DNA of 64,000 nt from Weeksellaceae bacterium (GTDB taxonomy: Bacteria > Bacteroidota > Bacteroidia > Flavobacteriales > Weeksellaceae): the NCBI GenBank assembly GCA_019459455.1, contig JAIBEX010000009.1, positions 558,001-622,000 on the forward strand, written 5' to 3'. The position numbers and the translations under genes were made by a program. The notes under the pieces are model-generated. The model did not search any database, had not been told where the DNA came from, and worked only from the letters and a program-made list of their open reading frames with translations. Positions 1-64,000 of this stretch are shown here, one piece after another (position 1 is the first letter of the stretch; each line of letters opens with the position of its first letter).

Positions 1-15
1 TTAAAAACACAAATT

Positions 16-1437
16 ATGTTAAAGAAAATCTACCTTTTCGGCTTTCTCTTTGTAGCCTTATGCGCTGTAAACGCCCAAAACAACCCCCTAATCCTTAAAT
101 TCTTTGTAAGCGATGCCGCGGACGCAAAGATACGGCTTAATACGCAAGGCACTTATGCTTACACCTATGTGAAAACTAATAATGCTTCCATAACGGGAAG
201 CGGTTCAGGCGTTTCAGGTTTAACGGAGATTACGGTGCCGTCTATTGGGACTTACAATGTATCTATTACACCAACTGGTATCTTTAGATTTAATGGCGGA
301 CCAGATATTGATAAAATTGTTGAACTAACGCAGTGGGGACAAATTAATTGGAATACAAATCTGGCAGGAATGTTCGCAGGATATGCCAATATTCAAATTA
401 CAGCCACCGATATTCCTGACTTTTCGGGAGTAACAAATCTGAACTCTTTTTTTTCAGGTTGTACCAATCTCTCAATTGTAAACAATATAAACAATTGGAA
501 TGTCAGCAGTGTTACTGATATGAGTAGCTTATTTTATAACGCAAAAGCATTTAACAAGCCAATTGGTAATTGGAATACTACAAATGTAACTAATATGAAT
601 AGAATGTTTTTTTATGCTGACGCATTCAATCAAGATATAAGTAGTTGGAATGTTGCAAATGTAACTGATATGAGCTACATGTTTAATCGAGCCAAGGCAT
701 TCAACCAAAATATTAATAGTTGGAATGTTTCAAATGTTCAGAATATGTCGATGATGTTCGAGGCATCGCAGGCATTTAATCAACCTTTAAATAACTGGAA
801 TACCTCCAATGTTACAAATATGTCTCAAATGTTTATGTATCCCAGTTTTAATCAAGATATTTCCTCATGGGATGTTTCAAATGTAACTAATATGTCCATG
901 ATGTTTTGGTCCAATTCAAGTTTCAATAAAAGTTTAGGAAGTTGGACACTCTCCCCATTAGTAAATTTAACCGAAATTTTTGGTTATAGCGGTTTAGATT
1001 GTGGAAATTATGGTGCGACTTTAAAGGGGTGGGCTGACAATCCAAATTCTCCACTTGGGAGATTAGTGGGAGCAGTGGGAAGGTCTTTTGGTAACGGAGG
1101 CCAAATTTACCGCAATCAATTAATTAACAGTAAGGGATGGACGTTTGTTGGAGACAGCTACTCTCCAGGTTGTCTGGAGCCTTTTTTAGCTGTTGAGGAT
1201 CTAACTTCAGGAAAAACCAAACTGACGCTATACCCCAACCCCGCTGCAGAAACGGTTTTCATAAAATCGGAACAGAGAACGAAATCGGTCCAGCTAATCG
1301 ATGCTTCAGGGAAAATTGTGCTTAATGCTGCGCAGACCAACCAAATAAGTGTACATCACCTGCCTGCGGGCGTTTATTTTGTAAAGGTTACCCTTGCCGA
1401 CGGATCGGAGAGTACCCATAAACTTATCAAGAAGTAA
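16..1437 (+). CDS. BspA-like repeat surface protein with T9SS sorting domain
   Basis: A 473-residue secreted protein. Residues 1-20 form a Sec signal peptide that ends in NAQ. Residues about 140-330 hold six repeats of roughly 24 residues with the core W[ND][VT]..V.[DN]M...F followed by FN..I (DUF285/BspA type), plus a degenerate seventh. The last ~75 residues (from LYPNPAAE to the terminal KLIKK) match a type A sorting domain that sends cargo through the type IX secretion system to the cell surface. In this family such repeats serve adhesion or binding; the ligand here is unknown. The repeat-coding DNA is clearly more AT-rich than the 3' end (28-33% against 48% GC in hand-counted lines). A strong hairpin follows the stop. 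Confidence 0.9.
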   Translation: MLKKIYLFGFLFVALCAVNAQNNPLILKFFVSDAADAKIRLNTQGTYAYTYVKTNNASITGSGSGVSGLTEITVPSIGTYNVSITPTGIFRFNGGPDIDKIVELTQWGQINWNTNLAGMFAGYANIQITATDIPDFSGVTNLNSFFSGCTNLSIVNNINNWNVSSVTDMSSLFYNAKAFNKPIGNWNTTNVTNMNRMFFYADAFNQDISSWNVANVTDMSYMFNRAKAFNQNINSWNVSNVQNMSMMFEASQAFNQPLNNWNTSNVTNMSQMFMYPSFNQDISSWDVSNVTNMSMMFWSNSSFNKSLGSWTLSPLVNLTEIFGYSGLDCGNYGATLKGWADNPNSPLGRLVGAVGRSFGNGGQIYRNQLINSKGWTFVGDSYSPGCLEPFLAVEDLTSGKTKLTLYPNPAAETVFIKSEQRTKSVQLIDASGKIVLNAAQTNQISVHHLPAGVYFVKVTLADGSESTHKLIKK

Positions 1438-1460
1438 AAGAAGTAATTCAAATTAAGAAA

Positions 1461-1496
1461 TAAAGTAAGCCCTGTCAACTGACAGGGCTTACTTTA
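1461..1496. terminator. Bidirectional terminator hairpin
   Basis: A perfect 16-bp inverted repeat (1461-1476 with 1481-1496, loop AACT) lies between the convergent genes ending at 1437 (+) and 1525 (-). The arms begin TAAAGTAAG and end CTTACTTTA, so either strand gives a GC-rich stem flanked by T-rich sequence. Confidence 0.85.
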
Positions 1497-1524
1497 TGTG
1501 CAAGATGTTAAGTTTAAATTCCTT

Positions 1525-1701
1525 TTACGCCTTACGCTTGGCGGTGGCCAGCAAATAAAATGCGTAGACCTCAATCAGCATTCCAACTACCATTATGGTA
1601 TTGTACATGTAACCGTTTTCCTCAGTCTCCCGTATCTTGATGGCAGCACCGGTAAGAACGGTAACTGCTCCAAGGATAAGGATCATAACTATCTGTTTCA
1701 T
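1525..1701 (-). CDS. Small two-helix membrane protein, function unknown
   Basis: A 58-residue protein with two hydrophobic segments (about residues 3-17 and 32-50) joined by a charged turn containing KIRETEENGYMY, and a basic tail (KRKA). The ATG at 1701 is chosen because the upstream ATG at 1719 would add only seven residues before the first helix. I recognise no family with confidence. It shares the terminator at 1461-1496 with the BspA-like gene. It could be a small membrane chaperone or respiratory accessory protein, but nothing in the sequence decides this. Confidence 0.6.
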   Translation of the reverse strand: MKQIVMILILGAVTVLTGAAIKIRETEENGYMYNTIMVVGMLIEVYAFYLLATAKRKA

Positions 1702-1873
1702 AAATAAAATTGTCGTCATTGGGCGTATAGTAAAGGTATATATTTAATCTGAATATCAGTCAGTTAATATTTAACATGCAAAATTGTGCCAATTTGAGGA
1801 AACACCGGCAAAAAAAGGACCTGCTTCAGCTAAGTGCTGCAACGACAGTAGTTTAAGTTTTAAAAAAAATAAC

Positions 1874-4174
1874 TTAATAGAAGAACTGAATGCCTGCTTT
1901 GATGCCGAATTTGGAAGCATTTGGATCCTGCAGGTAGTTCCCGCGCCAGTTGAAATCTACGCGGAAGAGCCTCAGGTTCCCGAACCCAATATTTTCAATA
2001 CCAAAACCATACTCGTAGTAAATGTTCCGGTCCGGAGCCGAATATTTGTACCCTTCTACATTGATGGCTTTGGATTCCTCACTTAAGGTTCCGTATGCAC
2101 CGCGGATGAAGGCCACTTCGCGCAGTTTGAGTTTCTTTATGAGCGGAATGAAGGAGAGGATCTTTCCGTTGAAGTGGTGCTCCAGGTGGGCCGTGGTATA
2201 GGTGTCGGCTACAAATTCATAATAATTCAGCTGCGAGAAGGTGTTCGTCACCAGGCTGTAGGACTGGTTCCCCGGAATCACATTCTGAAGGGCGAGGGGT
2301 ACAGGGTCGAAATTTTTGCCCGCCTCGAAACTGAAAAAAGATTTCCCCCAGCTTCCGATAAGCATCGGTTTGTAGAACATGAACTGCAGTTTGTTGTAGC
2401 CATAGTCGGCATTGAAAAGGTTTTCCAGGCCTCGCGTATATTTCAGGACGATGGTTGGTGCGAGCGTGCTGTGTTCATACCGGTCAACGCCTGTCTGTGA
2501 GAATTTGGCACCGGGTCTTGCGATCAGGCTGAGCGTAAGATGGGAATCATTAACGGTTTTTCTCAGCATTCCGTCATTATCATGATAGTAAAGGTTGAAC
2601 CCTTCTTCATTGGCCGATTTTATACTCTGCAGGGTACCATCGAGCCTGACGGTGAGGTTCTTCAATGGGTCAACCGCTGCAAAGACGTTGGTCTGGCTTA
2701 CAGAGCTTAGGGAAGCGTTTTCGCCGCGTCCGAATACGGAGGACGAGGCAAAGCTGCGTGACATGATTCCGTCGTCCGTAGTGAGCTGTACGCCCAGCTG
2801 CATGACGTCGCGCCGGGAACCTGCACCCACCGTAAAACGGTTGATCTTATTGCACATGTATTTCGCCTCGGCACCATACTTGAATTTCCGGTCCCGGAAA
2901 CCATAAGCGCCATAGCCCTGGATCCGCCAGTCATCATTCTGGGAGAAATACGTCCTGCCCCCAAGCCGGATGCGGTCTCCCTCCACTTCATTCCTTCCGT
3001 AAATGGAATAAAGGTCTCCAATATCTATGGCTTTGCCTACATTGTAATAGCCCGACGCAAAGGTTTCGTATGCCTTTGCAATACGCTGGAACTTTGGGGT
3101 GTCCTCCAGCCTGTCCAGCATTTCATAGATGCCTTTTTCCTTTTGGCTCAGGGAGTCCGTGCGGGCCGATTGCCAGTAAGCGTCATCTTTCTTCACAAAA
3201 TCTTCAGTCATTTCCGACTCCCGGGCCTCAAAATCAGCGTCGGTAAGCGGTGGATTGAAGATATACTCCGAATAATCAACACTCCGCGTGGCGACCAGGC
3301 TTTTAGCGGTTTTGTTTTTTGAAAAAGGGGAAAGGTCAAGCGAAGTCCGGTACTTTTTCGGAAGAAAAGTATTTTCGTCGGGATTGTCATATTCAAGCTC
3401 CGTGAAGATGCCATTCACGAAATTCACATTCATTTTCTTAGTGGATCTCAGCGTCGCCTGGGTTACCGCATAATGATCGGTGGAGATATAAAGCTGCCCC
3501 TGAAAAGCAAGGACATCTGATCTCTTAGGTTCATACCGGATTCTGAAGACTTCCTGACCGTTTACGGAAATGGTATCCATAAGTTCATAATTATAAGTAC
3601 TGAATCCGTCTCTGGATACCGGACTCTGAAATCCGATGTCAAAATAATTGATGATATTATCATAAATGTCAATCTCCTTATACAGGTTTTTGGCGGTAAG
3701 CGTAACAATCTGATTGTCTTCGAAACCCGATGTTTTTTGGGCGATCAAAAGCCTTTTCTGTTTCTTTGAAGGTTCATTCTGGCCGAAGTTGGTATATATT
3801 GACTCATTCAGGAAAACCGGAAGCGCGAGCCTTCCGTTGTCCGCAGAGTCGACATAATCAAAGATAAAATCCAGTTTCTTGAAAACTTTCCGGTCCATAA
3901 AGGCACTGTCGATATTTGCGATATCAAACTCGATCTTTTCGTACTCTTTAAAGGTATAGGTCTTGAATTTCTGAAGGCCGTTGTTCCGTTTCCGTTTCCA
4001 GACCTCCTGCATAATTGCATATGCCGGGTTTTCCTTTTTATTTTTATAAGTGGATTTTCCTTTTTTAAGAACTACCTCCTCCAGTTTTTTCTCCCGTTCC
4101 ACCTGCGCTGCACCGCCAAACGAAATCAGAAACAACATTAAAATCAAAGGGTTCAGGTAATATTTTTTATTCAC
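1874..4174 (-). CDS. DUF5686 family outer-membrane protein
   Basis: A 766-residue protein with a signal peptide ending in GGAAQ (about residue 23). The middle holds the DUF5686 pattern: EYEKIEFDI, a KRLLIAQ stretch, and a YDNIINYFDIGFQSPVS segment. The C-terminal third is made of alternating strands typical of an outer-membrane beta-barrel and ends in an aromatic residue (QFFY). Many relatives carry an N-terminal carboxypeptidase-regulatory-like domain; this one lacks it. The start appears to be GTG at 4174, because the next Met (residue 13) would cut the signal peptide in half. The role of the family is not established. It is a single gene upstream of tRNA-Asn on the opposite side of that gene's terminator. 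Confidence 0.85.
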   Translation of the reverse strand: MNKKYYLNPLILMLFLISFGGAAQVEREKKLEEVVLKKGKSTYKNKKENPAYAIMQEVWKRKRNNGLQKFKTYTFKEYEKIEFDIANIDSAFMDRKVFKKLDFIFDYVDSADNGRLALPVFLNESIYTNFGQNEPSKKQKRLLIAQKTSGFEDNQIVTLTAKNLYKEIDIYDNIINYFDIGFQSPVSRDGFSTYNYELMDTISVNGQEVFRIRYEPKRSDVLAFQGQLYISTDHYAVTQATLRSTKKMNVNFVNGIFTELEYDNPDENTFLPKKYRTSLDLSPFSKNKTAKSLVATRSVDYSEYIFNPPLTDADFEARESEMTEDFVKKDDAYWQSARTDSLSQKEKGIYEMLDRLEDTPKFQRIAKAYETFASGYYNVGKAIDIGDLYSIYGRNEVEGDRIRLGGRTYFSQNDDWRIQGYGAYGFRDRKFKYGAEAKYMCNKINRFTVGAGSRRDVMQLGVQLTTDDGIMSRSFASSSVFGRGENASLSSVSQTNVFAAVDPLKNLTVRLDGTLQSIKSANEEGFNLYYHDNDGMLRKTVNDSHLTLSLIARPGAKFSQTGVDRYEHSTLAPTIVLKYTRGLENLFNADYGYNKLQFMFYKPMLIGSWGKSFFSFEAGKNFDPVPLALQNVIPGNQSYSLVTNTFSQLNYYEFVADTYTTAHLEHHFNGKILSFIPLIKKLKLREVAFIRGAYGTLSEESKAINVEGYKYSAPDRNIYYEYGFGIENIGFGNLRLFRVDFNWRGNYLQDPNASKFGIKAGIQFFY

Positions 4175-4250
4175 GAATAGGATGTTCTAAAATCAGGAAA
4201 CACTTTACAATAATTGTGCTAAAAAAAGAAGTTATGCAAGGGATGCAAAC

Positions 4251-4280
4251 AAAAAAACCATCAGAATTTTCTGATGGTTT
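4251..4280 (-). terminator. Terminator after tRNA-Asn
   Basis: An 11-bp inverted repeat (4255-4265 with 4270-4280, loop of 4) followed on the minus strand by a run of seven T (4257-4251). It starts two bases beyond the tRNA 3' end and separates the tRNA from DUF5686. Confidence 0.85.
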
Positions 4281-4281
4281 G

Positions 4282-4355
4282 CTCCTCCTCTTGGGCTCGA
4301 ACCAAGGACCCTCTGATTAACAGTCAGATGCTCTAACCAACTGAGCTAAGGAGGA
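4282..4355 (-). tRNA. tRNA-Asn (GTT)
   Basis: A 74-nt cloverleaf: acceptor stem TCCTCCT (4355-4349) with AGGAGGA (4289-4283), discriminator G at 4282, D-loop with AGCTCAGTTGGTTAGAGC, anticodon stem TCTGA/TCAGA with loop CTGTTAA and anticodon GTT at 4321-4319, and a T-arm with GGTTCGAGCC. CCA is not encoded. Confidence 0.97.
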
Positions 4356-4381
4356 ATGTTTCTCTTTGCTTTAAGCGTTTG

Positions 4382-4389
4382 CAAATATA
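4382..4389 (-). promoter_or_regulatory. -7 promoter element of tRNA-Asn
   Basis: TATATTTG on the minus strand, a match to the Bacteroidetes TAnnTTTG element. Transcription would start near 4376, about 20 nt before the tRNA. Confidence 0.6.
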
Positions 4390-4406
4390 AAACGTTTTTT
4401 ATTTCT

Positions 4407-4422
4407 GCACAAACATTTGTGC
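4407..4422. repeat. Perfect 16-bp palindrome downstream of rseP
   Basis: GCACAAA-CA-TTTGTGC just past the rseP stop. It could be a weak terminator for rseP, but no T-run follows on the minus strand, so its role is unclear. Confidence 0.5.
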
Positions 4423-4429
4423 TATAAAA

Positions 4430-5929
4430 TTATATTTTTCCGGTGAAAATTTTGAAAATATCATTTCCGAATATGAGCAGCATTAAACCCAGCAGGAAAA
4501 TCACGCCGATCATCTGCGCATGTTCCAGGATCTTTTGCGGTACTGGCTTTCCGGTAATGATTTCCCACAGGGTGAACATGACATGTCCGCCGTCCAGACC
4601 CGGGATTGGTATAAGGTTCAGAAAGGCCAGCCATACCGAGAACATTGCCGTAAAGCTCCAGAAAGCAGGCCAGTTTACACTCAGCCCACCATCTTCACCT
4701 TTTTCAACAGGCATCATTTTCACAATGGCGATTGGTCCGCCCACACTTTTATAACCCTGGATCTTTGAATTGAAGATAATCCGAAACTGCTTGATTTGCG
4801 TAGTAAGGGCATCAATAGTCCTTTGAAATCCGCGGGGTATTGCTTCCAGAAAAGTGTACGCTTTCGTGACCTTTATTTTGCTGTCAGCCTTCTCCAATTC
4901 TGCAGCATCGAAAGAAAATCCGAGCTTTCCGTCTTTTCCGACCAATGCATTGATTTTGGTTTGAGTTCCGTTCCGGGAAACATCAAGAGCCACTGGTTTT
5001 CCTTTATTTACATCGAGTTCTTCGCTAAGCTGATCAAAATACGGTGTACCCTTTCCGTTTACCCCAACAATTTCATCGCCCTTCTGAAGTCCTGCCTTCT
5101 GTGCGGCACTGTTCGGCAAAAGGGAGTCCACCACGGTCTTAAATCTTGGAGTAAGGTAAAGTTTAGCTTCCCTTTGACGGATCACCTCTGCTATACCATC
5201 CTCATCAACTACAAAGGTATGCTCCTTGCCATTTCTTTCCACGGTCACTTCATTACTGAAGAGGATGTTAAGGGAAGCGGTTTCGTAGCGGTCTGCAACT
5301 TTACCATCCACCTTCAGGATTTTATCTCCATTCTGGAAGCCCATTTTTTTACCAGAGCCCATGACGCCGATGCCATCCTCGAATTTGTTCAGGTCGCGGT
5401 AAGTTTCACCATTGAAAAAACTTAAACATGAATAGATGAGCCACGCCAGAAAGAAATTAACGGTTACCCCGCCAAGCATTATGATTAACCGTTGCCAGGC
5501 AGGTTTGCTTCGGAATTCGTAAGCTTTTGCCGGTTGCTTCAGCTGTTCGGTGTCCATGCTTTCATCCACCATCCCGGCGATTTTCACATAACCGCCTAAA
5601 GGCAGCCAACCGATACCGTATTTCGTGCTTTCAGGATGTTTGCGCCAGTCGCTGTCCGGAAGATTCTCAATATTGATGGGGATTTCCCTCTTTTCGCCAT
5701 TCACCATGATGGTTTCAGCATCAGGTTGGTTTTGGGCTAAGAATTTATACTTCCATTGTCCGTTTATTTTCTTCATTGAAAAAAGGGAAAAATACGGGTC
5801 GAAGAAGAGGAAGAACTTTTCGGCTCTGGTGCGGAACCACCTTGCCGGCAGGAAATGCCCAAGTTCGTGGAGGATTACTAAAATAGATATACTGAGGATA
5901 AATTGAAAGATCTGTATCGTTAATTCCAT
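4430..5929 (-). CDS. rseP: RseP site-2 protease (membrane zinc metalloprotease)
   Basis: A 499-residue intramembrane protease of family M50. The zinc motif HELGH is at residues 21-25 in the first membrane helix. The second active-site motif, with NLIPIPGLDGGH, lies near residue 440. One clear PDZ domain sits around residues 265-330 (SAAQKAGLQKGDEIVGVNG). Family members cut single-span membrane proteins such as anti-sigma factors or signal peptide remnants within the inner membrane. Length is slightly above the E. coli protein (450 residues). It is a single gene with its own -7 element at 5949-5956 and a leader of about 14 nt. No anti-sigma factor gene lies beside it, although an ECF sigma gene occurs at 53.4 kb. 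Confidence 0.95.
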   Translation of the reverse strand: MELTIQIFQFILSISILVILHELGHFLPARWFRTRAEKFFLFFDPYFSLFSMKKINGQWKYKFLAQNQPDAETIMVNGEKREIPINIENLPDSDWRKHPESTKYGIGWLPLGGYVKIAGMVDESMDTEQLKQPAKAYEFRSKPAWQRLIIMLGGVTVNFFLAWLIYSCLSFFNGETYRDLNKFEDGIGVMGSGKKMGFQNGDKILKVDGKVADRYETASLNILFSNEVTVERNGKEHTFVVDEDGIAEVIRQREAKLYLTPRFKTVVDSLLPNSAAQKAGLQKGDEIVGVNGKGTPYFDQLSEELDVNKGKPVALDVSRNGTQTKINALVGKDGKLGFSFDAAELEKADSKIKVTKAYTFLEAIPRGFQRTIDALTTQIKQFRIIFNSKIQGYKSVGGPIAIVKMMPVEKGEDGGLSVNWPAFWSFTAMFSVWLAFLNLIPIPGLDGGHVMFTLWEIITGKPVPQKILEHAQMIGVIFLLGLMLLIFGNDIFKIFTGKI

Positions 5930-5948
5930 TAAATTTTTTATTAATTTG

Positions 5949-5956
5949 CAAATGTA
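5949..5956 (-). promoter_or_regulatory. -7 promoter element of rseP
   Basis: TACATTTG on the minus strand, 20 nt upstream of the ATG at 5929. Confidence 0.6.
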
Positions 5957-6038
5957 CTAATTATGAAAAGCATGCCAAAAGGAAAACTGCCTTATTAATA
6001 AACCTTTTGTCAATTCTTACTCTTATAATAAAACTGTT

Positions 6039-6794
6039 ATGAAAATTTCTGGTCTTAATCTGGATATTCAGTGGAAAAACAAAAGCCGCAATTTCGAAGA
6101 AATCAGCGAAGCCTTCAGCAATGAAACGGCCGACCTTTTTCTGCTTCCGGAAATGTTCGCGACGGGGTTTTGTATGGAACCGGAAGAAATTGCAGACCGG
6201 AACAATGAAACCCTAAGCTGGATGCAAAATTTTGCAGCAGAGAAGAACGCTGCGGTCTGTGGAAGTGTTTCTGTACAGGATGGCAGCGGTTTTTATAACC
6301 GTATGTTCTTTGTAAAGCCTGACGGCACCTTTTCCAAATACGATAAGAGGCATCTGTTCTCCTTTTCCGGAGAAGATAAGGTATATAAAAGCGGCAGGGA
6401 AAGAGTGGTTGTGCAGTATGCTGATTTGCGGATTTTGCTGCAGGTTTGTTATGATCTGCGCTTTCCCGTCTTCTCCCGAAACAATGATGATTACGACGTT
6501 GTCCTGTACGTTGCGAACTGGCCGGAAAAAAGGGTAAGCGCGTGGGAGCATCTGCTGAAGGCCCGGGCCATTGAAAACCTTGCCTACGTTTTTGGTCTGA
6601 ACCGTATCGGGAAGGATGGAAACGGGCTTTTGTACAGGGAAAGTTCCCAAGTTTTCTTTGCAGACGGATCGGAAATTGCCTCGAAAAACGGAAATATCGT
6701 TTCTGTGGATATCGATCTGGAAAAATTACAGGACTTCCGGACCCACTTTCGCTTCCTTGATGACCGTGATTCCTTTAAAATAGCAATGGATTAA
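6039..6794 (+). CDS. Nitrilase-family omega-amidase (YafV-like)
   Basis: A 251-residue carbon-nitrogen hydrolase. The catalytic Glu-Lys-Cys triad is visible: E38 (LLPEMFATGF), K103 (KYDKRHLF) and C137 (QVCYDLRFP). The F.P..YDLRFP context and the length match the YafV/Nit2 branch, whose members hydrolyse alpha-ketoglutaramate and related omega-amides left by transaminases. This is a cytosolic repair or salvage role. The gene is convergent with thioredoxin, and the two stops overlap by 3-4 bp in a TTAA. Confidence 0.9.
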   Translation: MKISGLNLDIQWKNKSRNFEEISEAFSNETADLFLLPEMFATGFCMEPEEIADRNNETLSWMQNFAAEKNAAVCGSVSVQDGSGFYNRMFFVKPDGTFSKYDKRHLFSFSGEDKVYKSGRERVVVQYADLRILLQVCYDLRFPVFSRNNDDYDVVLYVANWPEKRVSAWEHLLKARAIENLAYVFGLNRIGKDGNGLLYRESSQVFFADGSEIASKNGNIVSVDIDLEKLQDFRTHFRFLDDRDSFKIAMD

Positions 6795-7099
6795 TTTTCC
6801 GAAGAATGCTTTTTCAGCAGGTCGGTTAGCGTGTTCACGTCGTGCACCCCGCTTTCTTTCCAGAGCATTTCCCCATTCCTGAATATCGCAAGGGTTGGAA
6901 CTCCACGTACGCCATACTGTGCTGCAATCGCAGGATACTGGTCCACATCTATTTTAATGATCCTGGCGGTCTCGCCTATATTTTCCTTTACCGCGTTCAG
7001 CACAGACGACTGTACCTTGCAGGGGCCACACCAGGTGGCGAAAAAATCAATGAGAACCGGCCGTTCCGAGTTGATCAGTTCCTGAAATTTCTGTGACAT
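6791..7099 (-). CDS. trxA: Thioredoxin
   Basis: A 102-residue single-domain thioredoxin. The redox motif WCGPC is at residues 23-27, the cis-proline is in RGVPTLAIF, and the usual GEMLWKESG turn follows. There is no signal peptide, so it acts in the cytoplasm as a disulfide reductase. It lies 11 nt downstream of the AI-2E-type permease gene and is probably co-transcribed with it. Other thioredoxins may exist elsewhere, so calling it the main TrxA is an inference. Confidence 0.9.
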   Translation of the reverse strand: MSQKFQELINSERPVLIDFFATWCGPCKVQSSVLNAVKENIGETARIIKIDVDQYPAIAAQYGVRGVPTLAIFRNGEMLWKESGVHDVNTLTDLLKKHSSEN

Positions 7100-7110
7100 G
7101 TTTTAATTAT

Positions 7111-8196
7111 TTAAATCGATAAATCTATTTTCTTCTCGATCTCCTTTGGCTCGGGAAGTTCAAGTTCGGGGGTGTCATCATCGGAGAATTCATCTCTGTA
7201 AACCTGAATCAGAAGTACCGTCATGGACACCAAAATAGGTCCAAATATGAGGCCCATGAATCCGAAAAGATTCAGTCCCATGATAATCCCGAAAACGGTG
7301 TTAAGCGGGTGAATATTTTCAAGTCTTTTCAGTAAGGTAAATCTGAGGATGTTATCCGTTAAACCCACAATAATCATACAGTACAGCAACAGGCCTACCC
7401 CACCGGTGGTATCCCCTTCAGCAATCATGTATATTCCTACCGGCACGTACACCATGGCTCCTCCTACAATAGGAATCATGGAGGTAATGGCGGTCAAAGC
7501 AAAAAGCAGGATGGGACTCGGCGCTCCGAAAATGAAATAACCGATTACCGCTACGATACCCTGACCCAGAGCGACCACCGGAATTCCTACTGCATTGGCA
7601 ATAACGAGTTTCCTGAATTTTTCACCTATAAGATTGATATTCGCTCTCTTCAATGGTGTTGCGGAACCGATAAGCCTTTCGAACACCCGCGGTTTTTCCA
7701 GCAGGAAATACAGCATGAAAAACATGGAGAGCACGATTGAAAGTGTATTGAAGGTACTGCTTACCGCTGAAGTAGAAACTTTACCGGCATAATCTTTCAC
7801 TTTCTCCAGGTTCTCTTTACTTAAAATGTCAAACTTTGTACGGGAATAAATGTAGTCATGGATTTTATCGAGAAAAACATTGAATTTTTCCATGTACTCC
7901 TTTGAATCGCCAAGTTTGTCAATAATCATATCTCCGATGAGGTACACCGGAACAACAAGCACCACCATGCAGATGAAAATTATGAGCAATGACGACCAGA
8001 CGGGTTTCCATTCTTTTTCTTCCTGAAGATAGAAATTGAACTTCCTGCAAACGATATAAAGTGTAAGTGCTCCCAGCAAAGATGGGATAAACATGGAAAG
8101 ATTGCTTACGATAAGATAGACAAAAGCGCAAATAATAAGGATCAGGAAGACCTGCTTTATTTTCACACCGCTAATCTGGTACTTTGAATTTGACAT
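7111..8196 (-). CDS. AI-2E family (PerM-type) membrane permease
   Basis: A 361-residue protein with about eight hydrophobic segments. It shows the family layout of an N-terminal helix pair, a soluble central stretch (residues ~85-135, charged), and a C-terminal block with GAPSPILLFALTAITSMIPI and NLFGFMGLIFGPILVSM. Family members are exporters of ions or small molecules; the AI-2 name comes from one member and does not show quorum sensing here. The acidic tail ends in EPKEIEKKIDLSI. It is first in a two-gene operon with thioredoxin. Its promoter overlaps the terminator of the gene upstream. Confidence 0.88.
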   Translation of the reverse strand: MSNSKYQISGVKIKQVFLILIICAFVYLIVSNLSMFIPSLLGALTLYIVCRKFNFYLQEEKEWKPVWSSLLIIFICMVVLVVPVYLIGDMIIDKLGDSKEYMEKFNVFLDKIHDYIYSRTKFDILSKENLEKVKDYAGKVSTSAVSSTFNTLSIVLSMFFMLYFLLEKPRVFERLIGSATPLKRANINLIGEKFRKLVIANAVGIPVVALGQGIVAVIGYFIFGAPSPILLFALTAITSMIPIVGGAMVYVPVGIYMIAEGDTTGGVGLLLYCMIIVGLTDNILRFTLLKRLENIHPLNTVFGIIMGLNLFGFMGLIFGPILVSMTVLLIQVYRDEFSDDDTPELELPEPKEIEKKIDLSI

Positions 8197-8210
8197 CGGG
8201 AAAATGATTT

Positions 8211-8240
8211 AAAAAAGCAGCAGTTAAATTCACTGCTGCT
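8211..8240 (-). terminator. Terminator of the 8277-9047 gene
   Basis: A 9-bp GC-rich stem AGCAGCAGT (8216-8224 with 8232-8240) followed on the minus strand by six T (8216-8211). The -7 element of the next gene lies immediately before the 5' arm. Confidence 0.85.
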
Positions 8241-8248
8241 CAAATGTA
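8241..8248 (-). promoter_or_regulatory. -7 promoter element of the permease/thioredoxin operon
   Basis: TACATTTG on the minus strand. The predicted start (about 8235) falls inside the 5' arm of the terminator at 8211-8240, so transcripts from this promoter would lack most of that arm. Confidence 0.6.
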
Positions 8249-8276
8249 CAAATTAAGAATTATATTTTTTGTTAAA

Positions 8277-9047
8277 TCATTCTGGCTGCGGAACAATCTG
8301 CTTTGGCACGCCGTTAAACGCACAATACACGGAATACATTGCGGCGTAGAAGAATGGCGCCGTTGCTAAAATTCCGATACCACAAAAAATAACACCCGCT
8401 ACAGTAATAATGAGGGAAATGAAACTGACCCCAAGGATGGTTCCGTAATTGGAAGAGGCTGTAGCAAAACTTTTTTTGATGGCCTCCAATGCCGTGGCAT
8501 TTTCAAAAAGGATGTAGGGAATCCCCAGAAAGAAAAAAGGAATAATGAAGAACATCGGGATTACACAGAGCATTAATCCAATCATCATTGCCAGTCCCAT
8601 AATAAGACCGAAGATCATATACTGAAGGGTATTCTGACGGAAACCAATAAAAAAGTCACCAAATGCAACAGACTGACCTGTGTTGGCTTTATGCATCGCA
8701 TATACATAACCGGCATAAATGGGGTATAAAAGAAGTCCCAAAAGGTAGGAAAGAGCCATGCTCTCTTTATATCCCGGAACGTCAAAAATCCTGAACATGC
8801 CGCCCGGGTCGGTAAATCCTCCGTCTTTCATCAGGTCTTCCATTTCTGCCTGAGCTTCCAGCGCATTATAGCCAACCAGAGGACCCAGTAGTGAGGAAGC
8901 AACCATGGTGACAATAATCAAAATAAGGGTAACCAGGATGCTCCATCCGATAATTTTTACAAAATTGTTGAACGCGTGACTGATGATATCACTGAAATTT
9001 CGCTGTGGTGCAGTTCCCTGCATGTCAAATTCGTTAAATGTTTCCAT
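8277..9047 (-). CDS. Multi-pass membrane protein, function unknown
   Basis: A 256-residue protein with about six membrane segments, a short hydrophilic N-terminus, and a conserved-looking pattern of a helix ending YPIYAGYVYAMHKAN followed by an amphipathic loop (GDFFIGF). Similar proteins in related genomes have carried a misleading carotenoid-oxygenase label; nothing here supports that. It resembles the next gene (9112-9828) in topology and in the YP...G loop, so the two are probably distant paralogs that might form one membrane complex. It ends at the terminator at 8211-8240. Confidence 0.7.
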   Translation of the reverse strand: METFNEFDMQGTAPQRNFSDIISHAFNNFVKIIGWSILVTLILIIVTMVASSLLGPLVGYNALEAQAEMEDLMKDGGFTDPGGMFRIFDVPGYKESMALSYLLGLLLYPIYAGYVYAMHKANTGQSVAFGDFFIGFRQNTLQYMIFGLIMGLAMMIGLMLCVIPMFFIIPFFFLGIPYILFENATALEAIKKSFATASSNYGTILGVSFISLIITVAGVIFCGIGILATAPFFYAAMYSVYCAFNGVPKQIVPQPE

Positions 9048-9111
9048 TGTAAGTTTTTTAGGTTTCTAAAATAGAATTTTTTCGCCAAGATTCAAAATGA
9101 AATCAGGGATA

Positions 9112-9828
9112 TTATGAATTTTCCTTAAATATGGTGCGGTACAGCGAATAAATCATGGCAGTAGGAAAGGCCAGTGTAAAAGGTAAACCTACTAAGGTAA
9201 TTGCACCAATATATTTAAAAGCGATTGCCACCAGCATCCCTACAAGGATGGCCGGGAAAAAATTTCTCCAGCCCTTTATATTGAAACGGAACGTCTCGAA
9301 AATCTTCTTATCCATGAAAAACATGAGTGGAGCCGTGAAGAGGGTGAGTCCAATCCAAACCGCCGCGAGGACTACGGTTGGGATGGTGTAAAGGAAAATC
9401 ATGAACCAGAAAAGGTAATAGCTCGTATAGATGAAAAAATTCACACCCAGATATCCGGCAAAAAGGTCCTGTATGGTCGGTTTTTCGCCCAGATCTATTT
9501 TTCTGTACATTTTAAAGAGTCCCAGATTCAAAGGATACAGAAAAATAAGGGTACCAATGATCACCCACGAAAAGTTGATGTAATTGGGATTGGCAATCAG
9601 TCCTTTTTGCGCTTCGGCATAAGTCGCTCCGTTTTGCATCTGTTCAATGCTGGCCAAATAATCATCCATGATTCCGTAATGTTCGGCAAAAAAGAAAAGA
9701 ACGGTGATCAGTACGGAAAAATAAATGAGGCTAAACATAACCTGGTAGACCAATGTTTTATTCCAGTAATAAAAGGCGCGGCTCAATATGGACTGAATTG
9801 TTGATTTGCCGGGATGGTTCTGACTCAT
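9112..9828 (-). CDS. Multi-pass membrane protein, paralog of its neighbour
   Basis: A 238-residue protein with about six membrane segments. The ATG at 9828 (MSQNHPGKS) is chosen over an ORF start at 9930, because the extra 34 residues overlap the divergent pabB start and look unlike this family. The loop YPLNLGLFKMYRKIDLGEKP followed by a DLFAGY segment matches the position of the YPIYAGYVYAMH loop in the gene at 8277-9047. Both are minus strand with 64 nt between them. No function can be assigned from the sequence. Confidence 0.7.
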   Translation of the reverse strand: MSQNHPGKSTIQSILSRAFYYWNKTLVYQVMFSLIYFSVLITVLFFFAEHYGIMDDYLASIEQMQNGATYAEAQKGLIANPNYINFSWVIIGTLIFLYPLNLGLFKMYRKIDLGEKPTIQDLFAGYLGVNFFIYTSYYLFWFMIFLYTIPTVVLAAVWIGLTLFTAPLMFFMDKKIFETFRFNIKGWRNFFPAILVGMLVAIAFKYIGAITLVGLPFTLAFPTAMIYSLYRTIFKENS

Positions 9829-9867
9829 GAACTTTAAAATTTTCTGCAAAGTAAGGTTAAAAAAAAT

Positions 9868-9875
9868 TATTTTTG
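9868..9875 (+). promoter_or_regulatory. -7 promoter element of pabB
   Basis: TATTTTTG, ending 5 nt before the ATG at 9880. The predicted transcription start falls on the start codon, which suggests a leaderless mRNA (or use of the ATG at 9916). Confidence 0.55.
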
Positions 9876-9879
9876 CTTT

Positions 9880-10857
9880 ATGAAACCCCATTTCCACCCG
9901 AACTTCGATAAAATGGACGCGCTTTCGCAAAGGAAAGCACCTTTCTTTTTTATATGTGATTTTCTGATGGAAAATGTGGAGATTTACACCCCGGACGAAA
10001 TTGAAAAAAAGGGTCTACTTGTTGATTTTCCAAAATTTACGAGCGGTAAGCGTTCACAGACCACTGCTGTTTCGCTACAGCTGAAGAGTTTTCCGAAGAC
10101 CATTCAGAATTATGGGAAAGGGTTTGACACCGTGCAGAAAAACCTCCATCTGGGCAATTCGTACCTAACAAACTATACCTGTAAGACCGAAATGGAAAAC
10201 AACCTTTCGCTGCAGGAAATTTTCCACAGTGCTAAAGCTAAATACAAAGTCCTGTATAAGGAGAGGTTTGTCTTTTTTTCGCCGGAGACTTTCATTGAAA
10301 TCTTTGATAATGAGATTTTTACCCATCCGATGAAAGGAACCATTGACGCTTCCCAACCAAATGCTGCAGAAGTCCTGAAGAATGATGTTAAGGAGAAAGC
10401 GGAACATTATACCGTAGTTGATTTGCTCCGGAACGATTTAAGCATGGTGGCCGATGAGGTAAAACTGGATGAGTTCCAGCGAATCGATTTTATCGGGACC
10501 GGGCAGAAGAACCTATATGCAATGAGTTCCGAAATTTCCGGCAGGCTGAAACCCGAATTCCGGGGCAGGATTGGCACGGTCATGAAAACGCTGCTGCCCG
10601 CCGGTTCGATATTGGGAGCTCCAAAACAAAAAACTTTGGAGATCATTAGGGAAGCCGAAGATTATGACCGCGGTTTCTATACCGGAGTTTGCGGCTGGTT
10701 CGATGGTGAAAACCTGGATTCCTGTGTCATGATCAGGTTTATGGAAAAGGAAAACGGCAAATTATATTTTAAAAGTGGAGGCGGAATCACGCATTTAAGT
10801 AAATTAGCCGACGAATACCAAGAAATGAAAAATAAGATTTATGTCCCCATTCATTGA
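9880..10857 (+). CDS. pabB: Aminodeoxychorismate synthase component I
   Basis: A 325-residue chorismate-binding enzyme that aminates chorismate to aminodeoxychorismate for p-aminobenzoate and folate. Family motifs: GNSYLTNYT, MKGTIDA, HYTVVDLLRNDLS, LPAGSILGAPKQKTLEII and FYTGVCGWFDG. It is shorter than anthranilate synthase TrpE (~450-500 residues) and lacks the long N-terminal region, as is usual for Bacteroidetes PabB. The amidotransferase PabA is not in the window. The start at 9880 sits directly behind a -7 element; ATG at 9916 (MDALSQ) is a possible alternative. pabC overlaps it by 17 bp. Confidence 0.92.
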   Translation: MKPHFHPNFDKMDALSQRKAPFFFICDFLMENVEIYTPDEIEKKGLLVDFPKFTSGKRSQTTAVSLQLKSFPKTIQNYGKGFDTVQKNLHLGNSYLTNYTCKTEMENNLSLQEIFHSAKAKYKVLYKERFVFFSPETFIEIFDNEIFTHPMKGTIDASQPNAAEVLKNDVKEKAEHYTVVDLLRNDLSMVADEVKLDEFQRIDFIGTGQKNLYAMSSEISGRLKPEFRGRIGTVMKTLLPAGSILGAPKQKTLEIIREAEDYDRGFYTGVCGWFDGENLDSCVMIRFMEKENGKLYFKSGGGITHLSKLADEYQEMKNKIYVPIH

Positions 10858-11467
10858 AAGCATTAAAATCGAGGACCAGGAAGTTTTTCTTCTGGACCTT
10901 CATCAAAAGCGTGTTAACGATACATTTGCCCATTTCGGGCAGGAGGGATCTATCGATCTTTCCAAGATTTTCAAAAACCTGGAACATGATGAGGACGGCA
11001 TGTACAAACTCAAGATTACCTACAGCCTTGACAGGACATTCCGCACGCAGCTTATTCCGTACGCCATATCGGAGATTGATGATTTTCAGCTGGTGGAGAA
11101 TAATTCCTTTGATTATTCCTTCAAATTCGAGGACCGGAAGGAGTTTGAAAGGATGAAGGTAAAAGCCAGGGCAGAGGAAATCATCATTGTGAAGAACAAC
11201 CACATTACCGATACTTCATACTCCAACCTGCTGTTTCTGAAAGGAAAGGACTGGTTCACCCCTTCAACATTTCTTCTGAACGGTGTACAGCGTCAGCACT
11301 TGCTGAAGAAAAAGAAAATTAAGGAAACCGAAATCACGTTGCAGTCGTTAAAGGAATATTCGCATTTCCAGCTTATTAACGCAATGAACGATTTCGACGA
11401 CATGTTCATCTACCCCATGTCAAAAATCAGGAACCTGCCTGAAAATTCGGATTACCTCGAACTGTGA
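10841..11467 (+). CDS. pabC: Aminodeoxychorismate lyase (class IV aminotransferase fold)
   Basis: A 208-residue PLP enzyme of fold type IV that splits aminodeoxychorismate to p-aminobenzoate and pyruvate. Likely PLP lysine K95 lies in KFEDR, and the cofactor-binding segment reads EEIIIVKNNHITDTSYSN, in place of the usual DEVLLLN...EGS.SN. At 208 residues it is shorter than E. coli PabC (269), which is common in this phylum. The overlap with pabB and the shared pathway make the assignment firm. It is convergent with menD, and both pathways draw on chorismate. Confidence 0.9.
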   Translation: MSPFIESIKIEDQEVFLLDLHQKRVNDTFAHFGQEGSIDLSKIFKNLEHDEDGMYKLKITYSLDRTFRTQLIPYAISEIDDFQLVENNSFDYSFKFEDRKEFERMKVKARAEEIIIVKNNHITDTSYSNLLFLKGKDWFTPSTFLLNGVQRQHLLKKKKIKETEITLQSLKEYSHFQLINAMNDFDDMFIYPMSKIRNLPENSDYLEL

Positions 11468-11497
11468 CAGCAGTAAGCGCACAGGACTACATTTTGC

Positions 11498-13162
11498 CTA
11501 AGATAGAAATTCAAAATATCCTTTCAGTATCTCCGCATTTTCAATTTCCGCTGTATCCACTTCCAGAATTTTAGGTTTTGCATCCGGCTTAAAGAAGTTG
11601 TCCAGAACCCTTAACAAAGTATCCTCATCATCTACCTTTGTATAGGAGAATCCGAAATTTTTCGCTAAAAGTTCGGCATTTCTGTGATGCTTTGTAAGTA
11701 TAAATTCATCCAGCGCATTTGTAGAGCTTGGCCCCGGAATGATCTTGAAGATATCGCCACCACCATTGTTGAAAATGATAATCCGTGTGTAGGGCGGAAT
11801 GTATTGGTTCCACAACCCGTTGATGTCATAGAAAAAACTCACTTCTCCCGTAATCAAAAGAGTCGGATTGGCACTCCTCATTGCATAACCCATCGCGGTG
11901 GAGGTGCAGCCGTCAATTCCGCTGGTCCCACGGTTGCAGTGGATCCTGAACTTTTGGAAATCAAACAACTGTGCGTATCGGATGGCCGAACTGTTGCTGA
12001 TATGGACGTGGTAATTCTGCGGTATCTTCAGGGAAAGAACTTCAAACAGTTTGAAGTCGGAGAAGGAGGTGTTTGCACAATATTCCAGATGTTTTGCATC
12101 TCTTTTGTCCCGCAGTACATCCCACAGGTTAAAGTAGGCGTGAGGTTCTAATTTTACGAAATTCAGCAGTTTGCCAAAGAATGCTTCCGGCTGGATTTCA
12201 ATTTTCTGAGTGAGGGAGAAGTACGTATCGGGCTGCCAGACTTCATCGATATGCCAGTGGCCCTTTGGATGTGCTTTCCGCAGAAACTGCTTCACTTTTT
12301 TCGAAACAACATTCTGCCCGACAGTGATGAGCAGGTCCGGTGCATAAGTCCTGCAGTCCTCCTCCGAAAAGCTGAAGATATACCGGTCTATATGACTGAA
12401 AAACTTGTCATTATCCAGGTTGGAAGTGGCTTCCGTTAATATCACTGCACTGTGGTTTTTAACGAGTTGGCTCAGCTGCATCTGCAGTTCTTCGCTGTAC
12501 TCCCGGGTCCCCACTAAGATCAGGATCCTTTTCGAAACATTCCACTCGGCAACCAAATTAGAAGGGAGTTCATATTTTTTCTGGCGGATGGTCTTTTCCA
12601 CGGTCGGATAAAAAGGAAATTCGGAGACAAGGTCGTAAAGCGGTTCCGTCAGAGGAATGTTGATGTGCACCGGACCCTGTTTCTCAAAACAAAGTTCTAT
12701 TGCTTTTTTGATGATACCGAAATTCTCCTCATCTGCATTTTCGCGGTCATCCTCCAAAAGCTGAAAATCGCCGTAGGAATGCTGATGGAACAGGTCTTTC
12801 TGCCGAATGGTCTGTCCATCAAAGATATCCACATAATCCAAGGGCCGGTCAGCGGTCAGAACCAGGAGGGGTACATTCTGATAAAATGCTTCCGTAACCG
12901 CAGGGTAATAGTTGGCAGATGCCGAACCGCTGGTGCACGTGACGGCTACGGGTAATTTTTCGCTCTTTGCCATTCCCAGACCCACGAAACCGGCACTCCT
13001 TTCATCTACGATGCTGTAACAGTTGAATTCATCCGTTTCCGAAAAATGGATCGCCAACGGGGCATTTCGGGAACCCGGCGATATCACGATGTTGAATATT
13101 CCGTACTCTTTTAAAAGATGTGCTAAGATTTGTATGCTGTGTTTGGAAGAGAATTGTTTCAT
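11498..13162 (-). CDS. menD: MenD, SEPHCHC synthase (menaquinone biosynthesis)
   Basis: A 554-residue thiamine diphosphate enzyme that joins isochorismate with 2-oxoglutarate in menaquinone synthesis. N-terminal hallmarks: VISPGSRNAPLAIHF, the catalytic Glu in DERSAGFVGLG, and GSASANYYPAVTEA. The cofactor site in the C-terminal half reads GTSGIDGCTSTAMGYA followed by FFYDINGLWNQ and a NNGGGDIF motif. Its length matches the family. It is divergent from the 2OG oxygenase; each gene has a TAAATTTG element in the 145-bp spacer. The leader would be about 66 nt. Confidence 0.95.
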   Translation of the reverse strand: MKQFSSKHSIQILAHLLKEYGIFNIVISPGSRNAPLAIHFSETDEFNCYSIVDERSAGFVGLGMAKSEKLPVAVTCTSGSASANYYPAVTEAFYQNVPLLVLTADRPLDYVDIFDGQTIRQKDLFHQHSYGDFQLLEDDRENADEENFGIIKKAIELCFEKQGPVHINIPLTEPLYDLVSEFPFYPTVEKTIRQKKYELPSNLVAEWNVSKRILILVGTREYSEELQMQLSQLVKNHSAVILTEATSNLDNDKFFSHIDRYIFSFSEEDCRTYAPDLLITVGQNVVSKKVKQFLRKAHPKGHWHIDEVWQPDTYFSLTQKIEIQPEAFFGKLLNFVKLEPHAYFNLWDVLRDKRDAKHLEYCANTSFSDFKLFEVLSLKIPQNYHVHISNSSAIRYAQLFDFQKFRIHCNRGTSGIDGCTSTAMGYAMRSANPTLLITGEVSFFYDINGLWNQYIPPYTRIIIFNNGGGDIFKIIPGPSSTNALDEFILTKHHRNAELLAKNFGFSYTKVDDEDTLLRVLDNFFKPDAKPKILEVDTAEIENAEILKGYFEFLS

Positions 13163-13233
13163 TTAAAGTTTTTCATGTTATTCCGCCAACGGAAACGATA
13201 CCCCGGGACTGGTTTTTTAGAACCGAAACCGTG

Positions 13234-13241
13234 CAAATTTA
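13234..13241 (-). promoter_or_regulatory. -7 promoter element of menD
   Basis: TAAATTTG on the minus strand, about 70 nt upstream of the menD ATG. Confidence 0.5.
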
Positions 13242-13275
13242 CTGATAATTAAAATTTTAATAATTTAAAATCCTT

Positions 13276-13283
13276 TAAATTTG
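13276..13283 (+). promoter_or_regulatory. -7 promoter element of the 2OG oxygenase gene
   Basis: TAAATTTG, 24 nt upstream of the ATG at 13308, giving a leader of about 19 nt. Confidence 0.6.
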
Positions 13284-13307
13284 CAGATGAATTTTTAATC
13301 CAATAAA

Positions 13308-14258
13308 ATGAAACAAGTTCCCAGTGTGGATTTGCGTGATTTCCTTTCGGGTGACCCGGAACGCAAACAAAAATTTGTAAATGAAATCGGAAAAGCATAC
13401 GAAGAAATTGGCTTTGTAGCCTTGAAAGGCCACTTTCTGGACGACAGTCTGGTTAAGGATCTGTACGGTGAAGTGAAAAATTTCTTTGACCTCCCCGTAG
13501 AGGCCAAGCAGAAATATGAGATACCAGGGATCGGCGGTCAGCGCGGATACGTTGGGTTCGGAAAAGAAACTGCGAAGGGATTCAAGAAAGGAGATTTAAA
13601 GGAATTCTGGCATTTCGGACAGTATCTGGATGCAGGCTCAGAATATTCAGAAATTTATCCGGAGAATGTGCAGGTTGATGAAGTTCCTGAATTTAACGAA
13701 GTGGGGAAGGAAGCTTACAAGATGCTGGAAAAAACCGGGGTCTATGTTTTGCGTGCGCTGGCACTGCATTTAGGACTGGACGAATTTTATTTCGATAAAT
13801 TCGTCAAAGAAGGAAATTCGATTTTAAGGCCCATCCACTATCCGCCCATTACGGAAGAACCTGATAACGCCGTACGGGCAGCAGCGCACGGGGATATCAA
13901 TCTGATTACCCTTCTCATGGGTGCCCAGGGAAAAGGACTTCAGGTGATGAATCATGACGGGGAATGGATTGATGCTATAGCAGAACCGGACGAACTTATG
14001 ATCAATGTTGGGGACATGCTTTCCAGACATACCAACAACAAACTGAAATCGACGATCCATCAGGTGGTGAATCCGCCACGGGAACTTTGGGGAACATCAC
14101 GTTATTCCATTCCGTTCTTTATGCATCCGGTAAGTGAAATGCCTCTGAATGCGCTGGGAAATACAGTAGACGAGAATCATCCCAAGCTGTATGAAGATAT
14201 TACCGCCGGCGAATTTCTTCATGAAAGGCTCGTTGAACTGGGTCTGATTAAACTATAA
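13308..14258 (+). CDS. 2-oxoglutarate/Fe(II) oxygenase, isopenicillin-N-synthase-like
   Basis: A 316-residue cytosolic oxygenase. An N-terminal DIOX_N-type region (residues ~3-120) is followed by a jelly-roll core. Iron ligands H194 and D196 (HGD) and H251, and the 2-oxoglutarate carboxylate clamp R265-x-S267 (RYS), are all present, so the enzyme should be active. Family members hydroxylate or desaturate small molecules, including gibberellins and antibiotics, but the substrate of this widespread Bacteroidetes form is not known. It stands alone between its own promoter and a strong terminator, so the neighbours give no clue. Confidence 0.88.
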   Translation: MKQVPSVDLRDFLSGDPERKQKFVNEIGKAYEEIGFVALKGHFLDDSLVKDLYGEVKNFFDLPVEAKQKYEIPGIGGQRGYVGFGKETAKGFKKGDLKEFWHFGQYLDAGSEYSEIYPENVQVDEVPEFNEVGKEAYKMLEKTGVYVLRALALHLGLDEFYFDKFVKEGNSILRPIHYPPITEEPDNAVRAAAHGDINLITLLMGAQGKGLQVMNHDGEWIDAIAEPDELMINVGDMLSRHTNNKLKSTIHQVVNPPRELWGTSRYSIPFFMHPVSEMPLNALGNTVDENHPKLYEDITAGEFLHERLVELGLIKL

Positions 14259-14276
14259 GATACTTAAACTAAAGAG

Positions 14277-14306
14277 GACGGACCATTTGGATCCGTCTTT
14301 TTTTTT
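14277..14306 (+). terminator. Terminator of the 2OG oxygenase gene
   Basis: Stem GACGGA (14277-14282) with TCCGTC (14292-14297), with an inner CCA/TGG, followed by a run of T from 14298. Confidence 0.85.
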
Positions 14307-14325
14307 CCGGCGGTGCAGGTGCTTA

Positions 14326-15366
14326 TTAAAAGAGCCGCAGTTGCTGGTCCTTAGACCCAGTAAAATTTTCTGTGGAGAGGTTCCGAGGCTCCTGGTTCTT
14401 GAAAAACTTCCTTTTCCCGAGCGCGAACGTGTCATGGATCATCCCCGCAATGTTTCCCTCGCCTTTATACCTCTCATGGAATCTTTTCTCTCCGAGATGC
14501 CCTCCCCGCATCGATCGTATTAAGTTCAACACCTTTTGGGCGCGCTCAGGAAAATTAGCGTTGATCCAGTTTATGAAAACTGGTTCCACCGTGTCATTCA
14601 GCCTCACAATGATATAGCCGAAACTCTGTGCCCCGGCTTCAGAGACGGATTTCAGGATGGTCAGGCTCTCATCACTGGTCAGTCCGGGAATCACCGGCGC
14701 GACCATGACTCCCGTTGGAATCTTGTTTTCAGAAAGGATTTCAATCGCTTTAAGCTTATTGTAAACGGAAGAGGTTCTGGGCTCCATTTTCCTGCGAATT
14801 TCTTCATTTACGGTAGGGATACTGAAGGAGACGGACACGAGATTCTGTTCCGCCAGCGGTTTCAGGATATCTAGATCTCTTAATACAAGGGCGTTTTTCG
14901 TCAGTATGGAAACCGGATGCCGGTAATCCAGACAAAGCTGTAAAATTTTACGGGTAATCTCAAAAGTCCTCTCTGCAGGCTGATAGCAGTCCGTATTGCC
15001 GGAAAGTGATATCGTTTTTGGAACATAATTCCTTTTCTGAAAAAATTTTTCCAGAAGTTCGGGTGCATTTTTCTTCACCATGATCTTTCTTTCGAAATCG
15101 GTTCCGGCTGAAAATCCCCAGAATTCGTGGGTTGGCCTGGCAAAACAGTAGGAGCAGCCGTGTTCACAGCCCTGATAGGGATTAAGAGAATATTCCATCA
15201 TAAGGTCCGGGCTTTTAACAGGATTTACAATGCTCTTCGGGAATACCTCAGTGAACGATGTTTTAGCCTTTTCAACATCCTCTGGAGCCGGTTCAAAGGT
15301 ATAGCGGTCGAAACGGTTGATTTCGTTTCGCTGTGCGCCCTGTCCTTTGATGCTGTTATCGTCCAT
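14326..15366 (-). CDS. PA0069-family radical SAM protein
   Basis: A 346-residue radical SAM enzyme. The cluster motif is C-x3-C-x2-C in NPYQGCEHGCSYCFARP, and the arrangement with THEFWGFSAGTDFE and VKKNAPELL matches the PA0069 (SplB-like) family. No substrate is established for the family; the relation to spore photoproduct lyase is distant. The start is set at ATG 15366. A longer frame from TTG at 15378 is possible, but that codon lies inside the -7 element TATTTTTG (15376-15383) and so could not be transcribed from this promoter. The C-terminus (KFFKNQEPRN...QLRLF) is basic. Confidence 0.85.
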   Translation of the reverse strand: MDDNSIKGQGAQRNEINRFDRYTFEPAPEDVEKAKTSFTEVFPKSIVNPVKSPDLMMEYSLNPYQGCEHGCSYCFARPTHEFWGFSAGTDFERKIMVKKNAPELLEKFFQKRNYVPKTISLSGNTDCYQPAERTFEITRKILQLCLDYRHPVSILTKNALVLRDLDILKPLAEQNLVSVSFSIPTVNEEIRRKMEPRTSSVYNKLKAIEILSENKIPTGVMVAPVIPGLTSDESLTILKSVSEAGAQSFGYIIVRLNDTVEPVFINWINANFPERAQKVLNLIRSMRGGHLGEKRFHERYKGEGNIAGMIHDTFALGKRKFFKNQEPRNLSTENFTGSKDQQLRLF

Positions 15367-15375
15367 ATGGTTCGG

Positions 15376-15383
15376 CAAAAATA
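15376..15383 (-). promoter_or_regulatory. -7 promoter element of the PA0069-type gene
   Basis: TATTTTTG on the minus strand. The predicted start is about 5 nt before the ATG at 15366, so the leader is nearly absent. This decides the start codon. Confidence 0.6.
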
Positions 15384-15410
15384 AACTAATGTAATTTACT
15401 TAAGTGAAGG

Positions 15411-15441
15411 TCAAAAAAAATCCTGTAAAAAGTACAGGATT
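15411..15441 (-). terminator. Terminator of the 15461-15655 gene
   Basis: Stem AATCCTGT (15419-15426) with ACAGGATT (15434-15441), followed on the minus strand by eight T. A second copy of ACAGGATT at 15455-15462 could pair with the same arm. Confidence 0.85.
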
Positions 15442-15460
15442 AAGTTTTGTTGCTACAGGA

Positions 15461-15655
15461 TTAGAGCATGGCAAGATATTCTACGCCATGATTCCCTTCC
15501 TCCCTGTATCGTTTATCAAAATGCCTGTGGAAATCGGAATAGTAATCGTCATAATCCCTGTGTTTTTTTGAGAAGAATTTCCGCAAACCAAAAATTCCCA
15601 AACCGATAAGGATTCCCAAACTTCCGGCCAATATGATTCCTGTTTCTTTTTTCAT
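15461..15655 (-). CDS. Small single-pass membrane protein, function unknown
   Basis: A 64-residue protein with one glycine-rich membrane helix (residues ~6-24, IILAGSLGILIGLGIFGL) followed by a charged, Asp/Tyr/His-rich tail (HRDYDDYYSDFHRHF). ATG at 15655 is preferred to the ATG at 15661, which would add only Met-Tyr. A clean terminator directly follows, which supports a real gene. I do not recognise the family. The short N-terminus and basic flank after the helix suggest that the tail faces the cytoplasm. Confidence 0.6.
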   Translation of the reverse strand: MKKETGIILAGSLGILIGLGIFGLRKFFSKKHRDYDDYYSDFHRHFDKRYREEGNHGVEYLAML

Positions 15656-15736
15656 ATACAAGATTTAATTAAAAACGGTGTGCAAAATTTGTTCCTTTTA
15701 ACGATGCTCTGTTTTAAATAATAGTTAAATTTTGTT

Positions 15737-15744
15737 TAATTTTG
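15737..15744 (+). promoter_or_regulatory. -7 promoter element of the S9A peptidase gene
   Basis: TAATTTTG, 16 nt upstream of the ATG at 15760. It overlaps the TTG at 15742, which is therefore not the start. Confidence 0.55.
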
Positions 15745-15759
15745 AAAAAAAGCAAACTA

Positions 15760-17871
15760 ATGAAACCCAATACCTTTTTACTTTATGCGGGAGCTCTTCT
15801 TGCATCATCATGTACTACTCAAATGGTAAATTCACTGAAATATCCTGAAACTAAAAAGACAGAACAGACGGATCTGTATTTTGGAACTTCCGTTGCCGAC
15901 CCTTACCGATGGCTGGAAGATGACCGTGCGGAAGACACTAAGGACTGGGTGCAGAGGGAAGTGAATTTTACGAACGATTATCTGAGCAAAATCGGTTTCC
16001 GTGAAGGGATTAGGGCACAGTTGAAAGATATCTGGAATTATGAAAAGATCGGGGCTCCGTTTAAGGAAGGTGATTTCACTTATTTCTACAAGAACGATGG
16101 TCTTCAGGCACAGTCGGTTCTTTACCGGACGGATAGGAACGGTAAGACGGAGGTTTTCCTGGACCCCAATAAATTCTCACAAAAAGGCACGACATCATTA
16201 GCCGGCGTATCTTTCAACAAAAAAGGAAATCTGGTGGCGTATTCCATATCAGAAGGAGGCAGCGACTGGAACAAAATCATCATCATGAATGCCCTGACAA
16301 AGGAGATAATTGATGAAACGATTGCAGATGTGAAGTTTTCGGGTGCCAGTTGGCAGGGCGATGAGGGATTTTTCTATTCCAGCTACGATAAACCGAAAGG
16401 AAGTGAACTCTCCGCAAAGACCGATACCCACAAGGTCTATTTTCACAAGTTAGGAACGAAGCAGAGTGCTGACCGTTTAGTGATTGGCGGCGACTCCTTT
16501 AAAAGGAGATATATGGGGGTTGGTGTTTCCGAGGACGAACGTTTCCAGATCCTCAGTGCATCAGAAGCAACCAACGGCAATGAATTTTATATAAAGGACT
16601 TGAAGAATAAATCGGATTTTATGCCGCTTCAGAAAGGCTATGAGTATAACACCGATTTTATCGATTCCAAAGGAGACTGGATTTATGCTCTGACGGACAA
16701 GAATGCACCCAACATGCGTCTCGTAAAGTTCCATGTAGACAGGCCTGAGGTTTGGACAGATGTCATCCCTGAGAGTACAAACGTGCTGAGCGTTTCAACC
16801 GGATCGGGGTATATATTTGCAAAATATATGACAGACGCAGTCACTTCCATAAAGCAGTTTGATTACGACGGTAATCTGATCCGTACTGTGGAATTACCGG
16901 GAATCGGAACCGCTTCGGGGTTTGGGGGAAAAGATGATGCGAAGGAACTCTATTATTCTTTTACCAATTATATCACACCCGGAACTATCTATAAATTTGA
17001 TCCTAAAACAGGAAAATCGGACATTTATCAGAAACCGAAGGTGAATTTCGATCCGGCAAATTATATTTCGGAACAGGTATTCTACACGTCAAAGGACGGC
17101 ACGCGAATTCCGATGATGATCAATTACAGGAAGGGAACTAAAATGGACGGTAAAAATCCGACGATCCTTTATTCTTACGGTGGGTTCAACATCAGTCTGC
17201 AGCCCGCATTTTCGGTAGTGAACGCAATATGGATGGACAATGGCGGGATTTATGCCGTTCCGAATATCCGTGGCGGTGGCGAATACGGAAAGAAATGGCA
17301 TGATGCCGGTACGAAGATGCAGAAGAAGAATGTCTTTGATGATTTTATTGCCGCAGGGGAATATCTGCAGAAAAAAGGATACACTTCCAGGGAGTATATG
17401 GCATTATCCGGAAGATCCAACGGTGGGCTTTTGGTCGGAGCTGTAATGACGATGCGTCCCGATCTGGCTAAAGTGGCGTTTCCGGGCGTCGGTGTACTGG
17501 ACATGTTGCGTTACAATAAATTCACTGCCGGGGCGGGGTGGAGCTATGATTACGGTACTGCCGAGGATTCCAAAGCGATGTTTGAGTATCTGAAATCGTA
17601 CTCGCCTGTGCATAATGTGAAAAAAGGGGTCTGCTATCCGTCCACCATGATCATTACCAGCGATCACGACGACCGCGTTGTGCCGGCTCACTCTTTCAAA
17701 TTCGGTGCTGAACTTCAGGAAAAACAGTCCTGCAGCAATCCCGTTCTCGTAAGGATTGAAGTGAATGCGGGTCACGGCGCTGGCCGGAGTACCGACCAGG
17801 TAATTGCGGAAAATACAGATTTGCTCAGTTTTGCTCTTTATGAAATGGGAATCAGGAATCTTAAAAAATAG
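15760..17871 (+). CDS. Prolyl oligopeptidase family S9A serine peptidase, probable lipoprotein
   Basis: A 703-residue peptidase. The beta-propeller domain (about residues 60-430) begins with DPYRWLEDDRAEDTKDWV, and the alpha/beta-hydrolase domain follows. Catalytic residues: Ser553 in SGRSNGGLL, Asp in TSDHDDRVVP, and His in NAGHGAG. It would cut peptides after proline. The N-terminus reads LLYAGALLASSCTTQ, a lipoprotein-like signal with Cys after ASS, so it is probably anchored in the envelope and faces the periplasm. The ATG at 15760 fits this signal. It is a single gene bounded by its own promoter and terminator. Confidence 0.92.
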   Translation: MKPNTFLLYAGALLASSCTTQMVNSLKYPETKKTEQTDLYFGTSVADPYRWLEDDRAEDTKDWVQREVNFTNDYLSKIGFREGIRAQLKDIWNYEKIGAPFKEGDFTYFYKNDGLQAQSVLYRTDRNGKTEVFLDPNKFSQKGTTSLAGVSFNKKGNLVAYSISEGGSDWNKIIIMNALTKEIIDETIADVKFSGASWQGDEGFFYSSYDKPKGSELSAKTDTHKVYFHKLGTKQSADRLVIGGDSFKRRYMGVGVSEDERFQILSASEATNGNEFYIKDLKNKSDFMPLQKGYEYNTDFIDSKGDWIYALTDKNAPNMRLVKFHVDRPEVWTDVIPESTNVLSVSTGSGYIFAKYMTDAVTSIKQFDYDGNLIRTVELPGIGTASGFGGKDDAKELYYSFTNYITPGTIYKFDPKTGKSDIYQKPKVNFDPANYISEQVFYTSKDGTRIPMMINYRKGTKMDGKNPTILYSYGGFNISLQPAFSVVNAIWMDNGGIYAVPNIRGGGEYGKKWHDAGTKMQKKNVFDDFIAAGEYLQKKGYTSREYMALSGRSNGGLLVGAVMTMRPDLAKVAFPGVGVLDMLRYNKFTAGAGWSYDYGTAEDSKAMFEYLKSYSPVHNVKKGVCYPSTMIITSDHDDRVVPAHSFKFGAELQEKQSCSNPVLVRIEVNAGHGAGRSTDQVIAENTDLLSFALYEMGIRNLKK

Positions 17872-17878
17872 AAACAGA

Positions 17879-17909
17879 AAAGAGGCTTTCCTTATGGAGG
17901 CCTCTTTTT
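17879..17909 (+). terminator. Terminator of the S9A peptidase gene
   Basis: Stem AAAGAGGC (17879-17886) with GCCTCTTT (17900-17907), an inner TCC/GGA, and a short T-run. Confidence 0.8.
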
Positions 17910-17929
17910 ATTATATTCAACAGGGAAGT

Positions 17930-18163
17930 TTATCTTCTCGTACGCTGCCTGATGGGATTCAGCAGTTCCGTAAGTCCGTTCACCTTTATTTCATAAATGG
18001 TGGATAGCTGCATGCCCAGTTTGCCGCCCGGCATTCCTTTGCTTTGGAACCATTCAAGATACGAAATCGGAAGGTCGGCAATGATAACCCCTTTATATTT
18101 TCCGAAAGGCATCTTTTCGGCACAGATTTCGGCAAGGATCTGCGGATTCAGCCCTTCTGTCAT
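17930..18163 (-). CDS. DUF3820 family protein
   Basis: A 77-residue protein with the DUF3820 core MPFGKYKGVIIADLPISYLEWF and a basic C-terminus (NPIRQRTRR). The family is small, cytosolic and uncharacterised; related sequences occur at the ends of some exonucleases. It is last in the minus-strand sulfur block and overlaps the DUF6132 gene by 4 bp (ATGA-type). Co-transcription with sulfur genes is certain from spacing, but a sulfur role is only inferred. Confidence 0.8.
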   Translation of the reverse strand: MTEGLNPQILAEICAEKMPFGKYKGVIIADLPISYLEWFQSKGMPGGKLGMQLSTIYEIKVNGLTELLNPIRQRTRR

Positions 18164-18396
18164 TCCTGATGGTTTTGCGGTTGATCCGGTGCTGAACCTT
18201 TCTTCCCCTTTGGTTTTTCAAACATGGAGAACATAAGGTAACCCATGACCATTCCATATGCTGAAGAATTCAGAGGTTTGGAGGTAATGGCGCAACTGCC
18301 GCTGTTGCAGCCGATGAAATAATAGTAGGCGAATCCCAAAATTCCACCCAGGACGATGCCCGCAATGCCTAACTGATATTTTCTAAGGAAATTCAT
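18160..18396 (-). CDS. DUF6132 family membrane protein
   Basis: A 78-residue protein with two membrane helices (residues ~10-28 and ~46-60). Between them sits the family signature GCNSGSCAITSKPLNS, with two Cys that could carry a persulfide or disulfide, and YGMVMGYL follows. The tail is hydrophilic. Homologs often sit beside rhodanese or sulfur-transport genes, which fits here. It overlaps both neighbours by 4 bp, so the cupin, DUF6132 and DUF3820 genes are translationally coupled. Confidence 0.8.
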   Translation of the reverse strand: MNFLRKYQLGIAGIVLGGILGFAYYYFIGCNSGSCAITSKPLNSSAYGMVMGYLMFSMFEKPKGKKGSAPDQPQNHQE

Positions 18397-18695
18397 AGTT
18401 CAATTTCTTTTGTAATGAGGAATAAATTTTTATCCAGAATGCCGTGGACACTGTGTTCAACATCAACCGGAATTTCGAAAATATCGAACTCCTTCAGCGT
18501 TAATTCTTCGTCCGGCAGGACGAATTTTATTTCGCCTTTCAGCACAATCAGTGTGGCCGGAATCTCTGTGGTGTGTTTTTCGAGTATGGTTCCGCGACCC
18601 AATGCCACTGCGAACTGCTGAAGGGTTTCCGTTTTCTTAATCTGAAATACGGAGGGTTTATTCAGCAGAAAATCTGTGTATTTTAATATATTCAT
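18393..18695 (-). CDS. Small cupin-domain protein
   Basis: A 100-residue single-cupin protein: strands around RGTILEKHTTEIPATLIVLKGEIKF and then EFDIFEIPVDVEHSVHGI. A His in EKHTTEIP and another in VEHSVHGI could bind a metal, but the first motif is incomplete. Small cupins include sensor and thiol-handling proteins; the function here is open. It lies 7 nt downstream of the MBL/rhodanese gene and overlaps DUF6132 by 4 bp. By context it may bind or sense a sulfur compound. Confidence 0.75.
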   Translation of the reverse strand: MNILKYTDFLLNKPSVFQIKKTETLQQFAVALGRGTILEKHTTEIPATLIVLKGEIKFVLPDEELTLKEFDIFEIPVDVEHSVHGILDKNLFLITKEIEL

Positions 18696-18702
18696 TCCGT
18701 GC

Positions 18703-20115
18703 TTAGTTTAAAGTTTTACTTTGGCAAACGAACTGTGAGGTGGGCACTTTTTCTGTTTTCTTAATCCCGTTGAAACCGCCTTCAACCTCCGTGAAGTTTC
18801 TGATTCCGCGGGAATTAAGAATACTCGCCGCAATCATGCTCCGGTAGCCCCCGGCGCAATGCAGGAAGAAATGTTCCTTGTCAGCCAGGCTTCCAACCCA
18901 CTCTGATATTTTATCGAGCGGCCTGTTGTAAGCCTCATCCACATGTTCAGCGGCATATTCTGTTTCCTTACGGACATCAATCACTTTGGAATCTGCTGTA
19001 AATCCTGAAGCAAAGTCTTCCGGTGAGATTCTTTTGATTTCATCGGTTTCGTTGCCCGAATTTTTCCAGTTTTCAAAACCGCCCTGCAGGTAACCGATTA
19101 CATTGTCAAACCCTACTCTGGAAAGTCTCGTGATGGCTTCTTCTTCGGTTCCCACCTCGGTGATAAGCGCAATTGGCTGTTTTACATCAACAATCATTGC
19201 TCCGACCCATGGTGCGAAATCACCCTTCAGGCCAATATTAACAGAATTGGGTACGAATCCCTTATGAAAGTCCGCCGCGCTTCTCGTATCAAGAATCAAT
19301 GCGCCTGTTTCTTCCACAGTAGATTCAAAACTCGCCGGCGATATTGGATTCAGGCCTTTATTCATCACGTTTTCAAAACTTTCATATCCACCTTTATTCA
19401 TGGCCACGTTCATGCCGAAGTATTTTGGCGGGGCAGTAAGACCATCCAACACCGCTTCCACAAAAGCTTCTTTATTGGGTTGATTGAGCGCATAGTTTGT
19501 TTTCTTTTGGTTCCCGAGCGTGTCTACTGTTTCTTTCTGCATGTTCTTTCCGCACGCGGAACCTGCGCCGTGAGCGGGATAGACCGTAATGTCATCTGCA
19601 AGTGGTAAAATTTTATTCTGAAGGCTATCGTACAGGATTCCGGCGAGTTCTTTCTGGGTCATATCTGCGGCCTTCTGTGCAAGATCAGGTCTTCCGACAT
19701 CCCCTAAAAACAGGGTGTCCCCGGAGAATATGGCAGTTTCCTTACCCTCCTCATCAATAAGGAGATAGGTTGTGCTTTCCATCGTATGTCCAGGTGTGTG
19801 CAGTACTTTTATCTTCACTTTACCGATTTCGAAAATCTGCTGATCCTCGGCAGTAATTGCTTCAAACTCAGGTTCTGCGGAGGGTCCGTATACGATTGGG
19901 GCCCCGGTCTTTCTGCTTAAATCTAAATGTCCCGAAACAAAATCTGCGTGAAAATGGGTCTCAAAGATGTATCTCAGGTTGACGTCATCTTTTTCAAGTC
20001 GGTTAAGGTAAGGCTGGATTTCGCGCAGCGGGTCTATGATCGCTGCCTCATTTTCTGAAACGATATAGTAAGCGCCCTGTGCCAGGCATCCGGTATATAT
20101 TTGTTCTATTTTCAT
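18703..20115 (-). CDS. Metallo-beta-lactamase/double rhodanese protein (persulfide dioxygenase type)
   Basis: A 470-residue fusion. Residues 1-~230 are an MBL hydrolase with the metal motif THFHADFVSGH, then HTPGHTMEST and FSGDTLFLGDVGRPDL, the pattern of ETHE1-like persulfide dioxygenases. Residues ~265-355 form a rhodanese domain without a catalytic Cys (IALITEVG at the loop). Residues ~375-460 form a second rhodanese with the active loop HCAGGYRS. The family oxidises glutathione- or protein-persulfide to sulfite and handles sulfane sulfur. The exporter gene upstream would remove the sulfite. A CRP/FNR-type site lies at 20168-20183. Confidence 0.92.
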   Translation of the reverse strand: MKIEQIYTGCLAQGAYYIVSENEAAIIDPLREIQPYLNRLEKDDVNLRYIFETHFHADFVSGHLDLSRKTGAPIVYGPSAEPEFEAITAEDQQIFEIGKVKIKVLHTPGHTMESTTYLLIDEEGKETAIFSGDTLFLGDVGRPDLAQKAADMTQKELAGILYDSLQNKILPLADDITVYPAHGAGSACGKNMQKETVDTLGNQKKTNYALNQPNKEAFVEAVLDGLTAPPKYFGMNVAMNKGGYESFENVMNKGLNPISPASFESTVEETGALILDTRSAADFHKGFVPNSVNIGLKGDFAPWVGAMIVDVKQPIALITEVGTEEEAITRLSRVGFDNVIGYLQGGFENWKNSGNETDEIKRISPEDFASGFTADSKVIDVRKETEYAAEHVDEAYNRPLDKISEWVGSLADKEHFFLHCAGGYRSMIAASILNSRGIRNFTEVEGGFNGIKKTEKVPTSQFVCQSKTLN

Positions 20116-20138
20116 ATTTTTGATATTATTGGTTATGG

Positions 20139-20146
20139 CAAATTTC
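20139..20146 (-). promoter_or_regulatory. Possible -7 element of the MBL/rhodanese operon
   Basis: GAAATTTG on the minus strand, one mismatch to TAnnTTTG. It lies 36.5 bp from the centre of the CRP/FNR-type site, the same distance as at the exporter promoter. The identical spacing is the main support. Confidence 0.5.
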
Positions 20147-20167
20147 GCCTTATTTGTTTTAATTTTC

Positions 20168-20183
20168 TGTGATGGAGATCACT
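20168..20183. promoter_or_regulatory. CRP/FNR-type operator upstream of the MBL/rhodanese operon
   Basis: TGTGA-TGGAGA-TCACT, matching TGTGA-N6-TCACA with one mismatch. Its centre is 20175.5, about 42 bp upstream of the predicted start, where class II activators of this family bind. Confidence 0.65.
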
Positions 20184-20251
20184 TTTTCAATTGATGAAGG
20201 CAATTGCTTTTATTTAACTGAATCTACTCAGGCATCTTGAAATTTTCATGC

Positions 20252-21052
20252 TTACATGACCTGCTTTATAAGCAGTTCATTCAGGATGATGAAAATGGCC
20301 ATGACCAGTACAAACCAGCCGAACATAGGCCGAAGCTTCCGGCCTTCTATTTTTTTCGCAATCTGTACCCCGATGAGAATTCCCACCACCGAAAGTGCGG
20401 TAAAGGATAAGAGAAAATTCCAGTCTATAGGCACTTTGTCCAGCGAGGAAACGAATCCGATCAGGGAATTTATTGAAATGATGAACAGGGAGGTTGCCAC
20501 CGCCTGTTTCATGGATACCCTGAGCAGCATAACGAGGGCAGGGACAATGAGAAAGCCGCCACCAGCCCCTATGAATCCGGTAATGATACCCACCAAGAGC
20601 CCCTGGGACATTAGGAGGGTATAGTTGACCTCATCCGATTTCCTGATTCTCTGCCGGTCAATTTTCCTGATCATCTTGAATGCGGAAATAAGCATCAGCA
20701 ATGCAAACAGAACCAGGACAAACATTTCTTTCGTCAGCGTGATGCCCCAGCGGTTGATGATGAAAGGTGGTAAATGAGGCAAAACGACCCGCCTTGAGAA
20801 GAGGATGCCTAAAACCGAAGGTAAGCCAAACAAGAGCGCGGTCCTAAAATTCACCGTTCCCTGCCTGATAAATCCCACAGAGCCGGCAGAACTCGTGACG
20901 CCTACCACAAACAGGGAAAGGGTGGTGGCGGTGATGGCGTCAATATTAAAGATATAAGCGAATACAGGCACACTCAGGATGCTTCCGCCTCCGCCTATAA
21001 TACCCATTACCAAACCGATTACAATTGCAAAAAAATATCCCAGGATTTCCAT
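20252..21052 (-). CDS. TauE/SafE (TSUP) family sulfite exporter
   Basis: A 266-residue membrane protein with about eight helices in two repeats. Both carry the family glycine motif: GLVMGIIGGGGSILSVPVFAYIF near the N-terminus and GIITGFIGAGGGFLIVPALVML in the second half. TSUP proteins move sulfite, sulfonates or other organosulfur anions across the inner membrane. It lies just upstream of the persulfide dioxygenase-type gene, whose product would be sulfite. The 136-bp spacer between them holds a second regulated promoter. The mRNA appears to start at the ATG. Confidence 0.9.
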   Translation of the reverse strand: MEILGYFFAIVIGLVMGIIGGGGSILSVPVFAYIFNIDAITATTLSLFVVGVTSSAGSVGFIRQGTVNFRTALLFGLPSVLGILFSRRVVLPHLPPFIINRWGITLTKEMFVLVLFALLMLISAFKMIRKIDRQRIRKSDEVNYTLLMSQGLLVGIITGFIGAGGGFLIVPALVMLLRVSMKQAVATSLFIISINSLIGFVSSLDKVPIDWNFLLSFTALSVVGILIGVQIAKKIEGRKLRPMFGWFVLVMAIFIILNELLIKQVM

Positions 21053-21057
21053 GTCTG

Positions 21058-21065
21058 CAAAAGTA
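21058..21065 (-). promoter_or_regulatory. -7 promoter element of the TauE/SafE gene
   Basis: TACTTTTG on the minus strand, ending 6 nt before the ATG at 21052. The predicted start coincides with the start codon. Confidence 0.65.
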
Positions 21066-21082
21066 TTTATTAATTTAGGTAT

Positions 21083-21106
21083 GTTCTGTGATGCTGTTCA
21101 CAGAAC
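21083..21106. promoter_or_regulatory. CRP/FNR-type operator upstream of the TauE/SafE gene
   Basis: A perfect inverted repeat: GTTCTGTGA (21083-21091), spacer TGCTGT, TCACAGAAC (21098-21106). The core is an exact TGTGA-N6-TCACA. Its centre (21094.5) is 36.5 bp from the -7 element and about 42 bp from the predicted start, the class II activator position. It lies just downstream of the gene ending at 21109. Confidence 0.8.
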
Positions 21107-21108
21107 CC

Positions 21109-21552
21109 TCAGGAAATGCTGATAATCTTGTATGTATTCGTTCCCAACTCCAGGCTGTCGCCGGTTTTTTTGCCCTTTATCTTCGGGTAAATGGGCGCCT
21201 CGGGAGAAATGCAGAATACTTCCTTTCCGTTATATTTGAATGCAGGAAGCGCAACACCCAGGAAAAAATAATTTTTATCAGTTTCTACCAAAGCACCATG
21301 TTCCGCCTCGGTATACGTCTGGTCCTTTTCGCCAAGTACGAAGGTAAGGTCGGCTTTCTCTTTGTTAAGCATCTTTTCGAACCGGAGTTGCATGTCCTTT
21401 GCTTCAGTCTGGCGTGCGTAGTCGTCCGGATCGGAAGTGTCATCCTCGTCCATATCCGATTCCTTTTTATATAGTTTTACAGAATTCTGCAAATTTTCAA
21501 TCACTTTATTTTGTTCGTCCAGGATCCTGGACAGTATTTCTTCTCGTTTCAT
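21109..21552 (-). CDS. GreA/GreB-like transcription factor family protein
   Basis: A 147-residue protein with a charged helical N-terminal half (residues ~1-75, likely coiled coil, with SDMDEDDTSDPDDY) and a C-terminal beta domain like that of GreA/GreB (VETDKNYFFLGVALP, then SPEAPIYPKIKGKKTGDSLEL and YKIISIS). True GreA/B carry an acidic pair at the coiled-coil tip that restarts backtracked RNA polymerase; here the acidic loop is present but unusual. It could be a Rnk- or GreA-like RNA polymerase-binding factor. It is a single gene. Confidence 0.7.
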   Translation of the reverse strand: MKREEILSRILDEQNKVIENLQNSVKLYKKESDMDEDDTSDPDDYARQTEAKDMQLRFEKMLNKEKADLTFVLGEKDQTYTEAEHGALVETDKNYFFLGVALPAFKYNGKEVFCISPEAPIYPKIKGKKTGDSLELGTNTYKIISIS

Positions 21553-21878
21553 TTTTCTAATTTATAAGCGTACCAAATCTACTGAAAATAATTGAATTTT
21601 GAATGAAGAACCCGACCCGTACTTCTTGAATTTTAAACGAAAAAAATGGTCTTATCTGCAAGGAAAATAGATCTGTTTGGAGTTCGGCTGGAATTGCTCT
21701 TTGTTCCAGATACGCCTCACATCTTTGAACCTTCATTTCTTCCCATATTGTCGGTGAATGGCGGTAAGGAAAGCTAAAGCAAGGGAATTGAGTTCTGTAT
21801 TCTCAGGGTTCTTCCAAATTAATAAATTTTACTTTTACCTTAAAAAATTTTACCTTTAGCGTTTAAAAGACAGAAATT
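21553..21878. other. 326-bp intergenic region
   Basis: AT-rich spacer between divergent genes. The only open frame with an ATG that I find is 43 codons on the plus strand (21646-21777), with no promoter-like element or recognisable product. A near-match to the -7 element (TACCTTTA, about 21851-21858) could serve the HerA-like gene. Confidence 0.4.
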
Positions 21879-23402
21879 ATGGGAGACAGGGCTAAATTTA
21901 TCCAGGACCTCAACACGAGATATACTCCAAAAGGGGAGCACATTATTCTTGGAAAAGGGATTCTGGGTAGTGAGGTGATAACGGAAGTGGATGTCATGTT
22001 ACCGCTGAAAACCATTAACCGTCACGGACTCATAGCAGGTGCGACCGGAACAGGTAAAACAAAAACTGTACAGGTTTTTGCAGAGCAACTTTCGCATGCA
22101 GGAATTCCGTCCCTCGTTTTGGATATCAAGGGGGATTTCTCAGGAATTGCAGAACCAGGGGCCAGAAATCCTATTATTGATGAACGCTACGCAAAAACCC
22201 AATTACCATGGGCTGCGCAACGATTTCCGGTTGAACTGATGACTATTTCTGGTGAAAAAGGAGTGAAACTTCGCGCAACCGTTACCGAGTTCGGTCCCGT
22301 TCTCCTTTCCAAAATCCTGGATTTGAATGAAACACAGTCCAGCATCATGTCCATCGTTTTCAAATACTGTGATGATAAGGGCCTGCCGCTTATAGATCTT
22401 GAAGACCTGAAGAAAGTACTGAAATATGTTACCGACACCCCGCAGGGTAAGGCGGACATCACCAATAATTATGGCTCCATATCGCCGGCCTCCCTCGGTA
22501 CAATCCTTCGTTCGATTGTGGCAATGGAACAGCAGGGCGCTGCGCAGTTTTTCGGCGAACCTAGTTTTGATGTGCTGGATTTACTCCAGCAAAGAGAAGG
22601 CAAAGGCGTTGTTAATATTCTGCGCGTCGGAAATATCCAAAGCCAGCCGCAGCTCTTTTCCACCTTTATGCTTTCGCTTTTCGCTGAAATTTACATGACC
22701 TTTCCTGAAGAAGGCGATACCGGCAAACCGAAACTCGTCCTTTTTATCGATGAGGCGCATTTGATTTTTAAAGAGGCTTCAAAGACCCTCCTCAACCAAA
22801 TTGAAACGATGGTGAAACTTATCCGTTCCAAGGGGGTGGGAATCTATTTCATTACGCAGATTCCGGGCGATGTCCCGGAAAATGTCCTCAGTCAGTTGGG
22901 TTTGAAAATTCAGCACGCACTGCGTGGATTTACCGCTAAAGACCGAAAGGAAATTGATAAGGCAGTGGAAAATTATCCCATAACAGAATTTTATGATGCC
23001 GGTCAGCTCATACAGAATCTCGGGATAGGCGAGGCATTTGTAACGGCTTTGGATGAAAAAGGCATACCTACCCCGCTGGTTCATACCTACCTCATTTCCC
23101 CGGAGAGCAGAATGGATGTTCTTAATGATGTTGAGGTCGCAGACCTTACTTCAAGGTCCGCATTGGTGGCAAAATATGAACAGGCGGTGGACAGGGATTC
23201 CGCATATGAAATGCTGACCTCCCGTATGGAGCAGGCTGTGCAGTCTGCTGCTCCTGATCAGAAAGTAAAACCGGTAAAGGAGGAACCTGGAATGTTTGAA
23301 ACCGTTTTGAAATCCAGGGCAGGAAAAACCTTTACCAATACGCTTATGCGTGAAGGCGCAAAGGCGATTCTGGGCATGTTCGGTTTGGCAAGAAGAAGAT
23401 AA
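21879..23402 (+). CDS. HerA-like ATPase (DUF853, YjgR type)
   Basis: A 507-residue ATPase of the FtsK/HerA superfamily. Walker A is GATGTGKTKTVQ (residues ~52-63), Walker B is LVLFIDEAHLIF, and a sensor-like QIPGDVPENVLSQLG follows. The family is called a helicase by homology to archaeal HerA, but YjgR-type proteins have no settled role; a DNA-pumping or repair role is possible. The C-terminus ends in a basic GLARRR. It is followed within 22 nt by the exonuclease gene, so the two may be co-transcribed and act on DNA together. No NurA homolog is nearby. Confidence 0.85.
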   Translation: MGDRAKFIQDLNTRYTPKGEHIILGKGILGSEVITEVDVMLPLKTINRHGLIAGATGTGKTKTVQVFAEQLSHAGIPSLVLDIKGDFSGIAEPGARNPIIDERYAKTQLPWAAQRFPVELMTISGEKGVKLRATVTEFGPVLLSKILDLNETQSSIMSIVFKYCDDKGLPLIDLEDLKKVLKYVTDTPQGKADITNNYGSISPASLGTILRSIVAMEQQGAAQFFGEPSFDVLDLLQQREGKGVVNILRVGNIQSQPQLFSTFMLSLFAEIYMTFPEEGDTGKPKLVLFIDEAHLIFKEASKTLLNQIETMVKLIRSKGVGIYFITQIPGDVPENVLSQLGLKIQHALRGFTAKDRKEIDKAVENYPITEFYDAGQLIQNLGIGEAFVTALDEKGIPTPLVHTYLISPESRMDVLNDVEVADLTSRSALVAKYEQAVDRDSAYEMLTSRMEQAVQSAAPDQKVKPVKEEPGMFETVLKSRAGKTFTNTLMREGAKAILGMFGLARRR

Positions 23403-23424
23403 ATTTGGGACAGAGAAGAAAACA

Positions 23425-24648
23425 ATGTATTCAGTAATCGATATAGAAAGTAACGGAGCAGGTTTCAGGAAGGAAAGCATCATTGAAATTGCTGTCTATA
23501 AATACGATGGTCACGAAATTGTGGACCAGTTTCTGTCCCTGGTCAACCCCGAGAGTGAAATCACCCCTTTTGTTCAGAAACTGACCAAAATAACTCCGAA
23601 AATGGTTAAAACCGCCCCCCGGTTTCACGAAATTGCCAAAAGGGTAGTCGAGATCACGGCCAACACCACCTTGGTAGGACACAATATTGAGTTCGATTAC
23701 CGCATGCTCCGGCAGGAGTTCAAACGCCTCGGTTATGATTACCATATTAATACACTGGATACCATACCTTTAGCTAAGAAACTGATTCCGGAGGCGGAAA
23801 GTTATTCGTTGGGAAAACTGGTAAAATCTCTCGGGATCCCGCTTTTGGATCATCACCGAGCTTCCGGCGACGCCAGGGCCACCCTTGACCTTTTTAAATT
23901 GTTGATTGTCAAGGATAAAGATTCGGAAATTATACAGCAGCATCACGAAGAAGTAAACGCAAAAACGTACTTGAATAAAATCCGGGACCTTACCCAGGAT
24001 TTACCGGCTGAACGCGGGATTATCTACCTCCAGAATGCAGAGGGAAAGATTATCTTCTCTGATTTTGTGGATGATTTGAGTAAGTTTTCCAAGAATGTCT
24101 TCAACTCTAAACTGAAGCGCTGGAACCAGATCCAGGAGGATGTTGAACAAATCCATTACGAACTCACCGGCAACGATGTCCTTGCGAAACTGATGATGAA
24201 GACAAAAGGGCTCCGAAAACGTGAAAGCCTCCCGTTTGGTCTTTTTCACCGGAACGGCAAATATGCGGTGGAAAAGATTACAACTCAGAAAGAGGTCAAA
24301 CCGCTGCTGAAATTCAAATCCTTCACTCAGGGACTGAAAGCAGTAAGCTTCATTAAAACCCAGGGACAGTTTGAAGATGTAAAGGAACTTATAAAACAGG
24401 TTTCCATGAAGAACCGGAATGAACTGTGGCTTTCTGAAGGCCGGACCCTGGGCGAAAAGTCGTTTATGGTAATTGAAAACGGCAGGCTCAATGCTTATGG
24501 GTTTTACGAACTGCACACGCAGATCCAGACCTGGAAGAAGATATCCAAACTTAAAATGGACCTCCCTGGCTCCACGCAGGATATGCAGAATGACCTTCAG
24601 CTGGCCCTTCTACGCGGCGATTACGAAATTCAGGCATTGCCAAAGTAA
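23425..24648 (+). CDS. DEDDh exonuclease fused to a degenerate GIY-YIG-like domain
   Basis: A 407-residue protein. Residues 1-~170 are a DnaQ-type 3'-5' exonuclease with VIDIESNG, GHNIEFDYRMLR and the HHRASGDARAT motif, so the DEDDh residues are intact. Residues ~195-290 align in pattern with UvrC/Cho-type GIY-YIG nucleases (RGIIYLQNAEGKIIFSDFVD, then IHYELTGNDVLAKLM), but the Tyr pair, Arg and Glu of the active site are not all kept. The start is the ATG at 23425; the longer frame from 23350 overlaps the HerA-like gene. Fusions of this kind with active nuclease are known in other phyla; this copy may keep only DNA binding. Confidence 0.75.
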   Translation: MYSVIDIESNGAGFRKESIIEIAVYKYDGHEIVDQFLSLVNPESEITPFVQKLTKITPKMVKTAPRFHEIAKRVVEITANTTLVGHNIEFDYRMLRQEFKRLGYDYHINTLDTIPLAKKLIPEAESYSLGKLVKSLGIPLLDHHRASGDARATLDLFKLLIVKDKDSEIIQQHHEEVNAKTYLNKIRDLTQDLPAERGIIYLQNAEGKIIFSDFVDDLSKFSKNVFNSKLKRWNQIQEDVEQIHYELTGNDVLAKLMMKTKGLRKRESLPFGLFHRNGKYAVEKITTQKEVKPLLKFKSFTQGLKAVSFIKTQGQFEDVKELIKQVSMKNRNELWLSEGRTLGEKSFMVIENGRLNAYGFYELHTQIQTWKKISKLKMDLPGSTQDMQNDLQLALLRGDYEIQALPK

Positions 24649-24664
24649 ATTCTCTGTAAATTTC

Positions 24665-24672
24665 TACATTTG
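24665..24672 (+). promoter_or_regulatory. -7 promoter element of lysA
   Basis: TACATTTG, about 108 nt upstream of the lysA ATG. The resulting leader holds a small hairpin (ATTTGG-AAA-CCAAAT, 24705-24719) that resembles no riboswitch I know. Confidence 0.5.
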
Positions 24673-24780
24673 CAACTTCAAATGTTAAGGTGTTGTACAG
24701 GTTCATTTGGAAACCAAATTAAATTGCCTCTTTGGACATTCAGCATTTCAAAAATATATTCTTTCCAAAAAAATTAGAGA

Positions 24781-25980
24781 ATGACCAACAAAGATTTATT
24801 GAAAATAGCCGACCAGTTCGGTACTCCGGTTTATGTTTATGATGCGGAAAGCATTAAAATCCAGTACGAAAAACTGACTTCATCCTTTGCAAAACATACC
24901 CGGTTTTTCTATGCTGCAAAGGCACTTACCAATATCAATATCCTGAAATATGTAAAAGGTTTGGGTGCAAGTCTGGACTGTGTATCCATAAACGAAGTAA
25001 AATTAGGGCTGCAGGCCGGATTCACGCATGACAAGATCCTTTTTACCCCAAATTGTGTGGATTTAAAGGAGATTGAAGATGCCATGGAGCTAAAAGTTCA
25101 CATCAACATTGACAATATTTCCATTCTGGAACAGTTTGGAAACAAGTATGGGGGATCCTATCCGATATTTGTCAGGATAAATCCGCACATCTATGCCGGC
25201 GGAAACCACAAGATTTCAACCGGGCATATCGACTCTAAATTTGGTATTTCCATTCATCAGCTCCGACACATCGAACGGGTGATGAAATCGACCAACCTGC
25301 TCGTGGAAGGTCTTCACATGCATACCGGCAGCGAGATTAAAGATCCCGATGTGTTTCTGCAGGGACTCGAAATCATGTTTGAACTCGCGGAACATTTCCC
25401 GAACCTGAAATATCTTGATATGGGTAGCGGATTTAAAATCCCCTATCAGGACGGTGATCTTGAAACCGATGTTAAAACCCTCGGCAGGAAGGTGGAAAAA
25501 GCGCTGTCGGAATATCAGAAGGTGACCGGTAAGAAATTTCAGCTTTGGTTTGAGCCCGGAAAATTCTTAGTCGGAAAGAGCGGGCATTTTCTGGTCAAGT
25601 CAAACGTCATCAAACAGACCACTGCGACCGTCTTTGTAGGAATTAATTCTGGTTTTAACCATCTGATACGCCCCATGTTTTACGATTCATACCATACGAT
25701 AGAAAACCTTTCGAATCCCAAGGGTGCTGAAAGGATTTATACCGTGGTGGGAAATATCTGTGAGACCGATACTTTTGCCTGGGACCGGAAATTGACCGAG
25801 GTGCGCGAAGGAGACATCCTCGTATTCAGAAACGCAGGCGCCTACGGTTTTGAGATGAGTTCCAACTTCAATTCACGACTGAAGCCTGCGGAAGTGCTGT
25901 TTCTGGACGGCAAGGCACATCTGATCAGAAAACGGGATGAATTCGCGGATCTGCTCAGGAATCAAATTGAAATTCTTTAA
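24781..25980 (+). CDS. lysA: Diaminopimelate decarboxylase
   Basis: A 399-residue fold-type III PLP enzyme that makes lysine from meso-diaminopimelate. The PLP lysine is K47 in FFYAAKALTN. Other motifs: ASLDCVSINE, EGLHMHTGSEI, LDMGSGFKIPY, FEPGKFLVG and GNICETDTFAW, all matching LysA. Its length is typical. The gene immediately downstream (TonB-C-like protein, 10 nt away) is likely on the same transcript, which is odd because that product is secreted and unrelated to lysine. Confidence 0.95.
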   Translation: MTNKDLLKIADQFGTPVYVYDAESIKIQYEKLTSSFAKHTRFFYAAKALTNINILKYVKGLGASLDCVSINEVKLGLQAGFTHDKILFTPNCVDLKEIEDAMELKVHINIDNISILEQFGNKYGGSYPIFVRINPHIYAGGNHKISTGHIDSKFGISIHQLRHIERVMKSTNLLVEGLHMHTGSEIKDPDVFLQGLEIMFELAEHFPNLKYLDMGSGFKIPYQDGDLETDVKTLGRKVEKALSEYQKVTGKKFQLWFEPGKFLVGKSGHFLVKSNVIKQTTATVFVGINSGFNHLIRPMFYDSYHTIENLSNPKGAERIYTVVGNICETDTFAWDRKLTEVREGDILVFRNAGAYGFEMSSNFNSRLKPAEVLFLDGKAHLIRKRDEFADLLRNQIEIL

Positions 25981-25990
25981 ACAGGTACTG

Positions 25991-26401
25991 ATGAAAAATA
26001 TTTTCCTTTTACTCCTGCTGAGTTTTGGCCTGGCGGCTGGCCAAACCACCACGACCGATGAGCATCCACGGATTATCTACACGCAGCCAGCTCAGTTTCC
26101 CGGTGGGGATGAGGCTTTTCTGGCCGAATTTCATAAAATGGTAAGAGGATACATCGACATGAACCAATACGCTGCCAACGGGGTCTTTAATTTTATATTT
26201 GATATTGATGTAAAAGGTAAAATCACGAATCTTCAGATTTTACCAAAGGTAAAGAACAGCGAAATGTTCATCGAGGATATGATGTTTGCAGTTAAACGGA
26301 TTAAACCGAAATGGACACCGGCGCTACGGGATGGAAACCCCGTTAAATCTACACATGTTTTAAAAGTCACTTTCACGTCAGACCATTTTGACCATGATTA
26401 A
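25991..26401 (+). CDS. Secreted TonB-C-like protein 1
   Basis: A 136-residue protein with a signal peptide (MKNIFLLLLLSFGLAAGQ) and one domain resembling the C-terminal domain of TonB-type proteins in Bacteroidetes: QFPGGDEAFLAEF, then FDIDVKGKITNLQILP and RIKPKWTPALRDGNPVKS. There is no membrane anchor or proline-rich linker, so it cannot transduce energy like TonB; it should be free in the periplasm. The start at 25991 is chosen because it begins the signal peptide; the frame opens earlier inside lysA. First of four paralogs in tandem. Confidence 0.75.
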   Translation: MKNIFLLLLLSFGLAAGQTTTTDEHPRIIYTQPAQFPGGDEAFLAEFHKMVRGYIDMNQYAANGVFNFIFDIDVKGKITNLQILPKVKNSEMFIEDMMFAVKRIKPKWTPALRDGNPVKSTHVLKVTFTSDHFDHD

Positions 26402-26459
26402 TACACTTTCGTTTTCCTGAAATTTAAAAAAGCGTTAACTTTAATCAAAATTAGAAGAA

Positions 26460-26942
26460 ATGAAAAATCTGGTTCTTATTTTAACATTTGTATTTGGCTT
26501 CTTGCCCGCCCAGACCCTGATTGAAGACAGTGAGATTTCGGAAAACGCAGAAGAGTTTGGAAGAATTGCTGTTGCCTACGACCTGGATAATCCTACTGAA
26601 TTTTATAGGCTGAAGTGCGAGAATCCCTCCTATGCTCAGTTTTCGGGTGGGGAAAGCGCATTTAAAGAAAGTCTTTTCAAAAACATGAAAAGTTACCTGG
26701 ATACGGGAATATATTCCGTTAATGGAACTTTTGAAGTCCATCTCTTCATCAGTAAAACGGGAGAACTGCAGCGTTTTCTGCTTAAACCCGAGGTCCCGAA
26801 CAGCAACCTGCTGTACAGAGACCTGGAGCTTGCCTTGCGTAAAATGAATCCTAAATGGACTCCGGGCTCCTGCAACGGCACTCCTGTCGATTCTAAATTG
26901 CGGCAGAAGGTGAATTTCCGCACAGATAGTTTTGATATTTAG
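26460..26942 (+). CDS. Secreted TonB-C-like protein 2
   Basis: A 160-residue protein with signal peptide MKNLVLILTFVFGFLPAQ and one TonB-C-like domain: QFSGGESAFKESLF, FISKTGELQRFLLKP and MNPKWTPGSCNGTPVDS. Two Cys (in LKCENP and GSCNGT) could form a periplasmic disulfide. It resembles protein 1 most closely. A 232-nt spacer without a clear gene separates it from the next paralog. Confidence 0.72.
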   Translation: MKNLVLILTFVFGFLPAQTLIEDSEISENAEEFGRIAVAYDLDNPTEFYRLKCENPSYAQFSGGESAFKESLFKNMKSYLDTGIYSVNGTFEVHLFISKTGELQRFLLKPEVPNSNLLYRDLELALRKMNPKWTPGSCNGTPVDSKLRQKVNFRTDSFDI

Positions 26943-27174
26943 AACTCATTTAAAGATTAGATTTCAACTTTTTATCGAGCTTCAGTGTAAAGCGTAACAT
27001 TCGATTGGTTCCTACTGATTCCTATGGATCCTAAGAAGAAAAACTTCCGGACTCGCGGCAATTTTAAATTCCATTAGGACAATTACCAGATGTTCCGCAA
27101 CATGCAATCGCCTGCTTGTCCGTAATAATACCCTTCCCCCTCAAATTATAAATAAAAATACTATCAACTTTCTA
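26943..27174. other. 232-bp spacer inside the TonB-C-like cluster
   Basis: No supported gene. On the minus strand a 26-codon frame from TTG (27144 to 27064) ends in a Cys-rich tail (QAIACCGTSGNCPNGI). It has no ATG and no leader, so it is recorded only as a possible relic. Confidence 0.3.
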
Positions 27175-27903
27175 ATGATTAAGTTTTACATTCTTTTAAT
27201 GATGTCTCTTTTTTGCAGTGCAACAGCACAGAAGCAGCCGGTAATCCATGAAACGTATCCTCCAGGACAGGAGTTCTATCAGGGCGGCAGGCAGCAGCTG
27301 TATCAGGACATTAATCAGGTCTTAATGGATAATAATTTTGCCAGATGCGACGATCACGACCAGATCTATACGGCCTCAGTGCTGGTACGGGAAAATTCGC
27401 GTGTGAGTTTTGTAAAGGATTTTGACAGTGCAAACATTGCGAAAAACAGATGTGCATACGATCTTTTCCGTAAGGTTCTGCCGCAGCTGAAACGATGGAC
27501 ATCTGCCGGCGTAGGTGGGAAACCGGCAAATGCAATAGCACAGGTCCGCTTTGTTCCGGCAAAATTGTTTGAAGGGTATGAAGCGGGATATTCCGGAGAT
27601 GAGGTATCTTCGATTGCTGAGTTTCCGGGTGGAATAAGTGCGTTCAGAACAGAGTTTATTAAACATTTTAATATAAACGCTGTTGATTCAGAAACAAGTT
27701 CGGTGAGAATTGAGCTTACTTTTGTTGTAAATGAAAAGGGTGAGATGGAAGATGTTCAAATATCTGGAGAAAACAACTGGGATATGGCCGTGGAGGCAGT
27801 CCGTGCCGTAAGCCAGATAAAGACCCGGTGGACACCGGCTATTGCTTATGGTTTGCCTGTAAAGTACCGGATGCGGATGCCACTGGGGATGAATTTTGAA
27901 TAA
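27175..27903 (+). CDS. Secreted TonB-C-like protein 3 (two domains)
   Basis: A 242-residue protein with a signal peptide ending in CSATAQ. Two TonB-C-like domains lie in a row: residues ~30-130 (YPPGQEFYQGGRQQLYQ ... LKRWTSAGVGGKPANA) and ~147-240 (AEFPGGISAFRTEF ... TRWTPAIAYGLPVKY). The first has lost much of the motif. A Cys pair (ARCDDH and KNRCAYD) is shared with protein 4, which suggests a conserved disulfide. It is a recent duplicate of protein 4: both begin [IS]KF..xLMM and share PVI.E.YP.GQ. Confidence 0.72.
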   Translation: MIKFYILLMMSLFCSATAQKQPVIHETYPPGQEFYQGGRQQLYQDINQVLMDNNFARCDDHDQIYTASVLVRENSRVSFVKDFDSANIAKNRCAYDLFRKVLPQLKRWTSAGVGGKPANAIAQVRFVPAKLFEGYEAGYSGDEVSSIAEFPGGISAFRTEFIKHFNINAVDSETSSVRIELTFVVNEKGEMEDVQISGENNWDMAVEAVRAVSQIKTRWTPAIAYGLPVKYRMRMPLGMNFE

Positions 27904-28058
27904 ATGGTAATTACATCCGGTCTGCTTACTCACTAAGGTCCGGAACTGAAAATTTATTGCATTCCAGGATTCTGTTATTTCTCTGAATATCTTATCTTCG
28001 CCTCCTAAAAACTATTGATTGTTTCAATTTAAAATCTTTCCGGCTAAATGATTATCCC

Positions 28059-28841
28059 ATGAGTAAGTTTTCTATTTTCTTAATGATGTTAATCTTTTGC
28101 GACGTAGCTGCGCAGGATAAACCCGTAATTTACGAAGCATATCCTGCCGGGCAGGATAATTATGTGGGAAAAAAAATCGGGTTGTACCAGGATATTAAAA
28201 ATGCAGCAACTAAACTGCAATTGCAGCCATGTGATAGAAAGGAGATCTATACCGCTACTGTGCTCGTTGAACCTACAGGCAAGATAAAATTTGTGAAGGA
28301 TGTTGACAGTGTGTACATCCGCAACAATAAATGCGCATACGACTTCAGTAAAAAATTACTGCCTTATCTTAATGGCTGGATTCCTGCCAAAGTGAATAAT
28401 CAACCAGTGCCGGCTTTAACAACCTTCGAAGTACATCCATTTATTATCCATCACAGTAAGGAAGATGTATCCCAAAACCTCTATAAAGAACCGCAGTTTT
28501 CAAAGGGAATTAACGAATTCCGAATGCTGATGGGCGACACTTTTATGAGACTCATTAAGAATAATAAAGATGCTAGAATGGTGATGACTTTTGTGGTAAA
28601 TGAAGATGGCACTATGGAGGATATCGCATTTAACGGATCTTTTGATGAGAAGGTACTTGCAGCAGCAAAATATGAAACCGAAAAACTGAACAGAAAGAAA
28701 ATGTGGAAGCCGGCAACCTTTAACGGCATTCCAATCCGACATCGTTTTAACATGCCCATTAGGCAGGAATTCAGTTTTGAATTGGAGCGTAGCAATCTGG
28801 AGGAGCAGTCTCCCCATTACAAACAGGGAAAATCTTTTTAG
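28059..28841 (+). CDS. Secreted TonB-C-like protein 4 (two domains)
   Basis: A 260-residue protein, closest to protein 3. Signal peptide ends near DVAAQ. The first degenerate domain (residues ~25-130) keeps the Cys pair (QPCDRK and NNKCAYD); the second (~148-245) contains FVVNEDGTMEDIAFNGS and MWKPATFNGIPIRHR. A hydrophilic tail of ~20 residues is unique to it. As with its neighbours no anchor or transport motif is visible, so function is unknown. miaB follows 106 nt later from its own promoter. Confidence 0.72.
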   Translation: MSKFSIFLMMLIFCDVAAQDKPVIYEAYPAGQDNYVGKKIGLYQDIKNAATKLQLQPCDRKEIYTATVLVEPTGKIKFVKDVDSVYIRNNKCAYDFSKKLLPYLNGWIPAKVNNQPVPALTTFEVHPFIIHHSKEDVSQNLYKEPQFSKGINEFRMLMGDTFMRLIKNNKDARMVMTFVVNEDGTMEDIAFNGSFDEKVLAAAKYETEKLNRKKMWKPATFNGIPIRHRFNMPIRQEFSFELERSNLEEQSPHYKQGKSF

Positions 28842-28877
28842 GCAAAACATATCCTGCCATTCTGTCACGATAATTCT

Positions 28878-28885
28878 TATCTTTG
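28878..28885 (+). promoter_or_regulatory. -7 promoter element of miaB
   Basis: TATCTTTG, 63 nt upstream of the GTG start at 28948. Confidence 0.5.
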
Positions 28886-28947
28886 CACTTTAATTTGTCT
28901 GAGAATTCAGACCGGACTCTGATTCCCAGCATCTAACATTGATTATA

Positions 28948-30381
28948 GTGCAGGAAAAATATATAGACGAAAACAAACAGGGCGAGGCCTTTGCCATCGC
29001 CGAAAAGCCCACCAATTCCAAGAAACTCTTTTTGGAAAGCTATGGTTGCCAGATGAATTTCTCCGATTCAGAAATTGTAGCTTCTATCCTGAACGAACAG
29101 GGGTATAATACGACGCTGAACCAGGAGGAAGCCGATTTAATTCTGCTGAATACCTGTTCCATACGCGAAAAAGCGGAACAGACCGTCAGGATGCGTCTGT
29201 CCCAGTTCAAAAGCCTGAAAAAAGCAAAACCCAATTTAACCGTTGGAGTCCTGGGCTGCATGGCCGAACGGCTAAAAACCAAATTTCTGGAAGAAGAACA
29301 GCTGGTTGATCTCGTTGTAGGCCCGGATGCCTATAGGGACCTCCCGAATCTGCTGAAGGAAACCGACGGTGGCCGGGATGCCATCAACGTAATCCTCTCC
29401 AAGGAAGAAACATATGCCGATATCAATCCGGTGCGGCTGGGCGGAAATGGGGCTACCGCTTTTGTTACCATAACAAGAGGCTGCGACAACATGTGTACGT
29501 TCTGCGTGGTGCCGTTTACCCGCGGCCGGGAAAGGAGCCGGGATCCGCATTCCATAATTGAAGAATGTATAGGATTGTGGGATAGCGGTTATAGGGAAAT
29601 CACCCTCCTGGGACAGAACGTAGATTCTTATCTTTGGTATGGTGGCGGTCCGAAAAAAGATTTTAAAAGTGCTTCTGAAATGCAGAAACTTACTGCGGTG
29701 AGTTTTTCGCAACTTCTCGATATGGTGGCGGTTGCAGTTCCTGAAATGCGCATCCGTTTCTCCACCTCCAACCCTCATGACATGACCATGGATGTGTTTG
29801 AAGTGATGGCCAGACACCATAACATCTGCAAATATGTTCATCTTCCTGTTCAAAGCGGTAGCAACAGGATTCTGGAGAAAATGAACAGACAGCATACCCG
29901 TGAAGAATATTTGAATCTGATCAGGAATGCAAGACAGATCGTTCCCGATATTTCTTTCTCTCAGGATATGATCATCGGCTTCTGTGGTGAAAGTGAAGAG
30001 GATCACCAGCTTACTTTGTCACTGATGAAGGAAGTGGAGTACGATTACGGTTATATGTTCGCCTATTCCGAAAGACCAGGGACTCCCGCCCACAAAAAGA
30101 TGGAGGACGATGTTCCGGCTGAAGTCAAGCAGAGACGGTTAACCGAAGTGATTGCGCTTCAGGGTGCGCTGTCCCGCAAACGGATGGAAGGTTATGTGGG
30201 GAGAACCCATGAAGTCCTTATTGAGGGAACCTCCAAAAAGAACGAAAATCAGTGGAAAGGCCGGAATTCCCAGAATGCGGTCTGTGTTTTCGATAAGCAG
30301 GAAGGGCAGAAATTAGGCGACATTGTGACTGTTTTTGTATATGGAAACACGCAGGGAACACTTTTGGGGACAGCAGAATAG
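28948..30381 (+). CDS. miaB: tRNA-2-methylthio-N6-dimethylallyladenosine synthase
   Basis: A 477-residue methylthiotransferase that adds a methylthio group to i6A37 of tRNAs reading UNN codons. The N-terminal UPF0004 domain holds the second cluster ligands (SYGCQMN, NTCSIR, GCMAERL), the radical SAM motif is in RGCDNMCTFC, and a TRAM domain ends the protein. The start is taken as GTG at 28948 (MQEKYIDEN...), the form common in related genomes; a TTG at 28939 would add three residues. The gene lies directly upstream of the sigma-54 activator and lptE, a gene order common in flavobacteria. Confidence 0.95.
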   Translation: MQEKYIDENKQGEAFAIAEKPTNSKKLFLESYGCQMNFSDSEIVASILNEQGYNTTLNQEEADLILLNTCSIREKAEQTVRMRLSQFKSLKKAKPNLTVGVLGCMAERLKTKFLEEEQLVDLVVGPDAYRDLPNLLKETDGGRDAINVILSKEETYADINPVRLGGNGATAFVTITRGCDNMCTFCVVPFTRGRERSRDPHSIIEECIGLWDSGYREITLLGQNVDSYLWYGGGPKKDFKSASEMQKLTAVSFSQLLDMVAVAVPEMRIRFSTSNPHDMTMDVFEVMARHHNICKYVHLPVQSGSNRILEKMNRQHTREEYLNLIRNARQIVPDISFSQDMIIGFCGESEEDHQLTLSLMKEVEYDYGYMFAYSERPGTPAHKKMEDDVPAEVKQRRLTEVIALQGALSRKRMEGYVGRTHEVLIEGTSKKNENQWKGRNSQNAVCVFDKQEGQKLGDIVTVFVYGNTQGTLLGTAE

Positions 30382-30435
30382 GTTTGTTTAAAAACTTTTA
30401 AGCTTCAGACCCTTCACTAAAATTCATTTTTAAAC

Positions 30436-31716
30436 ATGACAGACCTACAATCCATAAAGACCCGCTTCGGAATCATCGGTAATTATCCTGCGCTGCACCG
30501 GGCACTGGAGAAAGCAATTCAGGTGGCGCCCACCGACATTTCTGTTTTGGTGATGGGTGAATCCGGCGTTGGAAAGGAATTTATTCCCAAGATCATACAC
30601 GGGGAATCCCGGCGGAAGCACCAGCCTTATATTGTCGTAAACTGTGGTGCAATACCTGAAGGAACCATCGATTCAGAACTTTTCGGTCACGAAAAGGGAG
30701 CTTTCACAGGTGCCACGGCGACGCGTAAGGGGTATTTTGAGGTTGCAGACGGAGGTACCATATTCCTGGACGAAGTTGGTGAACTTCCCTTACAGACCCA
30801 GGTTCGTCTTCTCCGCGTACTGGAAAGCGGTGAATTCATGAAAGTGGGATCGTCACAGATCCAGAAGACCAATGTGAGAATTGTGGCGGCGACCAATGTC
30901 AATATGCTCAAAGCTATTGATGACGGAAGGTTCCGTGAAGATTTATATTACCGTCTGAACACCGTTCAGATTGATATGCCGCCTCTGCGCGAACGAAGAG
31001 GAGATGTGCATTTGCTTTTCAGGAAATTTGCCATCGACTTTGCGGAAAAATACAGGATGCCAGAACTCGTTTTGACGGAAGATGCAGTTAATTACCTGGA
31101 AAATTATGCTTTTCCGGGAAATATCCGCCAGTTGCGGAATCTGGTGGAGCAAATGACTGTTGTGGAACAGAACAGAACGGTGAATTCAACAAAACTTGCA
31201 GAGTACATTCCAATGAATGCCAATCTTCCAGCAGTGGTGCAGAAAACAGGACCGGGTTCCATTTCCAGCTCAGAGTTCAACTCCGAAAGGGAAATCATGT
31301 ATAAGATCCTGTTCGACATGCGCAGTGACCTGAATGATTTGAAATCCCTGACTTCGGAACTCATTAAAAACAGAGGAAACGATGACCTGAGCAGTCAGGA
31401 AAAGAACCTGATCAACCGCGTTTTTACACCCGAACCCCAGACACAGAACCAGAATTCTCTCCTTTATTTTGAGAACAGCGCCCAGAATCAGACACATCAT
31501 CCTACGATGTATTCAGGCTCAAACGACGAATATGACGATGTGGAAGATATTGAAATTGAGGAAACTAATTCACTGTCGCTGCAGAACAACGAAAGAGAAC
31601 TTATTGTGAAAGCACTGGAGAAACACAAAGGGCGGCGCAATAAGGCGGCGGATGAACTGGGCATTTCCCAGCGGACGCTTTACCGTAAAATCAAACAGTA
31701 CAACCTTGAAGATTAA
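30436..31716 (+). CDS. Sigma-54-dependent transcriptional activator without receiver domain
   Basis: A 426-residue protein. The AAA+ domain (residues ~10-240) has Walker A GESGVGKE (41-48), the sigma-54 contact loop GAFTGA (88-93), Walker B TIFLDEVGEL and the arginine region RLNTVQIDMPPLRERRGD. A Gln/Asn/Glu-rich linker follows, then a Fis-type helix-turn-helix at the C-terminus (RRNKAADELGISQRTLYRKI). There is no N-terminal sensor or receiver, so activity must be set by level or a partner protein. It precedes lptE by 1 nt and probably shares its transcript, a hint that it affects the envelope. Confidence 0.92.
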   Translation: MTDLQSIKTRFGIIGNYPALHRALEKAIQVAPTDISVLVMGESGVGKEFIPKIIHGESRRKHQPYIVVNCGAIPEGTIDSELFGHEKGAFTGATATRKGYFEVADGGTIFLDEVGELPLQTQVRLLRVLESGEFMKVGSSQIQKTNVRIVAATNVNMLKAIDDGRFREDLYYRLNTVQIDMPPLRERRGDVHLLFRKFAIDFAEKYRMPELVLTEDAVNYLENYAFPGNIRQLRNLVEQMTVVEQNRTVNSTKLAEYIPMNANLPAVVQKTGPGSISSSEFNSEREIMYKILFDMRSDLNDLKSLTSELIKNRGNDDLSSQEKNLINRVFTPEPQTQNQNSLLYFENSAQNQTHHPTMYSGSNDEYDDVEDIEIEETNSLSLQNNERELIVKALEKHKGRRNKAADELGISQRTLYRKIKQYNLED

Positions 31717-31717
31717 A

Positions 31718-32251
31718 ATGGATATAGATAAGAAAATTGCCGGCATCATTGGAGTTTTTCTGCTTTTTACAGGAGTTCTCCAGTCCTGCTACACATTTAC
31801 AGGTTCTTCCTTAAGTCCCGAAATCAAGACGGTGCAAATCAATGAATTCATTAATAATGCACCTCTGGTGAATCCTACGCTTGCACAACAGTTTTCTACG
31901 GATATCCAGAACCGTTTTCTCCAAAGGACGACGCTTAAAGGAACGAAGGAAAATCCGGATATGCTGATAGAAGGTGAAATCACGGACTACAGCATTTCAC
32001 CGACAACGATCTCGTCCAATGTGAATGCACCCGGTGGTAATATTCAGGCGGCACAGAACAAACTGACGATTTCTGTAAAAGTGCATTACGAAAACAAAAT
32101 AGAACCGGACAAAAGCTTCGACCGTATTTTTTCGGATGAAGCAGTGTTCAGCAGTGACCTCGATATCAATGCAATTGAAGCCTCGCAGGTTAAGCTGGTG
32201 AATGAAAGGATTATAAATAAGATTTTTAATGATATTGTAGCCAACTGGTAA
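31718..32251 (+). CDS. lptE: LptE family LPS-assembly lipoprotein
   Basis: A 177-residue lipoprotein: signal with GVLQSC (lipobox Cys at about residue 25), then YTFTGSSLSPEIKTVQI and VNPTLAQQFSTDIQNRF, the Bacteroidetes LptE pattern. In the Lpt system LptE plugs the LptD barrel that places lipopolysaccharide in the outer leaflet. The ATG at 31718 is used because the frame's earlier start lies inside the activator gene. One base separates it from that gene and one base from the TPR protein downstream. Confidence 0.9.
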   Translation: MDIDKKIAGIIGVFLLFTGVLQSCYTFTGSSLSPEIKTVQINEFINNAPLVNPTLAQQFSTDIQNRFLQRTTLKGTKENPDMLIEGEITDYSISPTTISSNVNAPGGNIQAAQNKLTISVKVHYENKIEPDKSFDRIFSDEAVFSSDLDINAIEASQVKLVNERIINKIFNDIVANW

Positions 32252-32252
32252 T

Positions 32253-34001
32253 ATGAACGCACGAGTTTTAGAACTTCTTAAGAATCCGGATTTTTTGCAG
32301 GCTGAGGATTTGAAATTGCTTGATGCTGAAATCAGGTCCACACCGTATGTCCAGAACCTCCGTGCTTTATTGCTTATGGGCACTTCCCGGTTTGATGGGG
32401 ATAACTATCAAAGTGTGCTTTCCACGACGGCTGCCTATACGACCGATAAGAAGATTCTCTATCAACTGATCAACGGGAAAGTAAAGGGGGAAGTGATTCC
32501 CATAAAAACTGACTTTCCTGAGCAGGTCAGAGAGGTAGAGCCAACGTTAGTGAGGGAAAATCCTGTTGAGGGGGTTACTGAGACAGCGGACACTGCCATT
32601 CCCGAACCGGCAGTGGTTGTGGTTGTGCCTGAATCCGATGGTCCCGGGAATTCGTTTACGGAAATAGTACCTGTGGTAAAAGCAACCCCAAAACCGGTTC
32701 ATGTGGACGGGCAGCTGAACAGGATTCTCTTTGAAGGTGAAGAGGATTTTCTTGAACAGGAAACTCCTAAAATCGATAAGGAAGCTTCTGCGGAAACCGG
32801 ACAGCTGGTGATAGCCCACCCGGATCTGCCTGCCCCCAAGATATTCACTGAAGAATCGGCACCCCAAAATGCCCTGATCCATAAGCAGGAAATTACAGAA
32901 AAGATTGAAGAGTACGAGGCTGTTGTTGAAAATCCTCAGGCAGGTTCACCCGAACTGAATGTTAATGTGGATGAAATTGCTGACGATGCAAAATTGATTA
33001 AAGAGCATGCAGTGGTTAACTTTCAGGGAACAGCACCTTTTATGCCCGATGTCAAACTGACACCCGGACGCACAGTCCAGGCAGTTGAAGAAGTAAAAAG
33101 ACCTCAGCGAAATAAGCACGAGGAAGAGATGCAGCGCCTCATTGCGGAGGTAGAGCGGAAAATAAAAGAAAAAAAATCAGGTGAAACTGCCCAGCCACGG
33201 AGGGAAATTGAAGAAACGGTTAGTTCCGACATCAGTTTCACGGATACCCAGGAATTTCAGGTTTCGGGAAAAGTGGAATTGCCAGAACCGGAAGTACAAC
33301 CCCACTCCACCCAAGCATCTGCAACCCCGGTGGCTGCGCAGGCTGAAGTCAGGAAGGAAGCGCCTCAACCAAATTCAGCGCCGTCTGAGGAAGCAAATCC
33401 GGGTAATGAAAAAGTTTCTATTCAGGACACAGAGCCTAAATCTACATGGAAACCCATGAACTTCAGCGGAAATATACTGGACGCGTTACTTACCGGCGGG
33501 GAAGAGAACAAAATCCCAAAACTGACAGCACCGGAAACCCCAACTAAGAAAGCAGAGCCGGTGACCAGCGAAAGTGAAACTCCTGTAGTCGTGCCTGAAG
33601 GGAATGTAGGGTCGGAGACCAAAAATTTAGCAGAAGAAAGCAATGTTCCTCAGTTCATCAATACCTGGCAAAGTTGGCTGAAAATAGAAAGGACGCAACC
33701 TCCGGCGGTGGGGATTCCAGAGGTACCCAAGGAAGATAGGAAAACCGTCATCATCGAGAAGTTCATAGAAACCGCTCCTAAGATTTCCCAGCTGAAGGAC
33801 GAGAGCAGTTTTGTAATAAGAGAGAAAAAAGGAGATATCTCACATTTGATGACCGAAACCCTGGCAAACATCTATACTGAGCAGAAACTTTATGCAAAGG
33901 CGATTAAGGCATTTCAGATTTTGGCCGAAAAGCATCCGCACAAAGCAGAGTATTTTGCTGAAAAAGTGAAGGAGGTTAAAGAGTTACGCAGTAAAATTTA
34001 A
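32253..34001 (+). CDS. Large disordered protein with C-terminal TPR-like motif
   Basis: A 582-residue protein. The N-terminus (~1-75) is compact and helical (RVLELLKNPDFLQAEDLKLL). Residues ~85-470 are rich in Pro, Glu and Val and low in hydrophobic residues, so probably disordered. The last ~50 residues (LMTETLANIYTEQKLYAKAI ... KHPHKAEYFAEKVKEVKEL) look like one or two TPR repeats. There is no signal peptide. The position after lptE is conserved in related genomes, but function is unknown. Its gene begins one base after the lptE stop. Confidence 0.75.
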   Translation: MNARVLELLKNPDFLQAEDLKLLDAEIRSTPYVQNLRALLLMGTSRFDGDNYQSVLSTTAAYTTDKKILYQLINGKVKGEVIPIKTDFPEQVREVEPTLVRENPVEGVTETADTAIPEPAVVVVVPESDGPGNSFTEIVPVVKATPKPVHVDGQLNRILFEGEEDFLEQETPKIDKEASAETGQLVIAHPDLPAPKIFTEESAPQNALIHKQEITEKIEEYEAVVENPQAGSPELNVNVDEIADDAKLIKEHAVVNFQGTAPFMPDVKLTPGRTVQAVEEVKRPQRNKHEEEMQRLIAEVERKIKEKKSGETAQPRREIEETVSSDISFTDTQEFQVSGKVELPEPEVQPHSTQASATPVAAQAEVRKEAPQPNSAPSEEANPGNEKVSIQDTEPKSTWKPMNFSGNILDALLTGGEENKIPKLTAPETPTKKAEPVTSESETPVVVPEGNVGSETKNLAEESNVPQFINTWQSWLKIERTQPPAVGIPEVPKEDRKTVIIEKFIETAPKISQLKDESSFVIREKKGDISHLMTETLANIYTEQKLYAKAIKAFQILAEKHPHKAEYFAEKVKEVKELRSKI

Positions 34002-34013
34002 TAGAAAAACCAA

Positions 34014-34391
34014 ATGAAAATGGACAGCACCACCTTAGTGATCGGGATTATTATTTTGGGATTAATCGCCGGTTACCTCAGCGGGCTGGTAGGCATTGGG
34101 GGCGGAATTGTGATGGTTCCTGTACTGGTCTTGCTTTTTGGTTTTACGCAGCACAAGGCTCAGGGCACTACACTCGCACTGCTTATGATTCCGGTGGGAA
34201 TTTTTGGCGTGATGAACTATTATAAAACCGGCAATGTAGATGTGAAGACTGCTTTACTTCTCTGCTGCGGTTTCGTTCTGGGCAGCTATTTTGGCAGTAA
34301 GACAGCAATCACCCTGTCGCAGGATACGCTAAGGAAAGTTTTCGCGGTGCTGATGTTCGTGGTGGCGGTCAAAATGTTCTTTCAGAAATGA
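34014..34391 (+). CDS. Half-length TauE/SafE (TSUP) family membrane protein
   Basis: A 125-residue protein with about four membrane helices and one copy of the family motif (GYLSGLVGIGGGIVMVPVLVLLF). Full-length TSUP exporters have two such repeats and about 250 residues, as in the gene at 20252-21052. Single-repeat forms would have to dimerise to make a pore. The start may be 34014 or the ATG six bases later. It overlaps the following TIMP-like gene by 4 bp (ATGA). The substrate is unknown. Confidence 0.82.
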   Translation: MKMDSTTLVIGIIILGLIAGYLSGLVGIGGGIVMVPVLVLLFGFTQHKAQGTTLALLMIPVGIFGVMNYYKTGNVDVKTALLLCCGFVLGSYFGSKTAITLSQDTLRKVFAVLMFVVAVKMFFQK

Positions 34392-35029
34392 GAATGCAGA
34401 AATGGGCAGTTTTGCTCGCAATTCTGACTTCAACAGCAGTTTTTGCATGTAAATGTAGCCATCAGGATATAAAAAGTTCTTTTGAAGCCGCTGATTTTGT
34501 ATTTATTGCAGAAATCTACAGTGCAGGTAATGAATTTCCCAGTGTTCAGCCTAATAATCCAAATTTCCTGAGCAAAGCAAAACTTTACAAGACCTTTAAA
34601 TCACCTTTAGATCCCAACTATTTTACCACTCAGGAAGTTACCCTCTTTACCTCATCTTTGGATACCTGTGATTATCCATTTTTTAATAACGGTAAATATC
34701 TGGTTTTCGGATTTCTTGATCCCGATAGTTACTTTATATATTCCAGCCATTGCCTGTCAACTAAACCGCTCAGTGAAGTCTCGGACACAGACCTGGCCTT
34801 ACTCAAAAGGCTCACTGCTGAAAGTAGGATCGTAAAAGAAGATTCGAAAGATTTACAGGAATATTTGATCGAGATTCTGGACGATCAGTCCAATCGGAAA
34901 ATGAATACTCTTATCTTGGAAAACAAGGGTTTTTCTGCAGAAAATAAATACCTAAAATACTCTCTTGCCTTAACCTTACTGATGCTGGTGAGTGCTTTCA
35001 TTTACTTGTATCTGAGAAAGAGAAAGTAG
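34388..35029 (+). CDS. TIMP/NTR-like secreted protein with C-terminal membrane anchor
   Basis: A 213-residue protein. The signal peptide ends at VFA and is followed at once by CKCSH, so that Cys lies at or near the mature N-terminus, as in tissue inhibitors of metalloproteinases. SFEAADFVFIAEIY and later Cys (DTCDYPF, SHCLS) continue the NTR-like pattern. A membrane helix at ~187-206 is followed by a basic tail (LRKRK), which would anchor the domain outside the inner membrane. Function in bacteria is unknown; protease inhibition is only an analogy. Coupled to the half-size TSUP gene. Confidence 0.7.
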   Translation: MRMQKWAVLLAILTSTAVFACKCSHQDIKSSFEAADFVFIAEIYSAGNEFPSVQPNNPNFLSKAKLYKTFKSPLDPNYFTTQEVTLFTSSLDTCDYPFFNNGKYLVFGFLDPDSYFIYSSHCLSTKPLSEVSDTDLALLKRLTAESRIVKEDSKDLQEYLIEILDDQSNRKMNTLILENKGFSAENKYLKYSLALTLLMLVSAFIYLYLRKRK

Positions 35030-35043
35030 AGTAAAACTTACCT

Positions 35044-35691
35044 TTATTCCAAATGCTTCCTTTCCACCGCTTCCACGTCAACTGTTTTTGAATTTCGGTC
35101 CGAGTTGAAATTCCGAAACTTATTCCAGATCCTTCTTCCCATTACAAAAACTACAATCACCAGAGCTACAGCTGCCACAGCAGCAATAACAGGTGCAGCA
35201 AGTGCCAGGACAGACATAATTCCTGCGCCGGCAGTTTCCGTAGTTGCAACCACCGAATTACCCAAGCCTCCGGTGGTGGCAGTGGATGCCGCCCGTGTGC
35301 CGGCAAAACCGGAACTTATGGCTGCTGCAGTTCCGCCTCCGGCAATTAGTGCCAATGCCCATTGGGGAAAAGTACCAAGATCGGCGAACTGGCTTGCGAA
35401 AAGCACGGAGCCTGCTACGGTTGCCAGTGGTACCGACATCGTATCCAGCAGGTGGTCAACATAGGGGATGTAGTAGGCCAGGATCTCAACCACAGTGGCG
35501 ATTCCGGTTGTTATTAAGGTGGGAAGGCCGGCCAGCCAAGAAAAAGTGTCGTTCATAGGAATCCAGCCCATAAAAGAGGCGAGGCTTACGGCAAACATGG
35601 GAAGGAAAACCCTGAAACCCGATGCAGCGGCCAGCCCGATTCCGATAAAGGCGCTCAGCACATAGGGTAAAAATGGTATGTTGTCGAACAT
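35044..35691 (-). CDS. DUF4126 family membrane protein
   Basis: A 215-residue protein with about five membrane helices. The N-terminal motif FIGIGLAAASGFRVFLPMFAVSL and the later SGFAGTRAASTATTGGLGN match DUF4126. The C-terminus is basic with a short hydrophilic tail (NSDRNSKTVDVEAVERK). The family is uncharacterised. It has a single-gene promoter at 35719-35726. It is convergent with the TIMP-like gene, with only 14 bp between stops. Confidence 0.85.
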   Translation of the reverse strand: MFDNIPFLPYVLSAFIGIGLAAASGFRVFLPMFAVSLASFMGWIPMNDTFSWLAGLPTLITTGIATVVEILAYYIPYVDHLLDTMSVPLATVAGSVLFASQFADLGTFPQWALALIAGGGTAAAISSGFAGTRAASTATTGGLGNSVVATTETAGAGIMSVLALAAPVIAAVAAVALVIVVFVMGRRIWNKFRNFNSDRNSKTVDVEAVERKHLE

Positions 35692-35718
35692 TTTAAAAAT
35701 ACATGTGGGTTATCAAAT

Positions 35719-35726
35719 CAAATTTA
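35719..35726 (-). promoter_or_regulatory. -7 promoter element of the DUF4126 gene
   Basis: TAAATTTG on the minus strand, 28 nt upstream of the ATG. Confidence 0.55.
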
Positions 35727-35753
35727 CAAAAAAGCAATTGAGATAACCTAAAT

Positions 35754-36128
35754 TTATTTTTTTGATGCGCAGAGCCTTAGGAAATTCTGTTCAACCTCCT
35801 CATATGTTCCAGGCCTTTCCGGCGAAACCCAGAAAAGCATGGAAATGCTGTTGCTGCCGAAAGCTTCGGTATATACATCTTTGTTCAGCCTGTAAACTTC
35901 ACGCAGCAGCCTTTTGATCCGGTTCCGGTCCACGGCTTTCTTGAAATTTCTTTTTGAAACAGAGACGCCGATTTTTTGGTGAGTGATTTCTGCGCTGGAA
36001 TGGCAAACAATCCTCAGACTTCCGTTTGTCTTCCACTTGCCTTTGTCAAACAGTTCCGCCAGCTCTTTTTTAGACTTCAGTTTTTCCTGTCTTGGGTAAT
36101 TGAATTTATCCGCCTTTATATCAGTCAT
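35754..36128 (-). CDS. rnpA: Ribonuclease P protein component
   Basis: A 124-residue basic protein, the protein subunit of the ribozyme that trims tRNA 5' ends. The signature KKAVDRNRIKRLLREVYRL (the RNR motif) is intact, after SVSKRNF. In many bacteria rnpA lies beside rpmH and dnaA at the origin; here it follows tcdA, with an 8-bp overlap, so this is not an origin region. Last gene of the tatD-tcdA-rnpA operon. Confidence 0.94.
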   Translation of the reverse strand: MTDIKADKFNYPRQEKLKSKKELAELFDKGKWKTNGSLRIVCHSSAEITHQKIGVSVSKRNFKKAVDRNRIKRLLREVYRLNKDVYTEAFGSNSISMLFWVSPERPGTYEEVEQNFLRLCASKK

Positions 36129-36846
36129 TTCGTAATAGATAATTAATTACCTCAGCTGCCGCGTAGAGTCCAAACAATGCCGGGATGAAACTGATGGTTC
36201 CATAGAAGGATTTCTTGAAGTTCGTTCCGTCAGTCAGTTTCAGGCTTCCCTCCTGCTGAATCTCATTTGAAAACACACACCGAACTCCTTTGTTTATTCC
36301 TTCCTTCTTCAACCTTTTACGCACCTGTTTTGCCAAGAAGCAGTTATGGGTTTTGCTGATGTCACGGACAAGCACTTTGCTTGGATCCATTTTGCCACCG
36401 GCACCCATGCAGCTTACGATCTTGATTTTCTTTTTCCTGGCTGCCTTGATCAGGGCTATTTTAGGGGTAACACTGTCTATACAGTCCAGCACGTAATCGT
36501 ATTTTTCCCGCATCAGAATCTCCTCCATGTTCTCTGGGTTCAGAAATTCATTGATTTTCGTCAGTTCCAGTTTTGGATTGATATCCAGTAAACGGGTAGC
36601 CACCAAATCCACTTTGGGTTGCCCCACGGTTGAATGCAAAGCGGGCAGTTGCCGGTTGATATTGGTTAGGTCTACAATGTCGCCATCCACTATCGTCATT
36701 TTTCCTACTCCTGCCCTAGCCAGAAATTCCGCAGCAAATGAGCCTACACCGCCCAAACCAATGACGAGCAAATTTGCTTTTGACAGCTTTTTCGTGCCCT
36801 CTTCCTTAATCAGCAGTTCCGTGCGCTCCAGCCAGTCCTCGTCCAT
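36121..36846 (-). CDS. tcdA: tRNA threonylcarbamoyladenosine dehydratase
   Basis: A 241-residue E1-like (ThiF/MoeB fold) enzyme that converts t6A37 of tRNA to its cyclic form ct6A. The ATP-binding loop is GLGGVGSFAAEFLARAGVG (residues ~31-49), followed by DGDIVDLTNINRQ and KVSCMGAGGKMDP with the Cys. A C-terminal helix ends ALFGLYAAAEVINYLL. It begins directly at the tatD stop and overlaps rnpA, so three genes of tRNA or nucleic acid processing are joined in one transcript. Confidence 0.92.
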   Translation of the reverse strand: MDEDWLERTELLIKEEGTKKLSKANLLVIGLGGVGSFAAEFLARAGVGKMTIVDGDIVDLTNINRQLPALHSTVGQPKVDLVATRLLDINPKLELTKINEFLNPENMEEILMREKYDYVLDCIDSVTPKIALIKAARKKKIKIVSCMGAGGKMDPSKVLVRDISKTHNCFLAKQVRKRLKKEGINKGVRCVFSNEIQQEGSLKLTDGTNFKKSFYGTISFIPALFGLYAAAEVINYLLRND

Positions 36847-37479
36847 TTATTTAATATGATGTTGTATTACAGTCAGGTTTTCTTCAATTTGTACCATCAG
36901 TTGTTCCTGTGTTATTCCTTTTAGCCTACTCACTTTTTCATAAACTTCGGCTAAATCAAAAGTTGCGGAATCCGACTCAAGAAATAAGCGCTCCACTGGA
37001 AAACTTCTAACAAATTCCTGCAAATTTACATTTTGTAGGAGTGACTTTCCAAAACTCAGATAGAAATCGTGCTTCTGAAGCTCGCCTCCAACTGTTTTTC
37101 TTTTATTGAAGCCATGAATTACCATCGGAACTTTGGCTTTATTCTTGAAGGCGATGAGTTGTGAAAACCTTTTGACACAGTGGATGATGAGCGGTTTCCG
37201 TATTCTGTTGGCGAGTTCAATCTGCCGCTCAAAAATTTCTGCCTGCAGTTCGTCACTGATTTTTGATAAGCCGTCAAGTCCGCATTCTCCAATCGCGATA
37301 CACTGTGGATGTGTGGAAAGCTCCGTGAGCCAGCTGAGTTTATCTGCTGACCTTCCGTCGATAGAGTTAGGGTGTATACCCACCGAAAAAAAAGATTTTG
37401 GAATATTTTCGCCAAATGTCAGGTTGTAGATGCCATGAAGGTTAAGAACGTTATGGTGGTGAAAATCAAAGAAGTCCAT
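36847..37479 (-). CDS. TatD family metal-dependent hydrolase
   Basis: A 210-residue TIM-barrel hydrolase, a little shorter than TatD (~260). Metal ligands: HHH near the N-terminus (FFDFHHHN), GECGLDG with the bridging Glu, IIHCVK, and VIHGFNK; the last Asp is in LFLESDS. Family members act as nucleases or in RNA and DNA turnover. It is first in the operon with tcdA and rnpA. Its -7 element at 37484-37491 ends 5 nt before the ATG, so the message is probably leaderless. Confidence 0.85.
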   Translation of the reverse strand: MDFFDFHHHNVLNLHGIYNLTFGENIPKSFFSVGIHPNSIDGRSADKLSWLTELSTHPQCIAIGECGLDGLSKISDELQAEIFERQIELANRIRKPLIIHCVKRFSQLIAFKNKAKVPMVIHGFNKRKTVGGELQKHDFYLSFGKSLLQNVNLQEFVRSFPVERLFLESDSATFDLAEVYEKVSRLKGITQEQLMVQIEENLTVIQHHIK

Positions 37480-37483
37480 CTTT

Positions 37484-37491
37484 CAAATTTA
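37484..37491 (-). promoter_or_regulatory. -7 promoter element of the tatD-tcdA-rnpA operon
   Basis: TAAATTTG on the minus strand. The predicted start falls on the ATG at 37479. Confidence 0.6.
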
Positions 37492-37558
37492 GAAAAGTTT
37501 TGAATTAAACATTTGTTTATTTGTTAAAGTTTTGTTAATTTTACTTAAAATCAAAGTC

Positions 37559-38188
37559 ATGGGAAAGAAATTTACGGATAAACAGATTCATATCCTGAAT
37601 GTCGCCGAAGAACTGATTGCCAACAAAGGTTTTGAGGGAACGTCTGTTCGCGATATCTCCGCCAAAGCCCAGATCAATGTGGCCATGATTTCCTATTATT
37701 TTGGATCCAAAGAGAAAATGATGTTCCATCTCTATCACTTCCGCGTTCAGCGCACAAGGGAGCATTTTGCCGAATTCTCGGAAACCATAAAGGACGGCAA
37801 ACCGGAGATGCAGATGAGGGAAATCATCAAGTACATTGTAAGCCAGCTTTTTAAATATGCATATTTTCATGGCTTTGTATCTCAGGAACTACGCCAGAAT
37901 GAACACCTGAAGCAGGAACTTCTTGCATTTTACCAATTCTGTGTTATGAAAATTGATGAGGTACTGAAGAAGGGGATTGCATCCGGTGTTTTTACGTTTG
38001 CACCGAAACCGGAAGACATTCTGTCTCTTATCTTAGGGACGACTCTTTTCACCATCAGGAACAGGAATTTCATCGAACTCTATGTACGCAGCAATACAGA
38101 CCAAAACTATAATAAGGAAGCAGAAAAAAAGGTAAAGGCAAGTATTATGCTTACGGTGTTTGCGCTTTTGGGTTTTGCACACGAATAA
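37559..38188 (+). CDS. TetR/AcrR family transcriptional regulator
   Basis: A 209-residue repressor-type regulator. The N-terminal helix-turn-helix (residues ~8-55) reads ILNVAEELIANKGFEGTSVRDISAKAQINVAMISYYFGSKEKM (given here only by its key residues: GFEGTSVRDIS, then the recognition helix NVAMISYYFGSK). The C-terminal ligand domain is helical and unrecognised. The start is the ATG at 37559. It is divergent from tatD and followed by bamD, so its target may be itself or a distant efflux operon. Confidence 0.88.
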   Translation: MGKKFTDKQIHILNVAEELIANKGFEGTSVRDISAKAQINVAMISYYFGSKEKMMFHLYHFRVQRTREHFAEFSETIKDGKPEMQMREIIKYIVSQLFKYAYFHGFVSQELRQNEHLKQELLAFYQFCVMKIDEVLKKGIASGVFTFAPKPEDILSLILGTTLFTIRNRNFIELYVRSNTDQNYNKEAEKKVKASIMLTVFALLGFAHE

Positions 38189-38235
38189 TTATACGTTAAA
38201 TACTCTTAAAACGAAAAGTATTGGTAAAAAAATTA

Positions 38236-38243
38236 TATTTTTG
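38236..38243 (+). promoter_or_regulatory. -7 promoter element of bamD
   Basis: TATTTTTG, giving a leader of about 47 nt to the ATG at 38296. Confidence 0.55.
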
Positions 38244-38295
38244 CAAACTGATAGGCTTATAACCCAATTTCTGAAGCCGCACGACAAAAAATCCT

Positions 38296-39255
38296 ATGAA
38301 AAAATTTATTGTTATCCTTATTACCGCATTTTTGGTTACAGCCTGTAACACCATGCATGACCAGGCGCTGAAAAGTGCAGATAAGGATTTTATACTGAAA
38401 GTAGCCAACGAGCATTTTGCTAATAAAAAATGGGCTAAATCACTTGCTCTTTACGAGAGATTATCCAATCTGGTGGCGGGTACAGACGATGCTCCGAATG
38501 TGGTGTTCAATTCGGCATATGCAAACTATTACGATGAGAACTATAAGCTTGCAGGACACCAGTTCAAAAATTTCGCGGTAACATTCCCGCAGGATCCAAG
38601 AAAGGAAGAAGCGGCCTATATGTCTGCACTTTGTTATTATGAAGGTTCCATGGATTATAACCTGGACCAGACCAGCACAGAACTGGCCATAAATGAACTG
38701 CAGAATTTCCTGAACGAATATCCCGACTCCGAAAGATCGAAGAACATTAGCCAGCTAACTGACGAATTATCCTATAAACTTGAGTTTAAGGCCTATGAAA
38801 ATGCACGTCAGTACTACAAAATGGGCGAGTACAAAGCAGCAGATGTGGCATTTGAAAATGTACTTGGCGACTTTCCGGCAACAAAACTTCGCCCGGACAT
38901 TTATGATTACATCATGAAATCACGTTATGAACTGGCCGTAAATTCTGTATTCAGTTTAAAACAGGAGCGAATTGAAAGCGCAATGGCATTTGCAAAACTG
39001 GTTGAAAAGGAACTTCCGGGAACGGAATACTCCAGAACCGCAGCCTCACTGAGAGTAAAGTTGGTGAAGGAACAGGAGAATTTCAACAGATTACAAAAAC
39101 AGGTGGAGGACCAGAAAGTGACGCAGGCAGCTAAGCAGCAGCGCGAGGCCGAGCGTCAGGCATCTGATGCGGAGAAAACTACCATGCAGGCCCTGCGGGA
39201 CAGCGTAAAGGTGAATACGCCACCGCCGGCCGTTACTTTACCAATTGAAAAATAA
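38296..39255 (+). CDS. bamD: Outer membrane assembly lipoprotein BamD
   Basis: A 319-residue lipoprotein with signal and lipobox LVTAC (Cys at residue 17). Tandem TPR motifs fill residues ~35-240 (WAKSLALYERL, YKLAGHQFKNFAVTFP, AINELQNFLNEYPDS, YKAADVAFENVLGDFP). The C-terminus is a charged helix (KQQREAERQASDAEK) and a proline-rich tail, an extension usual in Bacteroidetes. BamD is an essential part of the machine that inserts beta-barrel proteins. It heads the conserved block bamD-rpoZ-coaBC-DUF4835-recN. Confidence 0.93.
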   Translation: MKKFIVILITAFLVTACNTMHDQALKSADKDFILKVANEHFANKKWAKSLALYERLSNLVAGTDDAPNVVFNSAYANYYDENYKLAGHQFKNFAVTFPQDPRKEEAAYMSALCYYEGSMDYNLDQTSTELAINELQNFLNEYPDSERSKNISQLTDELSYKLEFKAYENARQYYKMGEYKAADVAFENVLGDFPATKLRPDIYDYIMKSRYELAVNSVFSLKQERIESAMAFAKLVEKELPGTEYSRTAASLRVKLVKEQENFNRLQKQVEDQKVTQAAKQQREAERQASDAEKTTMQALRDSVKVNTPPPAVTLPIEK

Positions 39256-39259
39256 TCAG

Positions 39260-39267
39260 TACATTTG
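39260..39267 (+). promoter_or_regulatory. -7 promoter element of rpoZ
   Basis: TACATTTG, 5 nt after the bamD stop and 30 nt before the rpoZ ATG. Confidence 0.55.
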
Positions 39268-39297
39268 CAGACTTAATAAAAACAAAACTCCCTCAAA

Positions 39298-39621
39298 ATG
39301 AGCGCAAAAGATAGCAGAGCAGAATTAAATACCATTACGTACGATAAGGATAAAATTGAAAAGAAAGTTGGTTCAATTTATGAAGCAATCGTGATTATGG
39401 GGAAGAGAGCAGAACAGATCAATGCTGAAATCCGTACGGAACTGCATGGAAAACTGGATGAATTCGCCGTTCATAATGCAACTTTGGAAGAAGTTTTCGA
39501 GAACCGGGAGCAGATTGAGATTTCCAAGCATTACGAAAAGCTTGCAAAACCCACCTCCATCGCAATTAAGGAGTGGTTGGATGATGAGATCTATTTCAGG
39601 AAGACAGAAGACAGAAGCTAA
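39298..39621 (+). CDS. rpoZ: RNA polymerase omega subunit (Rpb6-like, Bacteroidetes type)
   Basis: A 107-residue protein with the omega/Rpb6 core: SIYEAIVIMGKRAEQINAEI (residues ~26-45), the helix that holds the beta-prime C-terminus. The C-terminal part (ISKHYEKLAKPTSIAIKEWL) is typical of the Bacteroidetes form. Position between bamD and coaBC is conserved. A terminator follows 22 nt after the stop. Confidence 0.88.
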   Translation: MSAKDSRAELNTITYDKDKIEKKVGSIYEAIVIMGKRAEQINAEIRTELHGKLDEFAVHNATLEEVFENREQIEISKHYEKLAKPTSIAIKEWLDDEIYFRKTEDRS

Positions 39622-39643
39622 ACGTTTCCCATTTTTTATATAT

Positions 39644-39677
39644 AAGCCACAACAGGTAAACTGTCGTGGCTTTTTTT
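39644..39677 (+). terminator. Terminator of rpoZ
   Basis: Stem AAGCCAC (39644-39650) with GTGGCTT (39666-39672), inner ACAG/CTGT pairing, then a T-run. Confidence 0.85.
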
Positions 39678-39725
39678 ACCTGTATCATTCAAAAAATGGG
39701 TAATTTAGTACACAAATTATTAACG

Positions 39726-40931
39726 ATGGGTCTTGAGCACAAAAAGATACTGATTGCGGTAACTGGCGGAATTGCCGCCTATAAAATAAACTTCCTGATT
39801 CGCGATTTCATAAAAAAAGGCGCCGAAGTGCAGGTCATCATGACCCCCTCCGCCTTAAATTTTGCTTCCGCACTAACCTTTTCAACACTGTCAAAAAATC
39901 CGGTATTTTCAGATTTCTACGGGGTGAACGGAACCTGGAACAATCATGTAGAACTCGCCCTGTGGGCAGATGTGATGATTGTTGCACCCTGTACTGCCAA
40001 TACCCTGGCGAAAATGGTTCACGGCCAGTGTGACAACCTCGTCATTGCAACCTTCCTCTCAGCAAAATGTCCTGTTTTCATTGCACCCGCAATGGACCTT
40101 GATATGTATGCACATCCTTCCACCCGTCAGAATCTTGAGATGGCTGAGGATTACGGTCACTTCATCATTCCGGCGGAAGAAGGCGAACTGGCGAGCGGCC
40201 TGGTAGGACAGGGACGAATGGCTGAGCCGGGGACCATAGTGAAAGAGGTGGAAGATTATCTCGATTCAGGAAAGCAAAGCAGGAATTTCGCTGGGAAAAC
40301 CATTCTCATCACTGCAGGTCCTACTTTTGAAGCCATAGACCCGGTGCGCTATATTGGGAATCATTCCTCCGGCAAAATGGGCTTTGCCCTTGCTGAAGAG
40401 GCAGCGAAAAGAGGTGCCAGGGTCATCCTGATTTCCGGACCATCCTCCCTTCAGACCCAAAATAAAAATATAGAATTGCATCGCGTGACCTCGGCAAAGG
40501 AAATGTTTGAGGAGGTCTTCAGGTATTATGAAGGTGTGGACGTTGCCATTGCAAGCGCTGCCGTTGCTGACTATGCTCCGAAAGATGTTGCTTTGGAGAA
40601 AATCAAGAAGAATGAAGACAACCTGACCATAGAACTTGTAAAGAATCCTGATATACTGGGAACCATGGGTGAAAGGAAGACCAGGCAGTTCCTCGTAGGG
40701 TTTGCGCTGGAAACACAGAACGAAGAGGTCAACGCCAAAAGTAAGCTGGAAAAGAAAAATCTGGACATGATCGTGCTCAATTCACTTCGCGATGAGGGGG
40801 CAGGATTCCAAAAGGATACAAACAGGATTAAAATCCTGACCGCGGATGCGATGGAAGAATTTGAGCTCAAATCGAAAGAAGCGGTGGCTCAGGATATTCT
40901 GGATTTTGTGGAGAAGAAAACATTAAAATAA
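39726..40931 (+). CDS. coaBC: Bifunctional phosphopantothenoylcysteine decarboxylase/synthetase
   Basis: A 401-residue fusion for coenzyme A synthesis. The N-terminal half is the FMN-dependent decarboxylase CoaC (AVTGGIAAYK, catalytic His in WNNHVELALWAD, VAPCTANT, PAMDLDMY). The C-terminal half from ~185 is the synthetase CoaB (GPTFEAIDPVRYIGNHSSGKMG, ASAAVADYAPK, VGFALETQ, NSLRDEGAGF). The start is ATG 39726 (MGLEHKK); the longer frame begins inside the rpoZ terminator. Confidence 0.95.
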   Translation: MGLEHKKILIAVTGGIAAYKINFLIRDFIKKGAEVQVIMTPSALNFASALTFSTLSKNPVFSDFYGVNGTWNNHVELALWADVMIVAPCTANTLAKMVHGQCDNLVIATFLSAKCPVFIAPAMDLDMYAHPSTRQNLEMAEDYGHFIIPAEEGELASGLVGQGRMAEPGTIVKEVEDYLDSGKQSRNFAGKTILITAGPTFEAIDPVRYIGNHSSGKMGFALAEEAAKRGARVILISGPSSLQTQNKNIELHRVTSAKEMFEEVFRYYEGVDVAIASAAVADYAPKDVALEKIKKNEDNLTIELVKNPDILGTMGERKTRQFLVGFALETQNEEVNAKSKLEKKNLDMIVLNSLRDEGAGFQKDTNRIKILTADAMEEFELKSKEAVAQDILDFVEKKTLK

Positions 40932-40969
40932 ATTCAGTAAATTTCCGTTTTGAATTTCAGTATACCCCG

Positions 40970-41872
40970 ATGAAAAGATTCCTTACCATATTCTCCCTTT
41001 TCCTTTTTGCAAACCTTGCATTTTCGCAGGAAATTTTTGCCAATGTAACGGTGAATGCCCAGCAGTTGGCGGGAAGCAATCAGCAGACCTATAAAACACT
41101 TGAAAAAAATATCCGCGATTTCATCAACAAAACAAGCTGGACCGGAAAAAAACTGCAGAATTTTGAAAAAGTAAAGTCAAATTTTTCCCTTGTCATCACC
41201 GGAAAAGACGGAAACCGTTACAACGGAACACTGGTTGTGCAGGCTGTAAGACCGGTGTTCAATTCCACATATGAATCACCCCTTGCGAACATCAACGACA
41301 CCAAGATCGTTTTTGATTATGTTGAAAATGAGAACCTTGTTTTTAATGAGCGGCAGTTTTCCGGAAAGAACCTGACCGATATCATCAGTTTTTATGTATA
41401 TCTGATTATGGGTTACGATGCAGACAGCTTTCAGTCTATGGGTGGTCAGCAACACTTTACAAAAGCCCAGCAAATCTCCAGAAATGCAATGAATAAAGGG
41501 TTTGAAGGGTGGTCTGTCGTGGAAGGGCCCAGAACCCGCGGCTCCCTTATTGATGGGATCATTAATCCCAACTACAACCCGATAAGAAGCATTTACTACA
41601 CCTACCACCGTTCCGGTTTGGATAACCTGAACAACCAGGACCAGTCCAGTCCAAAAAAGATCATCGCAGAATCGCTGATGGGCCTGAAGCAATACGAAAA
41701 CTCTTTTCAGCAGAATTACGCAATCAACCTTTTTCTGGACAGCAAAGCCGGTGAGATCTACAGTATTTTCGATTCCAAGAACAACGGCGCGGTGAATATG
41801 AATGACCTTAAACAGCTTATGATGACCCTCTCTCCCAAGAATTCAGATACCAAGTGGAATAACTGGAAATAA
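40970..41872 (+). CDS. DUF4835 family secreted protein
   Basis: A 300-residue protein with a signal peptide ending in LAFSQ. FANVTVNAQQLAGSNQQTYKTLE at the mature N-terminus and FDYVENENLVFNERQF in the middle match DUF4835. The gene is always near coaBC and recN in flavobacteria. Its product is probably periplasmic or at the outer membrane. Function is unknown. A hairpin 35-60 nt after the stop probably ends transcription just as recN begins. Confidence 0.88.
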   Translation: MKRFLTIFSLFLFANLAFSQEIFANVTVNAQQLAGSNQQTYKTLEKNIRDFINKTSWTGKKLQNFEKVKSNFSLVITGKDGNRYNGTLVVQAVRPVFNSTYESPLANINDTKIVFDYVENENLVFNERQFSGKNLTDIISFYVYLIMGYDADSFQSMGGQQHFTKAQQISRNAMNKGFEGWSVVEGPRTRGSLIDGIINPNYNPIRSIYYTYHRSGLDNLNNQDQSSPKKIIAESLMGLKQYENSFQQNYAINLFLDSKAGEIYSIFDSKNNGAVNMNDLKQLMMTLSPKNSDTKWNNWK

Positions 41873-41896
41873 TTTGCGGAGTTAACTATTTACCAA

Positions 41897-41904
41897 TATT
41901 TTTG
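41897..41904 (+). promoter_or_regulatory. -7 promoter element of recN
   Basis: TATTTTTG. The predicted start (about 41910) lies inside the hairpin at 41907-41931. Confidence 0.6.
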
Positions 41905-41906
41905 CA

Positions 41907-41938
41907 GAGCTTTAGGTTTTTCTTAAAGCTCCTTTTTT
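41907..41938 (+). terminator. Terminator or attenuator between DUF4835 and recN
   Basis: A 10-bp stem (GAGCTTTAGG with CTTAAAGCTC, one G-T pair, loop TTTTT) followed by CTTTTTT, 4 nt before the recN ATG. It probably stops transcripts that run on from DUF4835. Those starting at the recN promoter would lack the first bases of the stem. Confidence 0.75.
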
Positions 41939-41941
41939 ATT

Positions 41942-43591
41942 ATGCTGAACCGAATTTTTATAAAGAATTTTGCGCTTATTGATTCACTGGAAATCTCATT
42001 GAATAAAGGTTTGCAGGTAATCACTGGTGAAACGGGAGCCGGAAAATCCATTATTTTAGGTGCTCTGCGCCTGATCTTGGGCGAACGCGCCGACGCAAAA
42101 GCGATCCAGAATTCCGACAGCAAAAGCGTGGTGGAAGCAGAATTTTCGCTTGATGCCACTTACCGAACCTTTTTTAAAGAGAACGACCTTGATTTTGAAA
42201 CACAGACCATCGTGAGGAGGGAAATTCTACCCACGGGCAAATCCCGGGCGTTCATTAACGACGTGCCTGTAACGCTTGAAGTTTTGAAGAGTTTGACCGG
42301 CAAACTCATCGATATCCATTCACAGTTCGAAACTTCCAATCTCTTTAATGAAGAGTATCAGTTTAAAATCATTGACAGCCTCTCGGAAAATAAGAGTCTG
42401 GTATATAACTACAGGCAGGAGTTCGGCGAATTCAGGAAACTTAAATTATCCCTGGACCATTACCGCTTGCGGCTGACTGAAGGAAATAAGGAATCCGATT
42501 ACAAATTTTTCCTGCTGAATGAACTGAACGAAGCTGCGCTGGATGACTTTGATCTTGAAGAAGTTCGAAACCAATTAAAAAAGCAGGAGAACGCCGGTGC
42601 AATTACCAAAAACCTTAAGGACATCTTCTTAAAGCTGGATGCAGAGGAAATAGGACTGCTTGATTCCCTGAATTATATAAAGTCGAAACTCGGAAGGGTG
42701 GCAGACCTCTCGCATGAATTTTCGCTGCTGAATACCAGGTTAGGGGAGAATATTTTAGAATTTAAGGATATAATCTTTGAACTGCAGAACGAGGCGGAAA
42801 AGATTGAAATAAATCCCGTAATCCTGGAAGAGCTGAATGAAAAGGTGAACCGTATTAATAGTCTCTTTCTCAAACATCATGTGAATTCTGTTCCTGAACT
42901 TATTGAAATCCGAGATGCGATTGCGGGCGAGCAGTCCGGATTTGAAGAACTGCAGGGTCTGATCGCGGATACCGAAAAGAAGATTGTGGAGCAGGAGAAG
43001 AAACTCAATAAACTCGCCGAAGACCTATCCCGTAACCGTAAGAAGTCAATACCCGACTTTAAACGGGAAATGGAAATTCTGCTGAAGAAACTGGGCCTTG
43101 AGAAAGGCAGGATTGAGGTTGAACTTACACAAAAAAAGGATTTTACAACTTTCGGGAAAGAAGATATACGCCTCCTGTTTCAGGCGAATGCCGGTTTTCC
43201 TTTGAAACCGATTGAAACCGCAATTTCGGGAGGGGAGCGTTCGCGGGTAATGCTCTCCATCAAGAAGCTGATGGCAGAAAATGATGAACTTCCGACCCTG
43301 ATCCTGGATGAGCTGGATACCGGCGTTTCAGGTAAGATTGCGGAGGAAATGGGTAACGTAATGCGCGGCATGGCGCAGAACATGCAGCTGATCGTCATCA
43401 CACACCTCGCGCAGGTCGCAGCAAAAGGCGATGATAATTTTAAGGTGCTGAAGGAAGAAATATCGGGTAAGACCCAAACCAGAATTATCCCTTTGAACCG
43501 TGAGGAAAAGCTGCAGGAAATTGCACAACTCCTCTCGGGAGCCAGGATAACGGACGCAGCGGTTTCGCAGGCGAAACTTTTAATGGATTGA
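41942..43591 (+). CDS. recN: DNA repair protein RecN
   Basis: A 549-residue SMC-like ATPase for double-strand break repair. Walker A is GETGAGKS (residues 29-36), the coiled-coil arms span ~155-380, and the C-terminal ATPase half holds the signature AISGGERSRVMLSIK, Walker B LILDELDTGVSG and VITHLAQVAA. Length is as usual. Last gene of the bamD block, from its own promoter. Confidence 0.94.
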   Translation: MLNRIFIKNFALIDSLEISLNKGLQVITGETGAGKSIILGALRLILGERADAKAIQNSDSKSVVEAEFSLDATYRTFFKENDLDFETQTIVRREILPTGKSRAFINDVPVTLEVLKSLTGKLIDIHSQFETSNLFNEEYQFKIIDSLSENKSLVYNYRQEFGEFRKLKLSLDHYRLRLTEGNKESDYKFFLLNELNEAALDDFDLEEVRNQLKKQENAGAITKNLKDIFLKLDAEEIGLLDSLNYIKSKLGRVADLSHEFSLLNTRLGENILEFKDIIFELQNEAEKIEINPVILEELNEKVNRINSLFLKHHVNSVPELIEIRDAIAGEQSGFEELQGLIADTEKKIVEQEKKLNKLAEDLSRNRKKSIPDFKREMEILLKKLGLEKGRIEVELTQKKDFTTFGKEDIRLLFQANAGFPLKPIETAISGGERSRVMLSIKKLMAENDELPTLILDELDTGVSGKIAEEMGNVMRGMAQNMQLIVITHLAQVAAKGDDNFKVLKEEISGKTQTRIIPLNREEKLQEIAQLLSGARITDAAVSQAKLLMD

Positions 43592-43616
43592 TTAAACGGA
43601 TCTAAAACGACAGAGG

Positions 43617-45086
43617 ATGTATTTCAAATTACTTTCATTAGAGCTTAAAAACTTTTTAAGAAATCCTCAATTCGGGGTTAATATCACCATGAAGATCCTG
43701 ATGGCGTTCACTTACTTTTGGATTGGGGCTTCATTTTTTGGGATGGCTTTTGGTCTTTATTTTTTTGTAAAGGAAGAAATGGAGGTGGACCCCATCCGGG
43801 TATTCTGTAAATATTTCCTTTATTATGCCGCGCTGGATCTTATCATCCGATATTTTATTCAGCAAATGCCTACGCAAAACATCAAACCGCTTCTCACGCA
43901 GAATTTGTCCAAGAGAAAACTGGTGAACTACACGATACTGAAGATATTTTTTCACTTCTTCAACTGGGGCTACCTGCTTTTCATGATTCCATTCTGTGCC
44001 CTGCTTATCTTTCACGGAGGTTATTCGGTAGCAGGAGTTTTGATGTTCCTGGCCGGAATTATGTTCACCTTTTACTTCAATAATTTCCTGAACATCCTCC
44101 TGAACAAAAAAAATGCGGTATTGTTCACCGTGGCAGCAGTTTTTGTAGCATTGGCAGCGCTGGAATATTACGGCTACATTCATCTGTCTCAATATTCCGA
44201 AAGGATTTTTTACGCCTTCTATGACCTTCCCGGGGCCTTTCTTATACCGGGTTTCGCGGCCCTGGGCCTCGCGTATCAAGCGCATCGCAACATCCTGAGA
44301 AATTTCTATCTGGATAAAGGTCTTGAACTGGACCGAGTGGAAGGCAAAACCGAAAATATTGAATTACTGAACCGTTTCGGCGTAACAGGAACTTTTCTTA
44401 ATAATGATATCCGGCTTCTGAAGCGAAGTAAGGCCGCTAAATCTGCTTTTTTGGTCAGTATAGGCTTCCTCTTTTATGGACTTTTGTTTTTCAACTCAAT
44501 GTATCAGTCCGATTTCATGAAGCTGTTTGCGGCAATTTTTGTAACCGGCGGTTTTATGATGATGTTCGGGCAGCGCGTACCGGCCTGGGACAGTTCTTAC
44601 TACCCACTTATGATGACCCAGAAGGTCCCATATAAGGAATTCCTGATGGCAAAATGGTCGCTTATCGTATTCAGTATCTGCATTGCCATGCTGTTTGCCA
44701 CTGCATATATTTATTTTGGCTGGGATACCTATCTTACGGTACTCGGTGCGGGTATGTACAATCTGGGGGTTAATTCCTATCTTACGCTACTGGCAGGTGC
44801 TTATAATAAACAGCCCATTGACCTGAACTCCAGAGCAAAAAGTTTTGGTGGGGGAAAGAATAATTTTAACATGAAGGTTATGCTTATAGCGATTCCACAG
44901 ATGATACTTCCAATGGCCGTTTTTGCCCTTGTAAAGCCGTTTTTTGGCATAACAGCGGCCGTGGCAGCGCTGGGGGCACTTGGACTTATTGGATTTTTAC
45001 TCCGGAGCAGGATCTTTAACCTCATTGTGAAAGCCTACCAAACCGAAAAATATTCCACCCTGGAAGCATTTAAGAAAGAAAACTAA
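43617..45086 (+). CDS. DUF5687 family membrane protein, likely ABC exporter permease
   Basis: A 489-residue protein with about 11 membrane helices in pairs (for example residues ~25-50, ~125-190, ~265-300, ~345-390 and ~420-465). Motifs LRNPQFGVN near the N-terminus and QRVPAWDSSYYPLMMTQKVPYKEFLMAKW in the middle match DUF5687. It ends 11 nt before an ABC ATPase gene, so the pair most likely forms one exporter. The substrate is unknown. It starts 25 nt after the recN stop and may be read from the recN promoter. Confidence 0.85.
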   Translation: MYFKLLSLELKNFLRNPQFGVNITMKILMAFTYFWIGASFFGMAFGLYFFVKEEMEVDPIRVFCKYFLYYAALDLIIRYFIQQMPTQNIKPLLTQNLSKRKLVNYTILKIFFHFFNWGYLLFMIPFCALLIFHGGYSVAGVLMFLAGIMFTFYFNNFLNILLNKKNAVLFTVAAVFVALAALEYYGYIHLSQYSERIFYAFYDLPGAFLIPGFAALGLAYQAHRNILRNFYLDKGLELDRVEGKTENIELLNRFGVTGTFLNNDIRLLKRSKAAKSAFLVSIGFLFYGLLFFNSMYQSDFMKLFAAIFVTGGFMMMFGQRVPAWDSSYYPLMMTQKVPYKEFLMAKWSLIVFSICIAMLFATAYIYFGWDTYLTVLGAGMYNLGVNSYLTLLAGAYNKQPIDLNSRAKSFGGGKNNFNMKVMLIAIPQMILPMAVFALVKPFFGITAAVAALGALGLIGFLLRSRIFNLIVKAYQTEKYSTLEAFKKEN

Positions 45087-45097
45087 TTGCCGTACCG

Positions 45098-45802
45098 ATG
45101 ATAACGATTCAGAACATTACAAAAATTTATGGCACAAAGAAGGTGCTGGACATCCCAAAACTTGAAATTCCAAAGGGGGAAAGCTTCGGCCTGGTAGGAA
45201 ACAACGGAGCGGGAAAAACAACGCTTTTTTCTCTGCTTCTGGACCTGATTGAAGCCAATAGCGGGCAAATTCTTATTCATGGAGAAAATGTGGCGAGGTC
45301 TGAAGCCTGGAAAAGCAGGGTTTCAGCATTCATTGATGAATCATTTCTGATAGGCTACCTGACGCCGGAGGAATATTTTTATTTTCTGGGCGAACTGCGG
45401 GGCCAGAAGAAAGTCGAAGTGGATGAATTCCTGAAACAGTTCACAGATTTCTTCAACGGGGAAATCCTTAATGCAAAAAAATACATTCGTGACCTTTCAA
45501 AGGGTAACCAGAAGAAGGTGGGAATCATAGGCGCACTCATTGGAACCCCGGAAATCATTATTTTGGACGAACCTTTTGCAAATCTGGACCCTACGACGCA
45601 GATTAAACTGAAAAAGCTGATCCGCGAGTGGTCCAAAACAGAACAGGTCACTTTCCTGATTTCTAGCCACGACCTTGCACATACCACGGAGGTGAGCAAC
45701 AGAATTGTGGTTTTGAATCACGGTGAGGTTGTGAAAGACATTACCACAAATCCGGAAACCTTAAGGGAATTAGAGACTTTCTTCGCAAGTAGCGTTCAGT
45801 AA
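45098..45802 (+). CDS. ABC transporter ATP-binding protein
   Basis: A 234-residue ATPase with Walker A GNNGAGKTT (residues ~36-44), signature DLSKGNQKKVGIIGAL, Walker B IIILDEPFANLDP and switch His in SSHDLAHT. It resembles export ATPases of the CcmA/NatA type. It is paired with the DUF5687 permease. Its stop overlaps the end of the convergent nudix gene by 7 bp. Confidence 0.92.
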   Translation: MITIQNITKIYGTKKVLDIPKLEIPKGESFGLVGNNGAGKTTLFSLLLDLIEANSGQILIHGENVARSEAWKSRVSAFIDESFLIGYLTPEEYFYFLGELRGQKKVEVDEFLKQFTDFFNGEILNAKKYIRDLSKGNQKKVGIIGALIGTPEIIILDEPFANLDPTTQIKLKKLIREWSKTEQVTFLISSHDLAHTTEVSNRIVVLNHGEVVKDITTNPETLRELETFFASSVQ

Positions 45803-46329
45803 AGCCCGTTTATACTAAGACTTTTTAAATAGTCCTCGAAAAATTTTTTCTGTGAATCAAAAGCGATATCGTCCATAATGATCTTATGTTTCTCCAGCCA
45901 AATGGCCTCAGAGATTTCAGACAGTTCCGGCTCAACAGTAAATTTATTTTCAACCGCATATTCGTAGAAAAGGTCAAGGGTTTGATAATCAATTCCTTTA
46001 TAATGGTAAAGATTCGGGAGACTGGTGAGATACTTCAGTTTCGTATCGTCAATTTCCAACTGGAGTTCTTCAAAAAGTTCGCGTTTACACGTAAACTCTG
46101 CACTTTCGTTCGGATCCACAAAGCCCCCGGCGAGATCAATTTTGCCTTTTTTCGGTTCCTGATTTCTTCGGGTAAAAAGAAATTCACTTCCGCAGCGTAC
46201 TACCACAGCCACTGCTCCCGCCACATTGTGGAATAAGACTAAGCCGCAGCTGCAACTCCATTTTTTTTCGCCATCCCACTGTAACTGCTCTGCGCCACAT
46301 TTCGGACAGAATTTCAATTCCTCGGTCAT
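45796..46329 (-). CDS. NUDIX hydrolase with N-terminal zinc ribbon
   Basis: A 177-residue protein. Residues ~8-30 form a zinc ribbon (CPKCG ... CSCG). The Nudix box at ~68-90 reads GGFVDPNESAEFTCKRELFEEL, that is GX5EX7REXXEEX with all metal ligands. This is the NudC/NADH-pyrophosphatase-like or ADP-ribose layout, but the exact substrate is not visible. It overlaps xerD by 4 bp and is the last gene of the operon enoyl-CoA hydratase, comEB, xerD, nudix. Confidence 0.88.
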   Translation of the reverse strand: MTEELKFCPKCGAEQLQWDGEKKWSCSCGLVLFHNVAGAVAVVVRCGSEFLFTRRNQEPKKGKIDLAGGFVDPNESAEFTCKRELFEELQLEIDDTKLKYLTSLPNLYHYKGIDYQTLDLFYEYAVENKFTVEPELSEISEAIWLEKHKIIMDDIAFDSQKKFFEDYLKSLSINGLY

Positions 46330-47234
46330 GAGATGTTACGGGGATGGTAGTTCAGGATGACATCCCGCAGTTCCTCCGTTTTCAGGTGGGTGTAGATTTC
46401 CGTCGTAGTGATGCTGGAATGGCCCAACATTTCCTGAATGTACCGCAAATCGGCCCCGTTCTGCAGAAGGTGCGTAGCGAAGGAATGACGGAAGGTATGC
46501 GGAGAGATCCGCTTGCTAATTCCGGCTTTTTCTGTCAGTTCCTTGATGATGATGAAAACGATAACCCGCGACATTGCTGAGCCCCGGCTATTAAGAAACA
46601 GGATATCTTCGAATTTTTTGTTGATCTTGTATTGGGAACGCACGTTTTTGATGTACTCCTTGATGAGCCGGGAGGTGTAATCGGCCAAAGGCACAAATCT
46701 GGATTTATCGCCTTTTCCGTCAACCTTCAGGTAATTTTCCTTAAAGTTGATGTTCGATATTTTGATGTCAATCAGTTCGGAGACCCGGAGCCCACATCCG
46801 TAAAGCACCTCAATCATACACTGGTTACGTTTTCCGAGGTCAGTGGACACATTGATAGCCGCAATGATCCTTTCAATATCTTCAAAGGAAAGCGTGTCGG
46901 GAAGATACAGACCCAGTTTGGGACCCTCCAGCAAAGCTGCGGGATTGTCCGTTCGGATCTCGTCTTCAAGCAGATATTTGAAAAAGGCCTTAATGGATGA
47001 GACCCACCTTGCCTGGGAACGTTCGCTGAACTTTTGCTTTGACAGCTGATACAGATATTCCTGCAGCTGCGGGTATGAAATTATTGCAGGACTCACACTG
47101 TCGAGTTCTGTCTCTGCATATGATTGCAGTTTCCTGATATCGCGCAGATACGCGTCCAGGGTATTGGCGGAAAAATTCCTTTCAAATTTCAGGAAATTTT
47201 CGAAATCCTTTACTTTTTCAATCCAGCTCATCAT
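46326..47234 (-). CDS. xerD: Tyrosine recombinase XerD
   Basis: A 302-residue site-specific recombinase that resolves chromosome dimers at dif. Core-binding domain at residues ~10-95; catalytic residues R (YGCGLRVSELI), K (VDGKGDKSRFVP), H-x-x-R (SPHTFRHSFATHLL), H (LGHSSITTTEIYTH) and the Tyr. The length is right for XerC/D, and no integrase-like extension or neighbour points to a mobile element. Start may be at either of two adjacent ATGs. Confidence 0.9.
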   Translation of the reverse strand: MMSWIEKVKDFENFLKFERNFSANTLDAYLRDIRKLQSYAETELDSVSPAIISYPQLQEYLYQLSKQKFSERSQARWVSSIKAFFKYLLEDEIRTDNPAALLEGPKLGLYLPDTLSFEDIERIIAAINVSTDLGKRNQCMIEVLYGCGLRVSELIDIKISNINFKENYLKVDGKGDKSRFVPLADYTSRLIKEYIKNVRSQYKINKKFEDILFLNSRGSAMSRVIVFIIIKELTEKAGISKRISPHTFRHSFATHLLQNGADLRYIQEMLGHSSITTTEIYTHLKTEELRDVILNYHPRNIS

Positions 47235-47265
47235 CTATTTGTGTTTTTATGGTTATTGCTTTGTG

Positions 47266-47688
47266 TCAAAGTTCACTTTCAGGTATTCGCAATACCTCAA
47301 TTCCGTGATTTTTCAGAAAATTGATCCCTTCTCCATCGGAATATTCCTGTACATAAACCAACCTGCTGATGCCTGCCTGTAAAACCAGTTTGCTGCATTC
47401 CTTGCAGGGCGACAGGGTAAGATAAAGGGTGGCACCCTTTGCCGACTGGGTGGATCCTGCTAATTTCAGGATCGCATTGGCTTCTGCATGCAGTACATAC
47501 CAGTGTGTGTTTCCTTCAGCGTCCTCGCACTGGTTTTCAAAACCGGAGGGGGTACCGTTGTAACCGTCAGAAATAATCATCCGGTCCTTTACTATGAGAG
47601 CACCGACCTGCTTTCTGGTACAGTAGGACAGTTTAGCCCATTCCCTGGCCATCTTGAGGTACGCAATGTCAAATTTACTGTTTATCAA
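47266..47688 (-). CDS. dCMP/cytidine deaminase family protein (ComEB type)
   Basis: A 140-residue zinc deaminase. The zinc site is HAEANAIL with LSPCKECSKLV, and the N-terminal MAREWAKLSYCTRKQVGALIV matches dCMP deaminases. It would make dUMP for thymidylate synthesis. The start is TTG at 47688 (reading INSKFDIAYLK); no ATG lies in frame back to the stop of the upstream gene, and the spacing of 27 nt suits an operon. The next Met (residue 13) would remove conserved sequence. Confidence 0.88.
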   Translation of the reverse strand: MINSKFDIAYLKMAREWAKLSYCTRKQVGALIVKDRMIISDGYNGTPSGFENQCEDAEGNTHWYVLHAEANAILKLAGSTQSAKGATLYLTLSPCKECSKLVLQAGISRLVYVQEYSDGEGINFLKNHGIEVLRIPESEL

Positions 47689-47715
47689 TGAATTAGGTTC
47701 AAAAATATTTAAAAA

Positions 47716-48483
47716 TCAGAAGTTTGGTTTTCTTTTCTCCATAAATGCAGCAACCCCTTCCTTCATATCATCCATTTCAAACAGACGGCCAAAGGATTTT
47801 ATTTCTTCCTCATAGCCCATTGCAGTATCCGAAAGGTTAACGGCCTTAATGGCTTCAGCGATTCCCATGGGCGAATTTCCCGCGATGGTATTGGCCAGTT
47901 CCTTTGCTTTTGGCAGGAGTTCTTCCAGGGTGAACACTTCGTTTACAAGTCCGATTTCGCGGGCCCGTTCTGCTGATACCATCTTCGCGGAGAAGATCAT
48001 TTCGTTTGCGATGCCTTTTCCAACCAGCTTTGGCAGCCTTTGTGTGCCTCCGTAGCCCGGAATTAAGCCTAAGGTGACTTCAGGCAGGCCAAGTTTCGCA
48101 TTTTCCGATGCGTATCTTATGTGGCAGGCCATCGCCAGTTCCAGTCCGCCACCCAATGCAAAACCGTTGATTGCGGCAATAACAGGCTTGGACATATTTT
48201 CAATTTTGTTGAAGAGGGAATTCTGGCCGTTCCGCGAAAGCTCTTCGGCCCGGTCTGTTCCAAAATCGCTGAATTCCTTGATGTCAGCTCCGGCTACAAA
48301 AGATTTCTCTCCGCTTCCTGTAATGATGATTACGCGACAGGAGGATTCATGATCCAAATTGTCAAGGACATTCCCGAGTTCCGAAATGGTCTTTGCATTT
48401 AATGCATTCAGTGCCTGAGGTCTGGAGATGGTTATGACTGCAACTCTGTTTTCTCTCTCAACAGTTAAGTTTTCGTAACTCAT
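47716..48483 (-). CDS. Enoyl-CoA hydratase/isomerase family protein
   Basis: A 255-residue crotonase-fold enzyme. Oxyanion-hole motifs: AGADIKEFSDFG and NGFALGGGLELAMAC; catalytic Glu-bearing segments GLPEVTLGLIPGYGGTQRL. Both catalytic Glu positions of enoyl-CoA hydratase 1 are present, so it should hydrate short-chain enoyl-CoAs, in fatty acid or amino acid breakdown. First gene of the operon with comEB and xerD; no other beta-oxidation gene is in the window. Confidence 0.9.
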   Translation of the reverse strand: MSYENLTVERENRVAVITISRPQALNALNAKTISELGNVLDNLDHESSCRVIIITGSGEKSFVAGADIKEFSDFGTDRAEELSRNGQNSLFNKIENMSKPVIAAINGFALGGGLELAMACHIRYASENAKLGLPEVTLGLIPGYGGTQRLPKLVGKGIANEMIFSAKMVSAERAREIGLVNEVFTLEELLPKAKELANTIAGNSPMGIAEAIKAVNLSDTAMGYEEEIKSFGRLFEMDDMKEGVAAFMEKRKPNF

Positions 48484-48583
48484 AATGGGTTATGGTTGTA
48501 ATGAATGAACCTGCAAATTACGCATTTTTTTAACAACGCTAAAAGGTGTCTGAATCCGCTTTGTTTTGCCGCTTCAATGCCCC

Positions 48584-50074
48584 TCAGCTCTTTCCATGGC
48601 TGAGCGTATTTGCATCAATGCTGATGTGCAGGCCCCCCGCAATTCGCATTCCCAACTCTATATTTGCCCTGAAGAAATGACAAAGCTGCCGGTTGATGAT
48701 TTCGTCTCTTTTTTCTCCGCCTATTCCCTGCATACTGTCTATGATATTGTGAACCAGCCTGTCGCGGTCTTCCTGATTCATTGCTTTGGTATATAAGAGT
48801 CCGGGCTGGGTATAGTGGTCATCGTCATTTTCATTCCTGTTAAAGTGGCGCACGTCGTTGCTGTCGATTTCATATTCGAAACTTTTGTACTGCGGGTCGG
48901 GCCTTACCCCATCGTAACTGTTCGGATGATAATTGGGGGCATCTCCATAACTGCCGGAATTAGCCATCGCTCCGTCTCGCTGGTAATTACGGACCCCGAA
49001 AGGGCAGCGGTTTACCTCCAGTTGGTTTGCATTTACACCCACTCGGTAGCGCTGTGCATCTGCATAGGAAAAAAGCCTGCCTTGAAGCATCTTGTCGGGC
49101 GAGAAACTGATGCCGTTGATGAGGTTGCTGGGTGAAAAGGCCGCCTGTTCCACATGCGCAAAAAAATTGGAGGGAATTTCGTTCAGCTCCATTTCTCCAA
49201 CTTCAATCAGCGGAAAGTCATCCTTAAACCAAACCTTTGTAACATCAAAAGGATTCCATCTGAACGCTGCGGCCTGTTCTTCGGTCATCACCTGAATAAA
49301 GAGGGTCCATTTGGGGAAATCCCCTCTTTCTATGGCTTTGCAGAGATCTTCCTGAGCAAAATCGGGATTTTCACCCGCTATTTTTACAGCCTCTTCCTGT
49401 CTGAAATTCCTGATTCCCTGTTTTGTCCTGAAATGGAATTTCACCCATACTCTTTCATTCGCGGCATTAATCATTGAAAAGGTGTGGGACCCGAAACCAT
49501 GCATATGTCTGTATCCGTGAGGAGTTCCACGATCCGACATCAGGATCATGACCTGATGAAGACTTTCAGGATTCAGGCTCCAAAAATCCCACATCATGGT
49601 AGCGCTTTTCAGGTTCGTTTTAGGAACCCTTTTTTGGGTGTGGATGAAATCAGGAAATTTCTTTGCATCCTTGATGAAAAAAACCGGGGTATTGTTGCCT
49701 ACAAGGTCCCAGTTACCATCCTCCGTATAAAATTTCAGTGCAAAACCACGCGGATCCCTCGCAGTGTCCGCACTGCCTTTCTCACCTCCAACGGTAGAAA
49801 ACCGTGCAAACATTCTGCAGCTGTTTCCAACTTCAGAAAAAAGTTTTGCTTTGGTATATTCTGAGATATCATGTGTTACTGTAAATGTGCCGTAAGCACC
49901 AGAACCTTTAGCATGCACTACGCGTTCCGGTATTCTCTCCCGTACAAAATGTGCAAGGTTCTCCTGCAGAATAAAATCCTGCAGCAAAACCGGGCCACGC
50001 GGTCCCACCGTCTGCGAATCCTGATGTTCAAAATAGGGCGCGCCCGAGCCGGAAGTAAGGTCTTTTGAATTCAT
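48584..50074 (-). CDS. katA: Monofunctional heme catalase
   Basis: A 496-residue catalase of the small-subunit type that removes hydrogen peroxide. Distal His in ERVVHAKGSGAYG, Asn in WDLVGNNTPVFF, proximal heme Tyr in LFSYADAQRYR. The start is set at ATG 50074 (MNSKDLTSGSG). The frame opens earlier, at 50092, but the -7 element at 50095-50102 puts transcription start near 50089, downstream of that ATG. It is divergent from the oxyR-like gene 114 bp away, the classic peroxide-response layout. Confidence 0.93.
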   Translation of the reverse strand: MNSKDLTSGSGAPYFEHQDSQTVGPRGPVLLQDFILQENLAHFVRERIPERVVHAKGSGAYGTFTVTHDISEYTKAKLFSEVGNSCRMFARFSTVGGEKGSADTARDPRGFALKFYTEDGNWDLVGNNTPVFFIKDAKKFPDFIHTQKRVPKTNLKSATMMWDFWSLNPESLHQVMILMSDRGTPHGYRHMHGFGSHTFSMINAANERVWVKFHFRTKQGIRNFRQEEAVKIAGENPDFAQEDLCKAIERGDFPKWTLFIQVMTEEQAAAFRWNPFDVTKVWFKDDFPLIEVGEMELNEIPSNFFAHVEQAAFSPSNLINGISFSPDKMLQGRLFSYADAQRYRVGVNANQLEVNRCPFGVRNYQRDGAMANSGSYGDAPNYHPNSYDGVRPDPQYKSFEYEIDSNDVRHFNRNENDDDHYTQPGLLYTKAMNQEDRDRLVHNIIDSMQGIGGEKRDEIINRQLCHFFRANIELGMRIAGGLHISIDANTLSHGKS

Positions 50075-50094
50075 TTCATATGATTTTGTCATCA

Positions 50095-50102
50095 CAAATT
50101 TA
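50095..50102 (-). promoter_or_regulatory. -7 promoter element of katA
   Basis: TAAATTTG on the minus strand. Start near 50089, leader about 15 nt to the ATG at 50074. Confidence 0.6.
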
Positions 50103-50159
50103 ATGAATTAGCACTTCAAACATCTCTTTAAATTTCAATAAATATTATCAAAAACGATG

Positions 50160-50167
50160 TATATTTG
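50160..50167 (+). promoter_or_regulatory. -7 promoter element of oxyR
   Basis: TATATTTG, leader about 15 nt to the ATG at 50188. The 60 bp between it and the katA element would hold any OxyR site; I see only an imperfect TTATC/GATAA pair. Confidence 0.6.
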
Positions 50168-50187
50168 TCATAGATAAAAGTAATCAA

Positions 50188-51135
50188 ATGAACATTCAGC
50201 AGTTAGAATACCTGATCGCGGTAGACAAGTATAAGCATTTTGGTAAGGCGGCCCAGGCGTGCTTCATTACCCAGCCCACACTTAGTGCAATGATTCAGAA
50301 ATTTGAAGATGAACTGGATGTTAAAATTTTTGACCGCACCACACATCCCATCCGGACGACTGACGTGGGAATCCAGATGATTGAACACGCAAAGACCATC
50401 ATTGACTCGGTAAACGAACTCCGCAACAAAGCAGATTTGCTTAACAATGTGCTGGGGGGAAAGATTAACCTGGGAATCATTCCCACTGTGTCCTCCTATA
50501 TTTTGCCTTCAGAAATATTTGATTTTTTAAAGCAGAATGAAAAAGTGATCATGACTGTGAAGGAAATGACCACCGATAACATCATCAAAGCCTTAAAATC
50601 CGGGGAACTGGACGCGGGGATTATTGCCACCCCGTACGATGGCGCAAACGAATTTTACCAGGATTTTTTGTTCAATGAGGAGCTGATGCTTTACACCTCT
50701 GATGCGGATCAGAAAAAGGACACTTTTGTGGTTCCAGAAGAAATAAATGTGGAGAAAGTATGGCTGCTGGAAGAGGGGAACTGTCTCCGTACACAGTTTG
50801 AAAACATCTGCCATCTTAAGGAAAACGCACTGAAGCCGAAAAATTTGGAATTTCTGGCGTCAAACGTCAGTACACTTATCCAGATGGTGGATAAGGTAGG
50901 GGGAATTTCGATTCTGCCTGAGCTTGCAGTACAGCAACTGTCAGAAAGTCAGAACCGAAAGGTGTTCCGTTTCCGCAAGCCTTTTCCATACCGGGAAATC
51001 AGCATTGTTTACTATAAACCGACGTACAAACAGAAGATCATAGACGAAATGATAAGCGCAATTAAGGGTTCGGTTGAGAAAAAACTGAATTTCTCCAAAG
51101 CACCGGGGGATTTTGTTAATGTGAAGCCTCAGTAA
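50188..51135 (+). CDS. oxyR: OxyR-type LysR regulator of the peroxide response
   Basis: A 315-residue LysR regulator. The winged helix-turn-helix spans residues ~1-60 (HFGKAAQACFITQPTLSAMIQKFE). The redox pair is C199 and C208 (EEGNCLRTQFENIC), the same numbers as in E. coli OxyR, where peroxide makes them form a disulfide that switches on the target genes. Together with divergent katA this makes the assignment firm. The C-terminal end after residue ~290 is specific to this group. Confidence 0.93.
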   Translation: MNIQQLEYLIAVDKYKHFGKAAQACFITQPTLSAMIQKFEDELDVKIFDRTTHPIRTTDVGIQMIEHAKTIIDSVNELRNKADLLNNVLGGKINLGIIPTVSSYILPSEIFDFLKQNEKVIMTVKEMTTDNIIKALKSGELDAGIIATPYDGANEFYQDFLFNEELMLYTSDADQKKDTFVVPEEINVEKVWLLEEGNCLRTQFENICHLKENALKPKNLEFLASNVSTLIQMVDKVGGISILPELAVQQLSESQNRKVFRFRKPFPYREISIVYYKPTYKQKIIDEMISAIKGSVEKKLNFSKAPGDFVNVKPQ

Positions 51136-51189
51136 CGGCTGTACAAATATCTTTTGCTTACATCTTTTTGCGGTATCATAAATAGTCGT

Positions 51190-51197
51190 TAAATTTG
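51190..51197 (+). promoter_or_regulatory. -7 promoter element of metK
   Basis: TAAATTTG; predicted start near 51203, so the mRNA has a leader of about 127 nt that begins 8 nt before the riboswitch-like element. Confidence 0.6.
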
Positions 51198-51210
51198 CCG
51201 GAGTTAATAA

Positions 51211-51259
51211 GAGGAAAAATTTGACTGATTGCAACCTCAGAAAATAAATGCTAAAACAG
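51211..51259 (+). promoter_or_regulatory. SAM-II-like riboswitch in the metK leader
   Basis: The leader can form the H-type pseudoknot of SAM-II. P1: GAGG (51211-51214) with CCTC (51235-51238). The P1 loop segment CTG-A-TTGC (51225-51232) pairs with the tail GC-TAAAA-CAG (51250-51259): GC with GC, the UU facing the A-run where SAM-II binds its ligand, and CTG with CAG. The tail AAATAAATGCTAAAA closely follows the metX SAM-II tail. P1 is short (4 bp). The gene controlled makes S-adenosylmethionine, so feedback is expected. Confidence 0.7.
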
Positions 51260-51281
51260 AATTCCCTTCTTTTCTGTGTGT
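51256..51281 (+). promoter_or_regulatory. Hairpin overlapping the riboswitch tail
   Basis: ACAGAA (51256-51261) with TTCTGT (51272-51277), followed by GTGTTTTC. It shares the CAG needed for the pseudoknot, so the two folds exclude each other. This may be the expression platform; no long T-run follows. Confidence 0.4.
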
Positions 51282-51329
51282 TTTCTTTCAGGTTTTCCCC
51301 ATTTTTATAATTTTAAAAACACACAAAAT

Positions 51330-52610
51330 ATGTCTTATTTATTTACATCCGAATCTGTTTCTGAAGGGCATCCGGACAAGATCGCCGATCAAATTTCCGA
51401 TGCACTGATCGATAACTTCCTTGCTTATGACAAAAAATCAAAAGTTGCCTGTGAAACTCTGGTAACTACAGGGCAGGTGGTGCTTGCCGGTGAGGTGAAA
51501 TCGGAAGCTTATCTGGATGTTCAGACCATTGCCAGAGAGGTGATTAACGAAATAGGTTACACCAAAGGCGAATATATGTTCAACGGTGATTCGTGCGGTG
51601 TAATATCTGCAATCCATGAGCAGTCTCCGGACATCAACCAGGGTGTAGACCGAATCACAGATGATGCTGATTTTGAAACGAAAGCAAACGCGCAGGGAGC
51701 AGGAGACCAGGGAATGATGTTTGGTTATGCAACCAACGAAACCGAAAACTTCATGCCGCTTGCTTTGGATCTTGCCCATTCCATTTTGCAGGAACTGTCC
51801 GTATTAAGAAGGGAAAATGTGGCAATCCAATACCTTAGGCCGGACGCGAAATCCCAGGTAACCATCGAGTATTCGGATGACCACAAGCCGGTAAGGATTG
51901 ACAGTATTGTAGTTTCCACACAGCATGACGAGTTTGGAAGTGATGAAGCAATGCTGGCGAGAATCCGCAAAGATATTGTAGATATCCTCATTCCCAAAGT
52001 GAAATCTAAGCAGAAGACGGCTATACAGGATCTTTTTAATGACCAGATCAAATACCACATTAACCCCACAGGCAAATTCGTGATCGGTGGTCCTCACGGG
52101 GATACAGGACTGACCGGAAGAAAAATCATTGTGGATACTTACGGCGGAAAAGGTGCGCATGGAGGCGGAGCGTTTTCGGGCAAAGATCCTTCAAAGGTCG
52201 ACCGGAGCGCGGCCTATGCAACAAGGCATATTGCAAAGAACCTTGTAGCGGCTGGAGTTGCCGATGAAATTCTGGTTCAGGTTTCCTATGCAATAGGTGT
52301 GGCAGAACCTTGTGGTCTGTATATTAATACCTACGGAACTTCCAAAGTAAATCTGCAGGACGGAGAAATTGCTGAAAAGGTAAGGAAACTTTTCGATTTA
52401 AGACCGTTTGCCATTGAACAGAACCTCAAACTGAGGAATCCAATCTACCAGGAAACTGCGTCCTACGGACATATGGGGAGAGCACATTATACCGGAAGTA
52501 AAACCTTCAATAAAGGAAGACAGAATGAGCTGACCATCACTGACCTGGAATTCTTCACGTGGGAGAAACTGGACCGTGTGGATGATATTAAGACTGAATT
52601 CGGAATCTAG
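51330..52610 (+). CDS. metK: S-adenosylmethionine synthetase
   Basis: A 426-residue enzyme that makes S-adenosylmethionine from methionine and ATP. Motifs: [15 protein letters not shown] at the N-terminus, [12 protein letters not shown], and [20 protein letters not shown]. The length is slightly above E. coli MetK (384), as is usual in Bacteroidetes. The start is the ATG at 51330, since the frame opens 54 nt earlier in the leader. It has its own promoter and terminator. Confidence 0.96.
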
Positions 52611-52632
52611 AATTTTTTCATATTATTAATAT

Positions 52633-52667
52633 AACTGCTTCACAATTAAATGAAGCAGTTTTTATTT
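52633..52667 (+). terminator. Terminator of metK
   Basis: Stem AACTGCTTCA (52633-52642) with TGAAGCAGTT (52651-52660), loop of 8, followed by T4. Confidence 0.85.
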
Positions 52668-52696
52668 AACTTTACGACTCATACATAATCTATAAA

Positions 52697-53185
52697 ATGA
52701 AATTGAATATATTTTACTTCCTCATTTTCCTGTTGTTCTTCGGGAACTTATCCAAAGCACAGTTTACAGTACATAAACTCGTTCATGCCGGATATGTATA
52801 TCAGAACGGAAGTTTTGGAGAAGTGGGTGGGAGGCTCCTTTTTCTTGAGAATGATGATCTGATCTTCAGGGCGGGAGCGGCTGCGTTACTCGGATCAGCC
52901 AACGGGAAATTTGCCGTATTGCCTAAGGTGCAGGGAGATATCCTCATTAATTTTGAGAGAAATGTAGATTTGTATCATTCGTATTACTTTTTGGGAGGGG
53001 CGGAAATTACCACCAAATATATTGCTCCCAAAATTGGCGTTACGCTCTTTGGTCTTATAGATTTAACAGGTGGCTATGCTTTTCCTCTGGATAAAAAGGG
53101 ATTGAACGGAAAGGAGATGAAGGGCCTGAATGTAAATTTTACGGTAAATGTCCCTACCGTACTGATCCATGATCTTTTGAACTGA
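52697..53185 (+). CDS. Secreted protein of unknown function
   Basis: A 162-residue protein with a long signal peptide ending in LSKAQ. The rest is made of short alternating strands rich in Gly and aromatic residues (GYVYQNGSFGEVGGRLLFLEND, YHSYYFLGGAEITTKYI), which looks like a small outer-membrane or periplasmic beta protein. I do not recognise it. It stands alone between the metK terminator and a 176-bp AT-rich spacer. Confidence 0.65.
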   Translation: MKLNIFYFLIFLLFFGNLSKAQFTVHKLVHAGYVYQNGSFGEVGGRLLFLENDDLIFRAGAAALLGSANGKFAVLPKVQGDILINFERNVDLYHSYYFLGGAEITTKYIAPKIGVTLFGLIDLTGGYAFPLDKKGLNGKEMKGLNVNFTVNVPTVLIHDLLN

Positions 53186-53361
53186 TTATTATTAAATGAT
53201 ATGATCTTTTTGAGTAAATTTGGCACAGTATTGAAATTATAATTATATTTACCACATAATATTTAAGCTTATAGATAAAACTTTTACTTCTTTATAATCA
53301 ACAAAAATGTACAGCTCTTTAGTGATAAAGGGTTGGAATTAATAATATTGAAGTAAAAATT

Positions 53362-53952
53362 ATGAAATCTACGTCTGACAGCTTACTTATTTCCCTATAC
53401 CAGGCGGGCGACGAAAAATCACTTGCCAGTCTTATCGAAAGACATCAAAAGGAACTGTATACCTTTATTTTCTATAAAGTAATGGATGCAGACCTTGCAA
53501 ACGATATCTTCCAGGATGCCTTTATGAAAATCATCGTTACCCTCAAAGAAAGAAAGTACAATGAGGAGGGGAAATTCATATTGTGGGCAAAACGTATTTC
53601 GCACAACCTTATCATTGACCATTACCGCCTCAAGGCTAAACACATGAAGGTATCCGAAACTTCGTATGATAACGAGGAATTTTCCATCTTCGACCTTATC
53701 CGGGAGCAGGAAGAGAATATTGAAGACCGGCTGGTAAGCCAACAGATTCACAGTGACCTGTTTAAAATGATTGCATTCCTTCCGGAGAACCAAAGGGAGG
53801 TCATTAAACTGCGGTTCTTTGACGGGCTTAGCTTTAAAGAAATCGCGGAACAAACCGATACCAGCATCAATACTACCCTGGGCAGGGTCCGTTATGCGCT
53901 GATCAATTTGCGGAAAATAATGGCGGAAAACCGGATAATTCTGACCAGATAA
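53362..53952 (+). CDS. ECF-type RNA polymerase sigma factor
   Basis: A 196-residue sigma-70 family protein of the ECF type. Region 2 lies at ~12-80 (LIERHQKELYTFIFYKVMDADLANDIFQDAFMKI shows the DIFQDAF motif), region 4 at ~135-190 (LPENQREVIKLRFFDGLSFKEIAEQTDTS). No anti-sigma gene with a recognisable domain is next to it; instead a 44-codon ORF follows 47 nt later. Target promoters are not evident. Confidence 0.9.
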   Translation: MKSTSDSLLISLYQAGDEKSLASLIERHQKELYTFIFYKVMDADLANDIFQDAFMKIIVTLKERKYNEEGKFILWAKRISHNLIIDHYRLKAKHMKVSETSYDNEEFSIFDLIREQEENIEDRLVSQQIHSDLFKMIAFLPENQREVIKLRFFDGLSFKEIAEQTDTSINTTLGRVRYALINLRKIMAENRIILTR

Positions 53953-53999
53953 CAATATTTTGAAATAACTGCCGTTTTTAGTGAAAATACCTTTCGCCT

Positions 54000-54134
54000 A
54001 TGAAAAAAATTGACACTTTAAACCAAAAACTATTGAAACCTAGAAGACAGACCATCAGTTTCCTCATGAGTTATTCCAGCAGCATTGATGTTTTGAAAAC
54101 GAAGAGTACAACACTGATTGTTCACAAGAACTGA
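54000..54134 (+). CDS. 44-residue protein following the sigma factor
   Basis: A short ORF, ATG at 54000, TGA at 54132-54134. The product starts MKKIDTLNQKLLKPRRQT and continues with ISFLMSYSSSIDVLKTKST, ending LIVHKN. It resembles short proteins encoded directly after ECF sigma genes in related Bacteroidetes, with the (R/K)P...T(I)xFxxxYS pattern. No signal peptide or membrane helix. It is 47 nt downstream of the sigma gene and could be an anti-sigma partner; that is inference. It ends 26 nt before the next ATG. Confidence 0.6.
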   Translation: MKKIDTLNQKLLKPRRQTISFLMSYSSSIDVLKTKSTTLIVHKN

Positions 54135-54145
54135 TCTTAAATTCT

Positions 54146-54153
54146 TAAATTTG
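54146..54153 (+). promoter_or_regulatory. -7 promoter element of the HAD nucleotidase gene
   Basis: TAAATTTG, ending 7 nt before the ATG at 54160; predicted start at or just before the start codon. Confidence 0.6.
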
Positions 54154-54159
54154 TGCTGT

Positions 54160-54855
54160 ATGAAAATTCAGCACATTTTTTTTGATCTTGACAACACACT
54201 CTGGGATCACCGGAGGAATGCATATCTGACCCTTAAGGACATTTACAAACGGGAAAACGTATCCGAAAAATACAGCATTGGCTTCGAGGAATTCCATAAG
54301 GAATATTTCACCCTTAACGAAAGGCTTTGGGCCCAGATCAGAGACGGGGAAATTGACAAAGAACATCTGAGAAAGCACCGCTTTTACGATTCCTTCCTTT
54401 TTTTCGGTATCGATGATTTTGAACTCGCCCAGGTTTTTGAACATAATTTTCTGGATGAGATCCTGAACTACAACGATTTGGTGGAGGGCTCCTTTGAAAT
54501 ACTGGAATATCTTTCCGGGAAAGGATATCAGTTGCACATTTTATCAAACGGATTCGAGGAAGTTACGTACAGAAAATGTGAACTTTCAGGCATTCAGAAT
54601 TACTTTACAACCATTACCAGCGCAGATGAAATCGATATACGTAAACCCCATCCGGAGGTTTTTGAATACGCGCTTAAGAAAGCAGGTGCCAAGAAAGAAG
54701 AGTCGGTGATGGTGGGTGATGACTGGATTGCTGATGTGGAAGGGGGCAAATCATTTGGACTGGCCGTTGTGTTTTTTGATGTCTTCAACGACAACTATGA
54801 AGCGGAGGGGGTGAAGGTCATTAAAAAGCTTACGGACCTAACAGAAATACTTTAA
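54160..54855 (+). CDS. YjjG-family HAD pyrimidine nucleotidase
   Basis: A 231-residue HAD phosphatase. Motif I FFDLDNTLWDH (Asp9 and Asp11), motif II LHILSNGF, motif III KPHPEVFEYALKKAG with the Lys, and motif IV MVGDDWIADV are all present. A helical cap at ~20-100 is of the YjjG type. YjjG-like enzymes dephosphorylate non-canonical pyrimidine nucleotides, cleaning the nucleotide pool. The start at 54160 sits directly behind a -7 element. Confidence 0.88.
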   Translation: MKIQHIFFDLDNTLWDHRRNAYLTLKDIYKRENVSEKYSIGFEEFHKEYFTLNERLWAQIRDGEIDKEHLRKHRFYDSFLFFGIDDFELAQVFEHNFLDEILNYNDLVEGSFEILEYLSGKGYQLHILSNGFEEVTYRKCELSGIQNYFTTITSADEIDIRKPHPEVFEYALKKAGAKKEESVMVGDDWIADVEGGKSFGLAVVFFDVFNDNYEAEGVKVIKKLTDLTEIL

Positions 54856-54871
54856 CTGAATGCCGGAACAA

Positions 54872-54906
54872 AGAAACCCTCTCAACTGAAAGGGTTTCTG
54901 TTTTTT
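54872..54906 (+). terminator. Terminator of the HAD nucleotidase gene
   Basis: Stem AGAAACCCT (54872-54880) with AGGGTTTCT (54891-54899), loop of 10, followed by T6. Confidence 0.85.
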
Positions 54907-54920
54907 AGGAAGTTATAGCA

Positions 54921-55295
54921 TCAATTGGATTCCAATTCCACCTCGTAGGATTTTTTTGCATACTTGGTCAATGACCCGGTTGCGGCATCAACTCCGACTC
55001 CAATTACGCCACCAATAAGGATATTGCCTAACGTAACGGCATTAAATTTCTTTTCTAAGGCTACGCTTTGATCTTTGTAACCATCCAGTTTAAAGTCTGC
55101 GGTAGATTTACTTAGGCTTCTCTGAACGGCAACCGTACACGGCGTCACGCATTTCTCCACATTCTTCACATAAACCTTAGCACCCGGCGGGCTTGACGTG
55201 AACGTAAGGTCATCCTTAGTTCCGGTAATGATACTGGCGCAGGAACTCATAGAAAGAGTTACGACGGCTAAAACAGGAAGAATTCTTGTTTTCAT
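54921..55295 (-). CDS. PEGA-like lipoprotein
   Basis: A 124-residue lipoprotein with lipobox MSSC (Cys at ~19) and then ASIITGTKD. FTSSPPGAKVYVKNVEKCVTPC follows the PEGA-domain pattern (SxPxGAxVxxN), with a Cys pair likely bridged. A hydrophobic glycine-rich segment (ILIGGVIGVGVDAATGSL) near the C-terminus may insert in a membrane. Function unknown; such proteins are common in envelopes of Bacteroidetes and may bind the cell surface or peptidoglycan. Confidence 0.75.
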   Translation of the reverse strand: MKTRILPVLAVVTLSMSSCASIITGTKDDLTFTSSPPGAKVYVKNVEKCVTPCTVAVQRSLSKSTADFKLDGYKDQSVALEKKFNAVTLGNILIGGVIGVGVDAATGSLTKYAKKSYEVELESN

Positions 55296-55398
55296 AAATA
55301 AAGTTATTTTTTTTAGTGTTTTTTCAAGTGGAATTGCGTTCAGATACTTTGCAGGTGTTAGACTCCATTTCTTTTTATGAACGACAGGCAGCGTAATA

Positions 55399-56367
55399 TT
55401 ACATACCCAGGCTCTGTCTGGTCCTTTTCAGAGTTTCAGCTGCTACTTTTCTTGTTTTCTGTGCGCCTTCCTGCAGTTTTTCTTCGAGTTCGGGAAGGTT
55501 GTTCATATAATAAGTGAACAGTTCCCGTTCTTTTGAAAACTTTGTAAGGATTAAACTCAGGAGTTCGTTTTTCGCATGGCCGTAACCAAAGTTCCCTGCC
55601 AGGTATTTCGCTCTTAAAACCTCGGTTTCCGCAGGGCTGGCAATCAGTTCAAAAAGTGCGAAAACCTTGTCCGTTGAAGGGTTCTTTGGCTCTTCAAGTG
55701 TTTTGGAATCGGTTTCAATTCCCATGACCTGCTTTTTGAGTTCCTTTTCGGGAAGAAAAATGTTGATGATGTTGCCCCGGGATTTGGACATTTTATGTCC
55801 ATCCGTTCCGGGAACATATTTCGTGTCTTCCTGCAGTTCAGCCTGCGGGAGCACAAAGACCTCACCCATCTGATGGTTGAACCGGGCGCCCATATCTCTT
55901 GCCATTTCCAGGTGCTGAAGCTGGTCTTTACCAACAGGAACCACCTCTGCATCGTACATTAAAATATCTGCGGCCATGAGAACGGGATAAGTGAAAAGTC
56001 CTGCATTTACATCGTCCAGACGGTCGGCTTTGTCTTTAAAAGAGTGCGCCAAAGTCAGTCTTTGGTATGGATAAAAACAGGAGAGATACCAGGAGAGTTC
56101 ACAAACTTCGGGGATATCACTCTGTCTGTAAAAGAAGGTCTTATGTGTATCCAGACCGCAGGCGAGCCAGGCTGCCGCGATTTCGTAGGTATTTTGTCTG
56201 AGCTCTGCAGCATCCTTGATTTGGGTCAGGGAGTGCATGTTGGCAATAAACAGAAAGGATTCGTTTTCCGGTTTTTTGGACAGTTCGATTGCTGGAATAA
56301 TCGCTCCCAGCAGATTTCCGAGGTGGGGTGTACCTGTGGCCTGAATTCCAGTGAGGATTCTTGACAT
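55399..56367 (-). CDS. trpS: Tryptophanyl-tRNA synthetase
   Basis: A 322-residue class Ic synthetase that charges tRNA-Trp. HIGH-equivalent: ATGTPHLGNLLGAI near the N-terminus; KMSKS motif DGHKMSKSRGN. The length fits bacterial TrpRS. It carries the tail typical of the family (KTRKVAAETLKRTRQSLGM). It precedes no amino-acid synthesis gene here. Confidence 0.95.
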   Translation of the reverse strand: MSRILTGIQATGTPHLGNLLGAIIPAIELSKKPENESFLFIANMHSLTQIKDAAELRQNTYEIAAAWLACGLDTHKTFFYRQSDIPEVCELSWYLSCFYPYQRLTLAHSFKDKADRLDDVNAGLFTYPVLMAADILMYDAEVVPVGKDQLQHLEMARDMGARFNHQMGEVFVLPQAELQEDTKYVPGTDGHKMSKSRGNIINIFLPEKELKKQVMGIETDSKTLEEPKNPSTDKVFALFELIASPAETEVLRAKYLAGNFGYGHAKNELLSLILTKFSKERELFTYYMNNLPELEEKLQEGAQKTRKVAAETLKRTRQSLGM

Positions 56368-56472
56368 TTTAGTATATGATTTTTGGATGAAAACGGGTCC
56401 TAAAAACCCGGCAAAAATAGATATTAAAAAACTTCAGTCAAAGAGCTGAACGATTGAATCTGAAACTTATCT

Positions 56473-57111
56473 TTAAAAATCCAGACCGTGCGGGAAGGCT
56501 TTCTTCCTGAAAATCAGGAGAAGCACAGCGCCCACCGTGATAGCGGAGTCGGCCACATTAAAGATGTATTTAAAGAATTCAACGTGTTTGCCGCCTATGA
56601 GGGGCCAGTTTTCAGGCACATGCCAGTCTACGAGCGGGAAATGGAGCATATCCACCACGCAGCCCTTCATAAAGGTTGAGTAGCCGTTTCCGAACTCGGT
56701 GATTTTTGAAATACCACCATAATCAATCCAGCGTTCGATGCCTTCGTCGAATACGGTTCCGCTGTCGAAAATCATTCCGTAGAACATCCCGTCAATCAGG
56801 TTTCCAATTGCTCCCGCAAAAATCATCGACATTGGGATCAGAAGATAGTTGGAAACACCCTGTTTCAGCCACTTATTGAAAAGGTAAACCATACCGCCAA
56901 TCAGGAAGATCCGTATGAGCACCAGCAGATATTTGCCCAACAGGCCGCCAAAATGAAAGCCGTATGCCATTCCGGGATTTTCAACAAAGGTGAGCTTGAA
57001 ACCGGGTAATACATCAACGCTTTCTCCAAGGTGAAAGGTGGTTTTTATATAAAATTTTGATACCTGGTCGATTAAAAGAATAATGAATGTGATGAGGGCA
57101 ATCTTCTTCAT
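56473..57111 (-). CDS. lspA: Lipoprotein signal peptidase (signal peptidase II)
   Basis: A 212-residue membrane protease that removes signal peptides from lipoproteins. The two catalytic Asp lie in AGAIGNLIDGMFYG and FNVADSAITVGAVL; four membrane helices. A loop of ~40 residues between the two motifs (MIFDSGTVFDEGIERWIDYG ...) is longer than in E. coli, as in other Bacteroidetes. Its start overlaps the DUF2683 stop (TAATG), so the pair is co-translated. Confidence 0.94.
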   Translation of the reverse strand: MKKIALITFIILLIDQVSKFYIKTTFHLGESVDVLPGFKLTFVENPGMAYGFHFGGLLGKYLLVLIRIFLIGGMVYLFNKWLKQGVSNYLLIPMSMIFAGAIGNLIDGMFYGMIFDSGTVFDEGIERWIDYGGISKITEFGNGYSTFMKGCVVDMLHFPLVDWHVPENWPLIGGKHVEFFKYIFNVADSAITVGAVLLLIFRKKAFPHGLDF

Positions 57112-57311
57112 TACTCGTCGTTCTTCGGTTTGTCTTTAAAACTCCTTTCAGGCTTTACGGTTCTTTTTGTCACCGGTTTGGATTCAAATTTGGAACTCGG
57201 TTTAAGGGTCCGGTTATGAAATTTTTCATATTTAATCCCCATTTCCTTCATTACACTCTTCAGCGCGTTTAGTTCCATCTGGTTTTTTGGGTGAACGATC
57301 AGTGCTTCCAT
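57111..57311 (-). CDS. DUF2683 family protein
   Basis: A 66-residue basic protein, MEALIVHPKNQMELNALKSV at the N-terminus (the DUF2683 core) and a Lys/Arg-rich tail. Similar short proteins are antitoxin-like in some annotations, but no toxin gene is present here, so this is not claimed. Coupled to lspA by a TAATG overlap. An intergenic inverted repeat lies just upstream. Confidence 0.72.
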   Translation of the reverse strand: MEALIVHPKNQMELNALKSVMKEMGIKYEKFHNRTLKPSSKFESKPVTKRTVKPERSFKDKPKNDE

Positions 57312-57332
57312 CTTTTAATTTTGTAAATGTAA

Positions 57333-57398
57333 AATGTACAAAGTACAATGTATCCTTCTCAAAATACACGGCACTTTGTACATCCTACTTTGTACGCT
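57333..57398. repeat. Imperfect inverted repeat with TTTGTAC units
   Basis: A left arm at 57333-57352 and a right arm at 57379-57398 are about 80% complementary. Each contains GTACAAAGTAC or its variant. It lies between the DksA-like gene and DUF2683 and could fold as a long hairpin that separates the two transcripts. Confidence 0.5.
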
Positions 57399-57406
57399 GT
57401 ACAGTT

Positions 57407-57787
57407 TTATCGTTGTAAATTCTTTGCTTCAATGCTCAGTGTTGCGTGAGGAACGGCTCTTAAACGGTCTTTACCGATCAGTTTTCCTGTAACCCTGCAG
57501 ATTCCATAGGTCTTGTTCTCGATCCGAATCAGTGCGTTTTTCAGGTCGCGGACAAATTTCTCCTGCCTTCCTGCCAAAATTGCATTCTGCTCCTTGCTCA
57601 GCGTTTCTGCCCCTTCCTCAAATGCCTTGAAGGTGGGCGACGTATCATCGGTACCGTTATTCTGGTCGTTAATGAAACTTTCGCGGATCAGCATTAAATC
57701 TCTTTCTGCTTTTTCTATTTTTTGTTGGATAAGTTCTTTGAACTCTACCAAATCGTTGTCACTGTAGCGTTGTCTTTCTTCTGCCAT
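57407..57787 (-). CDS. DksA/TraR-like protein with degenerate zinc finger
   Basis: A 126-residue protein with the DksA layout: N-terminal coiled coil (residues ~10-75, with EKAERDLMLIRES) and a C-terminal zinc-finger region. Where DksA has two Cys pairs, this protein keeps one Cys (YGICRVTGKLIG) and has Ser in the last pair (PHATLSIEAK). The acidic tip that DksA places in the RNA polymerase channel may lie in NDQNNGTDDTSPTF. It probably still binds RNA polymerase but without zinc. Such forms are usual in Bacteroidetes. Confidence 0.8.
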   Translation of the reverse strand: MAEERQRYSDNDLVEFKELIQQKIEKAERDLMLIRESFINDQNNGTDDTSPTFKAFEEGAETLSKEQNAILAGRQEKFVRDLKNALIRIENKTYGICRVTGKLIGKDRLRAVPHATLSIEAKNLQR

Positions 57788-57869
57788 AACTTTTTTCTTT
57801 GAGGTCGTTTGTTTACTTAAAATTTTTCAATTCCGGAACCTTCCGGTCTGTTCAAAAATTTCAAATGCA

Positions 57870-60800
57870 TCAAACCCTGTTTACTAATACATTAAACTTT
57901 AAATCATCGATCTCAATTACATCAAAAACCGAAAGTGAATTTACAATTTCTATTTTATCTGACAATACTTCTTCCGAAATATATGCACTATTGTTGATAA
58001 GTTCAGTTTCAAACGGAGAATTTCCTTCCAACTGAATTGAAATTCTGTCCGTTAAGTCAAAATTCTTGTCTTTCCTGAGGCTCTGTATTCTGTTAATGAA
58101 TTCTCTGGCGATTCCCTCTGATTTAAGTTCATCGGTAAGAGTTAAGTCCAAAGCCACTGTCATTTTGCCTTCGTTTGCTATTGCCCAACCTGGAAGATCT
58201 TTTGTGATAATTTCCACATCTTCAATATTAATTTCATGATTTTCAATTTCAATGAATTCTGTCGCCTCAAATCTAAAAATTTCATCATTAGTTAATAATG
58301 CCAATTTATTTTTAACCAAATTCATGTCTTTACCCAGTTTAGCACCTAGTTTTTTAAAATTAGGAACAACAGATTTTTCAATCATGTGGTTAGCTAAATT
58401 GACCTCTAATATTTCTAACTCCTTAACATTTACTTCTTGTTTAATTAAATCTGCCATTGCGATAATTTTATCGCCTAATTTATCATCCATTACTGGAATA
58501 CGAACTACTTGTAATGGCTGTCTAACTTTAATATTATGTTTTTTACGTATTGAAAAAACCATCGAAGTAATCTGTTGGGCCAGATGTGTTTTCTCTACCA
58601 AATCCTGATCAATTAGGATTTCATCGGCCAGCGGGAAATCGGTTAAGTGAACAGATTCTGCAGAATTTTTTCCTGTAATATTGTTCAGGTCCTGGAAAAG
58701 CTGATCCATAAAGAACGGTGCAATTGGTGCTGAAATTTTAGCAACAGTTTCCAGACAGGTATATAAGGTCTGGTAAGCCGAAATTTTGTCCTCAGAATAA
58801 TCTCCCTTCCAGAAACGTCTTCTGCAAAGTCTTACGTACCAATTACTTAAATTATCATTTACGAAATTATTGATTGCTCTGGCCACTTTCGTAGGTTCGT
58901 AATCGTTGTAAAATTCGGTGACTTCTTTTACCAGAAGATTTAATTCAGACAAAATCCATCGGTCAATTTCGGGACGGTTTTCGATGTCTTTTTCCGAATA
59001 AACAAAGCGATCCACATTCGCATAGAGTGCAAAGAAGGAGTATGTGTTGTACAGAGTTCCAAAGAATTTCCGGCGCACTTCATCAATACCCTCCACATCA
59101 AATTTAAGGTTTTCCCAAGGGTTCGCGTTGGCGATCATATACCAGCGTGTCGCATCGGGGCCGTATTTTTTAAGCGTTTCAAACGGATCCACGGCATTTC
59201 CGAGACGTTTGGACATTTTCTGTCCGTTTTTGTCCAGAACCAAACCGTTCGACATTACATTTTTGTAGGCCACTGAATTAAATACTGCTGTACCAATCGC
59301 ATGAAGGGTATAGAACCACCCTCTGGTTTGGTCAACACCCTCTGCTATGAAATCAGCCGGGAAGGCCTTTCTTCCGTCAATCAGTTCCTTATTCTCAAAA
59401 GGATAATGCAGCTGTGCATAAGGCATGGACCCGGAATCGAACCACACGTCGATGAGGTCGGCTTCTCGTTTCATCGCTTTTCCAGAATCGGAGACAAGTA
59501 TTATTTCATCCACGATATTCTTATGCAAATCAATTTTCGCATAATTTTCTTCGGTCATGTTCCCGGTTTCAAAACCTTCGAAAGGATTTTTTGACATGAG
59601 CCCGGCTGCGATGGATTTTTGAATTTCAGTCATCAACTCTTCAACAGAACCAATTATGATTTCCTCTTTCAAGTCATCGCTTCTCCAGATCGGCAACGGG
59701 ATTCCCCAATATCTTGAACGGGAAAGGTTCCAGTCGTTTACATTTTCGAGCCAGTTAGCGAACCGGCCGTCACCGGTAGATTTCGGTTTCCAGTTTATGG
59801 TTTCGTTCAGTTCGACCAAACGGTTTTTCACGGCGGTCATTTTTACGAACCAGGAATCCAGCGGGTAGTACAGAACAGGTTTGTCCGTTCTCCAGCAATG
59901 CGGATAGGAGTGAACGTATTTTTCTACCTTAAAGGCTTTGTTTTCGGTTTTTAAGAGGATGGCGAGGTCCACATCCCAGGATTTCTCCGGAGCAGTACCC
60001 TCATCATAATATTCGTTCTTGATGTATTTTCCTGCAAAAAGTTCGGGGGTGTTTCCACCTGCAATAAATTTCCCCTGAAGGTCAACCAAAGGAACGAGGT
60101 TGTCGTTCTCATCTTTTACCAGCATCGGTGAAATGCCGTTTTCTTTAGCCACACGCGCATCATCCGCTCCGAAAGTAGGTGCAATGTGCACGATTCCGGT
60201 TCCGTCTTCGGTGGTAACGAAATCCCCGATAATTACTTTGAACGCATTTTTGGGGTCTTCTGCCGGTAAAAACCAAGGAATTAACTGCTCATATTCAGTT
60301 CCTGCTAAATCAGACCCGGTAAATTCCGCAAGAATTTGATAGGGAATAATTTTGCTGTCCGAAGTATAATTAGCAAAATCTTCGGCAGTTCCTTCCGCAT
60401 ATTTTTTTCCGAAGTTTTTCTGCAGAAGAACGCTGGCCAAGATGATGTTTATTGGCTCGTAGGTATATTGATTAAAAGTTTTTACTAAAACATACTCAAT
60501 GTCCCGGCCTACCGCAAGTGCAGTGTTGGAGGGTAAAGTCCAGGGAGTGGTCGTCCACGCAAGAATATGGATTGGGTGCTGTCTTTCTTTGTCAAATTCC
60601 GCCCAATGCAATGCACCACCACAAGTATTTTCAGCAATATCGCAACTTTTAATGTCTGAATTTTCAGAAGAAGTATTCTGTATTTTTGCAGTAAGTTTTT
60701 CAGATAAATTTTTCACCATAAACTGTGCTACAACAGTCGTATCCGAAACATCGCGGTACGTTCCGGGCTGGTTAAGTTCGTGCGAACTCAGTCCGGTTCC

Positions 60801-61358
60801 TGCAGCAGGGGAGTAGGGCTGTATGGTGTAACCTTTATACAGTAATTTTTTGTCGTAAAGCTGCTTCAGAAGCCACCAAACAGTTTCCATATACTTCGGT
60901 TCGTAGGTGATATAGGGGTCATCCAGATCAACCCAGTAACCGATTTTTTCTGTAAGGTCATTCCATACGTCGGTATAACGCATCACCGCGTTCCTGCAGG
61001 CCTGGTTGTATTCTTCAACCGAAATTTTCTTGCCTATATCTTCTTTTGTGATTCCAAGTTCCTTTTCAACGCCCAGTTCTATGGGCAAGCCGTGCGTGTC
61101 CCAACCGGCTTTACGGAAGACCTGTTTTCCGTTTTGTGTCTGATAACGGCAGAAGATATCCTTCAGCGCCCGCGCCATTACGTGGTGAATTCCCGGCATA
61201 CCGTTGGCAGAAGGCGGACCTTCATAAAAAACATACTCCGGTTGTCCCCCGCGAATTTCCACCGACTTTTTAAAGGTCTCGTGCTGGTTCCAGAATTGGG
61301 AAACCTGATCGGCTACGGTGGTAAGGTCCAGGTTTTTATATTCGTTAAACTTCTTCAT
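57870..61358 (-). CDS. ileS: Isoleucyl-tRNA synthetase, long (IleRS2) type with GIHH motif
   Basis: A 1162-residue class Ia synthetase. This length and motifs such as AGWDTHGLPIELGVEKELG place it with the long, eukaryote-like IleRS2 group rather than the ~930-residue bacterial IleRS1. The HIGH motif is rearranged to G56-I-H-H59 (NGMPGIHHVMAR), that is HxGH became GxHH. KMSKR is intact, and the editing domain lies at ~200-390. IleRS2 enzymes resist mupirocin; the GxHH version is reported to be hyper-resistant. The 3' quarter of the gene (57870 to ~58600) is far more AT-rich than the rest. Confidence 0.95.
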   Translation of the reverse strand: MKKFNEYKNLDLTTVADQVSQFWNQHETFKKSVEIRGGQPEYVFYEGPPSANGMPGIHHVMARALKDIFCRYQTQNGKQVFRKAGWDTHGLPIELGVEKELGITKEDIGKKISVEEYNQACRNAVMRYTDVWNDLTEKIGYWVDLDDPYITYEPKYMETVWWLLKQLYDKKLLYKGYTIQPYSPAAGTGLSSHELNQPGTYRDVSDTTVVAQFMVKNLSEKLTAKIQNTSSENSDIKSCDIAENTCGGALHWAEFDKERQHPIHILAWTTTPWTLPSNTALAVGRDIEYVLVKTFNQYTYEPINIILASVLLQKNFGKKYAEGTAEDFANYTSDSKIIPYQILAEFTGSDLAGTEYEQLIPWFLPAEDPKNAFKVIIGDFVTTEDGTGIVHIAPTFGADDARVAKENGISPMLVKDENDNLVPLVDLQGKFIAGGNTPELFAGKYIKNEYYDEGTAPEKSWDVDLAILLKTENKAFKVEKYVHSYPHCWRTDKPVLYYPLDSWFVKMTAVKNRLVELNETINWKPKSTGDGRFANWLENVNDWNLSRSRYWGIPLPIWRSDDLKEEIIIGSVEELMTEIQKSIAAGLMSKNPFEGFETGNMTEENYAKIDLHKNIVDEIILVSDSGKAMKREADLIDVWFDSGSMPYAQLHYPFENKELIDGRKAFPADFIAEGVDQTRGWFYTLHAIGTAVFNSVAYKNVMSNGLVLDKNGQKMSKRLGNAVDPFETLKKYGPDATRWYMIANANPWENLKFDVEGIDEVRRKFFGTLYNTYSFFALYANVDRFVYSEKDIENRPEIDRWILSELNLLVKEVTEFYNDYEPTKVARAINNFVNDNLSNWYVRLCRRRFWKGDYSEDKISAYQTLYTCLETVAKISAPIAPFFMDQLFQDLNNITGKNSAESVHLTDFPLADEILIDQDLVEKTHLAQQITSMVFSIRKKHNIKVRQPLQVVRIPVMDDKLGDKIIAMADLIKQEVNVKELEILEVNLANHMIEKSVVPNFKKLGAKLGKDMNLVKNKLALLTNDEIFRFEATEFIEIENHEINIEDVEIITKDLPGWAIANEGKMTVALDLTLTDELKSEGIAREFINRIQSLRKDKNFDLTDRISIQLEGNSPFETELINNSAYISEEVLSDKIEIVNSLSVFDVIEIDDLKFNVLVNRV

Positions 61359-61477
61359 TTACAGTCAGTTCAAAAAGAATGATCCTAATTAATTAAGTTT
61401 GCGAATATAGGAATTTTTGATGAAAATTTATGCTGCTACCGCGGGGAATTTTAAGGGTCCGTTCTAAAGAAAAACAG

Positions 61478-61485
61478 TATTTTTG
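61478..61485 (+). promoter_or_regulatory. -7 promoter element of the PaaK-like gene
   Basis: TATTTTTG, placing the start near 61490, about 21 nt before the TTG at 61512. This supports the TTG start, as no ATG lies between. Confidence 0.55.
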
Positions 61486-61511
61486 AAAATAATCCCACTA
61501 AAGACATACAC

Positions 61512-62825
61512 TTGAACCCTTATCCGCCCATTGAATATGCTTCCGCTGCTGAAATCAAGGCCTTACAGGAGCAGAAACTCACCCAGCTTCTTATTTTTCT
61601 TAAGGAAAACTCTGCGTTCTACCAGCGGCTTTTTTCAGAAAACAATATTGATACAACCTCAGTAAAATCGCTGGAAGACCTTGCAAAAATTCCGGTTACC
61701 TCTAAAACCGATATCCAGCAGCATAATGATGATTTTTTCTGTGTCGAAAAAAATCAGATCGTAGACTACAGTACGACTTCAGGTACTTTGGGAGATCCGG
61801 TAACTTTCGGCTTATCAGATAAGGACCTGGAAAGGCTTTCCTACAATGAAGCAATTTCCTTTGCCTGTGCCGGCATTAAAAAAGGCGATCTGGTGCAGAT
61901 GATGACCACCATCGACAAAAGATTTATGGCCGGACTTGCCTATTTCCTGGGTTTGAGAAAACTCGGCGCAGGAATCATACGGATGGGTCCCGGGATTCCG
62001 GAGCTTCAATGGGACTCCATTTTGAGGTATAAGCCAAAATATCTGATCACTGTTCCGTCATTTTTGCTTAAAATGATTGAATATGCGGAAAACCACTCCA
62101 TCGATTATAAAAACTCATCGGTTTTCGGAGCCGTATGTATTGGTGAAAGTCTGAGGAATCAGGATTTCACGCCCAGCCTTCTCGCCAAAAAAATTACGGA
62201 TAAATGGGACATCAACCTTTATTCGACCTATGCTTCTACCGAAATGAGCACCGCATTCACCGAATGTGAATTTCAAAAAGGAGGTCATCTTCATCCGGAG
62301 CTCATTATCACGGAAATTCTGGATGAAGACTTAAATCCCGTACCCGAAGGAGAGAGCGGTGAACTGGTAATCACCACGTTTGATGTAGAAGCAGTACCCT
62401 TACTTCGTTTCCGGACCGGCGATATTGTGAAGGCACACCACGAACCCTGCGAATGCGGAAGGAATACCTTAAGGCTGGGCCCCGTAATCGGCCGCAAGCA
62501 GCAGATGATCAAGTACAAAGGCACCACACTGTATCCTCCTGCATTTAACGACCTGCTCAATATTTACCCCGGAATATCTGCCTACCAGATTGTCATTCAA
62601 AGCAACGACGTCGGAATGGACGAAATTATTGTGAAAATCAGCTGTGAAGATGAATCGGAGAAATTTACGAGGGAAGTACGGGACCATTTCCGGGCCAAGT
62701 TAAGGGTCAGTCCAGAGATACACATACATCCAAAAGAGGAACTCCTGAAGGAAATCAATGACAACCGGAGCAGAAAACCCCTCAATTTTATTGATTTGAG
62801 GGACGCCAATTCCGATGGAAGGTAG
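61512..62825 (+). CDS. PaaK-like AMP-dependent acyl/aryl-CoA or carrier-protein ligase
   Basis: A 437-residue adenylating enzyme of the phenylacetate-CoA ligase type. P-loop-like DYSTTSGTLGDPVTF, then STYASTEMSTAF, LRFRTGDIV and the C-terminal lysine region (GRKQQMIKYKGTTLYP). CECG suggests the usual zinc-bearing turn. It would activate an aryl or acyl acid. It starts at TTG 61512; no in-frame ATG follows for over 100 codons. The flavin oxidoreductase next to it suggests that the pair belongs to a flexirubin-type cluster that continues to the right. Confidence 0.85.
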   Translation: MNPYPPIEYASAAEIKALQEQKLTQLLIFLKENSAFYQRLFSENNIDTTSVKSLEDLAKIPVTSKTDIQQHNDDFFCVEKNQIVDYSTTSGTLGDPVTFGLSDKDLERLSYNEAISFACAGIKKGDLVQMMTTIDKRFMAGLAYFLGLRKLGAGIIRMGPGIPELQWDSILRYKPKYLITVPSFLLKMIEYAENHSIDYKNSSVFGAVCIGESLRNQDFTPSLLAKKITDKWDINLYSTYASTEMSTAFTECEFQKGGHLHPELIITEILDEDLNPVPEGESGELVITTFDVEAVPLLRFRTGDIVKAHHEPCECGRNTLRLGPVIGRKQQMIKYKGTTLYPPAFNDLLNIYPGISAYQIVIQSNDVGMDEIIVKISCEDESEKFTREVRDHFRAKLRVSPEIHIHPKEELLKEINDNRSRKPLNFIDLRDANSDGR

Positions 62826-62870
62826 ACTTTCCTCAACCACAAAAAATTTATTCAGGTTAATACAGAAATA

Positions 62871-62905
62871 AAGAATACGGTCTCAAAAACTGAGACCGTA
62901 TTCTT
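62871..62905. terminator. Bidirectional terminator between convergent genes
   Basis: A perfect 15-bp stem (AAGAATACGGTCTCA, 62871-62885, with 62891-62905) and a 5-nt loop, the strongest hairpin seen in the window. It ends at the stop codon of the minus-strand gene. Confidence 0.9.
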
Positions 62906-64000
62906 TATATTTTCATTTCCTCCTCCTTGTCTATCAATGCGGCGAGATTACGGATCACATGGTCGTGCTTTTTCACAAATGGATTTTCTTTGTTCCAAAC
63001 ATATCCCGCCAAAACTGCGCATATTTTGCGCTTCACATCTTCATTTTCCGCCTTGTGAAAAAAGAGTTTCTGAAGGTTGCCGGTATACCACTCCTTAACA
63101 TAAGTAGAAAACACGCGGACTCCGGATAAAATATAATCCGAATAATCGTGCTCCCAGTCTATTTGTTCTCCTTCGATCTGGCGTTTTGCAAGTTTTGCAG
63201 CAAGGATTCCCGATTCTGTAGCGAAAGCCATCCCGGAGGAAAACACAGGGTCCAGAAATTCCGCGGCATTCCCTGTAAGAGCATATCCGTCACCATACAG
63301 CTGTTTCACAGCGCAGGAATAATTCGTGAGTCTTTTCGGTTCAAAAAGAAACTCCAGTTTGCCATATCGGTCACGGTAGTAGTCCGACTTGTTTATGGCG
63401 TTCCGCAGCGCTTCTTCCGTGTTTCCGGTTGCTGACAATTGGTCTATATATGAAGTAGGCCCAACGATTCCAACGCTGGTGTTTCCGTTGGAGAATGGGA
63501 TTACCCAAAGCCAGACTTCGGTTTCGAGGATGTCAAAGGAAATCAGTGTTCCCTCCTGTCCTGCGACGCGCGTGGTATCCTTAACATGGGTAAATATTGA
63601 AGAATGTGGTTCCATTGTAGAAGGTTTTTCCAAATCCAGCAGCCTTGGCAACACCCGGCCGTAGCCGCTGCTGTCAATAACGAATTTGGCGTGGATTTCC
63701 TTCGTAGTGCCATCCTTATCTGTAACTGTAGTGATGGAATTGGTGCCGTCAAATCTGATAGCAGTTACCTCCGTTTCAAATTCGAGGTCGACACCTTTTC
63801 TGATAATTTCCTGGGCCATCACATTATCAAAATCGGCACGTGGTACCTGCCAGGTCCAGTCCCAACCTTCACCAAATTTATCACTGAAGTCGAAAACGCA
63901 GACTTCCTCACCTCTGATGAACCTTGCGCCCGGTTTTTTTTCAAATCCCTGACTCATAAGTGCTTCCAGCAGTCCGGCTTCCTCAAAATGATCCATGACC
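62905..64000 (-). CDS. NAD(P)/FAD-dependent oxidoreductase, halogenase-like (5' end outside window)
   Basis: At least 363 residues of a flavin enzyme related to tryptophan halogenases and geranylgeranyl reductases. The visible part lacks the N-terminal GxGxxG dinucleotide fold, so the gene must begin beyond the window. Seen here: VIDSSGYGRVLPRLL, a flavin-contact segment, and LTGNAAEFLDPVFSSGMAFATESG, the second FAD motif. The Lys of true halogenases is not visible, so it is more likely an oxygenase or dehydrogenase. In flexirubin clusters such an enzyme sits beside a PaaK-like ligase; that is the likely context. Confidence 0.8.
   Translation of the reverse strand, partial: VMDHFEEAGLLEALMSQGFEKKPGARFIRGEEVCVFDFSDKFGEGWDWTWQVPRADFDNVMAQEIIRKGVDLEFETEVTAIRFDGTNSITTVTDKDGTTKEIHAKFVIDSSGYGRVLPRLLDLEKPSTMEPHSSIFTHVKDTTRVAGQEGTLISFDILETEVWLWVIPFSNGNTSVGIVGPTSYIDQLSATGNTEEALRNAINKSDYYRDRYGKLEFLFEPKRLTNYSCAVKQLYGDGYALTGNAAEFLDPVFSSGMAFATESGILAAKLAKRQIEGEQIDWEHDYSDYILSGVRVFSTYVKEWYTGNLQKLFFHKAENEDVKRKICAVLAGYVWNKENPFVKKHDHVIRNLAALIDKEEEMKI

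Follow-up and report, generated by a model that had tools for sequence, protein, structure and literature searches.

Riboswitches of the SAM-II class have been recorded in Bacteroidetes since the class was described. The founding paper of 2005 speaks of the Bacteroides group and has B. thetaiotaomicron among its listed organisms (PMC1273637), and the class is listed for Bacteroidetes in a 2007 survey (PMC2258182) and again in 2010, in Table 1 of PMC2864571, as RF01726. The first-pass annotation of the DNA analysed here had presented a SAM-II-like RNA in such a genome as unexpected; SAM-II in Bacteroidetes was by then already known from these three reports, and the aptamer itself adds nothing new. 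That description ended at the aptamer, and it is the expression platform (51260-51329) that is the less known part. No report on the expression platform of Bacteroidetes SAM-II was found among the titles listed by searches of open-licence literature. Bacteroidetes mRNAs are described as being without a Shine-Dalgarno sequence, initiation being tuned by structure and by an A at position -3 (PMC6847099). Hiding of a start of this kind seems to be one of the less ordinary points of the present locus, and the presence of a second, unrelated class of SAM sensor in the same genome is another.

The window, by which we mean the whole stretch of 64,000 nucleotides analysed, has at 51211-51259 the motif that had been read as SAM-II-like and placed in front of metK, and both parts of that reading hold. 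RF01726, the Bacteroidetes/marine model of SAM-II, matches here over its full length (model positions 1-60 of 60) with 71.4 bits against a gathering score of 44 (E 8.2e-12 in the 64-kb window), and the gene behind the motif has the Pfam domains of S-adenosylmethionine synthetase. This is the single Rfam match at E<=1 between 51000 and 51500, and over the 2.59-Mb genome RF01726 reaches E<=0.001 nowhere but in the metK leader. The window holds one further Rfam match above cut-off, a tRNA gene at 4282-4355 on the minus strand. The SAM_alpha model (RF00521), with which the annotation had proposed to check the motif, gave no match at the site: it is unlisted at E<=1 in 51000-51500, and its best score in the genome, 16.8 bits against a cut-off of 36, lies elsewhere. 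It was therefore rejected as the model for this RNA; Bacteroidetes members fall under the second SAM-II model, RF01726. That the host belongs to Bacteroidetes is borne out by the closest named metK, from Planobacterium oryzisoli (86% identity), followed by that of a Chryseobacterium MAG (82%). Planobacterium is classified with Chryseobacterium in Weeksellaceae, Flavobacteriales, and the family of the host is thus probably Weeksellaceae.

All of the elements that had been named, namely P1, TTGC, the GC/GC and CTG/CAG pairings, the tail ATAAATGCTAAAA and the box TAAATTTG, are present at the positions collected in Table 1. The aptamer ends 65 bases before metK, and 70 nt separate its last pair from the ATG. 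Covariation, which had been suggested for the closing helix, is real in P1 across relatives: among 75 distinct aptamer variants (2 of the 146 aptamers being unparsed) the second P1 pair is A-U in 44 and U-A in 27, listed jointly. The outer P2 triplets are CTG/CAG in 46 of the 75; in the other 29 they vary and, in the parse used, do not pair in every case. Among four congeners both P1 and P2 are invariant.

Table 1. Positions of the features discussed in the text, in window coordinates unless otherwise given
Feature	Position	Strand	Basis or remark
SAM-II aptamer	51205-51264	+	RF01726 positions 1-60; covariance model
P1 helix GAGG/CCTC	51211-51214 with 51235-51238	+	covariance model, letters, second-pair exchange in relatives
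P2 pseudoknot, outer triplets CTG/CAG	51225-51227 with 51257-51259	+	letters
P2 pseudoknot, GC/GC	51231-51232 with 51250-51251	+	letters
Conserved TTGC	51229-51232	+	letters
Aptamer tail ATAAATGCTAAAA		+	letters
Anti-aptamer strand	51270-51300	+	pairs with 51211-51244 in predicted SAM-free fold
Sequestor 5' arm TGTGTGTTTT	51275-51284	+	inside anti-aptamer strand
Sequestor 3' arm AAAACACACA	51316-51325	+	ends 4 nt before start codon
Promoter -33 region TTTTG	51166-51170	+	letters
Promoter -7 box TAAATTTG	51190-51197	+	letters
metK, S-adenosylmethionine synthetase, 426 aa	51330-52610	+	PF00438, PF02772, PF02773
SAM-I riboswitch	G000:C14:96251-96355 = L259 4252-4356	-	RF00162, before split metH

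The metK gene starts at ATG 51330 with an A at -3, and is preceded by a gene for a LysR-type regulator (50188-51135) and, further upstream on the opposite strand, by catalase. An in-frame GTG at 51276 gives a longest open reading frame of 444 aa that takes in the platform from 51276 to 51329, and gene callers may set the start of metK inside the riboswitch platform. The -7 element proposed in the annotation recurs in relatives: of 146 leaders, 142 have a TANNTTTG box no more than 40 nt 5' of P1, as against 6.2 expected from shuffles. The median distance from the start of the box to P1 is 22 nt, and 79 of the 142 leaders that carry it have a TTG 17-23 nt further upstream. It matches the printed flavobacterial sigma-A consensus, TAnnTTTG (PMC9723704).

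The aptamer is widely kept among relatives. In genome sets that overlap one another, RF01726 matches in 4 of 4 genomes of the genus, 284 of 296 of the family, 138 of 196 of the order and 118 of 149 mixed relatives. Conservation in the metK leaders of relatives, which the annotation had named as a check, is evident also at the level of the locus: metK was found in all 201 loci (L056 and L028 being the same locus in two collections), and the aptamer pattern lies within 500 nt before it in 146. The 55 loci without the pattern comprise 42 of the 80 obtained by searching for metK and 13 of the 121 that came from covariance-model matches or surrounding regions, so that a missing pattern does not equal a missing aptamer. 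A match is missing in 12 of the 296 family genomes. A search for metK in eight match-less genomes, six from the family and two from the order, was positive in seven, and no aptamer was seen on reading the seven metK leaders (L202-L208), one of which spans only 58 bases upstream. Three of these (L203-L205, from one genus) keep a promoter-like box, TAAATTT(G/A), near the metK start, and judged from their sequence they look like cases of clean aptamer loss.

Some genomes have more than one match. Weak second matches near 31 bits were read in eight cases, and seven of these (L215-L220 and, in G048, L265) are inside the coding sequence of ffh, a location that rules them out as second SAM-II copies; matches in ffh recur as false positives of the model. 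The eighth (L266, in G370) has no open frame. In two genomes a second strong match is found on another contig: in G434 both matches (L263, L264) precede a metK, and in G015 the second (L214) is on a short, fragmentary contig. These may be real duplicates or mixed assemblies. The ffh matches demonstrate that look-alikes of the aptamer do occur, and it could be argued that the RNA before metK is itself one of them, arisen by chance or by decay and without function. We consider this most improbable, given a score of 71.4 bits in the window, retention of RF01726 in nearly all genomes of the family, and conservation of both promoter box and metK. In terms of class identity the RNA before metK is almost certainly a SAM-II riboswitch. 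Binding of SAM and the direction of control we infer from class membership, and very probably the element lowers expression of metK when SAM is high.

The platform between aptamer and start codon is 70 nt long and poor in G (33 T, 18 A, 14 C, 5 G). A large part of it is predicted to pair back onto the aptamer, and this rod is the minimum free energy fold in all four congeners (-17.7 to -22.0 kcal/mol). Few of its pairs vary among the four; one has changed on both sides and some are broken. For the comparison between leaders, 139 of the 146 were used (7 were removed for N or length) and reduced to 71 non-redundant ones, 24 being family-like (metK at least 80% identical to that of the window) and 47 falling below. 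Aptamers pair better with their own platform than with foreign ones, none of 5000 permutations being as good for the 71, the 24 or the 47 leaders, although these are related sequences, which inflates the permutation counts, and the counts are therefore not probabilities. Against dinucleotide shuffles the pairing reaches p<0.05 in 13 of the 24 family-like and 30 of the 47 other leaders, and by partition function the pairing of aptamer and platform exceeds 95% of shuffles in 11 of 24 and 27 of 47. In the window itself 549 of 20000 shuffles pair equally well, and cross-pairing by partition function is not significant (shuffle fractions of 0.20 and, on repetition, 0.12). The platform finds its best match on the P1 side of the aptamer in 40 of the 71 leaders, in the core in 25 and in the tail in 6, and such variation fits a conserved role with drifting letters. 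We regard the anti-aptamer as well supported; the preference of aptamers for their own anti-aptamer is, like the aptamer, the promoter box and the gene, a computed observation, whereas the sequestor described below is supported but weaker.

Within the anti-aptamer strand lies a segment that could also pair close to the start codon. This putative sequestor is a duplex of 10 pairs at -12.2 kcal/mol, equalled by 110 of 20000 shuffles of the window, and because its 5' arm sits inside the anti-aptamer strand the two structures are mutually exclusive. The predicted unpairedness of its 3' arm is 0.53 in the free RNA versus 0.04 with the aptamer held formed. Own arms are preferred to foreign ones, with 10 of 5000 permutations as good in the 24 family-like leaders and 8 in the 47 others; at a looser redundancy cut, in which 47 of 71 family-like leaders were retained, none of 5000 was as good. 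In this looser set the accessibility of the start, free minus bound, exceeds that of shuffles in 35 of 47 leaders (Wilcoxon 1.3e-4).

Several tests speak against the sequestor. Single leaders rarely beat their shuffles at p<0.05 (just 2 of 24 family-like leaders and 4 of 47 others), and the accessibility change of 0.27 in the window is equalled by 17-23% of shuffles. The bound state taken alone is not more closed than in shuffles (p 0.084, the same 47 family-like leaders), the difference stemming mainly from a more open free state. Changes of more than 0.1 in the wrong direction occur in 3 of 24 and 4 of 47 leaders, and even among congeners the change may be small (0.06 in G002) or absent (-0.01 in G003, where the sequestor has 6 bp only). 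Leaders from outside the family show no accessibility effect (0.026 for own sequences, 0.006 for shuffled ones), and this, with only 4 of 47 leaders beating shuffles, rules out a start sequestor common to all SAM-II of Bacteroidetes. Support for it is moderate and comes from the family of the window only; we retain it as a candidate for the window and for part of its family.

These structures together suggest how the leader might work. Transcription would be driven by the TAAATTTG promoter, with the first nucleotide a few bases ahead of P1. At low SAM the anti-aptamer strand would pair with the aptamer over its 5' half and its core, taking apart P1 and P2, and the start region would be mostly open, so that SAM synthetase is made. 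With SAM bound, the pseudoknot would withdraw the aptamer bases from the anti-aptamer strand and thereby release the 5' arm of the sequestor, which could then pair with the 3' arm and cover the A-rich start, which has no Shine-Dalgarno sequence, leading to less translation. The position of the sequestor 4 nt from the start, together with its sharing of anti-aptamer bases, is what suggests a translational OFF switch independent of a Shine-Dalgarno sequence, and the translational level of control is in this sense inferred. Taken as a whole, feedback on metK by a SAM-II riboswitch through such an anti-aptamer and sequestor is the account towards which we lean, with some reserve.

Control could instead be exerted on transcription. 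An intrinsic terminator does not appear to be involved: a consensus scan, the only method applied, found no stem-loop with T-run between aptamer and metK, and none in 51100-51400 as a whole, where 0.2 would be expected in shuffles. The main rival is a Rho-dependent one, in which the strand freed by SAM, being pyrimidine-rich and G-poor, would serve as an entry site for Rho, and polymerase would stop before or early in metK; the anti-aptamer would mask this site when SAM is scarce. The composition of the platform, with 33 T and 14 C to just 5 G, suits such a site, and it is the anti-aptamer, which this alternative needs, that is supported far outside the family, where the start sequestor is not. 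It would leave the 10-bp helix near the start codon of the window without a role, and we think it a real though rather unlikely alternative.

It might also be proposed that the pseudoknot alone, that is P2 and the tail, blocks ribosomes, the downstream complementarities being by-products of a U-rich segment placed beside an A-rich start. Segments of these two kinds pair readily, and most single leaders fail to beat shuffles for the sequestor, two points in favour of this view. Own partners nevertheless beat foreign ones in permutations that preserve base composition, and the end of the aptamer is 70 nt upstream of the ATG. This explanation seems to us improbable, and the anti-aptamer and sequestor switch is the one we carry forward. 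If it is true, it shows riboswitch shut-off of translation where ribosomes ignore Shine-Dalgarno sequences, and does so in leaders that are easily mutated.

Analysis of the rest of the genome revealed a SAM-I riboswitch (RF00162, 73.3 bits against a cut-off of 44.4) about 513 kb from the SAM-II copy on one contig. It precedes a split metH, in which homocysteine S-methyltransferase is followed by the pterin, B12 and activation domains (Pfam). The 2007 survey came upon no species with both SAM-I and SAM-II (PMC2258182). Among 149 relatives, 80 have both classes, 38 SAM-II only, 11 SAM-I only and 20 neither, a count that includes matches below cut-off in 1 of 91 SAM-I genomes and 1 of 118 SAM-II genomes. 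Co-occurrence on this scale lets one ask why cells hold two unrelated sensors for one metabolite. Within the genus SAM-I is present in G003 and missing in G001 and G002. In at least seven genomes (L252-L258) the two riboswitches are divergent and 66, 67, 76, 90, 136, 170 or 243 nt apart. The gene on the SAM-II side is metK; on the SAM-I side six of the seven have homocysteine S-methyltransferase (metH) and the remaining one a Cys/Met PLP enzyme (metY-like). Genes behind SAM-I were identified by Pfam at nine loci only, for which the strand was taken from the search output. A tandem of SAM-II and SAM-I/IV on a single transcript has been published (PMC9481103), and no report of the divergent arrangement was found among the titles listed by searches of open-licence literature.

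A broader reading may be offered tentatively. Bacteroidetes SAM-II could have a platform type of its own, with an anti-aptamer in competition with the pseudoknot that, within the family of the window, serves as a start sequestor too, and could form part of a pathway with two thresholds. Labour would be divided between SAM-I acting on methionine synthesis (metH) and SAM-II acting on SAM synthesis (metK), both classes being in one cell and sometimes sharing one divergent intergenic region. Two unrelated sensors for one ligand in the same cell would imply, on this reading, two thresholds in one pathway.

Compared with described systems, the locus is closest to SAM-II long loops (RF01726; PMC2864571), with which it shares the full-length model match and occurrence in Bacteroidetes, and no difference in the aptamer was seen. 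The aptamer of the window is without the long inserted loop of some relatives, such as L060 and L069. Flavobacterium aptamers (L060, L069, L071, L072, L078 and L090) have, between P1 and the ATGCTAAA tail, a long insertion that is self-complementary in part, and it is this feature that lies behind the "long loops" name. The SAM_alpha group, whose model does not match the window, has by its description the same plan of P1 and pseudoknot with a conserved core; in many of its members an intrinsic terminator lies downstream (PMC1273637), whereas none was found in the leader of the window. A pseudoknot and a proposed translational OFF switch are common to this locus, SAM-V and the translational SAM-II of metX. 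In the latter two, however, the Shine-Dalgarno sequence is in or next to the pseudoknot (PMC6061858), while in the window the start is 70 nt downstream and has none. The metA SAM-II of Sinorhizobium meliloti controls translation away from the aptamer, as is proposed for the present leader, but relies on a Shine-Dalgarno sequence, located 74 nt upstream of the start (PMC9373788). SAM-I (RF00162), present as one copy in the same genome, has the same ligand and differs in aptamer model, in locus and in the gene it precedes.
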